A stretch of 64,000 nt of DNA, from positions 1 to 64,000 of the forward strand of contig NZ_MSCV01000023.1 in the NCBI RefSeq assembly GCF_002005105.1, read 5' to 3'. Under the pieces are notes generated by a model, which saw nothing but the letters and a program-made list of their open reading frames with translations, did no database searches and was not told the DNA's origin. A program made the translations under genes and the position numbers. This document shows, in pieces, positions 1 to 64,000 of this stretch; the stretch's first letter is position 1, and every line of letters begins with the position of its first letter. This DNA is from Methylocaldum sp. 14B. Its GTDB lineage: Bacteria; Pseudomonadota; Gammaproteobacteria; Methylococcales; Methylococcaceae.

Positions 1-281
1 CTCTAAAGCTGGCTTTCGATCTCATTCCTACATTCTAGCGGCGAAAGCATCCTCGCTAACGCGGTCGACTTCCGACATTCCGTGCGGTTGCCTCCTATAA
101 GTGGTTCGTGCCCGCAGCGGTCATTCGATTCAATAACCACAGCGGACCGGGGCCAGCCACGACGCGGCGCTGGAACTACAACGTGCGGGCTGTGCACTTC
201 CAACGTTGGCTCGAGCGCCGAATATGTGGCCAGATCATCGTCAACCGCGTTGCGCCTGGAGTCGCGCAAGGCCAGCGCCCG
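1..281. other. Left edge, no convincing gene
   Basis: No recognisable coding sequence. The stretch around 85-170, read on the minus strand, resembles degraded intergenic repeat DNA of a kind common in gammaproteobacteria (GACCGC-type palindromes). That is a weak visual impression only. Confidence 0.3.
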
Positions 282-772
282 TCAAGCCTGCCCTTCGCTC
301 AGGGGCAGCCGCACGATGAATTCACTCCCTGATCGGGGCCTGCGCTCTTGGCCTCCACCGGGCCTCCGTGCAGCGCCACAGCGCTGGACGATAGTCAGGC
401 CGAGCCCCAACCTGCCTTGGAACCGGTCCAGGGTGCGCTCGGCTTGGGTGAAGACATCAAACAGGTAGGGCAGCAACGCCTTCGGAATGCCTTCGCCGGT
501 ATCCCGGATCCAAATGACGGCGTCATCCTGCTCACACGCCGCCTCCAGCCAAATTGTGCCGCCTTCGGGCGTATATTTGGCGGCATTGTTGAGCAGATCG
601 ACACCACTTGGGCCAAGCGCAGGCTATCCCCGTCCGGCCCGAGCGGCTGATCGGGCAGCGAGGCGATCAGCTTGTGACGGCGGGCTTGAATGAGCGGCTG
701 GCAGGTTTCAATCGCCTGCTGCAGCACTGCGGCAAGGTCGATAGACGCTTTCTGTAAGCTGATAAAGCTTAG
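282..772 (-). pseudogene. Histidine kinase C-terminal remnant, frameshifted
   Basis: This is a broken fragment of a sensor histidine kinase: the end of the dimerisation domain and the HATPase domain. Two frames must be joined. Upstream (about 772-615) reads like AIETCQPLIQARRHKL. Downstream (about 610-282) reads LLNNAAKYTPEGG (N box), IRDTGEGIP (G1 box) and GLGLTIV, and ends EFIVRLPL. A frameshift lies near 605-620. The glycine-rich G2 region is also altered, with RGRLGLGLT where GGLGIGLT is expected. The same stretch is intact in the kinase at 39585-42629, which is clearly related. No receiver or sensor part is present. This is a dead gene or recombination debris. Confidence 0.8.
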
Positions 773-832
773 GCTTCCGGGACACTACTCAATAGGCAGC
801 CACTCGGTTGCTGTCTCGCAAGCGTACGCCCC

Positions 833-2326
833 TTATGGGAGATACCGCACCAGGGCGAAGTTGAAGCTGGGACCGCCGACAGCGGCGATAGGCGCGTCAG
901 AACCGCCTGCCACCACGATCAGGCCATCGGGCTGAATGGCGATGGCCTGGACCTGGTCCGTGCTGCTATTCAAGACGTGGTCGCCGGTCGTGTTGGCCAA
1001 ATCGGTCAGCACCCGGTTGTTGGACCCGAAGTCGGTTATCGCGACACCATTCAGATCGTAGCGGACCAGGGCGAAGTTGGTATTGCCCACGCCAAGGGGG
1101 GCGTTGGACGTTCCTGCCACCACGATCCGGCCGTCTGCCTGCATCGCGGCCGCAGTCGCAAAGTCAGCGCTGCGCTCGACGGTCCCATCGTCAAGCGCAC
1201 GGTTATCAAAGTCCGTGATCGAGAGCCCAGGGTTGATCGAGTCGGCATTAAAGGTCGGATCGAGGGTGCCATCCAGATTGTACCGCGCCAAACCGAAGTT
1301 AAGATCCCCGTTGGGACCGTTGGTCGTTCCGACCGCCACGATCCGGCCATCGGGCTGGACGACGAGCGCGCTGGCCTGGGCGCTTGTGCCACGAAGACAG
1401 GTCGCTACCCGGTTATTGGGCCCGAAATTGGTATTCGGAACGCCATTGTTGTATCGAACGAGGCCGAAGGCCGCCGGACAATCGGGGGCGGGGGACGTGC
1501 TGCCTGCCACCACGAGCTGACCGTCGGACTGCATGGCCACAGCAAAGGCGTCATCCACGCTACGATTGCCAAAATCGGTGAGCACGGTGCCTGGGAAGAT
1601 GGCATTATCGCCGAAGGTCGGATCGATGATGCCATCGGGATTGTACCGGACCAAGGCAAAATTACCCTCGCCGTTAGGCGCATTCGAAAAACCTACCGCC
1701 ACAATCTTGCCGTCGGGCTGGAGGGCGAGGGCTCTGAGTTGGTCAAGCGAACGAGTCCCATCGGGTAATTGACGAAAATCCGTGAGTGTCGTGCCTGGGA
1801 AGATGGCATTATCCCCAAAGGTCGGATCCACGCTGCCGTCGGGGTTATAGCGAACCAAGGCGAAGTTGTTGTCGCCATTGGGCGCGTCGGAAAACCCTCC
1901 AACCACGATCTTGCCGTCGGGTTGAATCAGGACGGCGCGCGCCGTATCCGAGCTGTTTCTGCTGGGGCTATCGGGGTCACCCGTGGGTACGTCAGTCCGG
2001 AAATTCGTGATGACTCCGCCGCCCGTGCCGAAGGTCGGATCCATGGTGCCATCGGGGTTATAGCGGACTACGGCGAAGTTGTTGTCGCCATTGGCAATGG
2101 GGGAAGTAGTGAATCCGGCCGCCACGATCTTGCCGTCGGGCTGGATGGCCACAGCAAACGCCTGATCAGTAGCGGTCTCGAAGGTCGTGAGCACCCGTCC
2201 GATGACACCAAAGGCGGGATCCGGGGTGCCGCTTTGCGCATGAGATATACCTGTTGTAACTGTGCCAAACACCGCAGTCAAACCGACCAGCAAGCCGGGC
2301 AGCCCCATGGGCTTCTTTCCTTTCAT
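833..2326 (-). CDS. Secreted delta-60 repeat protein
   Basis: 497 aa. After an N-terminal signal peptide (MKGKKPMG..., hydrophobic LPGLLVGLTAVFG, cleavage near SHAQ) the protein consists of about seven tandem repeats of 50-70 residues. Each carries the delta-60 signature: QPDGKIVVAG followed by NFALVRYNPDGTLDPTFG. Such repeats are thought to form beta-propeller-like extracellular or cell-surface structures. No catalytic residues are known, so the function is unknown. The ATG at 2326 was chosen because the signal peptide starts there; an upstream in-frame start would add a non-signal extension. The gene stands alone, divergent from the lipoprotein gene on the other strand. Confidence 0.88.
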   Translation of the reverse strand: MKGKKPMGLPGLLVGLTAVFGTVTTGISHAQSGTPDPAFGVIGRVLTTFETATDQAFAVAIQPDGKIVAAGFTTSPIANGDNNFAVVRYNPDGTMDPTFGTGGGVITNFRTDVPTGDPDSPSRNSSDTARAVLIQPDGKIVVGGFSDAPNGDNNFALVRYNPDGSVDPTFGDNAIFPGTTLTDFRQLPDGTRSLDQLRALALQPDGKIVAVGFSNAPNGEGNFALVRYNPDGIIDPTFGDNAIFPGTVLTDFGNRSVDDAFAVAMQSDGQLVVAGSTSPAPDCPAAFGLVRYNNGVPNTNFGPNNRVATCLRGTSAQASALVVQPDGRIVAVGTTNGPNGDLNFGLARYNLDGTLDPTFNADSINPGLSITDFDNRALDDGTVERSADFATAAAMQADGRIVVAGTSNAPLGVGNTNFALVRYDLNGVAITDFGSNNRVLTDLANTTGDHVLNSSTDQVQAIAIQPDGLIVVAGGSDAPIAAVGGPSFNFALVRYLP

Positions 2327-2841
2327 GACGTTTTCTTCCCGCAGCAAAATAGAGAGATTGGCTAAATTAGACCGGGACACTCGGAGATTTCTCTCGTAGC
2401 CTCCCGGAATATTTGCCGCGAGCGGCCTGCACTAGCGGAAAGTACCAATTCGCTCATGGTTCCATAAAGCCGACATTCGAAGCCGGCTGAAAACTAAATG
2501 CGAACGGCAGAAATGGCCGAACAGCAGAAGTTCACTTCGGTGGCCCTAACTATCCGTTCAGCTCAGTTCGCCGCCACATTCGGCACGGAAGTGCCGGTTA
2601 TCCCACCCGAAAAACGATCTCGAGCCGAACGTCAGCTACGGGGTAGTGGTTGGCCGACTCCTGCCGGTCGGCATATGTTCGTGGAGGATCGGGTTATGCG
2701 GCAGAGCGGATACGCTTCAGTAAACTGGGAACCAAGTCACTCCCGGCCGGAACCTGACGAATATCAATGGCCTCGATTCAGAGTATCCGTACAGTATCCT
2801 GGCTTGATGAATTCCCGAATCCATAGCCTGTGCCGGTCATC
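2327..2841. other. Divergent intergenic region
   Basis: 515 bases between two divergent secreted-protein genes, so it should hold both promoters. Reading frames exist here but have no recognisable domain, poor composition and no ribosome site. The part near 2490-2700 looks like degraded repeat DNA. No operator or riboswitch was recognised. Confidence 0.4.
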
Positions 2842-4053
2842 ATGCTGCGAGACTGTTCAGCAGTTCGCGGCCTGCGAAGCGCCGCACCGCTATTTCGCCT
2901 GCTCGCTTTAGCCTTTTTCGCGGCCGGACTTTCGAGCTGTCTGTCACCCATGGCGCTTGATCATCTGGCGATCGCCTATAACGAATCCAGTGCGGACGTG
3001 ATGTCGAGGCAACTCCTGCTCGATATCGCGCGTGCCCGCTTCAATCAGCCGATATATTTTTCCGGGATTTCGAATATTGCCGCGACGCTGAATTTCCAGG
3101 TCAATGCGGGGGCCACCCCGCCGTTTACGGGGAATAGCGGCACCACGCTGATGCCCATTTTCGGCGGCTCGGCGTCGGAAAATCCGACCATCAGTATCGT
3201 TCCCATGGAAGGCGAACAATTTACGCAGCGATTGCTGACGCCATTATCCGAAGACAAGCTGACCTTGCTGCTGCGTCAGAATATCGATGTCGATCTGCTG
3301 CGTTTGGTGACGCTGGAATTTCGCACTCAAGGCGAAGAAGCGGTATTTCACAATCGGCCTCGAAACCGGCGCGATTACGCCGCTTTTCGGCGCATCGTGC
3401 TGCACCTGTCATCGATTCAGGATCGTGACCAGTTGTACGCGGAGCCCCTGATCTTCGAGCGTCACTGGACGCTGCCTTCCGAGTCGATTAGCGGAAAGGA
3501 ATTCCAGGCATTGGAGCAGGAGTATTCCATTGCGCCGGATTCAACGAGGCCGATTTATCATCTGACCAAGCAAGTCGTCGGTAGAACGGTTCTGACGAAC
3601 TACGATCCCCTCCTTTTGAGCAATGAGGAGCGAATCCGGCTGAATGACGAGGCCGAAAAAAATGCACCCAACGATCTCCTGGTCGATATTCGTCCCGGCT
3701 ATCCGGGCGGCGAATATCCGCTGCACGGCAAATTCAGGCTGCGAAGCTTTAGCAACATCATGTATTTCATTGGCCGAACCCTCGCCGCAGAACCCGAAAG
3801 GGACGTTCCCAAGGATCCGCGAACACCGCCGGTCGGCGAAAATCCGGTCTCGGTCATTGAGATTTCGGAATCCAGCAGGCCGCCCGCAGATGCGGACGTT
3901 GTGGTGAATTATCGGGGGAGATACTTCGCCGTGCGTCCAAGCCGTGATTCATCGTGGAACCAAACGGCCTTTCGGGTGCTCTCGCAGATTTTTCAGATGA
4001 CGGTGACCGAACTTCCGAAACCGGGCGTTCCGAGCATCACCATCGCAAAGTAA
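2842..4053 (+). CDS. Conserved hypothetical lipoprotein
   Basis: 403 aa. It begins with a basic and hydrophobic segment (FRLLALAFFAAGLSSC) ending in a lipobox LSSC, so it is predicted to be an outer-membrane or periplasmic lipoprotein. The mature part starts SPMALDHLAIAYNESSADVMSRQ and includes a charged region (EPERDVPKDPRTPP) and a conserved-looking C-terminus. I do not recognise a named domain. The ATG at 2842 was preferred over the in-frame GTG 12 bases upstream because it places the arginines directly before the hydrophobic core. A strong inverted repeat follows the stop codon. The next gene is convergent. Confidence 0.75.
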   Translation: MLRDCSAVRGLRSAAPLFRLLALAFFAAGLSSCLSPMALDHLAIAYNESSADVMSRQLLLDIARARFNQPIYFSGISNIAATLNFQVNAGATPPFTGNSGTTLMPIFGGSASENPTISIVPMEGEQFTQRLLTPLSEDKLTLLLRQNIDVDLLRLVTLEFRTQGEEAVFHNRPRNRRDYAAFRRIVLHLSSIQDRDQLYAEPLIFERHWTLPSESISGKEFQALEQEYSIAPDSTRPIYHLTKQVVGRTVLTNYDPLLLSNEERIRLNDEAEKNAPNDLLVDIRPGYPGGEYPLHGKFRLRSFSNIMYFIGRTLAAEPERDVPKDPRTPPVGENPVSVIEISESSRPPADADVVVNYRGRYFAVRPSRDSSWNQTAFRVLSQIFQMTVTELPKPGVPSITIAK

Positions 4054-4067
4054 ACGTGACGCGCCTC

Positions 4068-4128
4068 GGAACACGGTGTCGGGGAGCGAAGCGTGATCGG
4101 CTGATCACGTGTTACGACACCGTGTTCC
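4068..4128. terminator. Nested inverted repeat between convergent genes
   Basis: GGAACACGGTGTCG at 4068-4081 pairs perfectly with CGACACCGTGTTCC at 4115-4128. A second stem, CGTGATC/GATCACG, lies inside it. It sits 15 bases after the lipoprotein stop and 65 bases from the stop of the convergent gene, so it could end transcription from both sides. There is no U-tract, so it may act differently. Confidence 0.6.
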
Positions 4129-4193
4129 CAAAGGGATGTACCCGACTATTCAAAGTGACGGGCCGGTTCCGGCACCGCCTGACATCGCCGCCT

Positions 4194-5279
4194 TTACAGA
4201 CCGCTCGAACGGCTGCCGCCGCTTGCGCCGACACCGCCGTCGGAGACCTCTCCCGCAGGCTGAGTGGTGTGCCGAATGACGCGCTGTATATCGTCTTTTC
4301 GCGCGAGGACCGATCGCAATTGCAATGACCTGTTCAGTACGCTGTACCAGAAAGGCGCGCCGAGGCTGAGCAGCAGGATGGAGATCATCAGCCCCGGAAG
4401 GTTCACATTTTTCCAGTTGTCAAACCATAGCTCGAGAGAGGTAGGCGGCAATATCACGCCCTGCTTGGCCAGGAACGTGAAATACTGCCTCTCGATTTTG
4501 TCCGACACGGGCAACGGCGTGGCGGATTGAGCCTCCAAGCTGGCTACGACATACTGTGCCTGATCGATCTTCATCGCCTCCTCGACAAAAGCGGTTCGCA
4601 TGGCGTCGTCCATGGCAAATCGGTTCACCAGCGTCACCGTGTCCAGTTGCAGCACGACGGCTACCACCGTAGCGCTGACGAAAGTCCAAACGCGGGCACC
4701 GAAGGTGAAGCGTTCGCTGACGCGATCGATGACCGAATCAAACCGCAAGTTGATTTTCGCCAAGAATTGGCTGGCGGCTTCCTGTAACAGGGCAATATTC
4801 TGGCGGACGTCGTGGGCGAGTTCGGGGTTGGATTTCTCCAGTTGGAGGGCCGCCATATGGATATTCTTCAGCGTTTGGTCGGGGTCGGAGATACCGTTTT
4901 CCGCCATCACTTTCTTCAATCCCTTGAGCGCTGTCTGTTGCAGCTCGGTCATCGTCACGTCCTTCGGGTCTCGCGATGCCAGGTCGAGCAGCATCTTGGT
5001 GAGCTCCTCGCGGTGAATCACCTCGCCATACCGGATCAAACCGAATATTTTGCCGCCATTGAGGATTGGACTGCGTAGAATCATCTTCGCTATCTCCTCG
5101 GCGCAGCGCCGCTCCACGCCGGGATCGAGCTGCTCGAGCAGGTCCACGAGTCCGGCCAGCAAGTGCTTTCCGCGACTTTGACGCAGAGCCAGCATGGCCT
5201 GAGTCATCAGAGTCACCGCCATGCTGACGATCAGCATGACGACAGAAAGCCCGATTAGGATATCGATCGATTTCAGCAT
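4194..5279 (-). CDS. Conserved hypothetical membrane protein
   Basis: 361 aa. It has an N-terminal transmembrane helix (ILIGLSVVMLIVSMAVTLMTQ), a long soluble helical region rich in Leu, Glu and Lys, a second hydrophobic stretch (TFVSATVVAVVLQLDTVTL) near residue 200, and a third near the C-terminus (LMISILLLSLGAPFWYSVL). The family is unnamed to me; its architecture suggests an inner-membrane protein with a large loop. The ATG at 5279 has GGAGG about eight bases upstream, so the longer in-frame extension is rejected. It lies on the same strand as the secreted-protein gene 200 bases upstream and may be co-transcribed. Confidence 0.75.
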   Translation of the reverse strand: MLKSIDILIGLSVVMLIVSMAVTLMTQAMLALRQSRGKHLLAGLVDLLEQLDPGVERRCAEEIAKMILRSPILNGGKIFGLIRYGEVIHREELTKMLLDLASRDPKDVTMTELQQTALKGLKKVMAENGISDPDQTLKNIHMAALQLEKSNPELAHDVRQNIALLQEAASQFLAKINLRFDSVIDRVSERFTFGARVWTFVSATVVAVVLQLDTVTLVNRFAMDDAMRTAFVEEAMKIDQAQYVVASLEAQSATPLPVSDKIERQYFTFLAKQGVILPPTSLELWFDNWKNVNLPGLMISILLLSLGAPFWYSVLNRSLQLRSVLARKDDIQRVIRHTTQPAGEVSDGGVGASGGSRSSGL

Positions 5280-5482
5280 GATGGCACCCCTCCAGTCTCG
5301 ACGTTGTTCAGGACTTACGAAAATGGACTCTTCTTCCGTCTCCCGAGGGAAAAAGGGCAAAATGCGTAAGTCCGGTTGTTGTTATTTTGTCCAGGCCGGC
5401 TAGCGTCAACGACCATGGCGATCGTCTCACCGACACCGGCGTTCGGCTTCGGCCCGCTTCGCAAGTCTCCTGCCCGAAGGCT

Positions 5483-6073
5483 TTAAGGATTTCTGACTCT
5501 CGGCCAGGCTTCCGGCTCCGCGAATGGAGCGTCGGGGTCGTCCTGACAGGCTTGAGCCCGAGCTTCCTCGACGACCGGCTGGCCGTTCCGAAAAGTGTAA
5601 ACGACGATCGAGCCGCAGTCTCCGATGCCGCGGGATTTCGACCAGACTTTCAGTTCCTTCGTTTTGTCATCGAATTCGGGAAATCCGCTCAGCTCCGTTT
5701 CAAGATAGCGGGAGACGCGGCCATCCGTCTCGCGCTCATAACGCTTGAATTTCAACAATGCCGTTTTCGCCCGTGCTTCGTCATAAAACATGAAAACAAA
5801 ACCGGGTTGATAAGCGCCCAGGTAGCACTGTATCTCCACGAGATACTGCTTGTCCTTCAGGCGATGAAAGGTAAGGCCGGCATCGGGAATATCCTCGGCT
5901 TGGCTTTGGAAGCTCTCCTCGCAGTCGGCGGGCCATTTCAGTCTCTGATACCAGGCGCTTCGCTCCTCTCGAGTCAAATCGGACTTTTTTTGATCGCCTC
6001 CGGCCTTTACTCCCGAAGCAACCAGAAACAGACCTACAAAAGCGGCGGTGATGCCGAACCCGAACAATTTCAT
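5483..6073 (-). CDS. Small secreted protein, DUF1176-like
   Basis: 196 aa with an N-terminal signal peptide (MKLFGFGITAAFVGLFLVASGVKA). The mature part contains WPADCEESF, LVEIQCYLGAYQ and GIGDCGSIVVYTF, a spacing of cysteines and aromatic residues that recalls the DUF1176 family of periplasmic proteins. I cannot verify that family call. The start at 6073 gives a proper signal peptide. It is probably in the same transcription unit as the membrane protein at 4194-5279. Function unknown. Confidence 0.7.
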   Translation of the reverse strand: MKLFGFGITAAFVGLFLVASGVKAGGDQKKSDLTREERSAWYQRLKWPADCEESFQSQAEDIPDAGLTFHRLKDKQYLVEIQCYLGAYQPGFVFMFYDEARAKTALLKFKRYERETDGRVSRYLETELSGFPEFDDKTKELKVWSKSRGIGDCGSIVVYTFRNGQPVVEEARAQACQDDPDAPFAEPEAWPRVRNP

Positions 6074-6175
6074 AGCGATCCCAACTCCCTGTGCGCTCCA
6101 TGACATTCCCGAAATGGACTCATACGGCAGCGCCGCCGATCCGACGGAATCCTAAATCGACCGATGCCATCTCCG

Positions 6176-6796
6176 CTATGCTCGCTGAAGGGCCGAAACC
6201 CGCAAGAGATCATCGAATCGGCGTGCGATGTCGGCGATCGTTGTAGCCTTGTCGTGGCCATTGATGATGGTTCGAGCATTCTCATAATCGGGCGATACTC
6301 CGTCTTTTATGAAATGTCCGAGCTTTTTGCCCGTGAACCATCCTTCCTTCATTCCCTGGACGGCAATTTGATAGGCCAGCTTGGGCTCCTTTGCTTTATC
6401 GGGGTTCGAGATCAGATCCACGTTCAAAAATCTTCCCGCTCTCTCGTAGTTGTTTCGGCCTGTCAGCTGTACAAAGCCGCGCCCGTGAAAAAGATTGCCA
6501 TCGCCCGGGTAAAGATTGCCGAGCCGCCGGCCTACCGAGGTATGCGGTCCATAGCGGGATTCAAAGTAGGCCGCCGAGCCGTGCTCGTCGATCGGCCTCA
6601 TCGTGTTTGCCGTTTCCCATTTGAATGTCGCCAGGCAGTAGGCCAACTGTTGCCGGTCCGTGTCCGTCCCGTCGAAACGGACATCCTGTTCGATTTCGCC
6701 AAGCAGAAACTCCAGCGCGTCGACCCGGTATTGCGTCATGGGTCCGAACGCGGAACGATAGTCCTCGAAAAACTCATTCCTGTCGAACACGAACAT
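6176..6796 (-). CDS. Glycoside hydrolase family 19 (chitinase/lysozyme-like)
   Basis: 206 aa without a signal peptide. The sequence has the GH19 pattern: LAYCLATFKWETANTMRPIDE (the catalytic glutamate is probably in KWET), YFESRYGP, GDGNLFHGRGFVQLTGRNNYERAG (substrate-cleft GRGxxQLTGRxNY) and a C-terminal DDLLRV. Bacterial and phage members of this length usually cleave peptidoglycan rather than chitin. The ATG at 6796 follows a run of G residues (GGGGGGGCAAGTT) acting as ribosome site. No holin or other phage genes are beside it, so it may be a domesticated endolysin or a cell-wall hydrolase. Confidence 0.85.
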   Translation of the reverse strand: MFVFDRNEFFEDYRSAFGPMTQYRVDALEFLLGEIEQDVRFDGTDTDRQQLAYCLATFKWETANTMRPIDEHGSAAYFESRYGPHTSVGRRLGNLYPGDGNLFHGRGFVQLTGRNNYERAGRFLNVDLISNPDKAKEPKLAYQIAVQGMKEGWFTGKKLGHFIKDGVSPDYENARTIINGHDKATTIADIARRFDDLLRVSALQRA

Positions 6797-7043
6797 AACT
6801 TGCCCCCCCCACTTTCTTCTTTTTTGAAAAATCACGATCACCGCCGAGAGAGCGCGCGAAACCTCACCCGAGGCAGCGAGCGATCAAGCGGTGAACTTAT
6901 TCCATCATGAATCCGATCTGTCCGGAAACATCGCCTCCCTCGATTCCCGTCGGGAGCGCTTCCACGCTAGCCGCCCCCTCACAAATCACGGTCTCTGCAA
7001 CGTCAGAATGTGCGGCGGCTGACCGAAAACGTCGATCTGCGCG

Positions 7044-7508
7044 TCAAGAGTCCTCCAAATCCGGCCGATCCTTTTTGCCCATTCGACGCTCGATCGGCGT
7101 CAGAAACTGCAAAGTCAGAAAATTGATCGTACTGATCAGCACGGCGATCTCATACAAGCCGTGGGCGACCGAAGCGCCGATTGCGCCGGTCGACCATAGG
7201 CTAGCCGCCGTGGCCGTTCCCCGGACACCTGTCGACGTCTTCAAAATCGCTCCGCCGCCGATAAAGCCGATACCCGTCATCAATCCGGAGATGATGCGCG
7301 CCTGCGCATCCTGAGCGGTACCGACGACCGACTCCCCGACCAGGATATAACCGCAACTTGCTAGCGCAACCAGAGGGAAAGTCCGCAATCCCAAGGTGCG
7401 GGTCGTTCTTTCGCGCTCCAGGGCGATCGGCAGAGCGAGTACGAACGCTCCTGCAAGCTTGAGCACGTGAGACAGAAATTCGCTCCAGTTCCAGTTCAGT
7501 AGATCCAT
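7044..7508 (-). CDS. MgtC/SapB family membrane protein
   Basis: 154 aa, a polytopic inner-membrane protein with about four or five transmembrane helices. Diagnostic features are ALPIALERE, GLRTFPLVALASCGYIL, ISGLMTGIGFIGGGAILK and VRGTATAASLWSTGAIGAS. These are the conserved core of the MgtC/SapB family. Family members influence magnesium adaptation and, in pathogens, F-type ATP synthase. The role here is unknown. The ATG at 7508 precedes the first helix and is preceded by AGGA. It lacks the C-terminal ACT-like domain of longer members. Confidence 0.9.
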   Translation of the reverse strand: MDLLNWNWSEFLSHVLKLAGAFVLALPIALERERTTRTLGLRTFPLVALASCGYILVGESVVGTAQDAQARIISGLMTGIGFIGGGAILKTSTGVRGTATAASLWSTGAIGASVAHGLYEIAVLISTINFLTLQFLTPIERRMGKKDRPDLEDS

Positions 7509-7694
7509 CTGATTGTCCTGCTGTGCTACAGCGTTCTCGGTCCGACCGATTTCCGTCTTTTCCACTGCCCGGGGAGACCATAGCCCCCCCGGGCGCCGTG
7601 CCTGGATGCGCGCCGGCAAATCGGTCGCTGCTCATCTGCACGAGCCTACCAGCCGTTCCGGAAAAGGCTGTTCGCCGGGGTCCGGGGCGGTTTC

Positions 7695-9413
7695 TCATTC
7701 ATTCCGGCTCCACGGCACCCGGCCGGCGAGTTCGGTCAGGGAACCCGCCGGATAGGTTCCGAAGCGGCGGCTGGACGGAATCTGCGGTATCCGGACGAAA
7801 AGTACAGCCTCGGTATCGGCCGCGAGCATCTGCTCGAAAGGGGTCAGCTCTCGCGTCGGAGCGCTCCCCTCGACGAGATCGAGAAGGTCTCGGCCTATCG
7901 TCTCGAAGGCCTCTCTGGGCACGAGCCGGGTCTTCTCCGCGGCGAGCGTGCGAAACACATCCCTGCCGCCGGCGAGGCTCATCTGAACCAGGGCCGCCAC
8001 CGGGAAAGCGGCCACGGCGGCGAGATAGCTGGTCGGACCGGTCTCCGGAATGTTCCAGCCCAGCCAGCGCAAGGGATCGATGACCAGCGCGGTGCTGTTG
8101 TTGGCGGCCCGGTCGTAACCGATGACATGGCAGTAATAGCCGTGTAGCACCTGTTGCAAGGTGGCTTGCACCCGGCGCGGAATTCGGGAATCGCGCATGA
8201 CCGCGACGAGCATGTAGTTCGGACGGTACCAGGCCTGTCCGCTGTTGAGATCCGCGAGGTAATTGTCCATGGGCACCATGGCCGAGAGAATGCCTTTTGC
8301 GTTCTTGTCGTCTATGGGATAGAAGTTGGCGGCCAGCCAATCGCTCCATTCGCCTTGCGGGCCCAATATCCCGGCGGCGGGCGCGAGATGGCCGCCGTGC
8401 GCGCCGTCATCGTCGCCCTGGGCGCCGTCGAGCACGAAGGCGAGCACCGGGCGGCTCGCCCAGCGGCGGGGCTGTCCCGGATGACGCTCCCATAACACCC
8501 GCGCGGCGTAGATGCCCGTCACGCCGCCGGTCTGTGCCCGGATCAAGGTCGTCAAGGTTTCCCGCTCTTTCAACGGCTCAAATCGGGCTCCATCGATGTC
8601 GATACGGGTATCTTCCGGCCAGATCGTCCGGGCGACGAAAACCGGAGTCCCCCGATCGCTCAGTGTGACGCCACGCATGCGCAGCGGCCGTTTCGAAAGA
8701 AAAGCCACGGTGGAACGATCGAGATAGGCCCGATTGGTGGGAATCGCCGGGGTGACCGCAAACGCGATCTCACCCGCCGGTGCGCGGAGAAACTGTCCGT
8801 CTTCGGACAAGGTCGCGTGTTCGACGATCTCGGGAGCGCCGATCCAGACCAGCGGCGGATGGGGCGTTTCGCTCCGCTCCGGCTCGAAAAGCGCCGTGCC
8901 GGTGATCGGCCGAAGTCCATCAGGAACGGCGATGAGTTCGTCGCGAAAATACCAGAGCGCCGCCTCGGGCACCGGACAATCCGTGCACCGCCCGGTGGCG
9001 AGCCGAAAGGAGGAACTCGGCAACAGCCCGAAGCGCTCTCCGGTCAGGGCGCCTTTCGAAAAAGGACCGGCATATAACTTGTCCGGCACCTCGCTCCAGC
9101 GCAAGCCTTCCGCCGTCCGCAGCGGGCCGGCCTCGCCTGGAGCGTTTTTCATCCCGGTGCACGGCTTCGTGTCGGGCGAGAAGCACGTAGGTCGGGCGCT
9201 CTGACACCGAATCGGAAAATTCTCTAATTGCAGACCAAGCGATGCCGCCGGACGGACGCCGCTTCCCCCGGATTCATCCGCTAACCGGGACTCGGCCGCG
9301 CATCCGCACAAAAGAAGAGCAATCCACAGCCGGCGACACCGCCACGCAAGCGTTTCAATCGAGCAGCGTGTAAAGATAGCTCGCGATGTCACGCGCGTCG
9401 GATTCCGGAACAT
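7695..9413 (-). CDS. Large lipoprotein of unknown function with in-frame repeat insertion
   Basis: 572 aa. Residues 26-38 (RCRRLWIALLLCGC) form a lipoprotein signal with lipobox LCGC. The mature part has no domain I recognise. A segment around residues 205-240 (TPHPPLVWIGAPEI) and a region with HGYYCHVIGYDRAANNS are distinctive. Residues about 64-91 are encoded by an intergenic repeat (see 9141-9225), read through in frame. The 5' end overlaps the cytochrome c gene by 59 bases; a GTG at 9392 is an alternative start. The operon order after the PQQ dehydrogenase and cytochrome c suggests a link to periplasmic alcohol oxidation, by position only. Confidence 0.7.
   Translation of the reverse strand: MFRNPTRVTSRAIFTRCSIETLAWRCRRLWIALLLCGCAAESRLADESGGSGVRPAASLGLQLENFPIRCQSARPTCFSPDTKPCTGMKNAPGEAGPLRTAEGLRWSEVPDKLYAGPFSKGALTGERFGLLPSSSFRLATGRCTDCPVPEAALWYFRDELIAVPDGLRPITGTALFEPERSETPHPPLVWIGAPEIVEHATLSEDGQFLRAPAGEIAFAVTPAIPTNRAYLDRSTVAFLSKRPLRMRGVTLSDRGTPVFVARTIWPEDTRIDIDGARFEPLKERETLTTLIRAQTGGVTGIYAARVLWERHPGQPRRWASRPVLAFVLDGAQGDDDGAHGGHLAPAAGILGPQGEWSDWLAANFYPIDDKNAKGILSAMVPMDNYLADLNSGQAWYRPNYMLVAVMRDSRIPRRVQATLQQVLHGYYCHVIGYDRAANNSTALVIDPLRWLGWNIPETGPTSYLAAVAAFPVAALVQMSLAGGRDVFRTLAAEKTRLVPREAFETIGRDLLDLVEGSAPTRELTPFEQMLAADTEAVLFVRIPQIPSSRRFGTYPAGSLTELAGRVPWSRNE
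9141..9225. repeat. MITE-like repeat inside a coding sequence
   Basis: From AGCGTTTTTCATCCCGG to CGAATCGGAAAATTCTCT this matches the two ends of the repeat at 39165-39470 (CGGTGTACGGCTTCGTGTCGG on one side, CTCTGACACCGAATCGG on the other). The ends are imperfect inverted repeats (GAGCGTTTTTC and GAGAATTTTCC read inward). Here the internal palindrome array is missing and only GTAGGTCGG remains. It adds about 28 residues to the lipoprotein without breaking its frame. Confidence 0.75.
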
Positions 9414-9780
9414 TCATGTTCGGCATCAGGGTCTGCGGATTGACGGCCGGAGGATTTTGCAGCCACCGGATCATATTTTCCGGGGTGTTCGGCAGAATGC
9501 CCGCGATGGCGACCCGCTTGGCGATTCCGCCGAGAGGAGGCCCCACCAGGCCATCCGCGCCGAACACGCCGGGGATAGTGTGGCAGGACGGGCAGCCGTA
9601 GGCGCGGATGGCGTCCTTACCCCGCTCCGGATTGCCGCCGGTCAGGGCGATGGCGTCGGACTCTTTCCCGCCCCCGCAAGCTCCGAGCAGGCACAACACG
9701 AAAACCATGGCGATCCCGCTTCCGTGACGCGTCCCCTCTCCCGGTAGCGCCCGTCCGGCATTACGGGAGGGCGAATACAT
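9355..9780 (-). CDS. Cytochrome c lipoprotein, partner of the PQQ dehydrogenase
   Basis: 141 aa from the first ATG, or 117 aa from the ATG at 9708, which starts directly on the signal (MVFVLCLLGACGGG). The lipobox LGAC predicts a lipid anchor. One heme-binding motif CPSCH follows the sequence RGKDAIRAYG. The distal methionine is probably in LMPNMNVPE. The fold is that of a class I cytochrome c, as in terminal segments of quinol or alcohol oxidase chains. The gene overlaps the dehydrogenase stop by 20 bases if the long start is used. The likely role is accepting electrons from the PQQ enzyme and passing them to the oxidase encoded just upstream. Confidence 0.88.
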   Translation of the reverse strand: MYSPSRNAGRALPGEGTRHGSGIAMVFVLCLLGACGGGKESDAIALTGGNPERGKDAIRAYGCPSCHTIPGVFGADGLVGPPLGGIAKRVAIAGILPNTPENMIRWLQNPPAVNPQTLMPNMNVPESDARDIASYLYTLLD

Positions 9781-11626
9781 ACAGCGTCCCTCCGGGGTTG
9801 GTGTGTTCGGGCAAGTCCTTCATGGCGTTGACGAAGCCGAGCGCGCCGGTGCCGTCGCGCGGGTCCAGCCCGCCCGACACGATGGCGCCCGACCAGCCGC
9901 CGACTCCGGCAAGCACCGCGACATATTGCTTGCCGTCGGGTCCCCGGTAAGTCACCGGCTGGCCGATGATTCCGGAACCGACCTGAAACTGCCACAGAAC
10001 GTCTCCGGTACGGGCGTGCACCGCCTTGAACCAGCGGTCCATGGTGCCGTAAAAAACAACGTCGCCCGCCGTCGCCACCGCGCCGCTCCACACCGGGAAG
10101 CGCTCCTTGATCTTCCATACGGCCTGCCGTTTCAGGGGGTCCCAGGCGGTGAACTCGCCGCGATGCCCGCCGGGTCCCGCGTGCATGTGCACCCGTGCCC
10201 CCACGTAGGGAGTGCCGGCGAGATAATTGGCCTCCAATCCCTCGATGTCCATGCAGAGGTTATTGTGCGGAAGGTAAAGCAGACCGGTCCGCGGCGACCA
10301 GGCCGCGGGCTGCCAGTCCTTGGCGCCGGGCGGTGCCGGGCAGATGTCGGTGACGGTTTTTCCCGTCTGCGGCTTCTTTTCCTCGACGTGAATGGGCCGT
10401 CCGGTCTCGAGATCGATGCCGCGGGTGACATTGGTCGGCACGAACGGGTCGGCCGACAGGATTTCCCCGGTCGTCCGGTCCATGACGTAGACGTACCCGT
10501 TGCGCTCCGCGCGCAGAAGGAGTTTCCGAATCCGGTCATTAACCGGCAGATCCACCAGGATATTCTCGTTGACGCCGTCGTAGTCGTAGAGATCGTGAGG
10601 GCTCCACTGGTAGGCCCATACCGCCGCGCCTGTCGCGGGGCGGCGAGCGAAGATGCCGCAGGTCCATTTGTTGTCGCCAGGCCGCATTTCCGGGTTCCAC
10701 GGGCTGGGATTGCTGGTGCCGTAATAGATCAGATCCAGCTCCGGGTCATAGGAAATCCAGCCCCACACGGCGCCGCCGCCGATCTTCCACTGATCGGGCG
10801 GCCAGGTCGTGACGCCGAGATCCTTGCCATTGTCCTCCGGATAAAAAGCCTTGAATTCGGGACCGATCAGCACGTCCTTGTCGGGACCCGTGGTATAGGC
10901 CCGCCAGGCGATTTTTCCCGTATTGGCGTCCAGCGCCGTGAGCCAGCCGCGCACGCCGAACTCGCCGCCGCTGTTGCCCACCAGCACCTTGCCCTTCACC
11001 ACCAGGGGCGCCATGGTCATGGATTCGCCCCGATTGATGTCGCCGAGCTTAGTCTTCCAGACCTGTTTTCCGGTCTTCGCATCCACCGCGAAAGTATGGT
11101 TGTCGAGGGTGTTGAAGAAAATCTTGCCGTCGGCGTAGGCCGCCCCACGATTGACCACGTCGCAGCAAGCGACCCCTTGCGCGGCGGCAGCCGGTTTCGG
11201 CTCGAATTTCCATTTCATCGCGCCCGGTTTTTCCTTGAGGTCCAGCGCGTAGAGAACATTGGGATAAGGCGTGACGACGTACATCGTATCGCCGATCACC
11301 AGCGGCGCCGCCTCGTGCCCCTTGTTCAGGCCGGTCGAAAAGGACCAGGCGAGCTTGAGATTCCCGACGTTCTCGGGCGTGATCTGGTCGAGTCCGCTGT
11401 AGCGGGTGCTCGCATGGTTCTTGGCCGGCATGGTCCATTGGCCGTCCTCCGCCTCGGCAGGCGGAACGGCTTGTGCCTGGACCCGGGATTCGGGAACTTG
11501 ACTCGACACGACTCCCGGCCACCCGGCCAGACCGCCGAGCGCGACGAGCATCACACCGAGACGCGTTCCGATCTTGCCGGGCAAAGCATAGGCCACAGGA
11601 CTCTGACCGGTTTTTGGCTGCTCCAT
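9761..11626 (-). CDS. PQQ-dependent methanol/ethanol-family dehydrogenase, lanthanide-type active site
   Basis: 621 aa periplasmic quinoprotein with an eight-bladed propeller and an N-terminal signal region. Numbered from M at 11626: the vicinal disulfide CC is at about 154-155 in GVACCDVVNRG, the metal-ligand Glu at about 222 in GGEFGVRG, and the metal-ligand Asn at about 306 in GTSNPSPWN. The catalytic Asp is at about 348 in YDYDG, followed two residues later by Asp 350. In calcium MxaF that second position is Ala; in XoxF and other lanthanide enzymes it is Asp. Expected reaction: oxidation of a primary alcohol to aldehyde with electrons to cytochrome c. The start has AGGAGG seven bases upstream. 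The cytochrome c gene follows directly. Whether methanol is the substrate is inference. Confidence 0.9.
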   Translation of the reverse strand: MEQPKTGQSPVAYALPGKIGTRLGVMLVALGGLAGWPGVVSSQVPESRVQAQAVPPAEAEDGQWTMPAKNHASTRYSGLDQITPENVGNLKLAWSFSTGLNKGHEAAPLVIGDTMYVVTPYPNVLYALDLKEKPGAMKWKFEPKPAAAAQGVACCDVVNRGAAYADGKIFFNTLDNHTFAVDAKTGKQVWKTKLGDINRGESMTMAPLVVKGKVLVGNSGGEFGVRGWLTALDANTGKIAWRAYTTGPDKDVLIGPEFKAFYPEDNGKDLGVTTWPPDQWKIGGGAVWGWISYDPELDLIYYGTSNPSPWNPEMRPGDNKWTCGIFARRPATGAAVWAYQWSPHDLYDYDGVNENILVDLPVNDRIRKLLLRAERNGYVYVMDRTTGEILSADPFVPTNVTRGIDLETGRPIHVEEKKPQTGKTVTDICPAPPGAKDWQPAAWSPRTGLLYLPHNNLCMDIEGLEANYLAGTPYVGARVHMHAGPGGHRGEFTAWDPLKRQAVWKIKERFPVWSGAVATAGDVVFYGTMDRWFKAVHARTGDVLWQFQVGSGIIGQPVTYRGPDGKQYVAVLAGVGGWSGAIVSGGLDPRDGTGALGFVNAMKDLPEHTNPGGTLYVFALP

Positions 11627-11674
11627 GTCGAATCCTCCTTGTATAACGCCCCGTTCCGCTCGGACACACTCCGC

Positions 11675-11739
11675 GTAGGGTGGGTTACGCTTCGCCAACC
11701 CACTATCGATGGGTTTCGCTTCGCTCTACCCATCCTACA
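11675..11739. repeat. GGGTGGGTTA-type intergenic repeat
   Basis: Palindromic intergenic repeat: GTAGGGTGGGTTACG..., then CAACCCAC, then CGATGGGTTTCGCTTCG and CTACCCATCCTAC. Related copies are at 36050-36115, 38690-38756 and 24974-25130. It lies in the promoter side of the PQQ dehydrogenase gene, between it and ctaG. Confidence 0.7.
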
Positions 11740-11840
11740 GAGCTACAGAGTTCGCGATTGCCGCGCTTCACTGCGTTCAGCACATCCTATTTTTATGACA
11801 CCCTCCAAAGGGAAATAACTTTTTCAAAACTCCCTCAACA

Positions 11841-12797
11841 TCATGGTCCCCTCGGGAGCGGGCTCCCGCTGTGCCCCGCCGCGCCGCCCGCGTTTTTTCC
11901 GATCGCCTCCAGCCAGGCGGCGAACATCCCGAGGGCGATGACCAGATAGATAGCGCCGGCGGGAACCCACATGATGAGCCCCGCGAGCTGCTGATCCTCG
12001 AGCGCGCTCAGTCCGGCCGCCGCCGAGCCGCCGTAGGCCGGATACCACGGCTGGCTGCTGAAGGTCAGCAACGCACCTAGCAGGCTGGTATGCACCGTCG
12101 TGGAGAACACGTATAGCACCCCGGCCCCGTACCCTCTCGCCCCTTCGCCGCCTCGGATGATCGCCCACCAGAACACCAGTGCCGAAACGAAAAAGCTCAG
12201 ATGCTGCAGCGTGTGCACGTCCTCATGTCTCAGCGCCGCCTGAAAAAAGACCGGCGCATGCCAGATCCATATGACGGCCCCGTGTATCGTCCAGGCCGCC
12301 AAGGGCACGGTCATTCTGCGCCAGAAACGCCCGACCCAGCCGGTTTTGCAATAGCCTGTCAGAGACTTCCGCCACCCGCGCGGAAACGCCCACAGGGCAA
12401 AGGCGATCGGACGGCTCAAGACCAGCAGCGGCGCGGCGAGCAGTATCAGGATCTCGTGCTGGACCATGTGTGCCGAAAAAAGCTCGTTCGAAAGCCGATC
12501 CAGGGGCGAAATCAGGGCCAGAGCGATGAGCAGCCATCCCCCGGCATAAGCCAGCGCTTTTTGGATGAGCACCCGACGGCCCGTGCCGACTTTCGGCCAC
12601 AGCCGCCGCAATCCGGCCACGAACAGTCCGGCCGACAACGCAAGACAAAAAAGGACCCAAGGCTCGAAATTCCAGGCGGTCCACTGAAAGCCGGAAATCG
12701 CCGAACTCCCTTCGTGAGCATGTCCGCATGCGGGAACACCGAACGCAGTGGACAAGCAGGGAAAGACGGTTCGGCGCGCAATACGGTTTCGTGCCAT
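11841..12797 (-). CDS. ctaG: CtaG-type cytochrome c oxidase assembly protein (caa3_CtaG)
   Basis: 318 aa polytopic membrane protein of the caa3-type CtaG family, which helps assemble the copper centre of cytochrome oxidase (distinct from Cox11-type CtaG). Recognisable features are the signal-like N-terminus, WVLFCLALSAGLF, LSNELFSAHMVQHEILILLAAPLLVL (conserved MxxH), WIWHAPVFFQAALRHEDVHTLQHLSFF (HxP and H residues) and LADQQLAGLIMWVPAG-like residues near the C-terminus. It is the last gene of the cox cluster, eight bases after the preceding small membrane-protein gene. The ATG at 12797 was chosen at the start of the signal segment; the longer reading frame upstream is a shadow. Confidence 0.88.
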   Translation of the reverse strand: MARNRIARRTVFPCLSTAFGVPACGHAHEGSSAISGFQWTAWNFEPWVLFCLALSAGLFVAGLRRLWPKVGTGRRVLIQKALAYAGGWLLIALALISPLDRLSNELFSAHMVQHEILILLAAPLLVLSRPIAFALWAFPRGWRKSLTGYCKTGWVGRFWRRMTVPLAAWTIHGAVIWIWHAPVFFQAALRHEDVHTLQHLSFFVSALVFWWAIIRGGEGARGYGAGVLYVFSTTVHTSLLGALLTFSSQPWYPAYGGSAAAGLSALEDQQLAGLIMWVPAGAIYLVIALGMFAAWLEAIGKNAGGAAGHSGSPLPRGP

Positions 12798-12805
12798 GGC
12801 AGGCC

Positions 12806-13177
12806 TCACGAGCGCAGAATCATGATCGGAACGGCCTGCGCCAGGATGGTCACGAAGAAGTAGGCGCTGATGATCATCCCGGAGAGCGCCATGAAGCGGC
12901 TCCGCGCGATCACCCCGCCTTCTCCGCTCGGCCACGCCGCCCCTGCCCTTTGCCAATTCCGCCAGGAAACCAACCCGCCGGCCGCGGCGATCGCCAGGGC
13001 CGCCAAAGTCGCCAGATACAGGGCGAGAGTCGACCCGGGGCCGTGGAAGAAAGGCGTGATGCTGTAACTGGTTTGAAGGTGCAAGGCCCAGGCGACGGGA
13101 CCCGCCAGCAAACCGGCCCATAGCGCGGCGATACCGCTACGCTCCGAGAAATACCGTTCCGTATCGGCCTGCAACAC
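12806..13177 (-). CDS. Small membrane protein of the cox operon
   Basis: 123 aa with three hydrophobic segments (AALWAGLLAGPVAWALHL, LALYLATLAALAIAAAGGLV, FMALSGMIISAYFFVTILAQAVP). The start is GTG at 13177 (TTG directly after is possible), ten bases after the subunit III stop. Similar small proteins are common between coxC and ctaG in caa3 operons. It may help oxidase assembly, but no function is assigned. Translation is probably coupled to its neighbours. Confidence 0.75.
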   Translation of the reverse strand: MLQADTERYFSERSGIAALWAGLLAGPVAWALHLQTSYSITPFFHGPGSTLALYLATLAALAIAAAGGLVSWRNWQRAGAAWPSGEGGVIARSRFMALSGMIISAYFFVTILAQAVPIMILRS

Positions 13178-13187
13178 CTTTCTTCCC

Positions 13188-13796
13188 TCACTTTAAAACG
13201 CGCGGCATCCAGTACAGCGTGGCGTACAGCGGTATCCAGACCGCCACCACGAAGTGCCAGTAAATCCCGTTGACCTTCACCGCCAGACTGCGCCGCTCGC
13301 TGAAGTAGCCTATCCATGCGAGAGCGCTGACCACGACCGTCTTCAGGATCAGCGCAACCACATGGGTGCTGTGAAAGCCGATGATGGCCCAGGAAATGGA
13401 GCCGTAGGAATGGGTATACCATCGGTACCCCATTTCGCTGTACTCGATGTATTTCAGCACCAAGAACGTCACCGCCAGCGCGATACTCAGCAACAGCCCC
13501 CAGCGCAGGGCCGTTTGGTCGCCTCGGGTGATGCCGCGGTCGGCCCAGTGCATCGGCAGGCTGCTGGCCATCAGCACCAGCGTGCCCAGGGTCGGTTTGA
13601 CCAGATCGGGCGTCTTGGTGCCCGCCGGCGGCCATTCCGGCTGATCGATGCCGAGATAGAAATAGCTGGTGATGAGGGTGGCGAACACCACCGATTCGAC
13701 CAGGATGAGACCGACGATGCCCCACCACAAGGGTGCTCTGTAGTCGGCGGGCAGACGCGGAAGCTCGCCGGCATCGAAGCGGGTTTCGGCGTTCAT
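13188..13796 (-). CDS. coxC: Cytochrome c oxidase subunit III
   Basis: 202 aa, five predicted transmembrane helices. Diagnostic: WWGIVGLILVESVVFATLITSYFYL near the N-terminus, IEYSEMGYRWYTHSYGSISW, then GFHSTHVVALIL (conserved HxxHV) and VNGIYWHFVVAVWIPLYATLY (YWHFVD-like). This is the short five-helix form found in caa3 and bo3-type oxidases. Its ATG overlaps the coxA stop as ATGA, so translation is coupled. It stabilises the catalytic core. Confidence 0.95.
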   Translation of the reverse strand: MNAETRFDAGELPRLPADYRAPLWWGIVGLILVESVVFATLITSYFYLGIDQPEWPPAGTKTPDLVKPTLGTLVLMASSLPMHWADRGITRGDQTALRWGLLLSIALAVTFLVLKYIEYSEMGYRWYTHSYGSISWAIIGFHSTHVVALILKTVVVSALAWIGYFSERRSLAVKVNGIYWHFVVAVWIPLYATLYWMPRVLK

Positions 13797-15745
13797 CGGG
13801 CTTGCTCCTCCTCGGCGGAACCTCCGACCGCGCGCGGCCAGAGCCATCCGACGAATCCGACGAAGGTCAGCAGCAAGCCGATCGGGAACCAGATCGGATG
13901 ACGGATGAAGCCGAGAAAACCCGCCGCCACCGCGACGGCGGAAAGAAAAGGCCAGATCGTAGGTCCCGGCAGAATCGCCACGGCGTGCGGCTCGGCATCG
14001 AGCAGCGTCGTGACCAGCACTTCGCGCCGCCCGGAGCGGAGTCCCACCACCGTTCCCGCCGGCTCCTCGCCGCGCTCCCACAGCGCCCAACGGCCGCGCA
14101 CCACAGGGATATCCTCGAAGTTGTAATTGGGCGGCGGCGAACTTGTCGCCCATTCCAGAGTATCCCCGCCCCAGGGGTTGTCCGGTGCGTCGGGTTTTCG
14201 CAGGAAACTCAGCAGGGCGTCGACCGCGGTGACGAGCACGCCGAGGGCGAAGACGTACGCGCCTATGGTCGCCAGCAGGCTCAATTCGAACCACCCCGAT
14301 TCGGACAGATAGGTGTAGACCCGGCGCGGCATGCCCTGCAAGCCGAGCTGGTGCATCGGGAAAAAGCTCATGTTGAAACCGACGAACATCAGGACGAAGC
14401 TCCACTTGCCGGCGGTCTCGTTCAGCATGCACCCGAAGACTTTGGGGAACCAGTAGTAGATCGCGCCGAACACCGGGAACACCGCCCCGCCGATCAGCAC
14501 GTAGTGGAAGTGCGCGACCAAAAAGTAAGTGTCGTGAACCTGCGTATCGAACGGCACCGAGGCCACCATCACGCCGGTCAGCCCGCCGAGCACGAAGATG
14601 AAGAAGAAACCCAGCACGAACAGAAGCGGCGTCGCGAACCGCAGCTTCGCTCCCCATAGCGTCGCGATCCAGCAGAATATCTGCACGCCGCTCGGCACGG
14701 CGATCATCACGCTTGCCGCGGTGAAGAAACTGACGCCGAGTGTCGGAAGGCCGGTCGTGAACATGTGGTGCACCCACAGCCCGAAGGCGACGAAGCCGAT
14801 GGCCACCACCGAGAGCACCATGGCGGTGTAGCCGAAGATCGGCCGCCGCGCAAAGGTCACGACGATGGACGAGATGACGCCGAGCGCCGGCACCAGGATG
14901 ATGTAGACCTCCGGATGGCCGAAGAACCAGAAGAGATGCTGCCAGAGCAGCGGCTCGCCGCCTCCCGAGGTCATGAAAAAATGGGTGCTCACCGTGCGGT
15001 CCAAGGCCAGCATGACGCTGCCCACCATCAGGGGCGGCATCGCGAACACGATCATGAACATGGTCACCAGCATGGCCCACACGAACAGTGGCATCCGGTT
15101 GAGCGACATGCCGGGCGCGCGCTGCTTGAATATGGTCACGATCAGTTCCACCGCCGCCACCAGCGCGGAGATTTCGATGAACGTGATCATCGTCGCCCAG
15201 AAGTCCAGACCGAGTCCGGGCGAATATTGGGTCAAAGTCAGCGGCACGTAGGCGAACCAGCCCCCGTCCGGCGCATGGCCCAGAAAGCCCGCGGCGTAAA
15301 GCGTCACGCCGGCGATCAGGTATACGTAATAGCCGAAAGCGTTCAGGCGGGGAAAAGCCATGTCGCGGGTCCCGATCATGAGCGGCACGACATAGATGCC
15401 CAGCCCTTCCATCATGGGCACGGCGAAGAAAAACATCATGGTCGAGCCGTGCATGGTGAAAAGCTGGTTGAAGTGATCCGGCGTGAGGAACGAATTTTCC
15501 GGCACCGCGAGCTGGGTTCTCAGAAGCAGCGATTCGATTCCCGCCATCAGGAAGAAGATGAAGGAAGTAATGATGAATCGCTTGCCGATCATGCGGTGGT
15601 TCACTTGGGTGAACCAGCCGAAGAACCCCGATGGCGAGTACCAGGTCCGGTCCAGTTCTTCCGCCTTGCGGGACATCGCCGGGCGCACCGACGCCTGCTC
15701 CCCGACTCCCGGCCGATCCGTTTCGGTGCTCGCGGTCATGGGCAT
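13793..15745 (-). CDS. coxA: Cytochrome c oxidase subunit I (heme-copper oxidase core)
   Basis: 650 aa, the catalytic subunit that reduces oxygen to water and pumps protons. HPEVYIILVP carries a CuB histidine and the cross-linked tyrosine; WVHHMFTTG holds the two other CuB histidines; VAHFHYVL holds the heme ligands; MHGSTMMFFFAVP contains the low-spin heme ligand. The C-terminal extra region (about 535-640) adds further hydrophobic segments, as in fused or caa3-type CoxA. A second ATG at 15739 fits the upstream AAAAGGGC slightly better. It is separated from coxB by about 535 bases of repeats, unusual inside such an operon. Confidence 0.95.
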   Translation of the reverse strand: MPMTASTETDRPGVGEQASVRPAMSRKAEELDRTWYSPSGFFGWFTQVNHRMIGKRFIITSFIFFLMAGIESLLLRTQLAVPENSFLTPDHFNQLFTMHGSTMMFFFAVPMMEGLGIYVVPLMIGTRDMAFPRLNAFGYYVYLIAGVTLYAAGFLGHAPDGGWFAYVPLTLTQYSPGLGLDFWATMITFIEISALVAAVELIVTIFKQRAPGMSLNRMPLFVWAMLVTMFMIVFAMPPLMVGSVMLALDRTVSTHFFMTSGGGEPLLWQHLFWFFGHPEVYIILVPALGVISSIVVTFARRPIFGYTAMVLSVVAIGFVAFGLWVHHMFTTGLPTLGVSFFTAASVMIAVPSGVQIFCWIATLWGAKLRFATPLLFVLGFFFIFVLGGLTGVMVASVPFDTQVHDTYFLVAHFHYVLIGGAVFPVFGAIYYWFPKVFGCMLNETAGKWSFVLMFVGFNMSFFPMHQLGLQGMPRRVYTYLSESGWFELSLLATIGAYVFALGVLVTAVDALLSFLRKPDAPDNPWGGDTLEWATSSPPPNYNFEDIPVVRGRWALWERGEEPAGTVVGLRSGRREVLVTTLLDAEPHAVAILPGPTIWPFLSAVAVAAGFLGFIRHPIWFPIGLLLTFVGFVGWLWPRAVGGSAEEEQAR

Positions 15746-15845
15746 GCCCTTTTCGTTTTGTCGCGAACGCGAAGCCTGTCCCGACTGGAGCCAAGGGGCT
15801 TATCTCGGCCTATGTAGGATGCCCCTGTCCGTAAACTTCTCGATC

Positions 15846-16258
15846 GTAGGTCGGCAATCCATTGCCGACGAACACGCGCGGCCGGGACGTGGCGTCGGGA
15901 AGGGGGGCTTCGGCGCTCCAATCGCAAACGGTCATTCGGGTGCTCCAATCGCAAACGGCCTGGCCGGGAGCGCCGGCCAGCCCCTTCCCCGGATGACCGT
16001 TTGCGATTGGAAGGGATTCCCGACCTGCTTGGGGCGCAAGCTGGTAGGCCGGAATAAGCGTCAGCGTTTCCGGCAATCAACGGCGGGAAGGCCACCATGC
16101 CGGGAACACGGAGCCTGTCCCGAGGCAGTCGGGAAGATCGTAGGTCGGCAATCCATTGCCGACGAAGCTGTCGGGAAAGGATTCCCGACCTACCTCGGGC
16201 GCGAGCATGTAGGCCGAAACAAGCGCCAGCCTTTGTAGGCCGGCAATCCCTTGCCGGC
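15846..16258. repeat. Composite palindromic repeat array in the cox operon
   Basis: Contains four palindromes of the GTCGGCAAtccNTTGCCGAC family (15850, 16144, 16171 in the GGGAA form, 16237) and three copies of the 14-nt box CCGTTTGCGATTGG or its complement (15918-15931, 15945-15958, 15997-16010). Between the boxes is a stem (CTGGCCGG/CCGGCCAG). GGTCATTCGGG near 15930 pairs with CCCCGGATGACC near 15988. It fills most of the coxA-coxB gap. Confidence 0.85.
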
Positions 16259-16280
16259 GACTGCGTGTAAAATTTCTCCT

Positions 16281-17324
16281 TCATTTCAGGCTCTCCAGAT
16301 AACTCAGCAAGGGATGCAGGCTCTCGGCGTCATAATTGACGGGAGGCATCTTGTTGCCCGGTTTGACGTGCTGAGGATCGAGAATCCAGCCCGCGAGGTT
16401 GCCGCGAGTATTGGGCAGGGTTCCGGCCGCGAGAGTCCGCCGGCTGGCCAGGTGGGTCAAATCGGGCGCGACCCGTCCGAGCGCGGCGGTCCCGCGGATC
16501 GAGTGACAGAGTACGCACGGCGATGAAAGAAAGACCTGCAGTCCCCTGGCGAGAACCGGATCGGCGGGCTCGACCGCCGGAGCGCGCTCCCGAGCCAGCC
16601 AGTTCGAAAAGACTTCGGACGGCTCCGCAACCACCCAAAAAGCCATGTTCGCATGCTGTATGCCGCAGAACTCGGCGCACTGGCCGCGAAATTCCCCGGT
16701 CCGGTCGGCGGTGAGCCAAGCGACGTTGGTCTGACCTGGAATCAGATCCATCTTGCCGCTCAGATTGGGCACCCAAAAGCTGTGGATGACGTCTCTGGAT
16801 TTGAGCAGGAATTTCACCGGCCGGCCGACCGGGATGTGGATTTCGTTGGCGGTAACCGCGACCGCCCTATCCTGTTCGTCGAGGTAACGGATCTCCCACC
16901 ACCAGCGGCGTCCGATCACCTCCACGGTCAGCGCATTTTCCGGCGGCTCCGCCGAAAGTTCTCGGTGAATCGACACGCTGGAAATCAAAACGATCGGGAG
17001 TACGATAGCCGGCAGTATCACGCCGCCGGCGAGCACCAGATTGCGGCTCTGGCGCCGATTCAGAGGCGCTTCCCCGCGCCGGCCCCGCGAGCGCCACACG
17101 CCGGTCAGAAGCGCAACCATGACCGCCAGCAGAATCAGCGTGGCCACGATGCACATGGCCCACCACAGGTTGGCCAGCATCTGTGCCTGCGGGCTCATCG
17201 GATTGGTGGCGTCCTGAACCCCGGAACAGCCGCCGAACAGCAAGACGAAAATCGGAAGGACGACCCGCTTCACCCGGCATCGTGCCCCCCCGCTCCGGCC
17301 CGGATTCCATGCGCCTTGGTTCAT
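16281..17324 (-). CDS. coxB: Cytochrome c oxidase subunit II with fused cytochrome c domain (caa3 type)
   Basis: 347 aa lipoprotein (lipobox FGGC, Cys33). Two transmembrane helices (about 50-75 and 95-118) are followed by the cupredoxin domain with CuA ligands H181, C216, C220, H224 and M227 (CAEFCGIQHANM). A C-terminal cytochrome c domain has CVLCH at 270-274 and a probable distal Met in NKMPPVNY. The domain takes electrons from soluble or bound cytochrome c. The start overlaps the stop of the upstream cytochrome c gene (ATGA), giving coupled translation. Confidence 0.95.
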   Translation of the reverse strand: MNQGAWNPGRSGGARCRVKRVVLPIFVLLFGGCSGVQDATNPMSPQAQMLANLWWAMCIVATLILLAVMVALLTGVWRSRGRRGEAPLNRRQSRNLVLAGGVILPAIVLPIVLISSVSIHRELSAEPPENALTVEVIGRRWWWEIRYLDEQDRAVAVTANEIHIPVGRPVKFLLKSRDVIHSFWVPNLSGKMDLIPGQTNVAWLTADRTGEFRGQCAEFCGIQHANMAFWVVAEPSEVFSNWLARERAPAVEPADPVLARGLQVFLSSPCVLCHSIRGTAALGRVAPDLTHLASRRTLAAGTLPNTRGNLAGWILDPQHVKPGNKMPPVNYDAESLHPLLSYLESLK

Positions 17325-17875
17325 CGTTTCGGCTCGCCGGGCGATTTCCCGCTTTCATCCGCCGATTCCCGGCGCCTGGGTTCAGGCGCGCCGGTCGCCG
17401 CGTACTCGGGTTGCAGCGTGCGGATGTAAGCGATGATCTGCCAGACCTGTACATCGGTAATCCGCCCGCCGTAGGCAGGCATACCCTTGGGCCGGCCCTC
17501 GACGATGCTGGCGAACAGGTTGTCGTCGTGAGGACCGTAGATCCACTCGTCGTCCATCAACGGCGGACCGATTGCCCCGCCGCCGCTGGCATGACAGCCG
17601 GAGCAGTTAAACCAGTCCCAGAGCTCCTTGCCTTCGGCGATGGCCTGCCGGTCCCCCGCGAAAGGATTTCGGAATCGCGGCAGCTCCGGCATCTCGGGGC
17701 CGGGGCGCAAATCAACCATGGGCGCGCCGGTGGGCGTTCCCCCTGCCGGCGGCGCCTGCCTGAACTCGCCTATGCCCCGTTCTTCCCGGCAGCCGGCAAC
17801 AAGACCCAAACCGAAAACGCCCGACAGAGCCAGCGCCCCCAGCGGCAATTTTCGGCGAAAACATCGGTCATTCAT
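17321..17875 (-). CDS. Cytochrome c lipoprotein, first gene of the cox cluster
   Basis: 184 aa. Signal with lipobox VAGC, a Pro-rich linker (PPAGGTPTGAP), then one heme motif CSGCH after ELWDWFN. The distal methionine is probably in KGMPAYGG; the C-terminus IIAYIRTLQ is typical of cytochrome c class I. The C-terminal tail is charged and Pro-rich. It is probably the membrane-tethered donor for the caa3 oxidase. ATGA overlap with coxB. Confidence 0.88.
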   Translation of the reverse strand: MNDRCFRRKLPLGALALSGVFGLGLVAGCREERGIGEFRQAPPAGGTPTGAPMVDLRPGPEMPELPRFRNPFAGDRQAIAEGKELWDWFNCSGCHASGGGAIGPPLMDDEWIYGPHDDNLFASIVEGRPKGMPAYGGRITDVQVWQIIAYIRTLQPEYAATGAPEPRRRESADESGKSPGEPKR

Positions 17876-18253
17876 GCGGGACGACCCTCTGCGTTCCTTC
17901 GATTCAGGGTACTCCGTACTTTCGGAGTTGCGCGCCTATCTCGGACCGCTCTTGTTACGGCACTCCAATCCGATAAGCTACCAGGACGCTACACGAGGAC
18001 TTACGTCTCCGTATCCAATAATTTCGATCAGGCCGCCCTTCGTTCTATCCAAAAATACGCAATAGTTCGTACAGAGCTCCGGCATTTCCGCGCATAGACC
18101 GGATTTTTCTGAAATGCTGTCAAGGAATAGCGGGAGATGGCGGAAAGACGGGATGACAAATGCCTAGACTTGCCGTCCCTCGGGACCGGCGCTCAGCGTG
18201 CGAGCCCGAACCGCGTATCCGGAAACGGAGCGGAAACGCGGGACGCTCCATTG
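17876..18253. other. Intergenic region between cox operon and Ser/Thr kinase gene
   Basis: 378 bases. The cox operon promoter should lie near 17880-18100, as both neighbouring genes are on the minus strand. I see no RNA gene or strong palindrome and no clear -35/-10 pair. Confidence 0.4.
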
Positions 18254-19792
18254 TCAACGTTCAAGCTTGCCCTTGAGTTTGAGCAGACCATCGTGATTCG
18301 GGACGGCTTCCAGCCCCTCCAATACTTTCTTCAGGCTATCGACGCGGTTGCCTTGCTCGAACGCTTTCCATGCCTCCAGCTCCAGGGCGTTCGCGATCTT
18401 TTGTATGCCGCTGGCCGCCTTTTCGTTGTAGGGATCGATCTTGAGCGCCTCGCGGTAGGCCCACAAAGCATTGGCGCCGGTCGGGGCGGTCAAATAGCCG
18501 ACCTCGAAGTGAATGTCCGCCAGTTCCAGCAGATCCGCGACTTTCGCGTGCTGCTCGGCGGTGAGCGTGGTCGCGATCTTGGGCGGCTCCTTGGCTTTAT
18601 GCAGGCCCATGTAAACATTGCTGCCGATGGCCAGGACGACAACCGTGGCGGCGGCCCAGCTTCCGTAGAACACCGGCGACCGCTTCTGCAGATCGCCGAT
18701 GAAATCCTCGGCCGTCGGGGTACGGTCCTCGCGCTTGAGGGCGAGGGCTCTCTTGAGACCTCTCCATTGCCTGCCGTTCAAGCCGGAGATGGGCTTGGGC
18801 TGCAATTTCAGTTCGACCGCGACGTCCGCCGAAATTTTTGCGTACGGATGTTTCCCCGCCAAAAGTTCGTAAGTCACGCAGGCCAGGGCGTAAATATCGT
18901 CGCGCGGGTCCGGCTCCTCGTCCTTGAGCATCTCGTAACTCGCATAAGCCGGCGTCAGCGCCCCCAGATCGCGGGCATTGAATACGGTCGCGTCGCCGCC
19001 CTTCTTGTCCGTTCGGCCCGCGGCGCAGGCGATGCCGAAGTCGAGCACCTTGACTTCGCCGTTCTCGTCGATGAAGACGTTGCCCGGCTTGAAATCCGAA
19101 TGGACGATGTTCTTCTTGTGGGCGTGGGCCAGCGCTTCCGCCATGCCCTGTATGATCGGCCAGGCCTTCTTGAACGGCATGCCCCCCTCGGGAAGCTCTC
19201 GGATCAATCGGTTGAGGGGCTGGCCTTCGAGGTATTCCATCGACATGAAGACGTGCCGGTCGTCCCTGTCGAAGTCATATACGTTGATGATGTTCGGATG
19301 GGAAAGCGTCTGAGCCCGTTTGGTCTCCCTCTGGAGCGCGATCAGGGAAACGGGATTTTGCTGAAAATCCTCGTTGAGGACCTTCAAAGCAACGTAGGGC
19401 TCTTTGTCGTTGGCCTCTTTCTTGCGCAGGTCCAGTGCCTTGAACACTACGCCCATTCCGCCCTCGCCCAGCACCTGCTCCAGCACGAACCGGTCCTTGA
19501 GGACGTCGCCGATTTGCAAAGGCCTTACCGTTAACGCGGATTCGACCGGCAGCGGGACACTGTGGCCGGTCCGGGTACTCAGCCGAGTCGAATCGCCATC
19601 ATCGCTCGGCGCGGGCGCCGCGACGGGACGCGGCGCCTCCGACACCCCAGGGGCGAGGGTCGCCAGCCGCGTCTTTTCCGCATCGTCGTCTGCGGCAACC
19701 GCGGTCGGACCCGGACGATTGCCGGTGGACGAGGGCAAGATCCTGGTTTTGTCGAGTGCATCATCACCAGACGTTTGCTGAATATCTGTCAT
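18254..19792 (-). CDS. Serine/threonine protein kinase with membrane anchor
   Basis: 512 aa. A disordered N-terminal region (1-90) carries three [D/E]xTR[I/L] motifs (DKTRIL, EKTRLA, DSTRLS), likely phosphothreonine docking sites for FHA domains. The kinase domain spans about 97-360: GEGGMG loop at 109-114, Lys137 in ALKVL, catalytic loop HSDFKPGN at 231-238 (Ser replaces Arg, so a non-RD kinase) and DFG at 251-253. A transmembrane helix (WAAATVVVLAIGSNVYM) follows, then a periplasmic TPR-like helical tail. The ATG at 19792 was preferred because it starts the conserved threonine-rich segment. No phosphatase or FHA partner is adjacent. Confidence 0.92.
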   Translation of the reverse strand: MTDIQQTSGDDALDKTRILPSSTGNRPGPTAVAADDDAEKTRLATLAPGVSEAPRPVAAPAPSDDGDSTRLSTRTGHSVPLPVESALTVRPLQIGDVLKDRFVLEQVLGEGGMGVVFKALDLRKKEANDKEPYVALKVLNEDFQQNPVSLIALQRETKRAQTLSHPNIINVYDFDRDDRHVFMSMEYLEGQPLNRLIRELPEGGMPFKKAWPIIQGMAEALAHAHKKNIVHSDFKPGNVFIDENGEVKVLDFGIACAAGRTDKKGGDATVFNARDLGALTPAYASYEMLKDEEPDPRDDIYALACVTYELLAGKHPYAKISADVAVELKLQPKPISGLNGRQWRGLKRALALKREDRTPTAEDFIGDLQKRSPVFYGSWAAATVVVLAIGSNVYMGLHKAKEPPKIATTLTAEQHAKVADLLELADIHFEVGYLTAPTGANALWAYREALKIDPYNEKAASGIQKIANALELEAWKAFEQGNRVDSLKKVLEGLEAVPNHDGLLKLKGKLER

Positions 19793-20054
19793 TTTTCTTA
19801 TCAGGGAAGATTGTTTTGCAAACACATCGCAGCTCGGTGGCGTTCTTTATGATAGACCCTCCCCGGAAGGATGCGGAAAAACAAACGTGCAACTCTCTTT
19901 TCGGAGAAAAGTCTCATACCTTAAACGGTGCGCGGGGAACGTCACGAGTGGTCCGAGGATAAGTTCATCCCGAGCTTAGTCGAAGGGCCGCCATCGGGAC
20001 GTGCAGTAGCTTCCCACCCACCGTCTTAGACCTAGAGATCTTAAAGGAGGGAAC
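19793..20054. other. Divergent intergenic region with partial repeat
   Basis: 262 bases between the kinase (minus) and osmC-like (plus) genes. A fragment of the CTGAGCCTAGTCGAAGGG repeat family is at about 19966-19988 (CGAGCTTAGTCGAAGGGCCG). AAAGGAGGGAAC just before 20055 is the ribosome site of the next gene. No operator was recognised. Confidence 0.5.
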
Positions 20055-20480
20055 ATGGCGGTACGAAGCGCATCGGCCGAGTGGGAAGGCAATCTCGCTC
20101 AGGGAAAAGGAAGCATGCGATTGGGCAGCGGCGCCTTCACCGGGAGCTACTCGTTTTCGTCCCGTTTTCAAGAGGGACAAGGCACCAATCCCGAAGAGCT
20201 CATCGGCGCGGCGCATGCGGGTTGCTTTTCCATGGCGCTGGCACACGGCTTGGCGCAGTCCGGGCACACGCCCAAGCGCATTGCGACGACGGCGAAAGTC
20301 CACCTCGAAAAGGTGGGCGAAGGGTTCAAGATCACCGCGATCGAGTTGGATACCGAGGGCGACGTACCCGGAATCGACGCAGCGACATTCCAGACGTTCG
20401 CCGACGACGCGAAACGGAATTGCCCGGTCTCCCGGCTTCTCACCGGCGCCGAAATCAAGCTCAGGGCGAAGCTCGTTTAG
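20055..20480 (+). CDS. OsmC family peroxiredoxin
   Basis: 141 aa. OsmC-fold thiol peroxidase that reduces organic hydroperoxides. The two conserved cysteines are visible: HAGCFSMALAHGL (first Cys, about residue 57) and NCPVSRLLTG (second Cys, about residue 122). NPEELIGAAHAGC matches the OsmC subgroup closely. A strong ribosome site, AAAGGAGGGAAC, precedes the ATG. A flavoprotein reductase gene follows after 70 bases and may be in the same unit, though OsmC enzymes usually take electrons from lipoyl proteins. Confidence 0.93.
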   Translation: MAVRSASAEWEGNLAQGKGSMRLGSGAFTGSYSFSSRFQEGQGTNPEELIGAAHAGCFSMALAHGLAQSGHTPKRIATTAKVHLEKVGEGFKITAIELDTEGDVPGIDAATFQTFADDAKRNCPVSRLLTGAEIKLRAKLV

Positions 20481-20550
20481 CGCCCAAACAGTTCAAGGCG
20501 CTCGCGGCCGAAACCTTTGATGGACGAGGGCGCCGACGGAGGCGAATGAT

Positions 20551-21738
20551 ATGCCGCACTACAACTATCTCATCATCGGCGGCGGAATGACGGCGGACGC
20601 CGCGATTCGGGGCATACGCGAGATCGATACCGGGGGAACGATCGGACTGATCGGCGCGGAGGCGCACCCTCCCTACAACCGCCCGCCCCTCTCCAAAGGA
20701 CTCTGGAAAGGAAAACCGTTCGAGCGCATCTGGCGGAAGAACGTCGAACGGAATGTCGCTCTGCATCTCGGCCGGATCGCCAGCACGCTGGATCTCGCGG
20801 CCAAGCGCATCGACGACGATCAAGGGACCGCCTACACCTTCGATAAATTGCTGCTGGCGACGGGCGGAACCCCGCGGCGACTCCCCTTCGGCGGCGACGA
20901 CATCATTTATTTTCGAACCCTCGACGACTATCAGCGTCTTCGCGCGCTGAGCGAGGAAAAACAGCGCTTTGCCGTCATCGGCGGCGGATTCATAGGTTCC
21001 GAGATCGCGGCCGCTCTGGCGATGAACGGCAAGGAAGTGGTCATGGCCTTTCCCGAAGAAGGGATAGGGGCGCGACTGTTCCCGCCCGACCTCAGCCTGT
21101 TCCTGAACGACTACTATCGACAGCAGGGCGTCGAGGTGCTGCCCGGACAGCAGGTCACCGATCTTCAAAAGTCGGACAACCAGCTCGTCTTGACCTTATG
21201 CGACGGGAAGACCACCAACGAACGGGCGATTTCCGTGGATGCCGCGGTGGCCGGCATCGGTATCGTCCCCAACATCGAGCTCGCGAAAGGCGCGGGCCTT
21301 CGAGTGGAAAACGGCATCGTGGTGAACGGCCTCCTGCAAGCCGGTACTCCGGACGTGTATGCCAGCGGAGACGTCGCCAATTTCTACAATCCGGCCCTGG
21401 ACACACGCTTGCGGGTCGAACATGAAGACAATGCCAATACCATGGGCAAGCACGCCGGTCGAAACATGGCCGGGGAAACCGTTCCGTATCACCATCTTCC
21501 GTTTTTCTATTCGGATCTGTTCGAACTGGGATACGAAGCCGTCGGAGAAACCGACTCCCGCCTCGAAACGGTGGCCGATTGGTCGGAGCCGAACCGAAAA
21601 GGCGTCGTCTATTACCTGCGGGACGGTCGGGTCAGAGGCGTGCTGTTATGGAACGTCTGGGAACGCGTCGACTTAGCCCGCGAGCTGATTGCCGAACCCG
21701 GCCCGATCGACCCTCGCAGCCTGAAGGGAAGGCTTTGA
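20551..21738 (+). CDS. FAD/NAD(P)-dependent pyridine nucleotide-disulfide oxidoreductase (rubredoxin/ferredoxin reductase type)
   Basis: 395 aa. Two Rossmann folds: the FAD motif YLIIGGGMTADAAIRGI at the N-terminus and the NAD(P) motif FAVIGGGFIGSEIAAAL at about 148-165. LLLATGG (about 102) and VYASGDVANF (about 268) are typical of this family. There is no redox-active CxxC pair, so electrons probably go to an iron-sulfur protein or rubredoxin. The C-terminal half resembles AIF-like and rubredoxin reductases. GGAGG lies eight bases before the ATG. The substrate protein is not encoded nearby. Confidence 0.9.
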   Translation: MPHYNYLIIGGGMTADAAIRGIREIDTGGTIGLIGAEAHPPYNRPPLSKGLWKGKPFERIWRKNVERNVALHLGRIASTLDLAAKRIDDDQGTAYTFDKLLLATGGTPRRLPFGGDDIIYFRTLDDYQRLRALSEEKQRFAVIGGGFIGSEIAAALAMNGKEVVMAFPEEGIGARLFPPDLSLFLNDYYRQQGVEVLPGQQVTDLQKSDNQLVLTLCDGKTTNERAISVDAAVAGIGIVPNIELAKGAGLRVENGIVVNGLLQAGTPDVYASGDVANFYNPALDTRLRVEHEDNANTMGKHAGRNMAGETVPYHHLPFFYSDLFELGYEAVGETDSRLETVADWSEPNRKGVVYYLRDGRVRGVLLWNVWERVDLARELIAEPGPIDPRSLKGRL

Positions 21739-21750
21739 TGAGACGCCTTC

Positions 21751-21890
21751 GTCGGCAAGGGATTGCCGACCGACCACAGCTCGGGAGTAGGTCGGGAATC
21801 CCTTCCCGACGCACCGCTTCGTCGGCAACGGATTGCCGACCTACAACTGCCCGACGCACCGCCTCTTTGTCGGCAAGGGATTTGCCGACC
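21751..21890. repeat. Cluster of four REP-like palindromes
   Basis: Four GTCGGCAAnnnnTTGCCGAC-type palindromes (21751, 21791 in the GGGAA/TTCCC form, 21821, and 21869 with an extra T). They fill the gap between the flavoprotein and the fusion enzyme, on the 5' side of the latter. Confidence 0.85.
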
Positions 21891-21971
21891 GACCACAGCT
21901 TGTTTCGGCCTCACGCCCCAGAACGTTTCGGCAGTATCCGGCGCCGTTATCCTTATAGGACGGAAGACATA

Positions 21972-24923
21972 ATGAACGCTCTACTAAAACTCATCGAGCA
22001 CGGCCAAAGCTATTGGATCGACAATCTCACGCGGCGCATGATCACCAGCGGCGAACTCGAATGCCGCGTCCGCCGCGAAGGCCTGCGCGGGGTGACTTCC
22101 AATCCGCAGACCTTCCAGAAAGCCATCGCCGGAACCAAGGATTACGATGAGCAAATCGAAAGCCTCACCTGCGGCGGCCGTCCATGCCCCGACGTGCGCG
22201 AGATCTACGAAGCGCTGGTGACCACCGACATTCGAGACGCCTGCGACATCCTGCGTCCCGTTTACGACGAAACCTCCGGACTGGACGGCTACGTCAGTCT
22301 CGAAGTGTCTCCGCACATCGCGCATTACCCCGAGGCCTCGATCGAACAGGCGCGGCATTTGTCCCGCATCGTCGATCGGCCCAATCTGTTCATCAAGATT
22401 CCGGGCACCCTCGCCGGCCTGCCCGCAATCGAGCAGCTTCTGTTCGAGGGCATCAACGTCAACATCACCCTCCTCTTTTCCGTCGAGCGTTACCAAGCCG
22501 TCGCCGAGGCCTATCTCCGAGCGCTCGAACGGAGGACCGAGGCCGGTCTCCCGCTGGAAAACATCGCCTCCGTGGCCAGCTTTTTTCTGAGCCGGATCGA
22601 TGTATTGGCGGATCAGCTCCTGAGTCAGCGAATCTCCCCGGAGATTGCCCGCGACCTCGAGCCGGACCCGAAAACGCTGCTGGGAAAGACGGCGATCGCC
22701 AACGCCAAGCTGGCTTACCGTAGCTTCAAGCGAATCATCGCGAGCGATCGATGGAAAGCTCTGGAAAACAAGGGCGCGCGCATGCAGCGCATGCTATGGG
22801 CCAGCACCAGCACGAAAAATCCGGACTACTCGGATGTCATGTACGTGGAACCGCTGATCGGGCCCCACACGGTCAACACCATGCCGGAAACGACCATCGA
22901 CGCCTTCGCCGATCACGGCGCGGTGCGCGACACGATCGAGGAAGGCTCGGACGAGGCGCGAGGGGTGATGGAGGGGCTTTCGAAGCTCGGAATCGATTTC
23001 GGCCTGGTTACCGCCCAGCTCGAAAACGAGGGCGTACAGAAATTCATCGAACCGTACGACGCCCTGATGAACAGCCTGGCGGACAAGTGCCAGAAATACT
23101 CGAATCGCCGCGGCATCGCCCTCCTGCAGAAAATGGCGCGCCAACTCCGCCGCGACGTCGTCATGATGACGACCGAAGCGGGATCGGGCCATCCGACCTC
23201 GAGCCTGTCCTGCGCCGATATCGTCGCCGCCCTCTTCTTTCACGAAATGCGCTGGGACCCGAGCGACCCGAGCGCCCGCAACGTGGACTCCTTCATCTTA
23301 TCCAAGGGCCATGCGGCCCCGATCTTATGGGCCGCGCTCCACGAGTCCGGCGCGAGTCACGAGGACTTGGGTTCGCTGCGCAAAATCGACAGCACCTTCG
23401 AGGGCCATCCGACGCCGACCAATCCCTGGGTCAAAGTGGCGACCGGCTCGCTGGGTCAGGGGCTGGCCGCCGCCAACGGGATCGCGCTGGCCAACCGCCT
23501 GGACGGCATCGCCAGCCGGGTCTTCTGCCTCGTGGGGGACGGCGAGTGCTCCGAGGGCTCGGTGTGGGAAGCGGCGCAGTTCGCGTCTCTCAACAAGCTG
23601 TCGGGGCTGGTCGCGATCGTCGACGTCAACGGCCTGGGCCAGACCGGACCCACGCCTTATGGGCACCGCACCGAGGTATTCGCACGCCGCTTTCAGTCCT
23701 TCGGATGGTCGACCATCGAAATCGACGGGCATGACATGGAAGCCATTCTCGACGCCTTGTATCGGGCCCGAAAAGGCGGCCCGACGGCGATCATCGCCCG
23801 AACTGAAAAAGGCCACGGCGTTCCCTTTCTGGAAGGCGCTCACGGCTGGCATGGCAAGGCCCTGAGCCGGGAGGAGATGGACAGGGCGCTCAAGGAACTG
23901 GGCGATACGGGCGTGCACATGACGGTGGAATCGCGGCGGGTCGGCCAGATCCGGCGCTCCGACCCCGAACCGGCGCCGCGCCTCGAAGTCGGCTACCAGC
24001 CGGGCGAAAAGGTCGCCACGCGCAAGGGATTCGGGAATGCGCTCAAGAAGCTCGGGGGACTCATGCCGGAAATTGTGGTGCTCGACGGCGACGTGAGCAA
24101 CTCGACGTACACCGAATTTTTCGCCCGAAGCTATCCGAAGCGCTTCTTCCAAAGCTATATCGCCGAGCAGAACCTGGTCGGAACCGCGCTCGGCCTGGCC
24201 GTGTCCGGCAAGATTCCGGTCGCCGCCAGCTTCGCCTGTTTTCTCTCGCGTGCTTACGACTTCATCCGCATGGCGGGCCACAGCCGTCCGCCGCATCTCG
24301 TGTTCTGCGGCAGTCATGCCGGCGTGTCCATAGGCGAGGACGGCCCTTCGCAGATGGGCCTTGAGGATCTGGCCATGTTCCGCGCCCTAGCCGGCAGCAC
24401 CGTGCTGTACCCGTGCGACGCCGTCAGCGCCGAACGCCTGACCGAACTGGCGGTGAAGACGCCGGGCATCGTCTATCTCCGCACCACGCGCCCTTCAACC
24501 CCGGTCATCTATTCCGAAGATGAAGATTTTCCGATCGGCGGCAGCAAGGCCCTGCGCTCCGGCGGGGACGACCGATTCACGGTCGTCGCCGCCGGCATCA
24601 CCGTGCACGAGGCGCTCGCAGCCCATGACAGCCTGAAGCAGCGAGGAATATCGGTGCGCGTCATCGATGCCTATTCGGTCAAGCCGCTGGACGTGGCGAC
24701 CCTGGAGCAGGCGGCGCGGGAAACACAAGGCGTCGTGGTGGTCGAGGACCACTGGCGCGACGGGGGACTCGGCGATGCGGTCGCGGCGGCCTTGAATTCC
24801 ACGGTACCCGTACATCGTCTCGCCGTAAGCAAAGAGCCCCGATCGGGAACGATGGAAGAACTGCTGGATCGGCACGGCATCTCCCGGCGAGCGATCGAAG
24901 AAAAGATTTTGGAGTTTGAATAG
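21972..24923 (+). CDS. Bifunctional transaldolase-transketolase fusion
   Basis: 983 aa. Residues 1 to about 370 are a transaldolase: TSNPQTF near 42, Schiff-base lysine K142 in LFIKIPGTLAG, NVNITLLFS, and NAKLAYRSFK. Residues about 385-983 are a transketolase with the TPP/Mg motif GDGECSEG at 522-529, GHP at the start, and a pyrimidine-binding domain (EQNLVGTALGLAVSGK, FCGSHAGVSIGEDGPSQMG). Both activities belong to the non-oxidative pentose-phosphate and RuMP pathways and pass sugar phosphates between them. The start at 21972 was chosen because the upstream extension is encoded by intergenic repeats. All expected catalytic motifs are present, so both halves are probably active. Confidence 0.92.
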   Translation: MNALLKLIEHGQSYWIDNLTRRMITSGELECRVRREGLRGVTSNPQTFQKAIAGTKDYDEQIESLTCGGRPCPDVREIYEALVTTDIRDACDILRPVYDETSGLDGYVSLEVSPHIAHYPEASIEQARHLSRIVDRPNLFIKIPGTLAGLPAIEQLLFEGINVNITLLFSVERYQAVAEAYLRALERRTEAGLPLENIASVASFFLSRIDVLADQLLSQRISPEIARDLEPDPKTLLGKTAIANAKLAYRSFKRIIASDRWKALENKGARMQRMLWASTSTKNPDYSDVMYVEPLIGPHTVNTMPETTIDAFADHGAVRDTIEEGSDEARGVMEGLSKLGIDFGLVTAQLENEGVQKFIEPYDALMNSLADKCQKYSNRRGIALLQKMARQLRRDVVMMTTEAGSGHPTSSLSCADIVAALFFHEMRWDPSDPSARNVDSFILSKGHAAPILWAALHESGASHEDLGSLRKIDSTFEGHPTPTNPWVKVATGSLGQGLAAANGIALANRLDGIASRVFCLVGDGECSEGSVWEAAQFASLNKLSGLVAIVDVNGLGQTGPTPYGHRTEVFARRFQSFGWSTIEIDGHDMEAILDALYRARKGGPTAIIARTEKGHGVPFLEGAHGWHGKALSREEMDRALKELGDTGVHMTVESRRVGQIRRSDPEPAPRLEVGYQPGEKVATRKGFGNALKKLGGLMPEIVVLDGDVSNSTYTEFFARSYPKRFFQSYIAEQNLVGTALGLAVSGKIPVAASFACFLSRAYDFIRMAGHSRPPHLVFCGSHAGVSIGEDGPSQMGLEDLAMFRALAGSTVLYPCDAVSAERLTELAVKTPGIVYLRTTRPSTPVIYSEDEDFPIGGSKALRSGGDDRFTVVAAGITVHEALAAHDSLKQRGISVRVIDAYSVKPLDVATLEQAARETQGVVVVEDHWRDGGLGDAVAAALNSTVPVHRLAVSKEPRSGTMEELLDRHGISRRAIEEKILEFE

Positions 24924-24973
24924 GTTAACGAACCGAGCCCCGCCCGTTTCGACGGCTTACCGAAACCGGATTT

Positions 24974-25204
24974 CGTGGGGCGGGTTAGGCGCACTCCAAC
25001 ACAAGCTAGCTATCGATCACTACGCTTTGCGTGCGCCGTTACCCGCCACGCCGTCCTTCGGCGGGTTACGGTGTGCGCATGACTCGTATGGTTACGCGCG
25101 GAAGGTATGGTGCGCACCTAACCCGCCCTACCATGGGCTGTGTCGGGAAAGGATTCCCGACCTACTTGGCGGCACCGATGCGTAGGTCGACAATCCCTTG
25201 CCGA
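24974..25204. repeat. Mixed intergenic repeats
   Basis: GGGGCGGGTTAGG and CTAACCCGCCC halves of the GGGTGGGTTA family, with CGTTACCCGCC near 25045, then two REP-like palindromes at 25142 (GGGAA form) and 25186 (GTCGACAATCCCTTGCCGAC, one mismatched base). The region lies between convergent genes. Confidence 0.75.
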
Positions 25205-25234
25205 CGCATCCTCCGCACCCAACCGGAAAATGCT

Positions 25235-27505
25235 CTAAAACTCCAACCGCACGCCGGCATTGACGGAATGGCGTGTTTCGAAGCGGTTGTCGACCAGGGT
25301 CTCGTACTGGACGAATGCCGATCCGCCGTGTGGGAGCACCGCCGAAACGGAGGTTCTGAGATTGACATAGTCCCGGTCCGGACTGTCGGTGCTCACGGTG
25401 AATCGATGCCCGCCGGCGTCGTCGGCGAAACGGGCGCCGATCAGACGGCTGTCTTTCGCGAATTCGTGCTCCCATTCCACACCGAGCTGCGATACGAACA
25501 CACCGACGGCCGTGCCGGCGGTATAAGACACGATTCCGCCCAAGGCCGTGGTTACCGAATCCACCGTCTGCGCGTCGATCGCCAGATTGAGCGGGTCCGC
25601 GCCCCGCTCCGTATAGCCGTCGATGGTGGTCCGTCCGTATTCCGTGCGCCCGCGCAAACCCAGTGTCCACGCGCCAAGAGGAAAATCGTAGCCGCTGTTG
25701 ACGCTGTAGCGCTGCTGCCAGCCTTCCGTATCGCTCTTGGCGGTCATTCGCACCGGCCCGAACGCGTCGATATAGGCGATGTTCCGGGTCGAACTGTACT
25801 GGTTGTAGGTACCGTTGGCCACCAGGTCCAGATACCAGCGATCGGTGAGCTGATAGCTGCCGAACAGGGAAAACGTCGTGCCGTCGATTTCGAGGTCGCC
25901 TCCTTTTCGGACGGTATTCGATTCGGTATAGCCGTAACCCGCGGACACGCCCATCAGGAACTGCCGGGTGAACCAATAATCGACGCCCGCCGTGAAGCCG
26001 TAAACCTTGGAATTGAATCCCCGCTGCAAGCGCGTGGTGTTTCGGTCTCCCGACTCGAACTGGCCGTTCACGAAGACGCCCAGCCTGCTGAATCCGCTGT
26101 CCTCGTCTCCGCCGGCTCCGCCGGAGCTGCCGAACGGAAGCATAGCTGCCAGCAGGTTGCCCGGCAGCGTCTGCCCGTCGAGATTCAGGGTCAATCCGTT
26201 CACGCTGAAACCCGAACTTCCGGCTCTCAGTTCCACCAGCCGCTGGTTGACGTTGCCGACCTGAATCTGCGAGATCCGCCCGCCGCCGAGGGCCTGCGCG
26301 GCGGTTTCTTCCGGACTGATGCTGCTGAGGGCTGTCGCCACCTTTTCCAGCCCGCCGGGTTGATTCAGCAATTCGGTAAGCCCTTGAATGCGCTCCCGCA
26401 AGGCTTCGGACGCGCTGTTGGTGCTGACGATGCTCTGAAGCGTACCGGCCAAGGATTCCTGCTGCACCAGGTCCCCGGCCGTGTTCAGAGTGGCCCCGAC
26501 CACCACGGTCACCGTGCCGGTACTCTCGCCGATCGAGTTGGCGACGGTGTAAGTGAAGCGGTCCTCCCCCACGAAATCCGCTCTCGGCGTATACACGACC
26601 TGGGTGGTTCCGCTCACCGTTGCTGTGCCGTTGGCCGGCTGGGACACCGAGGTCACGACGATCTGATCGGGATTGCTGTCCACTACCGTGACGGTTACCG
26701 GCTGCCCGGTCGTGGTGCTGGTTTTGTGACTGGCGGCGGTCGGCAGGCGTGGATTGACCGTGATGCTCACGGTTGCATTGGCGCTTCCGGCCGGGTTGGT
26801 GACGGTATAGACGAACGAATCCATACCCACGTATCCCGCGTCGGGGGTATAGATCACCGACGAGCCACTCGGAACAGCGGTGCCGTGGGCCGGCGCCGAA
26901 ACGCCGGCCAGCTGGAGCTGTGCTCCGCCGTCGTTGTTCAGCACCCCGATCGCCGTCGCCTGGTCGCGCGGGATGGCGACGCTATCGTCGGTTGCCGTCG
27001 GCGGCACGTTGGTATTAATCGTCAAGCTTGTCGAAAAGGAAGGGAACTGATTGTCAAATGTTCTTCCCGATGCAACCACCGTATTGCCGTAGAGGACCGA
27101 CATCCCGCTGAACTCCTGGCCGTTCATGTCGATCTGGAGCGGTGTGGCATAGGGCAATACGAGCTGCTGAGCAAAGCTGCCCCGGATCTGCGGACTGCAG
27201 CAAATGCCCCCCAGATCTCCGTAGGTTTGCTCGAAAAGAATCGAGTTGGCGCTTAAATCGGTGATCCGGATGTGACCGAAAGAGGCGGGATCCATGGTCC
27301 CCTCGGCCACGTAAACCTCGGCAAGCTGTCCTTCCGATTCGAAAGAAATGCCCCGCAATTGCAGGGAATAGAAGTTAGTCGCGATCTGATCGGCGAAAGG
27401 AACGAAGTCGGCATAAGCCGCCGTTTGGCCCAACGCAAGCCATAGCGCGGCTGCGATACCGCAAAAGCGGCAAACGCCGGGCGTTCCGCGAAGGAAGTTC
27501 GACAT
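25235..27505 (-). CDS. Autotransporter with two Ig/cadherin-like domains
   Basis: 756 aa. Signal peptide (CGIAAALWLALGQTAAYAD). N-terminal region with FVPFADQIATNFYSLQLRG. Two tandem Ig-like (VCBS/cadherin-like) repeats: about 170-255 (YTPDAGYVGMDSFVYTV) and 256-340 (YTPRADFVGEDRFTYTV). A helical linker follows, then a C-terminal autotransporter beta-barrel from about 480, ending in the OMP signature of alternating aromatics and a terminal Phe (AGVRLEF). It is probably an outer-membrane-anchored adhesin or surface protein whose passenger stays attached. It stands alone. Confidence 0.9.
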   Translation of the reverse strand: MSNFLRGTPGVCRFCGIAAALWLALGQTAAYADFVPFADQIATNFYSLQLRGISFESEGQLAEVYVAEGTMDPASFGHIRITDLSANSILFEQTYGDLGGICCSPQIRGSFAQQLVLPYATPLQIDMNGQEFSGMSVLYGNTVVASGRTFDNQFPSFSTSLTINTNVPPTATDDSVAIPRDQATAIGVLNNDGGAQLQLAGVSAPAHGTAVPSGSSVIYTPDAGYVGMDSFVYTVTNPAGSANATVSITVNPRLPTAASHKTSTTTGQPVTVTVVDSNPDQIVVTSVSQPANGTATVSGTTQVVYTPRADFVGEDRFTYTVANSIGESTGTVTVVVGATLNTAGDLVQQESLAGTLQSIVSTNSASEALRERIQGLTELLNQPGGLEKVATALSSISPEETAAQALGGGRISQIQVGNVNQRLVELRAGSSGFSVNGLTLNLDGQTLPGNLLAAMLPFGSSGGAGGDEDSGFSRLGVFVNGQFESGDRNTTRLQRGFNSKVYGFTAGVDYWFTRQFLMGVSAGYGYTESNTVRKGGDLEIDGTTFSLFGSYQLTDRWYLDLVANGTYNQYSSTRNIAYIDAFGPVRMTAKSDTEGWQQRYSVNSGYDFPLGAWTLGLRGRTEYGRTTIDGYTERGADPLNLAIDAQTVDSVTTALGGIVSYTAGTAVGVFVSQLGVEWEHEFAKDSRLIGARFADDAGGHRFTVSTDSPDRDYVNLRTSVSAVLPHGGSAFVQYETLVDNRFETRHSVNAGVRLEF

Positions 27506-27562
27506 CAGCCCGGCGGCTACAGATTCATATCGGTTTCGGCCGACTTATACGCGACGAAAAAC

Positions 27563-27778
27563 CTAATCTTCCTCGTCCATCAAGTCGAATACCATCTGAA
27601 CCGACTTTCCCGTTTTCGTGTTCGTGGCCTTGAACGTGGCGACCTCGTTCTCTATTCCGACACACTCGATTTCGACGGGCGGATCGTCGTAATCGCTCTC
27701 GGGTATGTCCAGCCGATCCATGAGGTCTTGGTTTTCTTCCGCCGTTAATTCCATGTTGCCGTATGAATCGATGCGCAT
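27563..27778 (-). CDS. Small acidic protein, unknown
   Basis: 71 aa, strongly acidic at both ends (SDYDDPP, LMDEED). No known domain recognised. It lies 57 bases from the end of the autotransporter gene on the same strand. Composition is ordinary. It is plausible as a real gene because of its coherent acidic and hydrophobic pattern, but no motif proves it. Confidence 0.5.
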   Translation of the reverse strand: MRIDSYGNMELTAEENQDLMDRLDIPESDYDDPPVEIECVGIENEVATFKATNTKTGKSVQMVFDLMDEED

Positions 27779-27858
27779 AGATCTGTAGCCAAAACGATTG
27801 AAGTGAATAGGGTCTTTCCGATAATTCCCGGCGGACCGATCCCCGGATGTTGAAGGTG

Positions 27859-28824
27859 TCAGGTCGATCCCGCAGATGCGCCGAGTATGTCGATGACGAT
27901 CTTGCCCCGTGCGTGTCCCGATTGGCTCCGACGATGCGCAAGATCCAACTGGGACAGCGGGAACACGCTATCGATGACGGAACGCAACTGCCCCTGTTCC
28001 GCCAGTGTGCTCAAGAACGCCAAATCTTCCCCGTTAGACTTGAGCATGACGGTCTTGATCCTCTTCTTCGAAAAAAGCCGGAACAACACTGAGCGAACCA
28101 TCAGACCGATCGCGGGCAGAGTGGATACATAGATGCCGTCCGGTTTCAGTAAACCCTGATAACGCCCGAAAGGCTCCGAAACCACGGTATCGAAGATCAG
28201 ATCGAAAGAGGCCAAGGGACCGAACTCGGTCGTCTGAGTATAGTCGATGATCTCGTCCGCCCCGAGCTCACGTACCCAGGGCGCGTTGGCGCCGCTGCAT
28301 ACCGCGGAAACGTTGGCTCCGAGCGCCTTGGCGATCTGTACGGCGTAATGCCCGACACCGCCGGAAGCGCCAACGATCAACACCCTGCCGCCCTCCTTCA
28401 GGCGGCCGAGATCGCGCAGAGCCTGGAGAGCGGTCAGTCCGGCCAAGGGCAAGGCCGCGGCTTCATGGTCGTTCATCGTCTTCGGCACCAAGGCGGCCAA
28501 GCGTTCATCCACCGCGGCGAACTCGGCTGCCGTTCCGAAACCCCGTGAGCGCAAACACGCCATCACCCGGTCGCCGGGCCGAAAACGCGTGACCTTCGCG
28601 CCGATCTCCACGACTTCGCCGGCGAGGTCCATGCCGGGTATGGACGGAAACCGGACCGGAACGATAACGCGTAAACTGCCGTTATGCAGCTTCCAGTCGA
28701 TCGGATTGACGGAACTCGCGGCCACTTTGACGAGCAGTTGGTCGGACGACGGTTTCGGCGCGGGCACTTCGGCCGGATGAATTTTCGACGGATCGCCGTA
28801 GCCCGTGTATTGCATGGCTTTCAT
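27859..28824 (-). CDS. NAD(P)-dependent zinc-free alcohol dehydrogenase/quinone oxidoreductase (MDR family)
   Basis: 321 aa. GroES-like domain (VASSVNPIDWKLHNG, GMDLAGEVVEIG) and a Rossmann domain with GGRVLIVGASGGVGHYAVQIAKALGA-type NAD(P) motif. No zinc-binding Cys/His cluster is seen, so it belongs to the quinone-oxidoreductase branch. The substrate is unknown. The ATG at 28824 (MKAMQYTGYG) was chosen because GGAG lies six bases upstream; an ATG six bases earlier overlaps the ribosome site. Confidence 0.88.
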   Translation of the reverse strand: MKAMQYTGYGDPSKIHPAEVPAPKPSSDQLLVKVAASSVNPIDWKLHNGSLRVIVPVRFPSIPGMDLAGEVVEIGAKVTRFRPGDRVMACLRSRGFGTAAEFAAVDERLAALVPKTMNDHEAAALPLAGLTALQALRDLGRLKEGGRVLIVGASGGVGHYAVQIAKALGANVSAVCSGANAPWVRELGADEIIDYTQTTEFGPLASFDLIFDTVVSEPFGRYQGLLKPDGIYVSTLPAIGLMVRSVLFRLFSKKRIKTVMLKSNGEDLAFLSTLAEQGQLRSVIDSVFPLSQLDLAHRRSQSGHARGKIVIDILGASAGST

Positions 28825-28933
28825 GGACATCTCCTTTGTTCGATGAGTGAATGCGAAAAACGATTTTATTTAAGATGGAGCGTCAAAATAGTTGAAACCG
28901 CGATTTCATGACTGACTTTACGGGAGATCCATT

Positions 28934-29173
28934 GTGACGACACGTCATTTGCAAATCGATGCGGACACGTTCGAAGCGGCCAAGGCCCATATTCAGCAGC
29001 AATTCGACACGCTTTCGTGGTGGCCGAAGGAAGGACCGGATCAGGCCAAACAGGAGTACAAGATCATGAGCTCCAACCCGGCGCAATTGGCGTACTGGTG
29101 CGAGAAATGGCTGAACGGCGGGCAATGGCGGCAATTGGAAAACGATGTGCGACAACGGCTTCGGCGCGGTTAG
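28934..29173 (+). CDS. Small hypothetical protein
   Basis: 79 aa, GTG start with GGGAG nine bases upstream. Rich in Trp and Gln (WWPKEGPDQAKQEYK, LAYWCEKWLNGGQWRQLENDV). No domain recognised. It is the divergent neighbour of the MDR gene. It looks like a genuine soluble helical protein, but the function is unknown. Confidence 0.55.
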   Translation: MTTRHLQIDADTFEAAKAHIQQQFDTLSWWPKEGPDQAKQEYKIMSSNPAQLAYWCEKWLNGGQWRQLENDVRQRLRRG

Positions 29174-29392
29174 AGTGTTGTAGGTCGGGAATCCCTTCCC
29201 GACGTTAACAACTTGCTAAGCGGGTTTGTCGGCAAGGGATTGCCGACCTACTATTAATCGCGCTACTTGAGCGTGGCGGCACTATAAACGCGCGGCGATA
29301 GTTTGTAGGTCGGGAATCCTTTCCCGACACAACGGTCGAGAAAGCGGCTACCATTTCCCGATCCACATCGCTAAACCCTGGTGAAAAACGCT
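29172..29392. repeat. MITE-like element carrying three REP palindromes
   Basis: Starts TAGAGTGTTGTAGG and ends GTGAAAAACGCTCTA, an imperfect inverted terminal pair resembling the ends of the 39165-39470 element. Inside are palindromes at about 29184 (GGGAA form), 29227 (GGCAA form) and 29309 (GGGAA form), and a partial repeated phrase (GCGTGGCGGCACTATAAACG) that recurs near 29455 (GGATGTGGCGGCACTATAAAT). The stop codon of the preceding gene lies at its left end. Confidence 0.7.
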
Positions 29393-29463
29393 CTAAAGCC
29401 TGTCTTGAGCGATGTCGAAAGGCTCGCTCCCACAAACGCTCACATCGCTTGGATGTGGCGGCA

Positions 29464-30105
29464 CTATAAATGGGCGGCAATAGCCGACAAAATCCGATTT
29501 GCGTCGCCGTAATCCACGGGCATTTCCGAGTATCCTTCGTCATGAGACAGGAGCAAGGTCGGAAAACTGCGGACCCCGAGCTCTCGCGCCCAGCGGATTT
29601 CTTCGAGCAATTCCACGTGAGTATCGGGATGCCGGAGATCCGCCGCGAAGCGGCCTCTGTCCAAACCGATCTCTTCCGCCAGCTCGATCAAAGTCGAGTC
29701 GTTCGACGGATTTCGCGCTTGCAGGTAATAGGCCTGTTGAATCGCGAAGATCATGGCGTCCTCGAAGCCGGCGCCCTGCCGGCGCGCGGCGATCACGGCG
29801 CGGCAGGCCGGGTAGGTGGAACGCCTTGGAACGCATTTCGTCCAGAAATCGAAATTGAACCGGGTGCCCGGCACCGAACGTTCTATCGTTCGCCAAATGT
29901 CCTGAATGTTTTCGCGCATCTCGGCCGGCATGGGCACCGCGCTGTCCGGCGCCAGACCGCCCAGAAACTGTTCGATCTCCACGGCATCCGGCAACCGGGT
30001 CCGTACACTCTGCCATACAGGTCGAAACGCCCAGCACCAGCTGCACATAGGATCGTGAAAATAGAGCAGCGCCGGACCGGCGGCTTTAGGTCGATTGTGT
30101 AACAC
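29464..30105 (-). CDS. DsbA-like thioredoxin-fold protein
   Basis: 213 aa. N-terminal YFHDPMCSWCWAFRP contains the CSWC active-site motif on a thioredoxin fold; SFPTLLL near the C-terminus gives the cis-proline region. A helical insertion (about 60-150) makes it FrnE/DsbA-like (COG3531). There is no signal peptide, so it is probably cytoplasmic or a periplasmic protein with a cryptic start. GTG start at 30105, preceded by AAAGG. It probably reduces or isomerises a disulfide in an unknown substrate. Confidence 0.85.
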   Translation of the reverse strand: MLHNRPKAAGPALLYFHDPMCSWCWAFRPVWQSVRTRLPDAVEIEQFLGGLAPDSAVPMPAEMRENIQDIWRTIERSVPGTRFNFDFWTKCVPRRSTYPACRAVIAARRQGAGFEDAMIFAIQQAYYLQARNPSNDSTLIELAEEIGLDRGRFAADLRHPDTHVELLEEIRWARELGVRSFPTLLLSHDEGYSEMPVDYGDANRILSAIAAHL

Positions 30106-30131
30106 TGCCTTTCACCGGATGAACTCACCGG

Positions 30132-30608
30132 CTAATCCGTGCCCGCATTCTGCTTCAAAAAGTCCGCCCATTGTCTTGAAGACATCGAATTCAGATAAGC
30201 TTTTGCCATTTCCGGAGTGAGCAATTCGATCAGAACGCGGTTCTCCACCCACAATTCGACGACATCGAAAAGCCCCCCTCTGTTGCACGTCACGGCGCGC
30301 CAGCTCTCGCGGGCGGCGATGCTCTTGATCTGTTGTTCGGTGAGATCGACCGAGACGGCGGCGTGGGTGGCGGTGAACGGCGAGGATGCCTCGTTATTCA
30401 TTGAGCTTACCTCTTCGTGCTCCAGGCCGGGCTTGAGCTCCGTGCCGAGCGGATAAACCTCGATCGCCGTACGGTGCGGATCATCGGTCAGTGCAATGTA
30501 GCTGCCGGAGAATACGGGAAATGGAAATGACCGTCCCCCCAGCAACTCCGCAAGAACCGCCGCTGCGTGCTCGGGGTGCCTGGCGGCGATAGAAATATGG
30601 TGAATCAT
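30132..30608 (-). CDS. VOC superfamily-like protein
   Basis: 158 aa. The N-terminus MIHHISIAARHPEHAAAVLAEL with FSGSYIALTDD matches the start of a vicinal-oxygen-chelate (glyoxalase-like) module. The central part (THAAVSVDLTEQQIKSIA) and the C-terminus (VENRVLIELLTPEM) complete one βαβββ pair. The metal ligands are not clearly the canonical set. It lies 26 bases upstream of the DsbA-like gene on the same strand and may be co-transcribed. Substrate unknown. The start at 30608 opens the domain. Confidence 0.75.
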   Translation of the reverse strand: MIHHISIAARHPEHAAAVLAELLGGRSFPFPVFSGSYIALTDDPHRTAIEVYPLGTELKPGLEHEEVSSMNNEASSPFTATHAAVSVDLTEQQIKSIAARESWRAVTCNRGGLFDVVELWVENRVLIELLTPEMAKAYLNSMSSRQWADFLKQNAGTD

Positions 30609-30773
30609 TGGTACGTATCCGTGAGAATGAGAGTCTTTGCCGGGAACGGCTGCCGCCCCGTAGCTGCCCACACGGACTCATAACGGCCTGCCGTGAAATC
30701 GTCGGCGTAACCCGAAACGAGCAGCGTGTTCCCGGTACGCCAGCCTACCGAAAATCGCCCAAAATCGGCAACC

Positions 30774-31511
30774 ATGAAAATCGTACTGGTTCTTATTTTT
30801 CTCGCTTTATCGGCCTGCGGATGGCTGCCCAAAAAGCAGGCGCACGACGCTGAAATCAGCCCTCGCTTAAGCACCGGCATCGAACTTCCGCCCACAAAAG
30901 ACCGAATTCTCGCGCTAGCCATCAGCGAATGGTTCTACTTCGGTCGGCAATCGGTCATTTACGACGGCGACAAGGAAAGCATCCCGCTGGTCGGGTTCTG
31001 GGAGGACGAATCCCCCTACGCTCAACGAATCAACCAGTATTGGCGAGCGGTCGGCCTGCCGGAACGTACCGGCCGAAATTGCGAACAACCGTGGTCGGCG
31101 GCTTTCGTCAGCTGGGTCATGGCCACTGCGGGCGTTCCGAAAGAGCGGTTTCCGCCTTCGGAAGCCCACTGGATGTACCTTTCACGGATTATTCGCAACG
31201 CCGAGTCGCCGAACGCCGTTTTCGTGCCCAGACGCATACACGACTACGCGCCGCGTCCTGGCGATCTGATCTGCGCAAGCCGCGGGTCCTCGATCACTCC
31301 TCCGTTCGTACAATCCCCTTTCCTCGAAACCATCGAGCACACCAAACTCCACTGCGACATCGTCGTCGAAAAACACGGTCGGACCCTGGAAGCCATCGGC
31401 GGAAACGTCAGAAACTCCGTTTCCAAGAACATTTTGAAACTCGACAAGAACGGCCATCTGCAACCGGTCGCTCGAAGACCCTGGTTTGTGGTCATCGAAA
31501 ACCGCTTGTAA
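30774..31511 (+). CDS. DUF2272 family lipoprotein
   Basis: 245 aa. Lipoprotein signal MKIVLVLIFLALSACGW (lipobox LSAC). The mature part has EQPWSAAFVSWVMATAGVP, FPPSEAHWMYL, PGDLICASRG and HCDIVVE, which is the DUF2272 pattern: a papain/NlpC-P60-like fold with a Cys after the ISWVM helix and a His in HCDIV. Members are suspected peptidoglycan amidases or peptidases. The ATG at 30774 starts the signal directly. Function is inferred only from the family. Confidence 0.82.
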   Translation: MKIVLVLIFLALSACGWLPKKQAHDAEISPRLSTGIELPPTKDRILALAISEWFYFGRQSVIYDGDKESIPLVGFWEDESPYAQRINQYWRAVGLPERTGRNCEQPWSAAFVSWVMATAGVPKERFPPSEAHWMYLSRIIRNAESPNAVFVPRRIHDYAPRPGDLICASRGSSITPPFVQSPFLETIEHTKLHCDIVVEKHGRTLEAIGGNVRNSVSKNILKLDKNGHLQPVARRPWFVVIENRL

Positions 31512-31893
31512 ATGACGGATAAAACGGACATTTCTTTCTTTACATGCGAATAGGTGCGGCGCGCATTCCGGCGCGTCCAACGGCATTTCCAGGTTGATAA
31601 GAACGGCAAATACGGTGGGTTGTGCTAGGGTTATTTATCCGTAACTCAGTCAACGCTCCTGCTTTATCGTTCAAGTATCTCCGCCTCATGAGTCAAGACG
31701 CCCCTCAGGTCGAAAAACGTGCTCGTTTTACGTCCGGCTCAATTGGACGGAGATTCCGGCTACGGAACACACGGGAATAAATGGGCGCTACCTTTGGCGG
31801 ACATTCTTTAATGTTCTTGAATTCATACCGATTCGCGGAGGGCGCATAGCTCTTGGCGCGGTATGCCGAATGGATTGTTTCCATGCGGCGGAC
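31512..31893. other. Intergenic region upstream of the cassette region
   Basis: About 380 bases without a credible gene. The base composition falls toward the accessory region. No RNA gene, integrase or strong promoter recognised. Confidence 0.4.
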
Positions 31894-31967
31894 GGGTCGC
31901 GACTAAAGCGACCGTTTGCGATTGGAAGGGGGGCTTCGGCGCTCCCGAAGACGCCGTTTGCGACTGG
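31894..31967. repeat. Two-box hairpin repeat array
   Basis: GGTCGC-GACTAAA-GCGACC hairpin followed by the box CCGTTTGCGATTGG (31912-31925). Then a different hairpin (GGCTTCGG-CGCT-CCCGAAG) and a second, slightly diverged box CCGTTTGCGACTGG (31954-31967). Confidence 0.8.
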
Positions 31968-32035
31968 AATAAGGAAGCACCCGATTCTGCCCTACTCGGG
32001 CCGGATTAGATTTCAGGAATGACGCAAAGAAAAAC

Positions 32036-32042
32036 GTTGGAT
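32036..32042 (+). other. Possible upstream cassette boundary (GTTRRRY)
   Basis: GTTGGAT fits the GTTRRRY core of an integron recombination site and lies 70 bases before the HNH start. The match is only seven bases and does not pair fully with the R'' site (GCCCAAC) of the downstream attC, so it is a weak candidate. Confidence 0.25.
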
Positions 32043-32112
32043 ATTGGTGAATCTTGGATTCGATTTCATTTTTGAGATCGACTTTTTAGTTGGGTGTCTT
32101 AAAGGAGCTACC

Positions 32113-32835
32113 GTGCCACTATCCGCCACTGAGAAAAGAATCCGCGAATTGCTCATTCGAGTCGCAAGGGGCGAATCTGTTGCGCGCCGGACGGGAAGAA
32201 TCTCCTACAAGGAAGTTTGGGAACACATTCACCCCGACATCAAGTGGGGCCAGGGGCATACGTGGGATGTCGTGGAGTGGATAACGCACATATCGGCAGT
32301 CGAGCTTCAGAACGGCCGGCCGCCGTTGAATGAAATCGTCACCCCCACAAACAAGCTAGTACCGAAAGATCCATGGGGAAATGCAGTTCAAGGGATTAAA
32401 GGTCATCTCAAGAAGCTCTCAGGCATTTCCGCACCATACAAGGATCATGAAGAGGCCCAGAAAGCATGCTGGCGATACTGGGCTAACCATTCCGATGGCG
32501 GCCCTTCAAGCGATGAGATAGCACTTAACGAAACAGAAGTGGAGGAGGGGTATCGTCAAGACCGACAATCTTCCTTCATCAAGCGAAATCGAAAAATCAT
32601 CGATGCAGCAAAGAAACGAGATAGGTTCAGGTGCCAAGCCTGCGGATTCTTCCTCGAAGTGGATGGAAGACCGTTGATCGATTGCCATCACAAGATTCCA
32701 TTGAGGCATTCATCGGGTGTCCGAGTCACGAAAGTAAGCGACCTCGTTTGTCTCTGCCCGACATGTCACCGAATTGCCCATTCCAGAGCGTATCCACTTT
32801 CGGTCAAGGAGATCCGCCGGTGTCGTGGCCTGTGA
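32113..32835 (+). CDS. HNH endonuclease
   Basis: 240 aa. C-terminal HNH module: RFRCQACGFFLEVDGRPLIDCHHKIPLRH followed by LCPTCHRIAHSR, with two CxxC zinc pairs (CQAC and CPTC) around DCHHKI. This is the standard treble-clef nuclease fold used by restriction, toxin and homing enzymes. The N-terminal 130 residues (SATEKRIRELLIRVARG, ISYKEVWEHIHPDIKWGQGHTWDVVEWI) may bind DNA or another partner. GTG start at 32113 with AAAGGAG five bases upstream. The stop is five bases before an attC-like site, as in integron cassettes. Composition is less GC-rich than its neighbours, suggesting transfer. Confidence 0.88.
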   Translation: MPLSATEKRIRELLIRVARGESVARRTGRISYKEVWEHIHPDIKWGQGHTWDVVEWITHISAVELQNGRPPLNEIVTPTNKLVPKDPWGNAVQGIKGHLKKLSGISAPYKDHEEAQKACWRYWANHSDGGPSSDEIALNETEVEEGYRQDRQSSFIKRNRKIIDAAKKRDRFRCQACGFFLEVDGRPLIDCHHKIPLRHSSGVRVTKVSDLVCLCPTCHRIAHSRAYPLSVKEIRRCRGL

Positions 32836-32839
32836 AGAT

Positions 32840-32935
32840 GCCCAACCCTGCGGTCAACCGGACCGCCCGCAAGCTGCGCTTGCGGGTTCCCTCCACGCTT
32901 CGCGCTCCGGTGGCCGATTACCTCAAACGTTAGGC
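32840..32935 (+). other. attC-like recombination site (59-base-element type)
   Basis: Starts with GCCCAAC (fits RYYYAAC, R'') and ends with GTTAGGC (fits GTTRRRY, R'). The two flanks form an imperfect inverted repeat: GCCCAACCCTGCGGTCAACC against the complement of GGTTACCTC-like AATTACCTCAAACGTTAGGC. The total of 96 bp is within the attC range. The site lies exactly between an HNH gene stop and the next ATG. An upstream shadow reading frame through it is not credible. Confidence 0.65.
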
Positions 32936-32947
32936 GTCCGAACTCGT

Positions 32948-33691
32948 ATGGCAAAGCGTACAAAGCCCTATCTACTTCATGCGTCGATTCGCCCTGACGC
33001 CGATGTTGACTATGAGTCTTACCCGTTCAACATTCCTGCTGTGCGGGATATCGCCAATATTGACTTCCATCCAAACGTGACTTTCTTCGTCGGGGAGAAC
33101 GGATCGGGAAAGTCAACCGTCATGGAGGGTATTGCGGTCGCACTTGGCTTTAGCCCTGAAGGCGGCACAAGGAATGTGCGTTTCCAGTCAGCAGGCTCCA
33201 TATCCACGCTACACGACAGCTTGCGTCTCGCTCGGAGCGTGCCGAAGCCACGCGATGAATACTTTCTCCGTGCAGAGAGCTTCTTTAACGTCGCAAGCTA
33301 TATGGACGAAACGGGCTACCTTGAAGGCTACGGCGGTCAGTCGTTGCATACGCAGTCTCATGGCGAGTCCTTCATGGCGGTTCTTCTAAACAAGCTCCGC
33401 GGCAATGGCATCTACCTCCTTGATGAACCTGAGGCCGCTTTATCACCCAGCCGACAAATCGCCGCACTTAGCGCCATTCACCAGCTCGTAGAAGGTCACT
33501 CGCAGTTCGTCATCGCCACACATTCGCCCATTCTGCTTTCTTATCCGAACGCGAGGATTATTCTTTTCGACAAATCAGGCGTAAGTGAGGTTGCATTTGA
33601 GGACACCGAGCACTTTGCCGTGACAAAGGACTTTCTCAATAATTACCCCAAGCGCCTTGAACAACTGTTTGAAGACGACGCAGACGCCTAA
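32948..33691 (+). CDS. AAA family ATPase (COG3910-like)
   Basis: 247 aa. Walker A GENGSGKST in FFVGENGSGKSTVMEGIA, an ABC-like signature region (SQSHGESFMAVL), Walker B GIYLLDEPEAALSPSRQ, and an H-loop-like ATHSPILLSYPNA. This is the compact ABC/RecF-like ATPase class that lacks a transporter domain. Such proteins occur in defence systems and in integron cassettes. The ATG at 32948 is 12 bases after the attC-like site. The TAA stop is embedded in GCCTAAT, which mirrors the TTAGGC at the cassette start. With the HNH gene it could form a nuclease-ATPase pair, though each may be an independent cassette. Confidence 0.85.
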   Translation: MAKRTKPYLLHASIRPDADVDYESYPFNIPAVRDIANIDFHPNVTFFVGENGSGKSTVMEGIAVALGFSPEGGTRNVRFQSAGSISTLHDSLRLARSVPKPRDEYFLRAESFFNVASYMDETGYLEGYGGQSLHTQSHGESFMAVLLNKLRGNGIYLLDEPEAALSPSRQIAALSAIHQLVEGHSQFVIATHSPILLSYPNARIILFDKSGVSEVAFEDTEHFAVTKDFLNNYPKRLEQLFEDDADA

Positions 33692-33800
33692 TGGGTCGTT
33701 CGACAGCGCGCGTATGGCGGAATAGGGTACTCCCGTATTCCGCCGGATGGATTTGGCCGCCACGCGGCGCAATACGCGAGTACGCTATTGCGCCCTACCG
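33686..33800. repeat. Degraded attC start and two covarying palindromes
   Basis: GCCTAAT (33686-33692) resembles the R'' start of an attC site. It is followed by two 9-bp stems with 11-nt loops: GGCGGAATA/TATTCCGCC (33716-33744) and GGCGCAATA/TATTGCGCC (33766-33794). One G-C pair is swapped to C-G between them. Confidence 0.6.
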
Positions 33801-33809
33801 CGCTATAGG

Positions 33810-34016
33810 CCCGCCCTGAGCGCCGCCCGCAATGAACCGCATCTGCGCGGCTTTTACCGGCACTTGATCGAGCACCGCGGTCTCAAGAAGATCCAGGCGG
33901 TGTGTGCCGTCATGCGCAAGCTCCTCACCGGCTTGCACGCCATCCTGACCCAACGGACCCCGTTCGACGGCCGTCGCCTGTTTGCCTTGGACGACCCGAT
34001 TCCGGGCCAAGCCTGA
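33810..34016 (+). pseudogene. IS110 family transposase, C-terminal remnant
   Basis: About 68 codons reading ALSAARNEPHLRGFYRHL, IQAVCAVMRKLLTGLHAIL and PFDGRRLF, matching the C-terminal end of IS110/IS111-type transposases (AVMRKLL near the end is distinctive). The catalytic DEDD N-terminal domain is absent. It is debris of an insertion sequence beside the cassette genes. Confidence 0.8.
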
Positions 34017-34154
34017 CGGCTCGATGGCAGAGGGACAGGAGGCAAAATAGGACTTGCGCTGGAACAGAGTATCTACCGCGCTATCCCACCCGGAACAAAT
34101 TTGCCAGCCTGTAGGATGCGGTGACGACAGGAACCGCATCAAGCGCGAACGATG
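34017..34154. other. Intergenic, no gene
   Basis: The end of the IS110 debris and a CTGTAGGATGCGGTGACG-type palindromic fragment. No coding sequence seen. Confidence 0.4.
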
Positions 34155-34202
34155 CCTGTCCTGAGCCCAGTCGAAGGGCCTGTCCTGAGCCTAGTCGAAG
34201 GG
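34155..34202. repeat. Tandem CTGTCCTGAGC-TAGTCGAAGGG repeats
   Basis: Two tandem copies of CCTGTCCTGAGCCNAGTCGAAGGG (the second with T for C). The same family occurs at 38578-38680, 56698-56735 and in part near 19966. It is a widespread bacterial intergenic repeat. Confidence 0.85.
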
Positions 34203-34499
34203 CGGTCCGTTCCTTACCGCATCCTATGGTCCTATCTCCCCTATTCCCCCCCTCCGCAGATGGCAGCGACAAATCGATGGTGCCCCTGGTTTTCGGTCGT
34301 CGAAAACCGCCGTAAAGGCCGGATGCAGGATTTTTTTGGCTAGGGGTGTAATCTAAGCGGGCGCCATCCGGAATCGGATAACGCGGATTTTTGGAGCGGC
34401 GCCGTCTGTCAAAGCCATGGGTGCAGGCGGCGGCACACCTGTAGTCAGAATCAGGGTCGAACCGGGACCCGTTTCAATTCAACCGACGAGGGAAATCAG
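34203..34499. other. Leader region of the aldehyde dehydrogenase gene
   Basis: About 300 bases without a credible gene. The ribosome site GAGGGAAATCAG precedes the ATG at 34500. I see no obvious sigma-54 or ethanolamine-responsive element. Confidence 0.4.
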
Positions 34500-35978
34500 A
34501 TGAGCGCGGAACCAAAACAGATCAACCCGTCCCAGATCAAGATCTCTCAAACGAAAATGCTGATCGATGGCCAGTGGATCGATTCGGCCAGCGGAAAGAC
34601 CTTCGAAACGCTCAACCCGGCGACCGGCGAGGTCATAGCCCGCGTCGCGGAAGGCGACCGCGAGGACGTGGACAAGGCCGCTCGCGCCGCCCGCAAGGCT
34701 TTCGAGGAAGGCCCGTGGCGGAAGATGAACGCGCGCGAACGGGGCCGTTGCCTGTACCGCCTGGCGGACCTGATCGAGAAGCACTTCGACGAACTGGCGG
34801 CGTTGGAAACGCTCAACAACGGCAAGCCGATCAACGAGAGCAAATCGGCCGACCTGCCGCTGACCATCGATTGTTACCGCTACTACGCGGGCTGGGCGGA
34901 CAAGATCGAGGGCAAGACCATTCCGATCAACGGCCCCTTCTTCACCTACACCCGTCATGAGCCGGTCGGCGTGGTGGGGCAGATCATTCCGTGGAATTTT
35001 CCGCTCTTGATGCAGGCCTGGAAGTGGGGCCCGGCTCTCGCGGCCGGCTGCACCATCGTGCTCAAGCCCGCCGAGCAGACGCCGCTGACCGCGCTCAGGG
35101 TGGGCGAACTGGCTCTCGAAGCCGGCATTCCGGAAGGCGTCATCAACATCGTGCCGGGATTCGGCGAAACCGCCGGAGCCGCGGTAGCCGAGCACATGGA
35201 CATCGACAAGGTGGCTTTCACCGGCTCGACCGAAGTGGGCAAGCTCATCATGCAGGCCGCCGGTCGTTCCAATCTGAAGCGCGTCACGCTGGAACTCGGC
35301 GGGAAAAGCCCGAACATCGTGTTCGCCGATTCCGATCTGGACGCGGCGCTCGAAGGCGCATTCCAGGGACTCTTCTTCAATCAGGGTCAGTGCTGCTGCG
35401 CCGGCTCCCGCGTTTTCGTCGAGAAAAAGATTTACGACGACTTCGCCGCAAGGCTGGTCGAGCGCACCCGCAAGCAGGTCGTGGGCGATCCGTTCGATCC
35501 GAAAACTACCCAGGGACCGCAAGTCAGCCAGGAGCAGTTCGATCAGATCATGGGCTATATCCGCTCCGGCAAGGAACAAGGCGCCAAGCTTCTGACCGGC
35601 GGCAACCGCATCGGCAGCCGGGGCTTTTTCATAGAGCCCACGATCTTCGCCGACGTGGGCGAAGACATGAAAATCGCCCGCGAGGAAATCTTCGGGCCGG
35701 TGCTGTCGATGATTCCGTTCAAGGACGTGGACGAAGTCATCGGTCACGGCAACCGGACCATGTACGGTCTGGCGGCGGCGGTGTGGACCAAGGACATCAA
35801 CAAGGCGCATCGCCTGGCGGCCGAACTGAAGGCGGGAACGGTATGGATCAATTGCTACGATATCTTCGACACGGCCGCTCCTTTCGGCGGGTTCAAGATG
35901 TCCGGCATCGGGCGCGAACTCGGCAGCTATGCCCTGGAGAACTATACCGAGGTCAAGACCGTTACCGTGGCGCTGTAG
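34500..35978 (+). CDS. Aldehyde dehydrogenase (ALDH superfamily)
   Basis: 492 aa NAD(P)-dependent aldehyde dehydrogenase. The catalytic glutamate is in LELGGKSPN and the nucleophile in the Cys cluster [12 protein letters not shown]-binding features: [21 protein letters not shown] and FTGSTEVGK. The C-terminal [15 protein letters not shown] is typical of ALDH1/2-like enzymes. It probably oxidises acetaldehyde to acetate, because ethanolamine ammonia-lyase genes follow on the same strand. The 363-base repeat-filled gap allows either a shared or a separate promoter. Confidence 0.93.
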
Positions 35979-36000
35979 AGGCAACGCCCAGCAAATTCCG

Positions 36001-36286
36001 GTGGGCACGGCCTATCGGCCTTTGCCCACCCTACGACATTATCGCGGCTGTAGGGTGGGTTAGGCGCGCATCGCACCGAGTCTGGAAAGTTCCCAAGATG
36101 TTTCCGCGCGCCGTAACCCACCAGGCAAGGCAGCGGAACTATCGAAAGCCAGTTGAAGGTCGGCAATCCTGTGCCGACGAAATCGTCTGCCACGTGAGGC
36201 GGCAGAAGGCGTCGGGAAGGGATTCCCGACCTACTCCGGCGTGGTGCGTGCAAGCTTGGTAGGTCGGCAATCCCTTGCCGACAAAG
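36001..36286. repeat. Repeat cluster upstream of eutB
   Basis: Contains GGGTGGGTTAGG and CGTAACCCACC halves and three REP-like palindromes at about 36158 (GTCGGCAATCCTGTGCCGAC), 36211 (GGGAA form) and 36263 (GTCGGCAATCCCTTGCCGAC). It fills the ALDH-eutB gap, so any eutB promoter must be nested in repeats. Confidence 0.85.
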
Positions 36287-36341
36287 GTGTCTTAACAGCA
36301 TTAAGGATTAGGATGGAAACGAGAAGGAAATTGGAACCGCC

Positions 36342-37739
36342 ATGAAATACACCGCAAGCATCCAAGGACGCGGCTATGCCTTCGCCGATCTGAAGACTTT
36401 GCTGGCGAAGGCGTCGCCCCTACGCTCAGCGGACGAACTGGCCGGAATTGCGGCCGAGTCGGAGGAGGAGCGTGCCGTCGCGCAACGGGTATTGGCCGAG
36501 GTTCCCATGTGCCGCTTCCTCGAAGAACCGCTGATTCCGCCTGAAGAGGACGAGGTCAGCCGGTTGATCTTCGAGACGCACGATAATGCCGCGTTCGCGC
36601 CCATCTCGGCGCTGACGGTCGGCGAGTTTCGAGAATGGCTTCTTTCCGACACCACCGCCGACGAAGCCATCGCGAGGATTCGCACGGGCCTGATGCCGGA
36701 AATGGCCGCCGCGGTATCTAAGATCATGCGCAACCAGGATTTGATCGCCGTCGCCAAGCGCTGCACGGTCACCACGCGGTTCCGGAACACCATCGGCCTC
36801 TCGGGACGGCTTTCCACGCGATTGCAGCCGAACCATCCGGCCGACGACCCGCGCGGCATCGCAGCCAGCATTTTGGATGGGCTGCTCTACGGCAACGGAG
36901 ATGCCGTTATCGGCATCAATCCCGCGACAGATAGTCCGAAGAACGTCGACACCCTGCTCCGCCTGCTGGACGAGATCATCGTCGAGCACGACATCCCCAC
37001 CCAGTCCTGCGTGCTCGCCCATGTCACGACGACCATGGACTTGATGCGGCGCGGTTCGCCGGTGGACCTGGTGTTCCAGTCCATCGCCGGGACCGAAGCC
37101 GCGAACCGGAGCTTCGGCATCGATCTTTCCCTCCTGCGCGAGGCGCGCGAAATGGCGCTGTCGCTGAAACGCGGCACGCTGGGCGACAATCTGATGTATT
37201 TCGAGACGGGCCAAGGCAGCGCCCTGTCTGCGGACGCTCACCACGGCATCGATGCGCAGACCTGCGAGGCGCGGGCCTACGCCGTCGCCCGCGCGTTTTC
37301 GCCGCTGTTGATAAACACCGTGGTGGGCTTCATCGGGCCGGAATATCTGTACGACGGAAAACAGATCATCCGCGCGGGGCTCGAGGATCATTTCTGCGGA
37401 AAACTGCTGGGCCTGCCCATGGGCTGCGACGTGTGTTACACCAATCACGCCGAAGCCGACCAGAACGACATGGACAATCTGATCACGCTGCTGGCGGTGG
37501 CCGGCTGTACCTATATCATGGGCGTGCCCGGCGCCGACGACGTCATGCTGGCCTATCAGAGCACCTCGTTTCACGACGCCCTTTACCTTCGCAAGGTTTT
37601 GGGGCTCCGGCCCGCCCCGGAATTCGAGGAATGGCTCGACCGCATGGGCATTTTCGACGGCCGCAATGCGCTGAGCCTCGGTCCCATGCCCCCTCGCCTG
37701 CTCAATGCGATGGACGCACTGACGGAGGACAGCCCATGA
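36342..37739 (+). CDS. eutB: Ethanolamine ammonia-lyase large subunit
   Basis: 465 aa. With EutC it cleaves ethanolamine to acetaldehyde and ammonia using adenosylcobalamin. The TIM-barrel features are clear: IRTGLMPEMAAAVSKIM, NTIGLSGRLSTRLQPNHP, GNGDAVIGINPATDS, FQSIAGTEAANRSFGI and TGQGSALSADAHHG. GCDVCYTNHAEADQNDMDN and GVPGADDVMLAYQSTS are conserved in EutB. The stop overlaps the eutC ATG (ATGA), so the two are translationally coupled. No shell-protein genes are near. Confidence 0.97.
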   Translation: MKYTASIQGRGYAFADLKTLLAKASPLRSADELAGIAAESEEERAVAQRVLAEVPMCRFLEEPLIPPEEDEVSRLIFETHDNAAFAPISALTVGEFREWLLSDTTADEAIARIRTGLMPEMAAAVSKIMRNQDLIAVAKRCTVTTRFRNTIGLSGRLSTRLQPNHPADDPRGIAASILDGLLYGNGDAVIGINPATDSPKNVDTLLRLLDEIIVEHDIPTQSCVLAHVTTTMDLMRRGSPVDLVFQSIAGTEAANRSFGIDLSLLREAREMALSLKRGTLGDNLMYFETGQGSALSADAHHGIDAQTCEARAYAVARAFSPLLINTVVGFIGPEYLYDGKQIIRAGLEDHFCGKLLGLPMGCDVCYTNHAEADQNDMDNLITLLAVAGCTYIMGVPGADDVMLAYQSTSFHDALYLRKVLGLRPAPEFEEWLDRMGIFDGRNALSLGPMPPRLLNAMDALTEDSP

Positions 37740-38506
37740 CCGATCCCTGGTTCGCCCTCAAGCGTTTCACCCAGGCCCGCATAGGCTTGGGACGCGCGGG
37801 CCATGCCGTTCCGACCGAAGCCCTGCTCGACTTTCAGCTCGCCCACGCTCAAGCACGGGATGCCGTGCACTTCCCTTGGGACATCGAGGGGTTCGCCGAA
37901 AGCTTGCGCGAAATGGGCGAAGATTGTCTGATTTTGCGAACGCCGATCCGAAGTCGCGCCGAATACCTCCGTCGCCCCGATCGGGGTCGCGTTCTCGACT
38001 CCGATTCCCGCACGCGGCTGGATGACATGGACGGCGGCGGTATGGATGTGGCATTGATCGTCACCAACGGGCTGTCCTCCACCGCCGTCGAACGGCACGG
38101 TCTGCCCCTGCTGGAGGCGGTGATCGGTCGATATCGGTCACGGCGCATCCAGGTCGGGCCTATCAGTCTGGTCGAGAACGGCCGGGTGGCCCTGTCGGAT
38201 GAAATCGGCTTCGCCCTCGGCGCGCGCGTGGCCGTCATTGTGGTCGGCGAACGGCCGGGGCTCAGCGCCGCCGACAGTCTAGGCATCTATTTCGCCTATG
38301 CACCGCGGCCCGGCAACAGCGATGCGCAGCGCAACTGCATCTCCAATATCCGACCGCCCGAAGGATTGAGCTACGAAGCCGCCGCCGCGAAACTGCTCTA
38401 CCTGACCGAGGAAGCCATGCGCCGCCGGCTTTCCGGGGTCGCTCTCAAGGACGAACTGGATACGGTTTTACCGCCGTCTCCCGAGCCGCTGGGCCTAAAA
38501 AAATGA
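37736..38506 (+). CDS. eutC: Ethanolamine ammonia-lyase small subunit
   Basis: 256 aa. Recognised by FTQARIGLGRAG at the N-terminus, HAQARDAVH, LIVTNGLSSTAVERHG, ERPGLSAADSLGIYFAYAP and RNCISNIRPPEGLSYE. This subunit completes the cobalamin-binding active site with EutB. The ATG at 37736 is fixed by the four-base overlap with eutB. An out-of-frame longer frame upstream is a shadow. A repeat cluster and hairpins follow the stop and may end transcription. Confidence 0.96.
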   Translation: MTDPWFALKRFTQARIGLGRAGHAVPTEALLDFQLAHAQARDAVHFPWDIEGFAESLREMGEDCLILRTPIRSRAEYLRRPDRGRVLDSDSRTRLDDMDGGGMDVALIVTNGLSSTAVERHGLPLLEAVIGRYRSRRIQVGPISLVENGRVALSDEIGFALGARVAVIVVGERPGLSAADSLGIYFAYAPRPGNSDAQRNCISNIRPPEGLSYEAAAAKLLYLTEEAMRRRLSGVALKDELDTVLPPSPEPLGLKK

Positions 38507-38547
38507 CGGCGACAGCCTAATTCCATTCGGCATTCGAGTGAGCATTA

Positions 38548-38756
38548 ATGGGTGGGTTAGCCCCTCGGCTCCGCTCGGGGCAGGCCCTTCGACAAGCCTG
38601 TCCTGAGCATCGTCGAAGGGCTCAGGACAGGCTCCGCATAACCCACCGACCCTTCGACTGGGCTCAGGACAGGTCCGAGGTCGCTCGGTGGGTTACGGCT
38701 TTTCGGCCTAACTCGCCATCGATGGGTTTCGCTTCGCTCTACCCATCCTACAAAAT
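38548..38756. repeat. Repeat cluster after eutC
   Basis: GGGCAGGCCCTTCGACAAGC and GTCCTGAGCATCGTCGAAGGG form a large stem, followed by CCCTTCGACTGGGCTCAGGAC, and then a GGGTTACG...GATGGGTTTCGC repeat like that at 11675. It lies between eutC and a convergent small gene. It may act as a terminator. Confidence 0.8.
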
Positions 38757-38792
38757 GAATGCCTGATTGAAAGCGATTTGGAGTAAATCGGA

Positions 38793-39065
38793 TCAGGCCA
38801 GCATGTTCTTGATCGTCCGCTCGTATTCCGGGAAATAATGGCCGATCACCGGCAGGTCGAAGCGACGCAGGATGCTGGTATTGGGCTCCCGCTCCAGCAA
38901 GAAATCGAACGAACGGCTCACCAGTCGCTCGACCGGCGCTCTTCCGTCCGTCAACCTGGCGGCATATCCCGGATCCACGGTAACCGTGTGCGTCGTCGTG
39001 GCCTGCGCCTCCACTGTCACCTCGAAAGTGGATTCAGTAAGCTTCTTTACCGTAATCTTCGCCAT
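38793..39065 (-). CDS. Small hypothetical protein
   Basis: 90 aa. Starts MAKITVKKLTESTFEVTVEA with AGGAGG eight bases upstream, which decides the start over a longer frame that runs into repeat DNA. Beta-rich N-terminus, then RFDLPVIGHYFPEYERTIKNML. No named family recognised. It looks like a real conserved small protein; function unknown. Confidence 0.7.
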   Translation of the reverse strand: MAKITVKKLTESTFEVTVEAQATTTHTVTVDPGYAARLTDGRAPVERLVSRSFDFLLEREPNTSILRRFDLPVIGHYFPEYERTIKNMLA

Positions 39066-39164
39066 ATGACCCTCCTGTCCGAGTCTCGATAGTTGTCTAT
39101 GTTTCCGGAAATTCGACCGAAACCGTGCTACCGGCAATGTACCGGCGATGTCGACCGAAAGGCT

Positions 39165-39470
39165 AGAGCGTTTTTCATCCCGGTGTACGGCTTCGTGTCG
39201 GGCGGGAAGAACGTAGGTCGGCAATCCCTTGCCGACTTATCGGCTCGGCAAGGGATTTTGTTGGAAGGGGCGTCCTGGCGCTCCCAGGATGGCCGTTTGC
39301 GATTGGAAGGGTCATTCGGGCGCTCCCCGGATGACCGTTTGCGATTGGAAGGGTCGCGACTAAAGCGACCGTTTGCGATTGGAAGGGGCCGATTAAAGGC
39401 CCGTTTGCGATTGGGAAGGGATTGCCGACCTACTATCGGGCCCTCTGACACCGAATCGGAAAATGCTCTA
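39165..39470. repeat. MITE-like element containing a four-box hairpin array
   Basis: Outer ends TAGAGCGTTTTTCATCCCGG (39165 on) and CGAATCGGAAAATGCTCTA (to 39470) are imperfect inverted repeats. Inside: a GTCGGCAATCCCTTGCCGAC palindrome at 39219, then four copies of CCGTTTGCGATTGG (39293, 39335, 39369, 39401) whose spacers are hairpins with different stems, then GATTGCCGACCTAC closing the nest. It lies between divergent genes. Confidence 0.9.
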
Positions 39471-39584
39471 GCCGGATTCCGGCAAGCAGCGGATTGCGCA
39501 AGCCGTAAGGTATCCGTAGGATGAAAGGGACGCGCCCAAACGATCGAGACCTGAGAGAAACCGCCATGGAACTGGTCGAATTGT

Positions 39585-42500
39585 ATGGACACTACTGTAA
39601 GTATGCAAAGCGAAAGGTTTTCATCAGGCTGTGAAACATCCCTGCGGTGGCCGTCGTTCCGATCGCTGCTCGGGTTTGCGGTCTGCTTTTTCGGTCTGGC
39701 TCTGCTCAGCCACTGGATCTCCCCGAAGCCTTACCACTTTGTCGCGTTTTGGCTGCCTAGCGGGTTTTACCTATCTACGCTCGCTACCCGTCCTCGGACC
39801 CTTTGGCCGGCGTTCGTTATGACGGCGCTCGCAGTCAATTTCGGCGTCAATCTATGGGTATTCGACCAGCCTTATGCAATTGCCGCCGCTTTTTCTCTCG
39901 GCAACACCATGGAAGCGTTGACGGGCGCATGGCTATTGGGACGCACGGTCGGCATGCCATTACGCCTGGAAACGGTACAGGATGTGGTGGCGCTGACCAT
40001 ACTGGGAGCCTTGCTGAGTGCGACCATAGCCGCCACGGCGGGGACTGCGCCGATCGCTTTGGTCGACCGCGAACCGTTCGCTGCGGCCTGGCTCACATGG
40101 TGGACCGGCGACATCGCCGGGATCATGGTGACGGCTCCTCTTTGCCTCGCACTGCCGGCTACCCGCTCGTATTGGCGCAAGCTGCCGCCCGCTAGGCGGA
40201 TCGAAGCGCTAGCCGCCCTGGCGTCGGTCGCGGGACTGACCTTCGCTGTTTTCACCGACCGCATTCCGTTCACCTACGTCATCATGCCACCCCTGCTTTG
40301 GATAGGCGTGCGTTTCGGCATCCCCGGCGTTTCGTTCGCGATTCTCGTCCTGGGAATCATCGCCGCGCGATACACGGCACTGGGGCAAGGCGCTTTCGCG
40401 GGAGCGCAGTTCGAGATTTCCGTCCAGGCTCTCCTGGTACAGTCCCTGGTCGTGCTGTTCTCGATATCGGTACTTGTGCTGGGTGCCCTGGCGAACCAGT
40501 GGCGGCAAGCGCTGGCGGCGTTGCAGGATGCCCGCAATCATCTCGAGAAGGAAGTCGACGAACGCACGGCAACCTTGCGCGACACGCTCCGATTGCAGCA
40601 GGCGATTCTGGACGGGGCCAATTACTGCATCGTCTCGGTCAATAGGCAAGGCATCATCCAGACCATCAACAAAGCCGCGGCGAAAGCGCTCGGCTATTCC
40701 GCCGAAGAACTCGTCGGCAAGGAGACGCCGGCGATCTTTCATGATCCCGCCGAGCTCGAGGCCCATGCGAAAGCGCTCGCCGATACGCTAGGCCGTCCCG
40801 CTACATCGTCCATCAAATTCTTGCCGACGCTGATCGAAGCCTGCGGATCGACCGAAACGGAGTGGAGTCTGATCCGCAAGGACGGCAGCCGGTTTCCGGC
40901 CCAAGTCTCGATTTCGGTCATGCGCGACGAAAAGGGGGCGATCACCGGCTATCTCGGCATCGCCAACGACATCACGGTGCGCAAGGAGGCCGAAAAGGCG
41001 CTGCAGCGGAGCCAACACGATTTGAACCGCGCCCAGGCGGTCGGCAAGATCGGGAGCTGGCGGCTCAATGTTCAGCGCAACGAATTGCTCTGGTCGGCCG
41101 AAAACCATCGGATTTTCGGCATACCCGAGGGTACGCCACTGACTTATCAGACGTTCCTCCGCTGCGTCCATCCGGACGATCGGAAATATGTCGACCGGCA
41201 ATGGAAGGCGGCACTCCGTGGCACGCCTTACGACATCGAACACCGCATCGTGGTCGGCAAGGACATCCGCTGGGTCCACGAAAAAGCCGAGCTGGAATTC
41301 CACCGGGGTGAGGTGCTGAGCGCATTCGGAACCACTCAAGACATCACCGAGCTCAAAAGGGCCGAATTGGCTTTGCGCCGCCATAACGAACGGCAGGCGG
41401 AGCTGCTGGCCATCAGCCGTGCGGCGCTGGACAGCCAAACCACCGACGTCGAACTAAGCCGGATGGTCTTCGAGAAAGTACACGCCCTGCTCGATGCCGA
41501 CGTAGGTTTCAACTACCGGGTTGACGAGAACGGCCGAAGCCTTCGCCTGATCGCTGCGTACGGTATTTCCGAGGCGCTGCTTCCCGCCATGGAGAGGCTA
41601 GATCTCGGCGACACCATGTGCGGCACGGTCGCCGCTACGGGCACTCCCCTGATCGCCGATACCGCTCGCATCGAAAACGACCCCAAGAGCATCCTTCTTC
41701 GCAACATGGGCTTGCGCGCCTATGCCTGCCACCCGCTCATGGCGGGCGATGGCCGTACGCTCGGGACGCTTTCCTTCGCGAGTACGCGGCGCGAGCATTT
41801 CGATCCGGAGGAAATCGAATTCCTGCGGACGCTTTGCCTATTTACCGCCATGGCTTGGGAGCGCGCCCGCGCCATGGCTGCGCTGCGCGATGCCGATCGA
41901 CGGAAAAACGAGTTTCTCGCCATGCTGGCCCACGAGCTCCGCAATCCTCTGGCACCGATACGCAATGCCGCTCAGCTGATTCGAAAACTCGCTGCCGACG
42001 AGCCTAGGCTTCAGGGTGCGAGGGAGATCATAGACCGCCAGGTCATTCACCTCTCGCGCCTGGTCGACGACTTGCTGGACGTTTCCCGCATCACCCAGGG
42101 CAAGGTGACGCTGAGAAAGGAACCCATACCTCTCAATACCGTCGTCGAGCGAGCGATCGAGGCGACGCGGCCCTTGATCGAATCCCGGCGCCACAGGCTA
42201 ACGGTCGATGTCGCACCAGCACCCCTCTTGATCGTCGGGGATGCGACCCGCCTGATCCAGGTCGTGGCCAATCTCTTGAACAACGCCGCGAAATACACCG
42301 AAGAAGGCGGCTCGATTTCGGTCCGCACCGAGGCCAAGGGAGAGCGGGCACTCATCCGTATCAGAGACACCGGCCTTGGCATCGCTCCCGAGCTATTGCC
42401 CCATGTCTTCGAGCTCTTCATCCAGGGCGAGCGCTCTCTCGACCGGAGTCAAGGGGGCCTCGGCATCGGGCTCACTTTGGTTCGGCGCCTGGTCGAACTG

Positions 42501-42629
42501 CATGGCGGGCGCATAGAGGCTTTCAGTGCCGGTCCAGGCAAGGGCAGCGAGTTCGTCGTCGAGCTACCGCTCGCTTTAGCGCCTGCGTCGGAACAAGCCG
42601 CAGCCGCGGCCGATTCGTCACGGCAGTAG
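39585..42629 (+). CDS. MASE1-PAS-PAS-GAF hybrid-less sensor histidine kinase
   Basis: 1014 aa. MASE1 membrane sensor (about 27-310, eight or so helices: FWLPSGFYLSTLATRPRT, WTGDIAGIMVTAPL). Coiled coil about 305-340, PAS about 340-465, PAS with PAC about 480-590 (HPDDRKYVDRQWKAALRG), GAF about 605-765. HisKA has phospho-acceptor H783 in LAHELRNPLAPI. HATPase: N box NLLNNAAKYT at about 897-905, G1 RDTGLGIAP, G2 GGLGIGLTLV. No receiver domain is present, so a separate response regulator, not found in this window, is needed. Related to the broken copy at 282-772. Confidence 0.94.
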   Translation: MDTTVSMQSERFSSGCETSLRWPSFRSLLGFAVCFFGLALLSHWISPKPYHFVAFWLPSGFYLSTLATRPRTLWPAFVMTALAVNFGVNLWVFDQPYAIAAAFSLGNTMEALTGAWLLGRTVGMPLRLETVQDVVALTILGALLSATIAATAGTAPIALVDREPFAAAWLTWWTGDIAGIMVTAPLCLALPATRSYWRKLPPARRIEALAALASVAGLTFAVFTDRIPFTYVIMPPLLWIGVRFGIPGVSFAILVLGIIAARYTALGQGAFAGAQFEISVQALLVQSLVVLFSISVLVLGALANQWRQALAALQDARNHLEKEVDERTATLRDTLRLQQAILDGANYCIVSVNRQGIIQTINKAAAKALGYSAEELVGKETPAIFHDPAELEAHAKALADTLGRPATSSIKFLPTLIEACGSTETEWSLIRKDGSRFPAQVSISVMRDEKGAITGYLGIANDITVRKEAEKALQRSQHDLNRAQAVGKIGSWRLNVQRNELLWSAENHRIFGIPEGTPLTYQTFLRCVHPDDRKYVDRQWKAALRGTPYDIEHRIVVGKDIRWVHEKAELEFHRGEVLSAFGTTQDITELKRAELALRRHNERQAELLAISRAALDSQTTDVELSRMVFEKVHALLDADVGFNYRVDENGRSLRLIAAYGISEALLPAMERLDLGDTMCGTVAATGTPLIADTARIENDPKSILLRNMGLRAYACHPLMAGDGRTLGTLSFASTRREHFDPEEIEFLRTLCLFTAMAWERARAMAALRDADRRKNEFLAMLAHELRNPLAPIRNAAQLIRKLAADEPRLQGAREIIDRQVIHLSRLVDDLLDVSRITQGKVTLRKEPIPLNTVVERAIEATRPLIESRRHRLTVDVAPAPLLIVGDATRLIQVVANLLNNAAKYTEEGGSISVRTEAKGERALIRIRDTGLGIAPELLPHVFELFIQGERSLDRSQGGLGIGLTLVRRLVELHGGRIEAFSAGPGKGSEFVVELPLALAPASEQAAAAADSSRQ

Positions 42630-42640
42630 GACTTAGCCAA

Positions 42641-42710
42641 GTAGGTCGGGAATCCCTTCCCGACAAACGAGTTGGCGTGCAGATCCGTCGGCAAAGGATT
42701 GCCGACCTAC
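42641..42710. repeat. Two REP-like palindromes after the kinase gene
   Basis: GTCGGGAATCCCTTCCCGAC at 42645 and GTCGGCAAAGGATTGCCGAC at about 42688, preceded and followed by GTAGGTCGG/GACCTAC halves. Confidence 0.85.
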
Positions 42711-42850
42711 CGACCTGCGCCGGCGAGTAGCTCGGAAATCCCCTCCCAAATCAGGCGGGCCAAACCTGCTTCGCGTGGGCACTTTTGCCCTGCATCGCTG
42801 TCTTTGGTTTATTGACACCGGCTTCCGGCAATCAAGACCTATAAGCAGCC

Positions 42851-43651
42851 ATGCCCTCGAACAGACAAACGGTCCGCATTGCGGCCGTCGGCGATATTCA
42901 CTACACCCTGTCCTCGCAGGGAATACTTCAAACCATTTGTGCTTATGTTTCCGAGAACGCCGATATTTTGTTGCTCTGCGGCGATATCGTGGACTACGGA
43001 CGGGCGGAAGAGGCTCGGCTGTTCGTCAAGGAGCTGACCGCCGGCGTAAAGATTCCCATCCTCGGCGTGCTCGGCAATCACGAGTACGAAGCAGGCCAAG
43101 TGCACGAGGTGCAGCATATTTTCTCCGATGCCGGAATCGTCCTGCTCGATGGCGACGCTCATGAAGTGCATGGCATCGGCTTCGCCGGTGTCAAAGGCTT
43201 CGCCGGCGGTTTCGGCGAGCATGCCCTGCAACCATGGGGCGAAAGCACGCTGAAGCGATTCGTGCACGAGACCGTGGAGGAATCACTGAAGCTGGAGTCG
43301 GCGCTCGCCAAATTGCGCATGCCGCATCGGATCGCCCTGCTTCACTATGCTCCGGTCAAAGCCACGGTTGTGGGCGAACCCGTCGAAATCTATCCGTTTC
43401 TGGGGTCCAGCCGACTCGAGGAACCTTTGAATCGTTACTCGGTAACCGCGGTGTTTCACGGGCACGCCCATCGCGGACACCCCACGGGAAAAACCGGCGG
43501 CAATATTCCGGTTTACAACGTCGCCCTGCCGCTTCTGCGGCGCGCCTTTCCGGATCGACCTCCGGTCCGGCTGATCGAGCTTCCGGTCGAAGCATCTGCC
43601 GAGACGGAACATCACTCGTTCAACCAGAAACCATACCCCGTACAGGGCTAG
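42851..43651 (+). CDS. Calcineurin-like metallophosphoesterase
   Basis: 266 aa. All five motifs of the binuclear metallophosphoesterase fold are visible: GDIH (near residue 14), GDIVDYG (near 44), GNHEY (near 76), HYAP (about 160) and GHAHRG (about 205). The C-terminal region (NQKPYPVQG) is short. The enzyme hydrolyses phosphoesters with Fe/Mn/Zn; the substrate is unknown. It is followed by a nucleotidyltransferase gene eight bases downstream, suggesting a paired function such as adding and removing a nucleotide modification. Confidence 0.9.
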   Translation: MPSNRQTVRIAAVGDIHYTLSSQGILQTICAYVSENADILLLCGDIVDYGRAEEARLFVKELTAGVKIPILGVLGNHEYEAGQVHEVQHIFSDAGIVLLDGDAHEVHGIGFAGVKGFAGGFGEHALQPWGESTLKRFVHETVEESLKLESALAKLRMPHRIALLHYAPVKATVVGEPVEIYPFLGSSRLEEPLNRYSVTAVFHGHAHRGHPTGKTGGNIPVYNVALPLLRRAFPDRPPVRLIELPVEASAETEHHSFNQKPYPVQG

Positions 43652-43659
43652 CAATATTT

Positions 43660-44481
43660 ATGGACACACCGTTTTCCGCGCCCGATACCAGCCCACCGCC
43701 GATCGACCCGACCGGGCGGTCATTCTATTGTCATGGGCTGACGCTTTTAATCGACGCCCGGGTTCCGTTTCTCGTCGGAGGAGCCTACGCACTGGAGTGC
43801 TACACCGGAATCTCGCGCCACACCAAGGATCTGGATATCTTCGTGCGGCCCGACGATCGGGATCGCATCATCGAAATTCTTGCAAGCGCGGGCTATCAAG
43901 CCGACGTCACGTATCCTCACTGGCTCGCCAAGGCGTACTACGGGGAATATTTCATCGATATCATCTTCAGTTCCGGAAACGGCATTTGCGCCGTCGACGA
44001 AGCGTGGTTCGAGCACGCCCCCCGACGGGACATACTGGGCGTGCCGGTATTGCTTTGCCCGATAGAGGAAATCATCTGGTCGAAATCCTTCGTACTGGAG
44101 CGGGAGCGTTACGACGGCGCAGACATCGCCCATATCCTCCGTGTCTGTTCCGACCGATTGAATTGGACTAGGCTGATGGACCGCTTCGGCGCCCACTGGC
44201 GGGTACTGCTCAGCCATCTCGTTCTTTTCGGCTTCATCTACCCGGCCGAAAGAAGCCGCATTCCCGATTGGGTGATGCAGCGGCTGCTGGCCCTTTTGGC
44301 CGACGAGCTTCGCAGCGCACCGCCTTCCGAGCGCCTCTGCCAGGGTACGCTGCTCTCACGGGAACAATATCTGACCGACATCATGCGCTGGGGTTACCAG
44401 GACGCCCGCCTGCAACCCAAGGGGCGAATGACCCACGAAAACATTGCCCACTGGACGGCCGCCATCGATGTCAAAGAATAA
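43660..44481 (+). CDS. Nucleotidyltransferase-fold protein
   Basis: 273 aa. VPFLVGGAYALECYTGISRHTKDLDIFV is the GG...DxD signature of the NTase fold (metal-binding Asp pair in DLDIF), as in AbiEii-like toxins and tRNA/antibiotic nucleotidyltransferases; YFIDIIF provides the third acidic residue. The C-terminal helical part (about 130-270) is unassigned. The ATG at 43660 fits the gene start eight bases after the metallophosphoesterase stop; a longer in-frame extension overlaps that gene and is rejected. Possible role: nucleotidylation of a protein or RNA, reversed by the neighbour. This is inference. Confidence 0.8.
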   Translation: MDTPFSAPDTSPPPIDPTGRSFYCHGLTLLIDARVPFLVGGAYALECYTGISRHTKDLDIFVRPDDRDRIIEILASAGYQADVTYPHWLAKAYYGEYFIDIIFSSGNGICAVDEAWFEHAPRRDILGVPVLLCPIEEIIWSKSFVLERERYDGADIAHILRVCSDRLNWTRLMDRFGAHWRVLLSHLVLFGFIYPAERSRIPDWVMQRLLALLADELRSAPPSERLCQGTLLSREQYLTDIMRWGYQDARLQPKGRMTHENIAHWTAAIDVKE

Positions 44482-44574
44482 ATCCGCATGATCGACCGAA
44501 TACCCGGTTCATCGCGGATGTCGAATGCTGCGATCTGGCAGCGCAATCAGTCCATTCTTGCTATCTAACCATAC

Positions 44575-45849
44575 GTGTTCCGACTTCTTCGAATCGCTCT
44601 ATTGACCGCCGTGTCCGGCGCTTTGACCATGACGACCTTGACCGATTTCTGGGACGGCTATCAGTTGGCCAGCACACTCGGGCGTCCGGACGCACCGTCT
44701 TCCTGCACGGTCCCGTCGACCGACTGGGAGCATGCCGCCCCGTTTCCGCAACTGGAAACCCGTAGCGACCTCCCTGAACTCCGGGTCGTCACGTATAACC
44801 TCCATTCCGGACTCGGGCCTCGCTGGCGCGTTTTTGCCGACCGCCGGGAGGTCGAACGCAATCTCACCGGCATTGCCGACCGGATCGCGGGAGCATCACC
44901 GGAAATGCCCATAGACGTCGTCGCGCTTAACGAAGTGGACTTCGGCTCGCGCCGTAGCGGCTGGATCGATCAAGCCGCATTTCTGGCGGACGAACTCGAG
45001 CGTCGCACCGGCCATGCCTACGCGGTGGCACGCGGCGAAACCTGGCGCCGGGATACACCCGGCCTGGAGGTCCGCTTCGGCAACGCCGTACTGTTCCGGC
45101 ACTCGGCGCTTGCCGTGGATGCCCGGATTCTGGAAAAGACGCAAAAGACGAGTTATGCCTCGGCTTTCCCGGTGAGCGCTCTGGACCGGATCTTGAACGA
45201 GCCGCGCGGAGCGCTTCACCTACGCATTCGGTTCTTCGGCCAGCCGGTGGACTTCCTGGTTACCCACCTCGAGGCCTTCAACCCCGCGCGCCGGGAAGCG
45301 CAGGCGGCCGATCTCCTGCAGCGGTTCGTCGAGTCCGGCCGGACTTCGATTCTCCTCGGCGACATGAACACGGTTCCGACCGCCCTGACATACCAACGTC
45401 CTCACTTCGCCGCCGACCGCACTCACGACGTGTTGACCAGCGGCGACCTCGCGGATGCGCGGGTTGTCGTCGCAGCGCGCGAGGGCGTCAACGATTTTTC
45501 GGGTTGGGCAACCTTCCCGGCCCTTGCTCCGGTATGGCCTCTGGACGGATCGTTCGCCACACCCGATCTGATACCTCAAGCCGTTCAGGTGATCGGCGCC
45601 GACGAATCCGATCACCGCGGACTGTCGGTCACCTACGGCTGGCTGACGCCCGAAGCGAAGTCCGCCTTCATCCGCTGGCACGATGCCGTGCGTCAGCACC
45701 AACTGGCACGTCTCGTCGACTGCGACGTCCCGAAGCGCATTCCGGACAAGCACCGCGTTCTCGAATGGCTGAAAACGAACACCGGGTTCGTGAGTATCCT
45801 CTCGGGCATCGGCGGAGGATCAAAGGATACTCCTCAGGACGGGGGCTAA
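44575..45849 (+). CDS. Secreted endonuclease/exonuclease/phosphatase family protein
   Basis: 424 aa, GTG start. Signal-like N-terminus (MFRLLRIALLTAVSGALTM). The catalytic EEP fold is recognised by LRVVTYNLHSGLG, DVVALNEVDFGS (metal Glu), LVTHLEAFNP, ILLGDMNTVPTA (GDxN) and GADESDHRGLSVTYG (SDHR). These proteins cleave phosphodiesters of nucleic acids or lipids. A C-terminal tail of about 80 residues (FIRWHDAVRQHQLARLVD) is extra. It lies 93 bases after the nucleotidyltransferase gene on the same strand. Confidence 0.88.
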   Translation: MFRLLRIALLTAVSGALTMTTLTDFWDGYQLASTLGRPDAPSSCTVPSTDWEHAAPFPQLETRSDLPELRVVTYNLHSGLGPRWRVFADRREVERNLTGIADRIAGASPEMPIDVVALNEVDFGSRRSGWIDQAAFLADELERRTGHAYAVARGETWRRDTPGLEVRFGNAVLFRHSALAVDARILEKTQKTSYASAFPVSALDRILNEPRGALHLRIRFFGQPVDFLVTHLEAFNPARREAQAADLLQRFVESGRTSILLGDMNTVPTALTYQRPHFAADRTHDVLTSGDLADARVVVAAREGVNDFSGWATFPALAPVWPLDGSFATPDLIPQAVQVIGADESDHRGLSVTYGWLTPEAKSAFIRWHDAVRQHQLARLVDCDVPKRIPDKHRVLEWLKTNTGFVSILSGIGGGSKDTPQDGG

Positions 45850-46102
45850 GTTGTTGCATCGTCTGCCTTCTCCCCGGTTTGAGGATGTCGAAAAGTTCGC
45901 GATCGATGCGGCTCATGCCGGACAATCCCTGTCCGGCACCCTACGGGCGGACTTACCGTGCACCAGTTCGCCGGGAGCGAACTGGAACGTGGGAAGCACG
46001 GCCCGAAGGGCGAGTCTCATGGATGAGACGAGTAAATCGGCCTCGTCGCGTTGCGTCTTGCCCTGCCGATTTGTCCCTTCGTGCAGCGCATCCTATTAAT
46101 CA
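45850..46102. other. Intergenic upstream of the hairpin repeat
   Basis: About 250 bases without a credible gene. GCCGGACAATCCCTGTCCGGC near 45920 is a palindrome, as is GTCTCATGGATGAGAC near 46014. No known RNA recognised. Confidence 0.45.
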
Positions 46103-46240
46103 GGCCCGTAAATACCCTCCTGGTATTTACGGGCCGCCGCCCAGGCCGGTACACGCCCGGCCTGGGCTCACGCGGCTTGTCGCCGCGCCGGGGCATCCCT
46201 GCCCCGGATTAACCCGGCCTATATTTATAGGCCGGGTTAA
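46103..46240 (+). repeat. Five-hairpin repeat, copy 1
   Basis: Five consecutive perfect stems: GGCCCGTAAATACC/GGTATTTACGGGCC (46103-46135), GCCCAGGCCGG/CCGGCCTGGGC (46139-46167), CGCGGC/GCCGCG (46171-46187), CCGGGGC/GCCCCGG (46188-46207) and TTAACCCGGCCTATA/TATAGGCCGGGTTAA (46209-46240). Copy 2 is at 51157-51258 in the same orientation. It lies in the leader of the PLD-family gene. Confidence 0.9.
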
Positions 46241-46278
46241 TAATATGCAAAACGCCCGTTTGCCATTCGAAGTACGAT

Positions 46279-46313
46279 GGTAGGGCGGGTTAGCATACCC
46301 GCGTAACCCGCCT
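46279..46313. repeat. GGTAGGGCGGGTTAGC palindrome
   Basis: GGCGGGTTAGCATACCCGCGTAACCCGCC, a member of the GGGTGGGTTA repeat family, between the hairpin repeat and the PLD gene start. Confidence 0.6.
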
Positions 46314-46367
46314 TTTCGCCGTTTCATTGGAACAACGAGGTATACGCTGCAAAATGCAAGGATGACC

Positions 46368-47993
46368 ATGAATCGATATGGACGCCGAACCCATCGATTC
46401 GGCCGCCTCGTTTTAATTGTTCTGGCCGGCGTGATAGCGATCTGGCTCGTCGGTCATCTGCTGCTCGACGTCCAGTTCCCCGATCCGCTCGTTACATCGA
46501 CGGATGCCGGGCGACCCGACGATGAGGATCGATCAATGCGCGAAATCTTCGAATCCTTGCCCGCCGAGGGCGCCACCGTGTCCCAGGTGACCCTGTTGGA
46601 CGATAACGTGATGGCCTGGGTCGAACGCTGGCGCCTGTTGGCTAACGCCCGAAAGCGTCTCGACATCAGCTATTTCATTCTGGAACAGGATGTCTTCGGC
46701 ATCGCTTTTCTCGGCCATCTCGTCCACAAGGCCGGTCAAGGCCTTACGGTCCGGGTGCTGCTCGACGCCATAGGCACCACGATGTCGCGCGACGTCCAGG
46801 GGAACGATTACCTCGATACAGTGGTACAGACGGCCAATGTCACCGTAAAGCTGTACCGCCCGCTGCGCTATCGCTTCCAGGATGCCTTTCTCACCCTGAA
46901 TCCCGCGGCAATCGTTGCCAGCGACCACGACAAGATTCTCCTGGCGGACGGCGTTCACGGCCTGATCGGAGGACGGAACATCGCGACCGAGTATTTTGCC
47001 GACCTGAACTTCGATCCCAAGGCGTTTCGCGATGCGGACGCGGTATTGACCGGACGAGAGGCCGGAGCCGTGCTCGAAGCCGTGTTCGAATCGCAATACG
47101 ACGGTGGAGAGGCTCATGCTGTCACCCGCGAAACAGTGGACTTGCTCGATTCGACCAGTGACTTGCTGCTCGCCTACCAGGCTATGGATTACTGGCTGCG
47201 GGGCGAACCCATACCCGAAGCCGTGTCCGCCCGGATTCGCGATCGCCGGTTGCCCTGGATCGACGAGCTTCAGGCTCGTCCCATGCTCCACGGCGCTCTG
47301 GCCAGACCGGCCCCTGAATCGGTGCAGGCGCCCGTTCGTTTTCTCGACAGCCGCACTCGCCTGATCAGAACCGACGATCCCATTACAGTCAGCCTTGGCC
47401 GGCTGGTGCGCGGCGCCAAGAAATCGATTTTCGTCGCCAACCCGTATTTGGTGCTTTCGGAGCAAGCCGTAAGTGTATTGGAAGATGCGGCTCGGCGCGG
47501 CGTAGAAATCACGGTACTCACCAACAGCCCCGTGTCCAGCGATAATCCCCTCAGCCAGGCTTTTTTCCTCGAGCAATGGCCGAAACTCCTGGCGCGGGTT
47601 CCGACGCTGCGGCTGTTCGTCGCCGGGGACCGCCACAATCTGCACGGCAAGTTCGCCGTGATCGACGATCAGCTCGGCCTGTTGGGGACTTACAACCTCG
47701 ACCCCCTCAGCATGGCCCTCAACAGCGAACTGGTTGCCGCCGTATGGTCTGCCCGGTTCGCCGAAAAACTGCTGGAAACGGGACGACAACTTATCGCCGC
47801 GGGCCCGCCGACCGCCTACGAATACCGCATCGCGCGCGACGATGAGGGCCGCCCTAGCCGCGACGAAGAAGGACGGATAATCGTCGCTTTCGGACCGAAC
47901 GATCACCTTGAGCGGGACGACTGGACAGCCGTCCGGCGCTACCGGTGGCTGGTTCGCGGACTGGCGGCCGTGAGCGGACGCTCGTTCTTCTAA
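46368..47993 (+). CDS. Phospholipase D/cardiolipin synthase-family protein
   Basis: 541 aa with one N-terminal transmembrane helix (VLIVLAGVIAIWLVGHLLL). Two HKD motifs: the first at about 187-194 (HDKILLAD, before GVHGLIGGRN), the second LHGKFAVIDD (before GLLGTYN). Both keep H, K and D, so the protein is probably catalytic: phosphatidyl transfer or phosphodiester hydrolysis at the periplasmic side. It is close to the second family of cardiolipin synthases. ATG at 46368 with AGGA upstream; another ATG at 46362 is possible. It converges on the PBP gene with 43 bases between the stops. Confidence 0.88.
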   Translation: MNRYGRRTHRFGRLVLIVLAGVIAIWLVGHLLLDVQFPDPLVTSTDAGRPDDEDRSMREIFESLPAEGATVSQVTLLDDNVMAWVERWRLLANARKRLDISYFILEQDVFGIAFLGHLVHKAGQGLTVRVLLDAIGTTMSRDVQGNDYLDTVVQTANVTVKLYRPLRYRFQDAFLTLNPAAIVASDHDKILLADGVHGLIGGRNIATEYFADLNFDPKAFRDADAVLTGREAGAVLEAVFESQYDGGEAHAVTRETVDLLDSTSDLLLAYQAMDYWLRGEPIPEAVSARIRDRRLPWIDELQARPMLHGALARPAPESVQAPVRFLDSRTRLIRTDDPITVSLGRLVRGAKKSIFVANPYLVLSEQAVSVLEDAARRGVEITVLTNSPVSSDNPLSQAFFLEQWPKLLARVPTLRLFVAGDRHNLHGKFAVIDDQLGLLGTYNLDPLSMALNSELVAAVWSARFAEKLLETGRQLIAAGPPTAYEYRIARDDEGRPSRDEEGRIIVAFGPNDHLERDDWTAVRRYRWLVRGLAAVSGRSFF

Positions 47994-48036
47994 AGTGCTG
48001 CTCGGAACCGTATAGCCAAAGCCTCGGGGAAACGGT

Positions 48037-51000
48037 CTATCGCTGTGTCGTCGGCGCCGGCTCGAAGCCTTTGGCGGTGGCGGCAGTGACAGTGTGAGGA
48101 CGAGACTCCGGCGGCTCGGAATAGGCACGCGCGATCAGCGGCGTCAGCGTTGGCTCGAGGGATTTGAGCACTTGCACCGGCAAGGCGCTCGTGAAGCGAT
48201 AACGCGCGGCGGCGGGTCCGGTCACGTACGCAGTCACTGTTCCGAAGTGGCGATCACCCAGCATGAAGGCAAATGTCGCCGTACGACTGATGACCTGTGT
48301 TGCGATCAGCCGTCCGCCGGGTCCGAAAATCTCGCGTTGATGATCCCCCGTCCCGGTTTTGCCGGCCATGACGAGGGGCGTACCCGTGGGGCCCTTGTAC
48401 ACGCCTTTGACCCGTATCGCAGTGCCGCGCTCGACGACATCGATCAGGGCGCTGCGCGCAGCCGCCGCCACCTCCGGCGACAACACCCGTCGGCCTTGTG
48501 CCTGCGTCAGCTGCATGAGTGTCTCGTAAGGCGTATCCGCTGCGAAGTGGAAGGCGTCGAAGCGTACCATCGGGAGGCGCACGCCGTCGTTCAACAGGAT
48601 GCCCATCAATTCGGCGAGTGCGGCCGGACGGTCTCCCGAGGCGCCGATGGAGCTGGCATAGGAAGGCGTCAGAGCCCCGAACGGGTAACCGAGCCGTTTC
48701 CACGCCCGGTGGATTTGGGCAAAAGCCTCGTTCTCCAGCAAGGTGCGAATGCGCTTGTCTTGCGCGTAACGGCGGCTGGTCTTGAATAGCCAGCGATACA
48801 CCTGTTGACGCTCCTGTGCGCTGGCGCCGACGACCTCGCCAAGGGTGGCGTTCGGATGCTCGACCAGATAGCTCACCAACCAAAGCTCAAGGGGATGGAT
48901 ACGCGCGATATACCCGCGATCCTGCAGGTCGAAGCGCTCCGTGGAGTATTTTTCGTAAAGGTCCGTGATGTCTTCGGCGGATAGGCCTTGGCCCACGTGG
49001 TGCGCCTGCAAATAATCCCGAAGAGCGGCAACGTCGCGACGCGGGTAGACCGAGCGATATACGGTGGCCAGCCGTTTGGGAACGGGGTGCACGCTCCCGG
49101 TTAGGATATCCAGGGCTTCCTGAGGGGTTTTGTTCCGGTACTTGGCATAAAAGCGGCGCAGATACGCTTTCCCTTCCTGGTCCGCGAAGCGCTCCAGATA
49201 CTGCTGCCGCTTTTCGCTGTCCTTCGCGTCCATCCAGCGTGCCACGCCATCGGGCTTATACAGGTGGTAGTAGACCACGTCGCGCATGAGCCGGATGAAG
49301 ACCAAGTTCACCGATTCCTGCAGTGCCACGCGCAGGGACATAATCTTGGAATTATCGTCCTTATTGAAATTGGCGAAAGTGTGTAGCCCGCCGCCGGTAA
49401 AAAAAGCCTCTCCCGGGCTGGCCGAGTAGCGGCGCTCCAGCGCCGCCTCGAGCATGGCTGATAACCCGATCTTGCGGTTCGCAAGGAGCTGATCGACAAC
49501 CCACCGCGACAGATGATCGCGCGGGTGAATCTCGGCCCGGCGCAGGGTCTCGCTCGGTTGGCCGGCATACTGGTCATAAAGTTCCGCGATGATTTCCAGG
49601 TAATGCACCAGGGTGCGCAGCTTGGCGGTCGAACCGAGGTCCAGCCGGATGCCCTCGTTCACATCGAGCGGCTGCTCGTTGTTGTCGGCCTGCACCCGCA
49701 ACAGGTTTCCTTGGCTGCTGCGCTCGTACAGAACGAAGCTGTAAACGATCTCGCCAAAATCACTGTCGGTGCTGAGGAGCCGAAAACCCAAAACCCCTGC
49801 GGCACGCGCCTGCTCGGGCTCGCGCAATCTGCGCAAAGCCTGGGCTACCGCCTGCTGAATGTCGTAATCGATGGTCGAGCGGGCGGTCAGATCGAGCCGG
49901 TCAAGGTCGTAGATCCGGCTCACACCCAAGGCGGTGGCAAGCCGGGCGCGCAATACGCTTTCGGTCTTCCGATCGATGAGGGGTGCCGCGGGCGTCAGAT
50001 TGGCCTGGACGCTCGTAGCGCCTGACACGCTCAGCGCGGCATCGCGCAGCGCCGTTGGGATGACCCCCTGCGCGGCCAGCACGCGCAGATGGCTGTCGGC
50101 CAGGTTCTCCAGGTCGGCACGCCCTGCCAGGAGATAATACGCGGGGCGACGTTGCGCCAGCAGGAGGCACAACACCTGGCGATAGGCCAGCGCCTGTTCC
50201 GCGGTGATCCCCTCGCCGGTGGACAGGTTCGCGGCGCCGAGTAACTGGTTCACCGCAGCAAAATCCGATCCGAACCATGCCTGCAAACCATCGCCGAGTC
50301 CGTGCACTTCGCCGGAATCCGGTACGGCGGCGAGCGGCATGGAATTCAGGTAGGCCTGAACGATGCCGCGCCGTGCCTTCCGGGTGTCGGGGCCTAAGAG
50401 GTAAGCGCGCAGCGAGGCGCTGCTCATCTGCCGCAGCTTTTCCATGGGGTTGTCCGTACGGCCGCCGGGGGAATGGCGGTATTTCTCCATCTGGGTGGCG
50501 AGTGTGCTGCCGCCGGCCACGTTGATGTCGGCTCCGAGCTTGCGTGCGATCAGCTCCATGGTCGCCCGCGCGAAGCGGTCCCACTCGATCGCAGGATTGA
50601 GGTGCGGATAACGGTCATCGAGCAATTCCCGGTTCTCGATGAAGAGTAAGGTTTTGATCACCAATGGCGGTATGGCGTCGAAATCGGGATAAATTCGGGT
50701 GGGGTAGGTTTTACTGAACAGGACTTCGCTATCGCGATCGAAGATCGTGAGACCGGCCTGGATCTTCTCGAAATAGGTGGCATAAAAGCCCTTGTCGACC
50801 ACACGCAGCAATTGCGGCGAAAACCGTGCCTGCGCGGTTATGGAGAAGCCGAGGTTCCGGAGACGCTGCTGAAAGCTCGGAAGGGCCGTGTACCCGAGCC
50901 GTTCATCGTAGGGCCCGGCGCTCGGATAGCGGATGGCGGCGCTACCTCCCGGCTCCACCTGGAAGCGCAGATGCTCGTCGATCGAAGAGAGATAGCGTGA

Positions 51001-51114
51001 TTGGAAATCCGATGTCTTGATTTCCTGGAAGATGTAAATGGCAGTGAGCGCCAGCAATGCCCCGGCCGTGCTCCAAACGGTGATCCTGAACAGTGCGCCG
51101 CTGCGTTGGCTCAT
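48037..51114 (-). CDS. Class A-like penicillin-binding protein (GT51 plus transpeptidase)
   Basis: 1025 aa. N-terminal transmembrane helix (ITVWSTAGALLALTAIYIF). The glycosyltransferase 51 domain (about 155-300) has a divergent catalytic motif (FIENRELLDD where FxEDRRFxxH is usual) and GGSTLATQMEK in place of GGSTITQQLAK. The transpeptidase has SxxK in LGSTAKL, SxN in QESVNLVF and KTG in MAGKTGTGD, all intact. A large helical insertion (about 590-750) makes it longer than the usual 750-850 aa. ATG at 51114; the TTG at 51153 lies in repeat DNA and is less likely. The weak GT51 motif raises doubt about transglycosylase activity. Confidence 0.88.
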   Translation of the reverse strand: MSQRSGALFRITVWSTAGALLALTAIYIFQEIKTSDFQSRYLSSIDEHLRFQVEPGGSAAIRYPSAGPYDERLGYTALPSFQQRLRNLGFSITAQARFSPQLLRVVDKGFYATYFEKIQAGLTIFDRDSEVLFSKTYPTRIYPDFDAIPPLVIKTLLFIENRELLDDRYPHLNPAIEWDRFARATMELIARKLGADINVAGGSTLATQMEKYRHSPGGRTDNPMEKLRQMSSASLRAYLLGPDTRKARRGIVQAYLNSMPLAAVPDSGEVHGLGDGLQAWFGSDFAAVNQLLGAANLSTGEGITAEQALAYRQVLCLLLAQRRPAYYLLAGRADLENLADSHLRVLAAQGVIPTALRDAALSVSGATSVQANLTPAAPLIDRKTESVLRARLATALGVSRIYDLDRLDLTARSTIDYDIQQAVAQALRRLREPEQARAAGVLGFRLLSTDSDFGEIVYSFVLYERSSQGNLLRVQADNNEQPLDVNEGIRLDLGSTAKLRTLVHYLEIIAELYDQYAGQPSETLRRAEIHPRDHLSRWVVDQLLANRKIGLSAMLEAALERRYSASPGEAFFTGGGLHTFANFNKDDNSKIMSLRVALQESVNLVFIRLMRDVVYYHLYKPDGVARWMDAKDSEKRQQYLERFADQEGKAYLRRFYAKYRNKTPQEALDILTGSVHPVPKRLATVYRSVYPRRDVAALRDYLQAHHVGQGLSAEDITDLYEKYSTERFDLQDRGYIARIHPLELWLVSYLVEHPNATLGEVVGASAQERQQVYRWLFKTSRRYAQDKRIRTLLENEAFAQIHRAWKRLGYPFGALTPSYASSIGASGDRPAALAELMGILLNDGVRLPMVRFDAFHFAADTPYETLMQLTQAQGRRVLSPEVAAAARSALIDVVERGTAIRVKGVYKGPTGTPLVMAGKTGTGDHQREIFGPGGRLIATQVISRTATFAFMLGDRHFGTVTAYVTGPAAARYRFTSALPVQVLKSLEPTLTPLIARAYSEPPESRPHTVTAATAKGFEPAPTTQR

Positions 51115-51156
51115 ATAAGCTAAAGGTCCTCCCGCCCGCCAAGAATTTATCAATCA

Positions 51157-51258
51157 GGCCCGTAAATACCCTCCTGGTATTTACGGGCCGCCGCCAAGGC
51201 CGGTACAGGCCCGACCTTGGCTCACGCGGCTTGTCGCCGCGCTAAGGAAACCCTGCCC
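51157..51258 (+). repeat. Five-hairpin repeat, copy 2 (partly degraded)
   Basis: Stem 1 is identical to copy 1 (51157-51189). Stem 2 is GCCAAGGCCGG/CCGACCTTGGC (51193-51221): the C-G pair of copy 1 has become A-T, one further position is mispaired. Stem 3 is kept. Stem 4 (CTAAGGAAACCC) and stem 5 are lost. It lies upstream of the PBP gene. Confidence 0.88.
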
Positions 51259-51839
51259 CGGATTAACCAAAATAATAGCCCCAAACAGGGCGCCGCGAAT
51301 ATCGTGCGTGCGCCGCGATTGCAAGACAAGTTTCCATTCGATGCCAATGGGGTCCGCGGTAGATTCTACGGGAGTGCGACGTTTCATGTCCTGGGCTCAG
51401 ATTGGCCGACTCCAGCCAGTCTACAACCCACCGGTTACGTGCAATCCGCCGATTCAGCCGACAAAGTCTTTGCGCATCATTGCCGATCCGAGCAGGACAT
51501 AGAGCGGGATATCCAAAAGGGTGTCAAATCGACGTGTCCCATGTACCGCCGCATGAAGCGAAAATCGGAAAGCCTCGTGAATCAGCCCCCTCGGACAGTC
51601 TGCGACTGTCTCCGAGCTTATTTTGTCGCTTCAGAAAAGAATCCGAAAGCCGGAAAATCGACGTTATCGCGTACCCGGCGGAAAGCATTGAAGAGGGACG
51701 GCGGAGGCATCGGGCTTTGGTTATTTGCTTTAGTTTTCCTTAAGCGAAAGACCGACGCCTACCGACACGAAAGGACCGCAAGGCAAACGATAAAAGCCTG
51801 ATCCGTTTCACGCCGCCCCGTTTCAGATGCCGAAACCTC
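51259..51839. other. Long intergenic region, no credible gene
   Basis: 580 bases. Plus-strand frames of up to 190 codons run here, but with no recognisable domain and no ribosome site. ACAGTCTGCGACTGTC near 51596 is a palindrome. No RNA recognised. Confidence 0.4.
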
Positions 51840-52010
51840 CTAACAACCGGAATCCTTGCACTTCCGGCAACACTCGACGATGGTCCAGGCACCGCTTGCG
51901 GACCGCCGACGCAAGAATAGGTAGTCGGATGACAAAACCATTTGCTTGCACAAAGGACATCGGTACTTGGAAGACTGAAGATAGGTTTTCTCTTGCTTTT
52001 TCATGAACAT
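51840..52010 (-). CDS. Small zinc-ribbon protein
   Basis: 56 aa. Two CxxC pairs: CPLC at the centre and CRKC before a C-terminal Cys (CKDSGC); the middle is basic. It is probably a treble-clef or zinc-ribbon protein. The start at 52010 (or 52004) follows AAGAAGT; the longer frame upstream overlaps the glycosyltransferase gene and is unlikely. Function unknown. Confidence 0.45.
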   Translation of the reverse strand: MFMKKQEKTYLQSSKYRCPLCKQMVLSSDYLFLRRRSASGAWTIVECCRKCKDSGC

Positions 52011-52047
52011 ACTTCTTGAGAAATTTAAGTGGAATATTGCGTGAGCT

Positions 52048-53472
52048 TCACGCCCTTTCGCATTCCGACGGCGTCGTCTCTCCGTGAGGCCGGAATGACC
52101 AGCCATGCCAATCGGTTGTCTCCCCTATGAGCGCCGGCGTCTCGCCATCGCGATACCGCTGCCACATCGCTTCGAACAAGCCTTCCAGATGGCGCGTATA
52201 AGCCCGGATATCGAACAGCGGCGCGCTAAGCCGATTCGCGGCAAGTTTGTGTTTGATTCGGGATAGATGCTCCGGGCGGGTGGCCAGGTCGAACGCCAGG
52301 TCGTAGTAACTTTCGAGATCGTCGGCGATCAGCTCGGGCAAACCGATCGCGTGCAAGAGACTCCCCGCCACCCGCGAAGGAAAGGTTTCGCCCGCGCAGG
52401 TCACCAGGGGGACGCCGGCCCACAGTGCGTCGCTGGCCGTCGTGTGCGCATTGTAGGGCAGCGTGTCCAGCACCAGGTCAGCGAGCCCCAGGCGGCCCAG
52501 GTGTTCGACCTGCGGCTTGTCATCCGCAAAAACGAGCCTATCCGGCGAGATCCCGCGTTGATAGGCTTCATTTCTGAGATTGCCTTCCGCCAGTGTGCTC
52601 TTAAGCAGCCAGAGCACGCTTCCGGGCACGTCGGCAAGCAGCCTGCACCAGATGTCGAAAACGTCCGGCGTTATTTTGTAAGCCTGGTTGAAACAGCAAA
52701 ACACGAATCCCTGTTCTGCCAATCCGGCCTCGGCGCGCGTGGGCCGAACCCCTATCGGGCTTTGGCGGCCGTGAGGCTGATAGGTGTTGGGCAGGTACGC
52801 GAAGGCTTCGCTGTAGTCGTCCGCGCTGCCGGGCGGCGTCAGAAACGGATCGGTGATGATGTAGTCGCAGAATTCGCCGCCCAAGGTTCCGGGATACCCC
52901 AGGTAATTCACCTGGATGGGCGCCGGGCGGAAGGTAAGAATGGCGGTGCGGGTAGCCTGGGTATAGCCCTTGAGATCGATGAGAATGTCCACTTCGTCCT
53001 GATGAATCGCCTGGGCGGCCTCGGACGTGGACAAAGTCTGGATGTCGACGAATCGGTCGAAGCTTTTCTTGAGGCGCTCCCGCATGCCCTTGCCGTCGTC
53101 CGGGCCGTATGAATAGGCGAATACCTCGAAGCGCTCCCGGTCGTGGGATTCGAGCAACTCCACCAGCAGCAGCGACGTGGCATGCTCGTGAAAATCGCAG
53201 GACAGGTACCCCAAACGTATTTTCGGCCTCGCCGCCGAGCGGAACGTAAACGCCAGAGCGGCCCGCTCCGCAGCGGACGCCTCGATGCGCGTCTTCATCC
53301 AGAGATCGGCACACGCGCGCTGCTCGCCCGCGCTCATGCCGGGCAGGGACAGCAAGTGAAACGGCGAAATCATCCCTGTCTCGCTTTTCGCGAGGATGGC
53401 TCGTATCTTTCCGCGCCATTCGTCGAGACGCTCCCACTCGCACATGCGTCGGCTCAAGTCGTAGAACTTCAT
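52048..53472 (-). CDS. GT41 (SPINDLY/OGT-like) glycosyltransferase lacking TPR repeats
   Basis: 474 aa. The catalytic GT41 double Rossmann domain is clear: RLGYLSCDFHEHATSLLL (catalytic-region His), FRPAPIQVNYLGYPGT, YLPNTYQPHG, FVFCCFNQAYKITPDVFDIW, LWLLKST, DLVLDTLPYNAHTTASDALWAGVPLVTCAG and FPSRVAGSLLHAIGLPEL. Family members normally carry N-terminal TPRs for substrate binding; here only the last partial helices remain (YDLSRRMCEWERLDEW). A stop lies 75 bases upstream in frame, so the N-terminus is truncated or short. It may glycosylate a protein or sugar chain. Confidence 0.9.
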   Translation of the reverse strand: MKFYDLSRRMCEWERLDEWRGKIRAILAKSETGMISPFHLLSLPGMSAGEQRACADLWMKTRIEASAAERAALAFTFRSAARPKIRLGYLSCDFHEHATSLLLVELLESHDRERFEVFAYSYGPDDGKGMRERLKKSFDRFVDIQTLSTSEAAQAIHQDEVDILIDLKGYTQATRTAILTFRPAPIQVNYLGYPGTLGGEFCDYIITDPFLTPPGSADDYSEAFAYLPNTYQPHGRQSPIGVRPTRAEAGLAEQGFVFCCFNQAYKITPDVFDIWCRLLADVPGSVLWLLKSTLAEGNLRNEAYQRGISPDRLVFADDKPQVEHLGRLGLADLVLDTLPYNAHTTASDALWAGVPLVTCAGETFPSRVAGSLLHAIGLPELIADDLESYYDLAFDLATRPEHLSRIKHKLAANRLSAPLFDIRAYTRHLEGLFEAMWQRYRDGETPALIGETTDWHGWSFRPHGETTPSECERA

Positions 53473-53538
53473 GGGGTTTTCACTCTGGAACCGGCGCCGA
53501 TACCCGCCGAAAGATACATCGGTCTTGCGCTGAGCTCC

Positions 53539-53832
53539 TTATTTAAGCGGACAGGGACCCTTGCGGCCATCGGTGCGTCTTGAAATCAAGCTCACACGCG
53601 GCTCCGTAGACGTTTTGATTTGGGAATCCCTCCGGCACTCCGGGCAGGAATAAGTTTGTGTGTCCTGAAGGGCCTTGGAGGAATATGAATAGGATATTCG
53701 CCACGTGATTTCCACACGGAACACGCAGCCGCAAAACCCGCAGGTTTGTTGGAAGTTGCTGGCCGTGAGAGAAGAATCGCAGGGTGTTGAACTCGTGGAT
53801 AGCATCTCGACCTCTGAAGTTTGGTTCGCCAT
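53539..53832 (-). CDS. Small putative zinc-binding protein
   Basis: 97 aa. CGFCGC and CPECRR give two CxxC-type pairs about 35 residues apart, in the manner of a zinc ribbon. ATG at 53832 with AGG four bases upstream. It is immediately upstream of the GT41 gene on the same strand. No family recognised. The basic C-terminus (ISRRTDGRKG) may be real or a weak tail. Confidence 0.45.
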   Translation of the reverse strand: MANQTSEVEMLSTSSTPCDSSLTASNFQQTCGFCGCVFRVEITWRISYSYSSKALQDTQTYSCPECRRDSQIKTSTEPRVSLISRRTDGRKGPCPLK

Positions 53833-53984
53833 CAGCCTGCCCGAGGAGGCTTGCCCAAGGCATTCCGAATGATCCCTAGCATTCCTGTACGAATTGTCCT
53901 TGGTCTTAGAACAGTGCGCTTTCGGCGGAGAAATGTCCAGAAGACGGGCGAAATAAATTTAATTAGGTTATTCCGAAGAATGCG

Positions 53985-54124
53985 CGTATCCTGACGCTAG
54001 TTTGTCGCGGCTGAAGACCGGTCTTCGCCACGAGGATACGGAATTTCCCACTCAGTCCATGCCGCGAGGCACCTGTTAATCCCGCCTCCTCCTGCAAACC
54101 GCACGCGGTGCGTCCGTTTCGGAC
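53985..54124 (+). promoter_or_regulatory. Structured 5' leader of the rhlE-RRM operon
   Basis: Several stems: CGTATCCT (53985-53992) with AGGATACG (54033-54040) around the 14-bp palindrome GAAGACCGGTCTTC (54013-54026), then CGCAC-gcg-GTGCG (54100-54112) and GTCCG-ttt-CGGAC (54112-54124). An AT-rich stretch (AAATAAATTTAATTAGG) precedes it and could hold the promoter. Regulatory roles are inferred. Confidence 0.45.
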
Positions 54125-54211
54125 GACCCTGTGGTCACATCAACCCAATCGCTCACGCTCAACCGGTGCCGTGCGTTTCACGCGGCAGGCCAGAGCCAGG
54201 AAAAAAAGATA

Positions 54212-55465
<1,254 letters not shown>

Positions 55466-55500
55466 TACCTCGCTGAGCGCTACCGAGAGGAGACCGATTG

Positions 55501-55806
55501 ATGCAGGGAATCTATGCCGGCGATTCGCCGTCCGACTTCACCGAAAACGAATTCACCGGTTTGTTCGGCCAGCACCGCCGAGTGCGGGCTATGGAACTGG
55601 CAAGGCTCACTTCCGGCGGCCGCTGCCCCGGTTTCGGCCTCGTTGGAATCAAGGGCCGCGAGGCCCGCGCCGCGATCAGTGTCCTGAAAAGGTACGCCCA
55701 GCGCGGCAACTGTCTTCGTATCAGCGAAGAGCGTCCCCGTGGGCGAAGCGGCGGCAAAAGGCGTCGTTTAACGGCTGATCGACCGTATCGGCAGCCATCC
55801 TTTTGA
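55501..55806 (+). CDS. Divergent RRM-domain protein
   Basis: 101 aa. One RRM fold: RNP2-like IYAGDS near the start, then TENEFTGLFGQHRRVRAMEL and RNP1-like GFGLVGI with AAISVLK and LRISEERPR. Comparison with the next gene shows the same β1-α1-β2-β3-α2-β4 order. The aromatic residues of RNP1/RNP2 are partly changed (G-D-S for G-N-L), so RNA binding may be weak or altered. Basic tail (RGRSGGKRRRL). ATG at 55501 with AGGAG upstream, 35 bases after the rhlE stop. Confidence 0.8.
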   Translation: MQGIYAGDSPSDFTENEFTGLFGQHRRVRAMELARLTSGGRCPGFGLVGIKGREARAAISVLKRYAQRGNCLRISEERPRGRSGGKRRRLTADRPYRQPSF

Positions 55807-55835
55807 TTTTTTATTTTTCCTTTTAGGAGTTTTTT

Positions 55836-56147
55836 ATGAGCAAGAAATTGTACGTCGGCAATCTGAGCTACACCGTGAGCAGCCGCGATCTCGAAGAGAT
55901 GTTCGCCACGCACGGCGCGGTGGACTCCGCGAATGTCATCATGGACCGCGACACCGGCCGCTCCAAAGGCTTCGGATTCGTTGAAATGAGCAACGACCAA
56001 GAGGCTCAGGCCGCCATTTCCGCCCTGAACGGCAAAGATGTCGACGGGCGCAGTCTGACCGTCAACGAAGCGCGTCCGCGAGAGGAAAGATCCGGCGGCG
56101 GCTTTGGCGGTGGTCGCGGTGGTTTCGGGGGTGGACGCCGGTACTAA
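55836..56147 (+). CDS. Glycine-rich RRM RNA-binding protein (Rbp type)
   Basis: 103 aa. Canonical RRM: RNP2 LYVGNL, RNP1 KGFGFVEM, and C-terminal glycine/arginine-rich tail (GGGFGGGRGGFGGGRRY). This class of small proteins is cold-inducible in cyanobacteria and proteobacteria and acts as an RNA chaperone. Ribosome site TTTTAGGAGTTTTTT, AT-rich leader. A strong terminator follows. Together with rhlE it makes a cold-shock or RNA-remodelling module. Confidence 0.95.
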   Translation: MSKKLYVGNLSYTVSSRDLEEMFATHGAVDSANVIMDRDTGRSKGFGFVEMSNDQEAQAAISALNGKDVDGRSLTVNEARPREERSGGGFGGGRGGFGGGRRY

Positions 56148-56202
56148 AAACCGCTTCGGCCTGGAAGCCGGCCGTTATCCCGGCCGACAAAGATCAACGC
56201 AT

Positions 56203-56243
56203 AAAAAAGGCCGATCTGCGCCATCGCGCCGCCGGCCTTTTTT
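56203..56243 (+). terminator. Rho-independent terminator after the RRM gene
   Basis: AAAAAAGGCCG (56203-56213) and CGGCCTTTTTT (56233-56243) form a perfect 11-bp stem with a 19-nt loop and a T run, 56 bases after the stop. It can act on either strand. Confidence 0.85.
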
Positions 56244-56676
56244 GCCATCGAAATATAAAAACCTTAACCCTTCGCTTTTCCGCTAGCCGGGTCAGTTGCC
56301 AGTGGTAACATGAATTAGCGGGATGTCGGCCTATCCCTTCCTGGGGGGCGACGCGACATCCCTATTTCTGTGCTCGAATGCCGCTTCCCTACCGCCCTTT
56401 CGAGTGCGATTTATTTAAGCGCCGAGCTTCGGCCGAAAAAAATACGTGCGAGCTCTTACGTAGATCTCCTCTAATGGCGGCGGTCAAACGGAGATTTCGT
56501 GACTGATGTCAAATTCATTTCAAATTGAAAGTGTTACTGTTGGTTCACGCCTAGATCGACAGTGACGGTTGACCATCCGGTGCAGCCCCCATGGCGCGGT
56601 CGCTATCCCGAATATGCCGGCGTGGGAACCTTCCTCACACAAGTGTTCTTCGGCGGAAAGTCGGAGCCCCGCAGAG
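56244..56676. other. Intergenic, no gene seen
   Basis: About 430 bases. GGATGTCGGCCTATCCC and GGGGGGCGACGCGACATCCC near 56320-56365 may form a stem. No RNA gene or domain-bearing frame. Confidence 0.4.
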
Positions 56677-56769
56677 GTTAAGGAAGCTCTGATTAAGTCC
56701 TTCGACAGGCCTGTCCTGAGCCAAGTCGAAGGGCATGAACGGAATCCACTTGTTCAGAGCTTCCTTAAC
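56677..56769. mobile_element. 93-bp MITE-like element with 16-bp perfect terminal inverted repeats
   Basis: GTTAAGGAAGCTCTGA (56677-56692) pairs perfectly with TCAGAGCTTCCTTAAC (56754-56769). Inside is one copy of the CTGTCCTGAGCC-AAGTCGAAGGG repeat. Non-coding; the size and ends suggest a non-autonomous element. Confidence 0.75.
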
Positions 56770-56886
56770 TTTTCCTAGCCCCTCCGACCAGAGTGGGTCT
56801 CCTTCTAGCCGAAATTCCGAATATCGACGGCACCTAGAGACTAGGTGCCAGTTTTTTACATGAGATCTTGAAATCAGAGGGAAACG

Positions 56887-57213
56887 ATGGCGACTAGAAA
56901 ATATCGCCTGTGCCACCATCCGGAATTGATTCAACGCTTATTGGATGCAGCCGACATGATCTATCTCGATCCTCAGGGAAACCGCGCCAGACTTAACCGT
57001 CTCCTAGGTCTCGTCGAAAGATTGCAGGGTAGAAATCCGCTGATCACGCCCCCTCGTCATTATCATTTCGGCTCCGCTTCCCGCTCCAGGTCTGCTCCGT
57101 TCAACCCACCGATGAATGCCGAATGCTCGAACGGCGCCGAACCGTCCTCGCCCGAGCAATTGGAAGAGGCCGTCGGGCGCCGGAGACGCGCCTCAAAACC
57201 CTTTCACTCGTGA
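56887..57213 (+). CDS. Hypothetical protein
   Basis: 108 aa. ATG with GAGGGAAAC directly upstream. Conserved-looking N-terminus (YRLCHHPELIQRLLDAADMIYLD) then a disordered, Ser/Arg-rich C-terminal half (FGSASRSRSAPF, RRRRASKPF). The first half may be real; the tail may be low-complexity noise. No domain recognised. It precedes the CBS gene on the same strand by 132 bases. Confidence 0.5.
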   Translation: MATRKYRLCHHPELIQRLLDAADMIYLDPQGNRARLNRLLGLVERLQGRNPLITPPRHYHFGSASRSRSAPFNPPMNAECSNGAEPSSPEQLEEAVGRRRRASKPFHS

Positions 57214-57345
57214 GGGGCCGATCGCTCCCAAACTGCCGACGCGTGCCGAACCTTCGTCGGCTCGCCCTGTCCCACTGTTACGGACCGCAAGCAGGCGGTT
57301 CTTGATCGTCAGCATGATGAAAATCCGAGAACGGAGGGAAACCCC

Positions 57346-57795
57346 ATGGAAGTAAGAGAAATCATGACCCCCAACCCGGTCTGCTGTACCCCGGACACCC
57401 ATTTGGAAGCTATCGCACGACTGATGGTACGGCACGACTGCGGCGAGATACCGGTCGTCGAGAACGAGGAATCGATGCGGCTGGTCGGCGTCGTCACCGA
57501 TCGCGATATCGTCTGCCGCAGCTTGGCTCAGGGCAAGAATCCAATGGACATGACCGCACGGGAATGCATGTCCACCCCGTGCGTCACGGTTACACCCGAA
57601 ACTTCGCTGGAAGACTGCTGCAAGGTGATGGAAGAACATCGAATCCGGCGTGTGCCGGTAGCCGATCGAAGCGGGCGCTGCTGCGGAATGGTTTCCCAGG
57701 CGGATATCGCCCGGCGTGCCCCGACCCAGCAGACGGCGGAAGTGCTCAAGGAAGTCTCTCAGCCAAAATCTACCGCGGAACCTGCCATGGCTTAG
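57346..57795 (+). CDS. Tandem CBS-domain protein
   Basis: 149 aa. Two CBS modules: MTPNPVCCTPDTHLEAIARLMVRHDCGEIPVVEN with VGVVTDRDIVCR, and MSTPCVTVTPETSLEDCCKVMEEHRIRRVPVADRSGR with GMVSQADIARR. The pair forms a Bateman domain that binds adenosine nucleotides. GGAGGG lies seven bases before the ATG. It is a stand-alone protein and probably senses energy or regulates a partner not identified here. Several cysteines (CC, C) are unusual for the family. Confidence 0.93.
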   Translation: MEVREIMTPNPVCCTPDTHLEAIARLMVRHDCGEIPVVENEESMRLVGVVTDRDIVCRSLAQGKNPMDMTARECMSTPCVTVTPETSLEDCCKVMEEHRIRRVPVADRSGRCCGMVSQADIARRAPTQQTAEVLKEVSQPKSTAEPAMA

Positions 57796-58095
57796 GGCTT
57801 GCCGCCAGGCAGCAAGCCCTGATGGCAATGGATCAATTCATTCTCCAGCATACCCCGGAAGCGTTAAATGGGACGGCATCATCTCCGCCGTTCGCTTTTT
57901 GGCTTATGGCGAAGTGAAAACCAAACTGCTCCAGCACCATTCGATTGGCGTTGACGCATACGGGTATATACCTTCACAAACGTTGCGGACGGGATGATTA
58001 TCCCGTCCCGACGAGTGAGTATGTGGAAATCCATAGCGCAAGAATCGGATGTTATCGAATCGCATGGCGGTTTGAATTAGAACCTTCAAGGTGCA
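57796..58095. other. Intergenic region with a small hairpin
   Basis: About 300 bases after the CBS gene. GACGGGAT-gatt-ATCCCGTC (57988-58007) is a perfect 8-bp stem, without a T run. No gene supported. Confidence 0.45.
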
Positions 58096-58240
58096 GTAGG
58101 TCGGCAATCCTTTCCCAATCGCAAACGGTCGCTTTTTGTCGCGACCCTTCCGAGAACGCCCCTCACCGATCCCGTGTGTCGGCAAAGGATTGCCGACCTA
58201 CGAATTTTCTCAATCGTCACCCCTAAACCGCGGTGAAAAA
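58096..58240. repeat. Repeat cluster with hairpin box, REP palindrome and MITE end
   Basis: A partial GTAGGTCGGCAATCC, then CCAATCGCAAACGG (58115-58128) with hairpin GGTCGC-TTTTTGTC-GCGACC, a REP palindrome at about 58180 (GTCGGCAAAGGATTGCCGAC), and a right-end sequence GTGAAAAACGCTCTA at about 58230. Confidence 0.85.
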
Positions 58241-58358
58241 CGCTCTAGCTCGAGATAACGGATTTGTTCCTGTCCTAAAGATAAGCAATGCAACGACCTT
58301 TGCCGCCGCGGGTTATCGCCGGAACTGTTGCCGCCTAGCCGGTTTCCGAAAAGAATAC

Positions 58359-59744
58359 TCATTCCAGCCGATAACCCGCCGCCTTCCACGCCTTCATGCT
58401 TCCCGGAATGTTGTATACCTCCTTGAATCCGCCGCGTTTCAGCAGACTCGCCGCGATGCTCGACCGATAACCGCTCCCGCAATAAGTGACGATCGGTTTG
58501 GTGCGATCGAAGGAGTGGAGATGGTCCGGCAAAAAAGGCGCATAGAGATGCAGAGCGCCCGGAATATGGCCCTGGTTCCACTCGGCAGGGCTTCGCACAT
58601 CCAGGACCTGGAGATCGCTCCTGCCGCTGTCTATCCGTCCTTTCAACTGGTGTACGCTCATTTCCGGCATACGATCGAAAGGCAAGCCCGCTTCGAACCA
58701 GCCGCGCATGCCTTTGCCCAGATAGCCATCGATTTTCTCGAATCCGATGCGCAGCAGGTGACGCTGAACCGTTTCGAGATCGTCCTCTTCCGCCAGAACC
58801 AACAAAATCCGCTGGTTAGGCCTAAGCGTCCAGCCGGCCCACGTCGGAAACTCCTCGCGCAAGGCGATGTTCAATGCACCCTGGATATGCCCCCCGCCGA
58901 AGGCTTCGATTTCGCGGGTATCGAGGACCACCGTGTCGGGCTTGCCCATCTCGATTTGGAACACGTGCGGCTCGAGCATCGGAATCGGCGGCACGCAGGC
59001 CAGCACCCGAGGCCCGTGGGTATTCACGTCCTTGAGATGAGCGTAATAGAACGGCGCAGGTTGCAGCGAGCCAAGCTGGTTCTTCACGAACTCGTCCTCG
59101 TTATCGGCTAGAAGCTTGGGATTATGCCGCCGCTCGTAACCCAGCGTGCTGATCAGCCGGTCGCCGATATTGCCGCCGCACGGCGATCCTTTGCCGTGTG
59201 CCGGGTAGATCGTCAACTCGTCGCCCAGCGGGAGGAGCTTATCGAAGAGCGAGTGATAGAGTCGGCGGGTCATTCCGTCGGCCTCTTCCTTCCCGAGCAG
59301 ATCGGTACGGCCGATATCCCCGCAGAACAGCGTATCGCCGGTAAAGACTCCCCAGGGCGCCTCGGCGCCCTTGCCGCCGCTTACTCGGTAACACACATGT
59401 TCGGGCGTATGCCCCGGCGTGTGAAGCGCCTGCAATGAGAGATTTCCTATCCGTATCGTATCGCCGTCCTTGACGGCTTCGTGGTCAAAGGTGCGTTCGT
59501 TCGATTCGCCCGCGTAAATCGTCGCGCCGGTCTGTGCCGCGAGCTCCCGGCTGCCCGATACGAAATCTTCGTGGACATGGGTTTCCAGGATGTGGCTGAT
59601 ACGAACGTCGCAGTCCTTGGCGATTTCCAAATAGATTTGGATGTCTCGGCGCGGGTCGACGACGGCGCAAACGCCGGCGCTCTCGTCGCCCAGCATATAG
59701 GACAAATGGGAAAGCCCTTCCGACTTGATCGTTTCCAGAAACAT
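58359..59744 (-). CDS. MBL-fold hydrolase with two rhodanese domains (persulfide dioxygenase-like)
   Basis: 461 aa. The metallo-beta-lactamase domain is N-terminal: THVHEDF (H56, H58, D60) and HTPGHTPEHVCY, GDTLFCGDIGR, YPAHGKGSPCGG. Next comes an inactive rhodanese (about 265-355, no catalytic Cys) and then an active one with Cys422 in CGSGYRS. This layout matches ETHE1/CstB-like persulfide dioxygenase-sulfurtransferases, which oxidise glutathione or protein persulfides. The sulfur source is not evident here. A small operon partner lies nine bases upstream. Confidence 0.9.
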   Translation of the reverse strand: MFLETIKSEGLSHLSYMLGDESAGVCAVVDPRRDIQIYLEIAKDCDVRISHILETHVHEDFVSGSRELAAQTGATIYAGESNERTFDHEAVKDGDTIRIGNLSLQALHTPGHTPEHVCYRVSGGKGAEAPWGVFTGDTLFCGDIGRTDLLGKEEADGMTRRLYHSLFDKLLPLGDELTIYPAHGKGSPCGGNIGDRLISTLGYERRHNPKLLADNEDEFVKNQLGSLQPAPFYYAHLKDVNTHGPRVLACVPPIPMLEPHVFQIEMGKPDTVVLDTREIEAFGGGHIQGALNIALREEFPTWAGWTLRPNQRILLVLAEEDDLETVQRHLLRIGFEKIDGYLGKGMRGWFEAGLPFDRMPEMSVHQLKGRIDSGRSDLQVLDVRSPAEWNQGHIPGALHLYAPFLPDHLHSFDRTKPIVTYCGSGYRSSIAASLLKRGGFKEVYNIPGSMKAWKAAGYRLE

Positions 59745-59753
59745 GATTGCCTC

Positions 59754-60083
59754 CTAATCGGCGTGAGCCTGTTCTTCCGATGGCGAGACGGCCGGCCATT
59801 CCTCGTCCAAATACGTATCGCGGACGGTTCCGAGCCGGGTATTGCCGTGTACCGCCGCGCCGTCCGAATCGACAACTTCCACCTGAAAGCCCGGATAGGT
59901 CTGGCGGAAACGCGTCGCCTTCCATTTCTCCACGCTCAGGTCGTTCTTCGCCGGCGATTCGAAGGGATACGGCGGCAGGCCCATGCGGTCGCCGCGCACG
60001 TCCCGCCCGTCCAGGTGGAGAATACGCACCGCGAATCCCTCGACATCCCAGATCTGCTTCTCCACGTTCATGACCTTGGCCAT
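59754..60083 (-). CDS. Small conserved hypothetical protein upstream of the MBL-rhodanese gene
   Basis: 109 aa. Begins MAKVMNVEKQIWDVEGFAVRILHLDGRDVRGDR and contains QTYPGFQVEVVDSDG and GTVRDTYLDEEW. No signal or membrane segment and no named domain recognised. It ends nine bases before the start of the MBL-rhodanese gene, so they are very likely co-transcribed and may work together in sulfur handling. Confidence 0.75.
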   Translation of the reverse strand: MAKVMNVEKQIWDVEGFAVRILHLDGRDVRGDRMGLPPYPFESPAKNDLSVEKWKATRFRQTYPGFQVEVVDSDGAAVHGNTRLGTVRDTYLDEEWPAVSPSEEQAHAD

Positions 60084-60116
60084 AAGCCTTTCTCCACTGC
60101 CCTATGCCGAGCCGAG

Positions 60117-60136
60117 TAGGTCGGCAATCCCGAGCC
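60117..60136. repeat. Partial REP-like sequence
   Basis: GTAGGTCGGCAATCCCGAGC: the left half of the common palindrome without its partner. It is the last member of this family in the window. Confidence 0.6.
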
Positions 60137-60256
60137 GCAACATCCCGGCCCATTCAACCGGCGCTTCCATCAGTGCCTAGCTCATAGGATGTGCTGAACG
60201 AAGTGAAGCGCATCATTCGCGACTCCCCTATCCCGAGCCACGACACATCGTCCCGT

Positions 60257-62953
60257 TCAACCGGCGCTTGCGTCCGAACCCAGCCGCGCGACGCGGTCAT
60301 GCAGCGCTGCGGCGATGCGCTGCTCCGGACGCTCGCCCCGGCCCTCCCGCTCCAGCTCGTCCGCCGTCGCCGGCGGACCGAAGCGGACCTCGATCGGCCG
60401 GAAACGTGGCACCCAGCTCCCCACCGGCAGCGCCATGTAACTTCCGCCGATCCAGACCGGGACGGCCGGCACGCGCGCCGCCCGGAGCAGCAGACCGATC
60501 CCGGTCTCGAACGGCCGGAGCTTTCCGCTTTCGGAACGGCCGCTCTCGGCGAACCACACCAGATTGTTGCCCCGCTTGAGCACCAATACGGCCAGGGCGA
60601 GACTGGCTAAAGGACCCCGCCGGGGATCGACAGGCAGCGTGCCGGTCGAACGGCTGGCCTGCCGCATCAACGCGTTCCGAAACATGACCCCGGTATAACC
60701 CGCCCAACAGGTTCTCGGGAGCTGGTCCCGCGGCAGGACCGCGGCAATGGCCATGGGGTCGAGATAGCTGACATGGTTCGGCGCCAGAATGAACGGCCCA
60801 TTCTTCGGCAGGTGCTCCTGTCCTTTGGCCTTGACGTCGAACGCCCGTTCCATCAGCCAGCGGTCGAAGCCGAACAAAAGAACGCCCAGAGCGCTCGACC
60901 AGGTTCCCGGCGGCTCGACCCAGGCGCGTTGGTCCGCGCCCACCAAGGCTTCCGGCTGAGACAGCCGGGCCAACGGGTCCTTGACTTCGCCCGCCAGGCC
61001 GCCGCCCGCTTCGGCGCCTTCCCGCAACAGATCGCGGACGGTTTGCACGCGGCTGATGGTTTCCTCGTCGAGATCGACCCCGGTGGCCGCGCCCATTTCG
61101 AGGGTCAGCGTCAGCCATTCGAGCGAATCCACGCCCAGATCGAGCTGGAGATTCGTATCCGGCATCAGCCGCACGTCGGGAAAGCGCTCGGCCAGCCATT
61201 GCCAGATTTGGCGGGCGTTCGGTGCCTCCAGCAATTGCTGGTCTTCGGGCGCCATCCGTTCGAAGGGCAAGGGACCCGTTTCCCCGGCCGCCGCCTTTCC
61301 CTTCTGTTTGGCCTTCTCGTAAATTTCGTCGAGCTCATGCCGCCTAAGCTTGCCGAGGTGCGTCCGGGGCAGCGGGTCCGGCGTGATGACGTAATCGCCG
61401 ATTCGATTGTGCGAGGGCAATCGACCGGACTGCGCCTCGACGTCCTTGCGGATCAGCGCTTCGAGGTCCCCGCCCTCGCGGGTCGCGGCCGGTGCCGGCA
61501 CGATCAGGGCCACCAGCCGGCCCTTTTTCTCCAGCACGGCGACTTCCTTGATGCGCGGGCCCTGGCCCAGAATCTCCTCGACGTACTCGGGGCGGATGTT
61601 TTCGCCGCCGGGCAGCACGATCATTTCCGAGGCGCGCCCGACGAGGCGCAGGTATCCGCCGTCCAAATAGCCGAGATCGCCGGTACGGAAAAAACCGTCG
61701 GGGGTGAACGCCTCCCGTGTCTTGTCGGGCAGATTTCGGTAGCCCGAGAAGACGTTGGTGCCTCTGGCCAGCACCTCGCCGTGTTCGGCCGGAGGCTCGG
61801 GTTCCGCGATGCGGATTTCGACGCCGGGCAGCGGCGTCCCGGCGGTATCGAGACGGCTCCGGCCGGGCACGTTGAACGTCAGCACCGGCGAGGTTTCGGT
61901 CAGGCCGTAACCCGTTGCCATGTCAAAACCCAGGCCGACCAGCTTGAACGCCAGGTCCGGCGCGAGCATCGCGCCGCCGCACAGCATCATGCGCAGATCC
62001 GGGGCGAACTGACGGTGCAGCGAAAGGAATAACCCGCGGCCGATGGTAAGGTCCGAATGCCGGCGCAGCGCGCTCGCGAGATCCAGGCCGAGATGAAACA
62101 GCTTGTCCGCCAAAATTCCGTGCTGCCGGACTTGGGTTTCGATCGCCCCGAACAGCGCCTCGTACATGCGCGGAACCCCGACCAGGAATGTGGCCTTCCC
62201 TTCCCTGAGCGCCCGCAACAGTTCGGGCCCGGTCAGCGACAGCGGAAAGATGAAGGGAACTCCTGCGGCAAGCGGCGTCAGCAAGCCTATGGTGAAGGGA
62301 TAGACGTGATGCAGAGGCAGCGGCAGCAGAAAGCGTTCCTGTTCTCCGACCACGTGAAGATCGAGTATGGCCTGGAGATTGCTTGCGAGGTTCCGATGGC
62401 TGAGCGGCACCCCTTTCGGTGGACCGGTCGTCCCGGAGGTGTAGAAAAGCACGGCGATGTCCTCCGGTGCGGCCGGAGTACCCGGCTTTTCCGCATCGGA
62501 GCAATGGCGCCGCCAATCGAACTCGTCACCCCGTTCCGCATCCAGCAGGATCGGACGGAGATCGCGTTTGAGACCTAAGCGATCGAGGCGCTGGAGCTGA
62601 CGGCGCGTGGTGAACAACCAGCCGACCCCGCTGTCGGCCAGCACGTGCCGGAGGTCCTCGTCGCCCATCTGGGCATCGATCAGAACCGGCACGATCCCCG
62701 CCGCGATCGAGCCGAGACAGGCCACCACCCATTCCGGACTATTGGGCGCAAAAAGGCCCACGGCATCGCCCGGCCGCAACCCCGATTCGACTAGCCCGGC
62801 CCCCAAGCGCTGCACGGAGCGGGCGAGCTTCCCGTAAGACCAGGTTTCGGTGCGTTTTTTCAGAAACGCCACAATCGCCGGCTTGCCGCCCTGCCCTTCG
62901 AGCGCCCGGATCAATTGCTGCAAGGTGTCTATCGCCACGGCTCCGTCCCTCAT
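60257..62953 (-). CDS. AMP-binding ligase-ACP-acyltransferase fusion
   Basis: 898 aa. An acyl-CoA synthetase/AMP-dependent ligase domain (FYTSGTTGPPKGVPLSH at about 170, YGLTETSPVL, FFRTGDLGYLDGG). An acyl carrier-like module at about 610-685 with the phosphopantetheine serine in LGVDSLEWL. A PlsC-type acyltransferase with NHVSYLDP (HX4D) and FAESGRSESGKLRPFETG. It could activate a fatty acid, load it on its own carrier and transfer it to a lysophospholipid, as in Aas-like proteins. ATG at 62953; the longer upstream frame lacks homology. Confidence 0.92.
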   Translation of the reverse strand: MRDGAVAIDTLQQLIRALEGQGGKPAIVAFLKKRTETWSYGKLARSVQRLGAGLVESGLRPGDAVGLFAPNSPEWVVACLGSIAAGIVPVLIDAQMGDEDLRHVLADSGVGWLFTTRRQLQRLDRLGLKRDLRPILLDAERGDEFDWRRHCSDAEKPGTPAAPEDIAVLFYTSGTTGPPKGVPLSHRNLASNLQAILDLHVVGEQERFLLPLPLHHVYPFTIGLLTPLAAGVPFIFPLSLTGPELLRALREGKATFLVGVPRMYEALFGAIETQVRQHGILADKLFHLGLDLASALRRHSDLTIGRGLFLSLHRQFAPDLRMMLCGGAMLAPDLAFKLVGLGFDMATGYGLTETSPVLTFNVPGRSRLDTAGTPLPGVEIRIAEPEPPAEHGEVLARGTNVFSGYRNLPDKTREAFTPDGFFRTGDLGYLDGGYLRLVGRASEMIVLPGGENIRPEYVEEILGQGPRIKEVAVLEKKGRLVALIVPAPAATREGGDLEALIRKDVEAQSGRLPSHNRIGDYVITPDPLPRTHLGKLRRHELDEIYEKAKQKGKAAAGETGPLPFERMAPEDQQLLEAPNARQIWQWLAERFPDVRLMPDTNLQLDLGVDSLEWLTLTLEMGAATGVDLDEETISRVQTVRDLLREGAEAGGGLAGEVKDPLARLSQPEALVGADQRAWVEPPGTWSSALGVLLFGFDRWLMERAFDVKAKGQEHLPKNGPFILAPNHVSYLDPMAIAAVLPRDQLPRTCWAGYTGVMFRNALMRQASRSTGTLPVDPRRGPLASLALAVLVLKRGNNLVWFAESGRSESGKLRPFETGIGLLLRAARVPAVPVWIGGSYMALPVGSWVPRFRPIEVRFGPPATADELEREGRGERPEQRIAAALHDRVARLGSDASAG

Positions 62954-63231
62954 CGGGCAAACTGCCCGGTAATCCTTAGAAAAACCAGGCCGCGGGTACG
63001 TTCCCGTTGCCGTGATTCGAGAAACCTCGGAAAATCGTGCCGGTAGCGACCGTCGACATCTCGGCGCCGGCATGTCCCGACTCTGTTACGCTCGTCTCGA
63101 ACGTTTCGTGCCGTCATGGAAAGTGGCCCCGCCGAATGCCCGAACGAAGCGGCCGTAAAACAGTCCTAAAGTTGTGGCTTTTTACAGCCAGCGATCGCTC
63201 CAGTTCATCCTGAAAGGAATCACGGTGCACG
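62954..63231. other. Divergent intergenic region
   Basis: 278 bases between the ligase-acyltransferase (minus) and the oxygenase (plus). It should hold both promoters. No repeats or recognised operator. Confidence 0.4.
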
Positions 63232-64000
63232 ATGAGCCAGTTCAGAAATTCCCAAACCATACCGGATCTGCGCAAGGTGAGAATCAATCCCGACTATTGG
63301 TATCCGCTCGCCTGGGCGCATCAAGTCGGAAAAGCCAAGGTTCTCGGAGCCGTATTCGCCGGCCGGCCTATCGCCATCGCCCGGACCCAATCGGGCAAGA
63401 TATTCGCCTTGGAAGACCGCTGCGCCCATCGCCAGTTTCCGCTTAGCCTGGGGGTTGTCTGCGGCGACCATCTTCAATGCGGATACCACGCCTGGCGATA
63501 TGACCAACACGGGCGGATCTCGGCGATTCCTTACGCCGGACCCGATACCGTACCGCCGCCCGGCGTTCGCTCCTATCCCTGCCGAGAGGCCTATGGAGCG
63601 ATCTTCGTGTTTCCGGGCCATCCGGATTTGGCGGACCAGGTTCCGCTGCCCGAGATTGCGCTTCGCGATTCCCCCGATTACAAGCCCATGTGCTTTTCCC
63701 GGCAGGTCGATTGTCATTATTCGTTCATGCACGAGAACCTGATGGATATGAATCATCAATTCCTGCATCGGCGGTTGATGGGCAAGATCAGACCGGAGCT
63801 GCTCGGCACAGCCAGGGGCGACGGATGGGTCGAAGCGAGGTATCACTTCCATCATCTGGGCGGGCGCCGGCATTCAGGGTCCGATCTTCTCTCGTTCGGC
63901 GGCGACCACGCGGAAAAGGAATACGACGTCATGACCATCCGGACCGAGTATCCCTACCAAACCCTAACGATCGCGGGGCGCGACTCCGAATTTCCGAGCG
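63232..64000 (+). CDS. Rieske-type aromatic ring-hydroxylating oxygenase, alpha subunit (partial)
   Basis: Runs off the window after about 256 codons, without a stop. Rieske [2Fe-2S] ligands: C64 and H66 in DRCAHRQFPLS, and C83 and H86 in LQCGYHAWRYD. The mononuclear iron site is in NLMDMNHQFLH: D172, H175 and H179. This layout fits vanillate demethylase/pheophorbide-oxygenase-like single-component Rieske oxygenases. The substrate cannot be told. The ATG at 63232 is preceded by GAAAGGAATCACGG; no reductase or ferredoxin gene is visible before the edge. Confidence 0.9.
   Translation, partial: MSQFRNSQTIPDLRKVRINPDYWYPLAWAHQVGKAKVLGAVFAGRPIAIARTQSGKIFALEDRCAHRQFPLSLGVVCGDHLQCGYHAWRYDQHGRISAIPYAGPDTVPPPGVRSYPCREAYGAIFVFPGHPDLADQVPLPEIALRDSPDYKPMCFSRQVDCHYSFMHENLMDMNHQFLHRRLMGKIRPELLGTARGDGWVEARYHFHHLGGRRHSGSDLLSFGGDHAEKEYDVMTIRTEYPYQTLTIAGRDSEFPS

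Follow-up and report, generated by a model that had tools for sequence, protein, structure and literature searches.

Apparently mobile miniature hairpins, REP-like and SDR-like, in the genome of Methylocaldum sp. 14B

Mobile-looking hairpins of a few tens of nucleotides that lie inside other repeats reportedly occur in Nostoc as SDR, the 'very small mobile repeated elements' of Elhai 2008. The REP, BIME and REPIN sequences that go with RAYT enzymes are described as short, high-copy palindromes with an unpaired conserved tag and compensatory stem changes, and a Y1 enzyme cuts the single-stranded REP (PMC3733652, PMC3116915, PMC8266576, PMC6006769). For Y1-type enzymes in general, PMC6006769 and PMC8266576 describe binding to hairpins and cleavage at a short target next to the left end, a similar tetranucleotide serving at the right end. 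In the account of PMC3116915 the doublet is the moving piece of a REPIN and singlets gave no excision; REPs lying in frame within tnpA-REP genes have also been reported (PMC6006769).

Here we describe an unusual family of miniature hairpins, real, extensive and apparently mobile, from a 64,000-nt stretch of Methylocaldum sp. 14B (NZ_MSCV01000023.1, positions 1 to 64,000; hereafter the window) and from the genome around it. The units share with REPs the high-copy palindrome, the unpaired conserved tag and the compensatory stem changes. They differ in that they have no GTAG or CGTC tag, their conserved ends being AAGGG and CGTTTGCGATTGG, and in that they insert into REPs. Unlike the REPIN, whose moving piece is the doublet, single hairpin units are present or absent exactly and seem to be what moves. 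We found no published record of this unit in a literature search that covered few subscription journals.

Architecture and copy number of the unit

The sequence-only reading had singled out a constant box, CCGTTTGCGATTGG, separated by variable, self-complementary spacers. The box is indeed exact at 39293, 39335, 39369 and 39401 and recurs at the three further loci that it listed (15918-16010, 31912-31967 and 58115), but box plus spacer is not the repeating piece. Stepwise removal of the innermost units gives instead hairpin plus box as one unit, lying between GG and a purine, with the form AAGGG-stem-loop-stem-CGTTTGCGATTGG and a length of 42, 34 or 32 nt. The loops are fixed, as CGCTC or GA(C/T)TAAA. 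The hairpins proposed earlier are real, but their stems are longer than was given, up to 11 bp in the 42-nt units.

Four such units stand head to tail on the plus strand. The first, of 42 nt (39265-39306), has the stem GGGCGTCCTGG / CCAGGATGGCC with one G-G mismatch and one G-T pair, the loop CGCTC and the tail CGTTTGCGATTGG; the second, also of 42 nt (39307-39348), pairs GGTCATTCGGG with CCCGGATGACC around the same loop. A 34-nt unit (39349-39382) with the 6-bp stem GGTCGC / GCGACC and the loop GACTAAA follows, and then a 32-nt unit (39383-39414) with the 5-bp stem GGGCC / GGCCC and the loop GATTAAA. All four lie inside a GTAG REPIN (39213-39433, GTAGGTCGGCAATCC ... GGATTGCCGACCTAC), beside its right REP, and around this REPIN runs an outermost inverted repeat from 39161 to 39473 (arms 39161-39186 and 39448-39473, 77% complementary). 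That the array is not a CRISPR, as had been stated, holds: the pieces between its boxes are hairpins of 28, 20 and 18 nt that recur throughout the genome, not foreign sequence of near-constant length, and we rejected a CRISPR array on this ground.

The remaining window units are more varied in setting. Two abut on the plus strand, one of 34 nt that starts with ACGGG (31892-31925) and one of 42 nt with a one-mismatch box (31926-31967). A host hairpin (GGTCATTCGGGTGCTC ... CCGGATGACC) flanked by boxes at 15918-15931 (minus) and 15997-16010 (plus) carries in its loop an inverted, nested 42-nt unit on the minus strand (15945-15986); this unit belongs to a composite at 15785-16163 made up of a REPIN from 15846, box hairpins and a further repeat. 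A 35-nt loop variant with GACAAAAA lies on the minus strand at 58115-58149, inside a GTAG REPIN (58096-58201). Other GTAG REP- or REPIN-like matches (at most two mismatches) carry no exact box units; they lie at 16140-16193, 21760-21844, 29180-29251, 36155-36273 and 42641-42710.

At three or fewer mismatches the window holds 14 boxes: nine exact, one with a single mismatch (31954) and four with two or three. Three of the boxes (15918, 15945 and 58115) read on the minus strand. Shuffled windows gave a mean of 9.87 at this threshold, and 12 of 100 shuffles reached at least 14; because the total is thus within chance, the four weak boxes are meaningless. The exact box, by comparison, occurs 295 times (161 forward, 134 reverse) in the 5.62-Mb genome (5,620,592 bases, 84 contigs), as against none for the reversed pattern. 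Our sample draws on 204 of these 295 places. The 200 outside the window form 93 clusters, each taken as one stretch; the four places listed within the window were set aside and four window loci were added to the stretches, giving 97 loci; the other 91 places are counted only where they fall inside these stretches. Together, the 93 stretches and the whole window contain 217 exact boxes. With slightly loosened parsing rules, 216 units were parsed in the 97 loci, and 208 of them are exactly 42 nt (120), 34 nt (56) or 32 nt (32) long, the other eight measuring 31-43 nt.

The box is found at least once in 14 of 61 genomes, this one included, and its own genus is the richest: 295 copies in the present genome (G000) and 23, 24 and 78 in the same-genus genomes G001, G002 and G003. 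Judged by eye and without reference to an origin, box orientation in G003 shows no clear replichore bias. An 18-letter junction was found in the own genome alone among 229 genomes of the class, a draw with two family members. When the species genome collection was scanned for a 19-letter tandem junction, a scan that may omit records near the window's own, 13 stretches matched, spread over four assemblies; these were metagenome-assembled genomes (MAGs) labelled Methyloversatilis, Burkholderiales and Bacteroidetes, and a Methylococcaceae bacterium. The first, DYIL01, is titled Methyloversatilis universalis (L124, L126, L127, L130, L131, L136) and appears to be the same-genus G002, which makes its label doubtful. 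The single Burkholderiales and Bacteroidetes matches have no unit hairpin and were taken as unrelated, as were six matches among viral contigs, which share one context and have no unit hairpin before the box. This spread of the box marks the host as a probable methanotroph of the Methylococcaceae.

Several loci carry variants of the basic form. The 32-nt variants of a 34-nt unit at L114, L115, L082 and L011 show a paired deletion in which both members of one G-C pair are gone (AAGGTCGC...GCGACGTTTGCG). Double-foot hairpins with a box on either side, for example CCAATCGCAAACGG-stem-loop-stem-CCGTTTGCGATTGG, occur at window 15918-16010 and at L075. Six loci (L026, L073, L104, L105, L110 and L117) show another repeat context, GTAGGATGTGCCGACGAAGG ... 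GGACGGCGTCCGCAGTAGG ... TGTGAGAAATGCGGGCTAG, with parts that vary by locus; it includes CTCTGTTTGC(A/G)ATTGG, a near-box end that lacks the unit hairpin, and is possibly a longer related element.

Stem variation and base pairing

When each unit was folded by itself as single-stranded DNA, those of the array gave z-scores of -2.3, -3.0, -2.1 and -1.6, and the units at 31892 and 31926 gave -1.1 and -1.5. In five of these six folds the AA of AAGGG pairs, beyond a G-G mismatch, with TT in the tail, so that the unpaired remainder is TGCGATTGG or TGCGACTGG.

The claim that stems change with pairing kept was examined in 88 distinct 42-nt units, taken from the own genome, G003, G002 and the Methylococcaceae genome, with three further single loci from relatives. 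In these units the columns of tag, loop and tail have a constancy of 82-100% (AAGGG 93-100% per column, CGTTTGCGATTGG 98-100%), as against 45-70% for the arm columns 6-12 and 22-28. The seven variable pairs are nonetheless standard in 86.2% of cases, compared with 56.4% after exchange of the 3' arms (maximum 63.5% in 2000 trials). Taking one unit for each of the 47 different 5' arms gives 86.3% against 53.8%, with a maximum of 64.4%. Where two units differ at exactly two stem sites, those sites are partners in 12 of 49 unit pairs, against 2.3 expected, in a tree-free count in which some members are shared.

Pairing thus stands far above the arm-exchange controls across the 97 loci and the relatives, and the claim is borne out for the 42-nt class. 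It is imperfect even there: all nine inner pairs are standard in just 29 of the 88 units, and the commonest combination at pair 8/26 is G-A (26 of 88). The 34-nt class (16 distinct units) and the 32-nt class (four of seven used) gave no covariation and a pairing that equals the best shuffles; because they vary so little, they neither support nor contradict kept pairing. The sampled stems do not vary at the expense of pairing, nor are the copies one degraded element, and simple decay, which the sequence-only reading had already rejected, does not describe them. The selected structure that it had suggested need not serve the host, because preservation through a mobility step explains the pairing equally well. 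At four loci (L033, L043, L044 and L085) a host hairpin combines arms of two stem families, such as TCGGTTCGA and CCCGGATGA, which suggests recombination between units.

Insertion sites, nests and empty sites

Across the own genome and G003, a purine follows the unit at 139 of 141 base sites. The GG on the left is not evidence in itself, because the parser demanded it; the right neighbour was free. By a simple motif rule, GTAG REPs account for 71 of these 141 sites, CGTC REPs for 14 and a third repeat for 7, with 49 elsewhere; the rule misses degenerate GTAG REPs, some of which sit among the 49. A perfect stem of at least 6 bp surrounds 38% of 139 base sites, compared with 7.3% of 4942 control GG|R points. 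Outside GTAG and CGTC REPs such a stem was found at 6 of 55 sites, near the control, so the preference for hairpins is shown solely through the known repeats.

Units also lie within one another. The own and G003 loci contain 39 nested units, 38 of them inverted at host position 18, which is the CGCT|C loop of a 42-nt host, and one in the same orientation at position 23. With five loci of the Methylococcaceae genome added there are 40, of which 39 are at position 18, in 24 distinct host-guest combinations (the exception included); they are not all independent, because composites seem to have been copied whole. When the guest is removed, the 40 rejoined host hairpins have 11 standard pairs out of 11 in three cases, 10 in twenty, 9 in eight, 8 in five and 7 in four, against a mean of 4.2 in random 42-mers.

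Two empty sites can be read to the letter. The first corresponds to the units at 31892-31925 and 31926-31967, both of which are absent in G003. There, CATACGGTGG runs directly into AATAATAAAGC, where the window has CATGCGGCGG, the two units (34 + 42 nt) and AATAAGGAAGC; the junctions are ..ACGGTGG|AATAA.. in G003 and ..GCGGCGG|two units|AATAAGG.. in the window. The second lies in a dnaE2-like gene (L044, G000:C5:127294-128350), in which three in-frame units, 126 nt in all, occupy the PHP domain (PF02811). The order is ..GAATTCCGATTGG, with its CGATTGG end, then the units, then AAGACGGG, and the frame stays open for 1064 codons despite the insert; its match to the error-prone DNA polymerase NF004225 (1.8e-58, 277 residues given) falls under the curated cut-off. 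The insert is absent in the seven relatives viewed, G015 among them, and G002 reads CGATTGG|AAAATGG at the site. Pieces of the gene matched in 11 of 25 genomes. They abut in G001, G002, G003, G004, G006 and G012, lie on different contigs in G009, and are represented by one piece alone in G007 and G044. At both empty sites GG stands on the left and GATTGG or GACTGG on the right, with no duplication beyond the GG: insertion is 3' of a short target, the right-end letters match it and the target is not duplicated. A GG-only target without further duplication fits the single-strand transposition described for IS200/IS605 (PMC6006769, PMC8266576).

The other window loci yield coarser comparisons. 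Stretches orthologous to the array in G001, G002 and G003 contain no box at two or fewer mismatches, the intergenic sequence being too diverged between genomes for an exact empty junction; a degenerate REP, which reads GTAGGTCAGCGATCC on the strand of G001, survives in that genome near this place. The composite at 15785-16163 is missing in G003 together with its REPIN, and the flanks abut there with a 3-nt overlap. At the 58115 locus, G002 has about 94 nt in place of the 557 nt between 57798 and 58356, and G001 about 117 nt in place of the similar stretch; G003 aligned on the left side alone.

Within the genome, one REPIN body occurs among the sampled loci in 15 copies (14 besides that of the array) that differ by whole units beside the same right REP, in the combinations 34; 35; 42; 42+34; 34+42+34; 42+42+34; 42+42+34+32, or similar. 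These loci also contain empty 72-nt REPINs of a sister body. The match between filled and empty forms is not always clean: after the unit, GAAGGG stands in many filled REPINs, but the empty GTCGGC type has CAAAGG or CAAGGG. The loops of CGTC REPs likewise occur empty (CCGGCA-GGGAA/GGGAG-TGCCGG) and filled. Movement of whole units is well supported.

Units are found in open frames more widely than in the dnaE2-like gene, the one genic locus for which we compared the empty form. In 136 loci, 19 unit-frame combinations have at least 80 open codons on either side, and many of these are chance open frames in GC-rich DNA. All units in the six loci examined are of the 42-nt class, which keeps the frame because 42 nt is 14 codons. 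The unit-bearing frame of L109 has no family match, and at L069 the units have a TrbC-like part on one side and a TraW-like part on the other, which may be the junction of two genes. In the Methylococcaceae genome, the unit frame at L135 is Hsp70-related with DUF3731, L125 encodes a TPR protein with the unit possibly before its start, and at L132 the unit lies upstream of a KdpF-like part, perhaps in non-coding sequence.

Candidate enzymes, rival explanations and known systems

Taken together, we think it somewhat probable that the units are a non-autonomous, REP-like miniature mobile element of 32-42 nt that moves as single-stranded DNA. A Y1/HUH enzyme, IS200/IS605- or RAYT-like, would act in trans on the single-stranded units, reading the shape of the hairpin, the loop and the tail but not the stem sequence. 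It would cut after GG at both ends and join the unit into GG|R sites, often in REP hairpins. Head-to-tail arrays would arise by repeated insertion behind a unit's own terminal GG, since the right end GATTGG recreates the left half, GG, of the site; inverted insertion into the CGCTC loop of another unit would produce the nests. Stems could stay paired either because unpaired copies would be immobile or because one arm may be re-copied from the other.

Y1 transposases (PF01797) are present in 37 of 41 genomes, with 7 matches in the own genome and 31 in G003. Among the loci read, which comprise six own loci and the C21 RAYT, 19 in G003 and one in G001, no Y1 gene is clearly associated with units. 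Exact boxes in a CGTC REP precede the own C4 gene by 130-190 nt, and both this gene and the C31 gene adjoin other GTAG repeats; the C7 gene has a one-mismatch near-box 489 nt downstream that lacks the unit hairpin. In G003, one gene (L205) has a box 93 nt upstream, and another (L199, C1:2015500-2017300) is preceded at 108 nt by a near-box with one mismatch, which belongs to a CGTC REP and is not part of the left end common to copies of the insertion sequence. At this last locus a CGTC REP holds a degenerate unit, and an IS200-type copy has inserted immediately next to that unit. On the upstream side, five G003 copies of one IS200 type have a different left end in common, TAACTCGATTAGG. We rejected the IS200-type genes of G003 as an autonomous partner, as none of the 19 Y1 loci has unit ends around the gene.

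The RAYT genes bear on the best-surviving alternative, which is that the units do not insert on their own and are carried as cargo by the REPIN RAYT (C21:80133), with recombination reshuffling them. Open RAYT genes in the own genome (L228, G000:C21:80133-80678) and in G003 (L206, G003:C1:3794383-3794928) are 90% identical, and each is flanked on both sides by GTAGGTCGG REPIN arrays about 86 nt apart, that is, by arrays of the REPIN that hosts the units. The link to a RAYT that had been proposed from the window is therefore upheld as far as the presence of the gene and its REPIN flanks goes, but among the Y1 genes read none is clearly associated with the units themselves, and the C21 gene has one degenerate box about 1.2 kb downstream and no intact flanking units. 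Transport as cargo would also accord with the 71 of 141 base insertion points in GTAG REPs and with the box counts, the two genomes with an open gene having 295 and 78 boxes, G001, where it is broken by two stops, 23, and G002, with only a 42% relative and no close copy, 24; this comparison, however, rests on four genomes, too few to carry it. We consider cargo transport unlikely, given that one REPIN body bears differing combinations of units and that some exact-ended units have no GTAG REPIN around them, namely those at 31892, within the dnaE2-like gene and in the loops of CGTC REPs.

More doubtful is an account that needs no transposase, in which template switching or fold-back repair synthesis at replicating hairpins copies one arm from the other. 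It would explain the coordinated two-sided stem changes (12 of 49 against 2.3 expected), the chimeric hosts and the lack of a clearly unit-associated transposase among those read, but it would require neither constant ends (AAGGG, GATTGG) nor a purine after the site, nor the GG that precedes the site wherever the empty state is known, also outside repeats. Site-specific recombination at a GG core is highly improbable; an example would be a circular unit on which an IS110-type recombinase acts in trans. GG does stand at both unit ends and once in the empty site, and IS elements are described as targeting REPs (PMC1525189), but the targets share little beyond GG|R. To our knowledge, moreover, IS110-type recombinases need no conserved hairpin with free stem letters. 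Least likely of all is an RNA element useful to the host, such as a transcript-end hairpin, with copies kept by selection: the array hairpins do fold better than shuffles and just 19 unit-frame combinations in 136 loci are in open frames, but Rfam gave no match at gathering score across the window or the locus, and the insertion in the dnaE2-like gene and the presence or absence in sister species resemble mobile DNA.

Within the single-strand reading that we prefer, a stronger form can be put forward only tentatively, namely that the units are a separate class of miniature transposon. A single 32-42-nt hairpin would then be the whole mover and would build arrays and nests itself; it would be recognised by shape, loop and a 9-13-nt tail, with the stem letters free, would use GG|R sites and would depend on a single-strand enzyme other than that of the REPINs. 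For a very small mobile piece of DNA we now provide the exact ends, empty sites read to the nucleotide and a record of covariation, which make it directly testable whether a single REP-like hairpin moves alone. The units further suggest a mode of recognition in which stem sequence is nearly free, and in one case they lie in frame within a gene that resembles error-prone DNA polymerase genes.

Set beside other described repeats, the units differ from Nostoc SDR in organism and presumably in their ends; they are likened to SDR by description, not letter by letter. With the pneumococcal BOX element (boxA-boxB(n)-boxC) they share a variable number of inner modules and mutual insertion, but BOX is described with terminal inverted repeats and target duplications (PMC3049150), whereas the units also occur alone, like the two at 31892-31967 that stand without flanking modules, and leave no duplication beyond GG. 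The RPE of Rickettsia are likewise palindromic and in frame within genes, but measure about 150 bp (PMC10969869) against 42 nt for the unit, and few of the sampled units are genic. Mitochondrial double-hairpin and repetitive hairpin-forming elements also look mobile and also occur in tandem; in the sponge mitochondrial elements described in PMC2800124 the stems are conserved and the loops vary, an arrangement that the units reverse.
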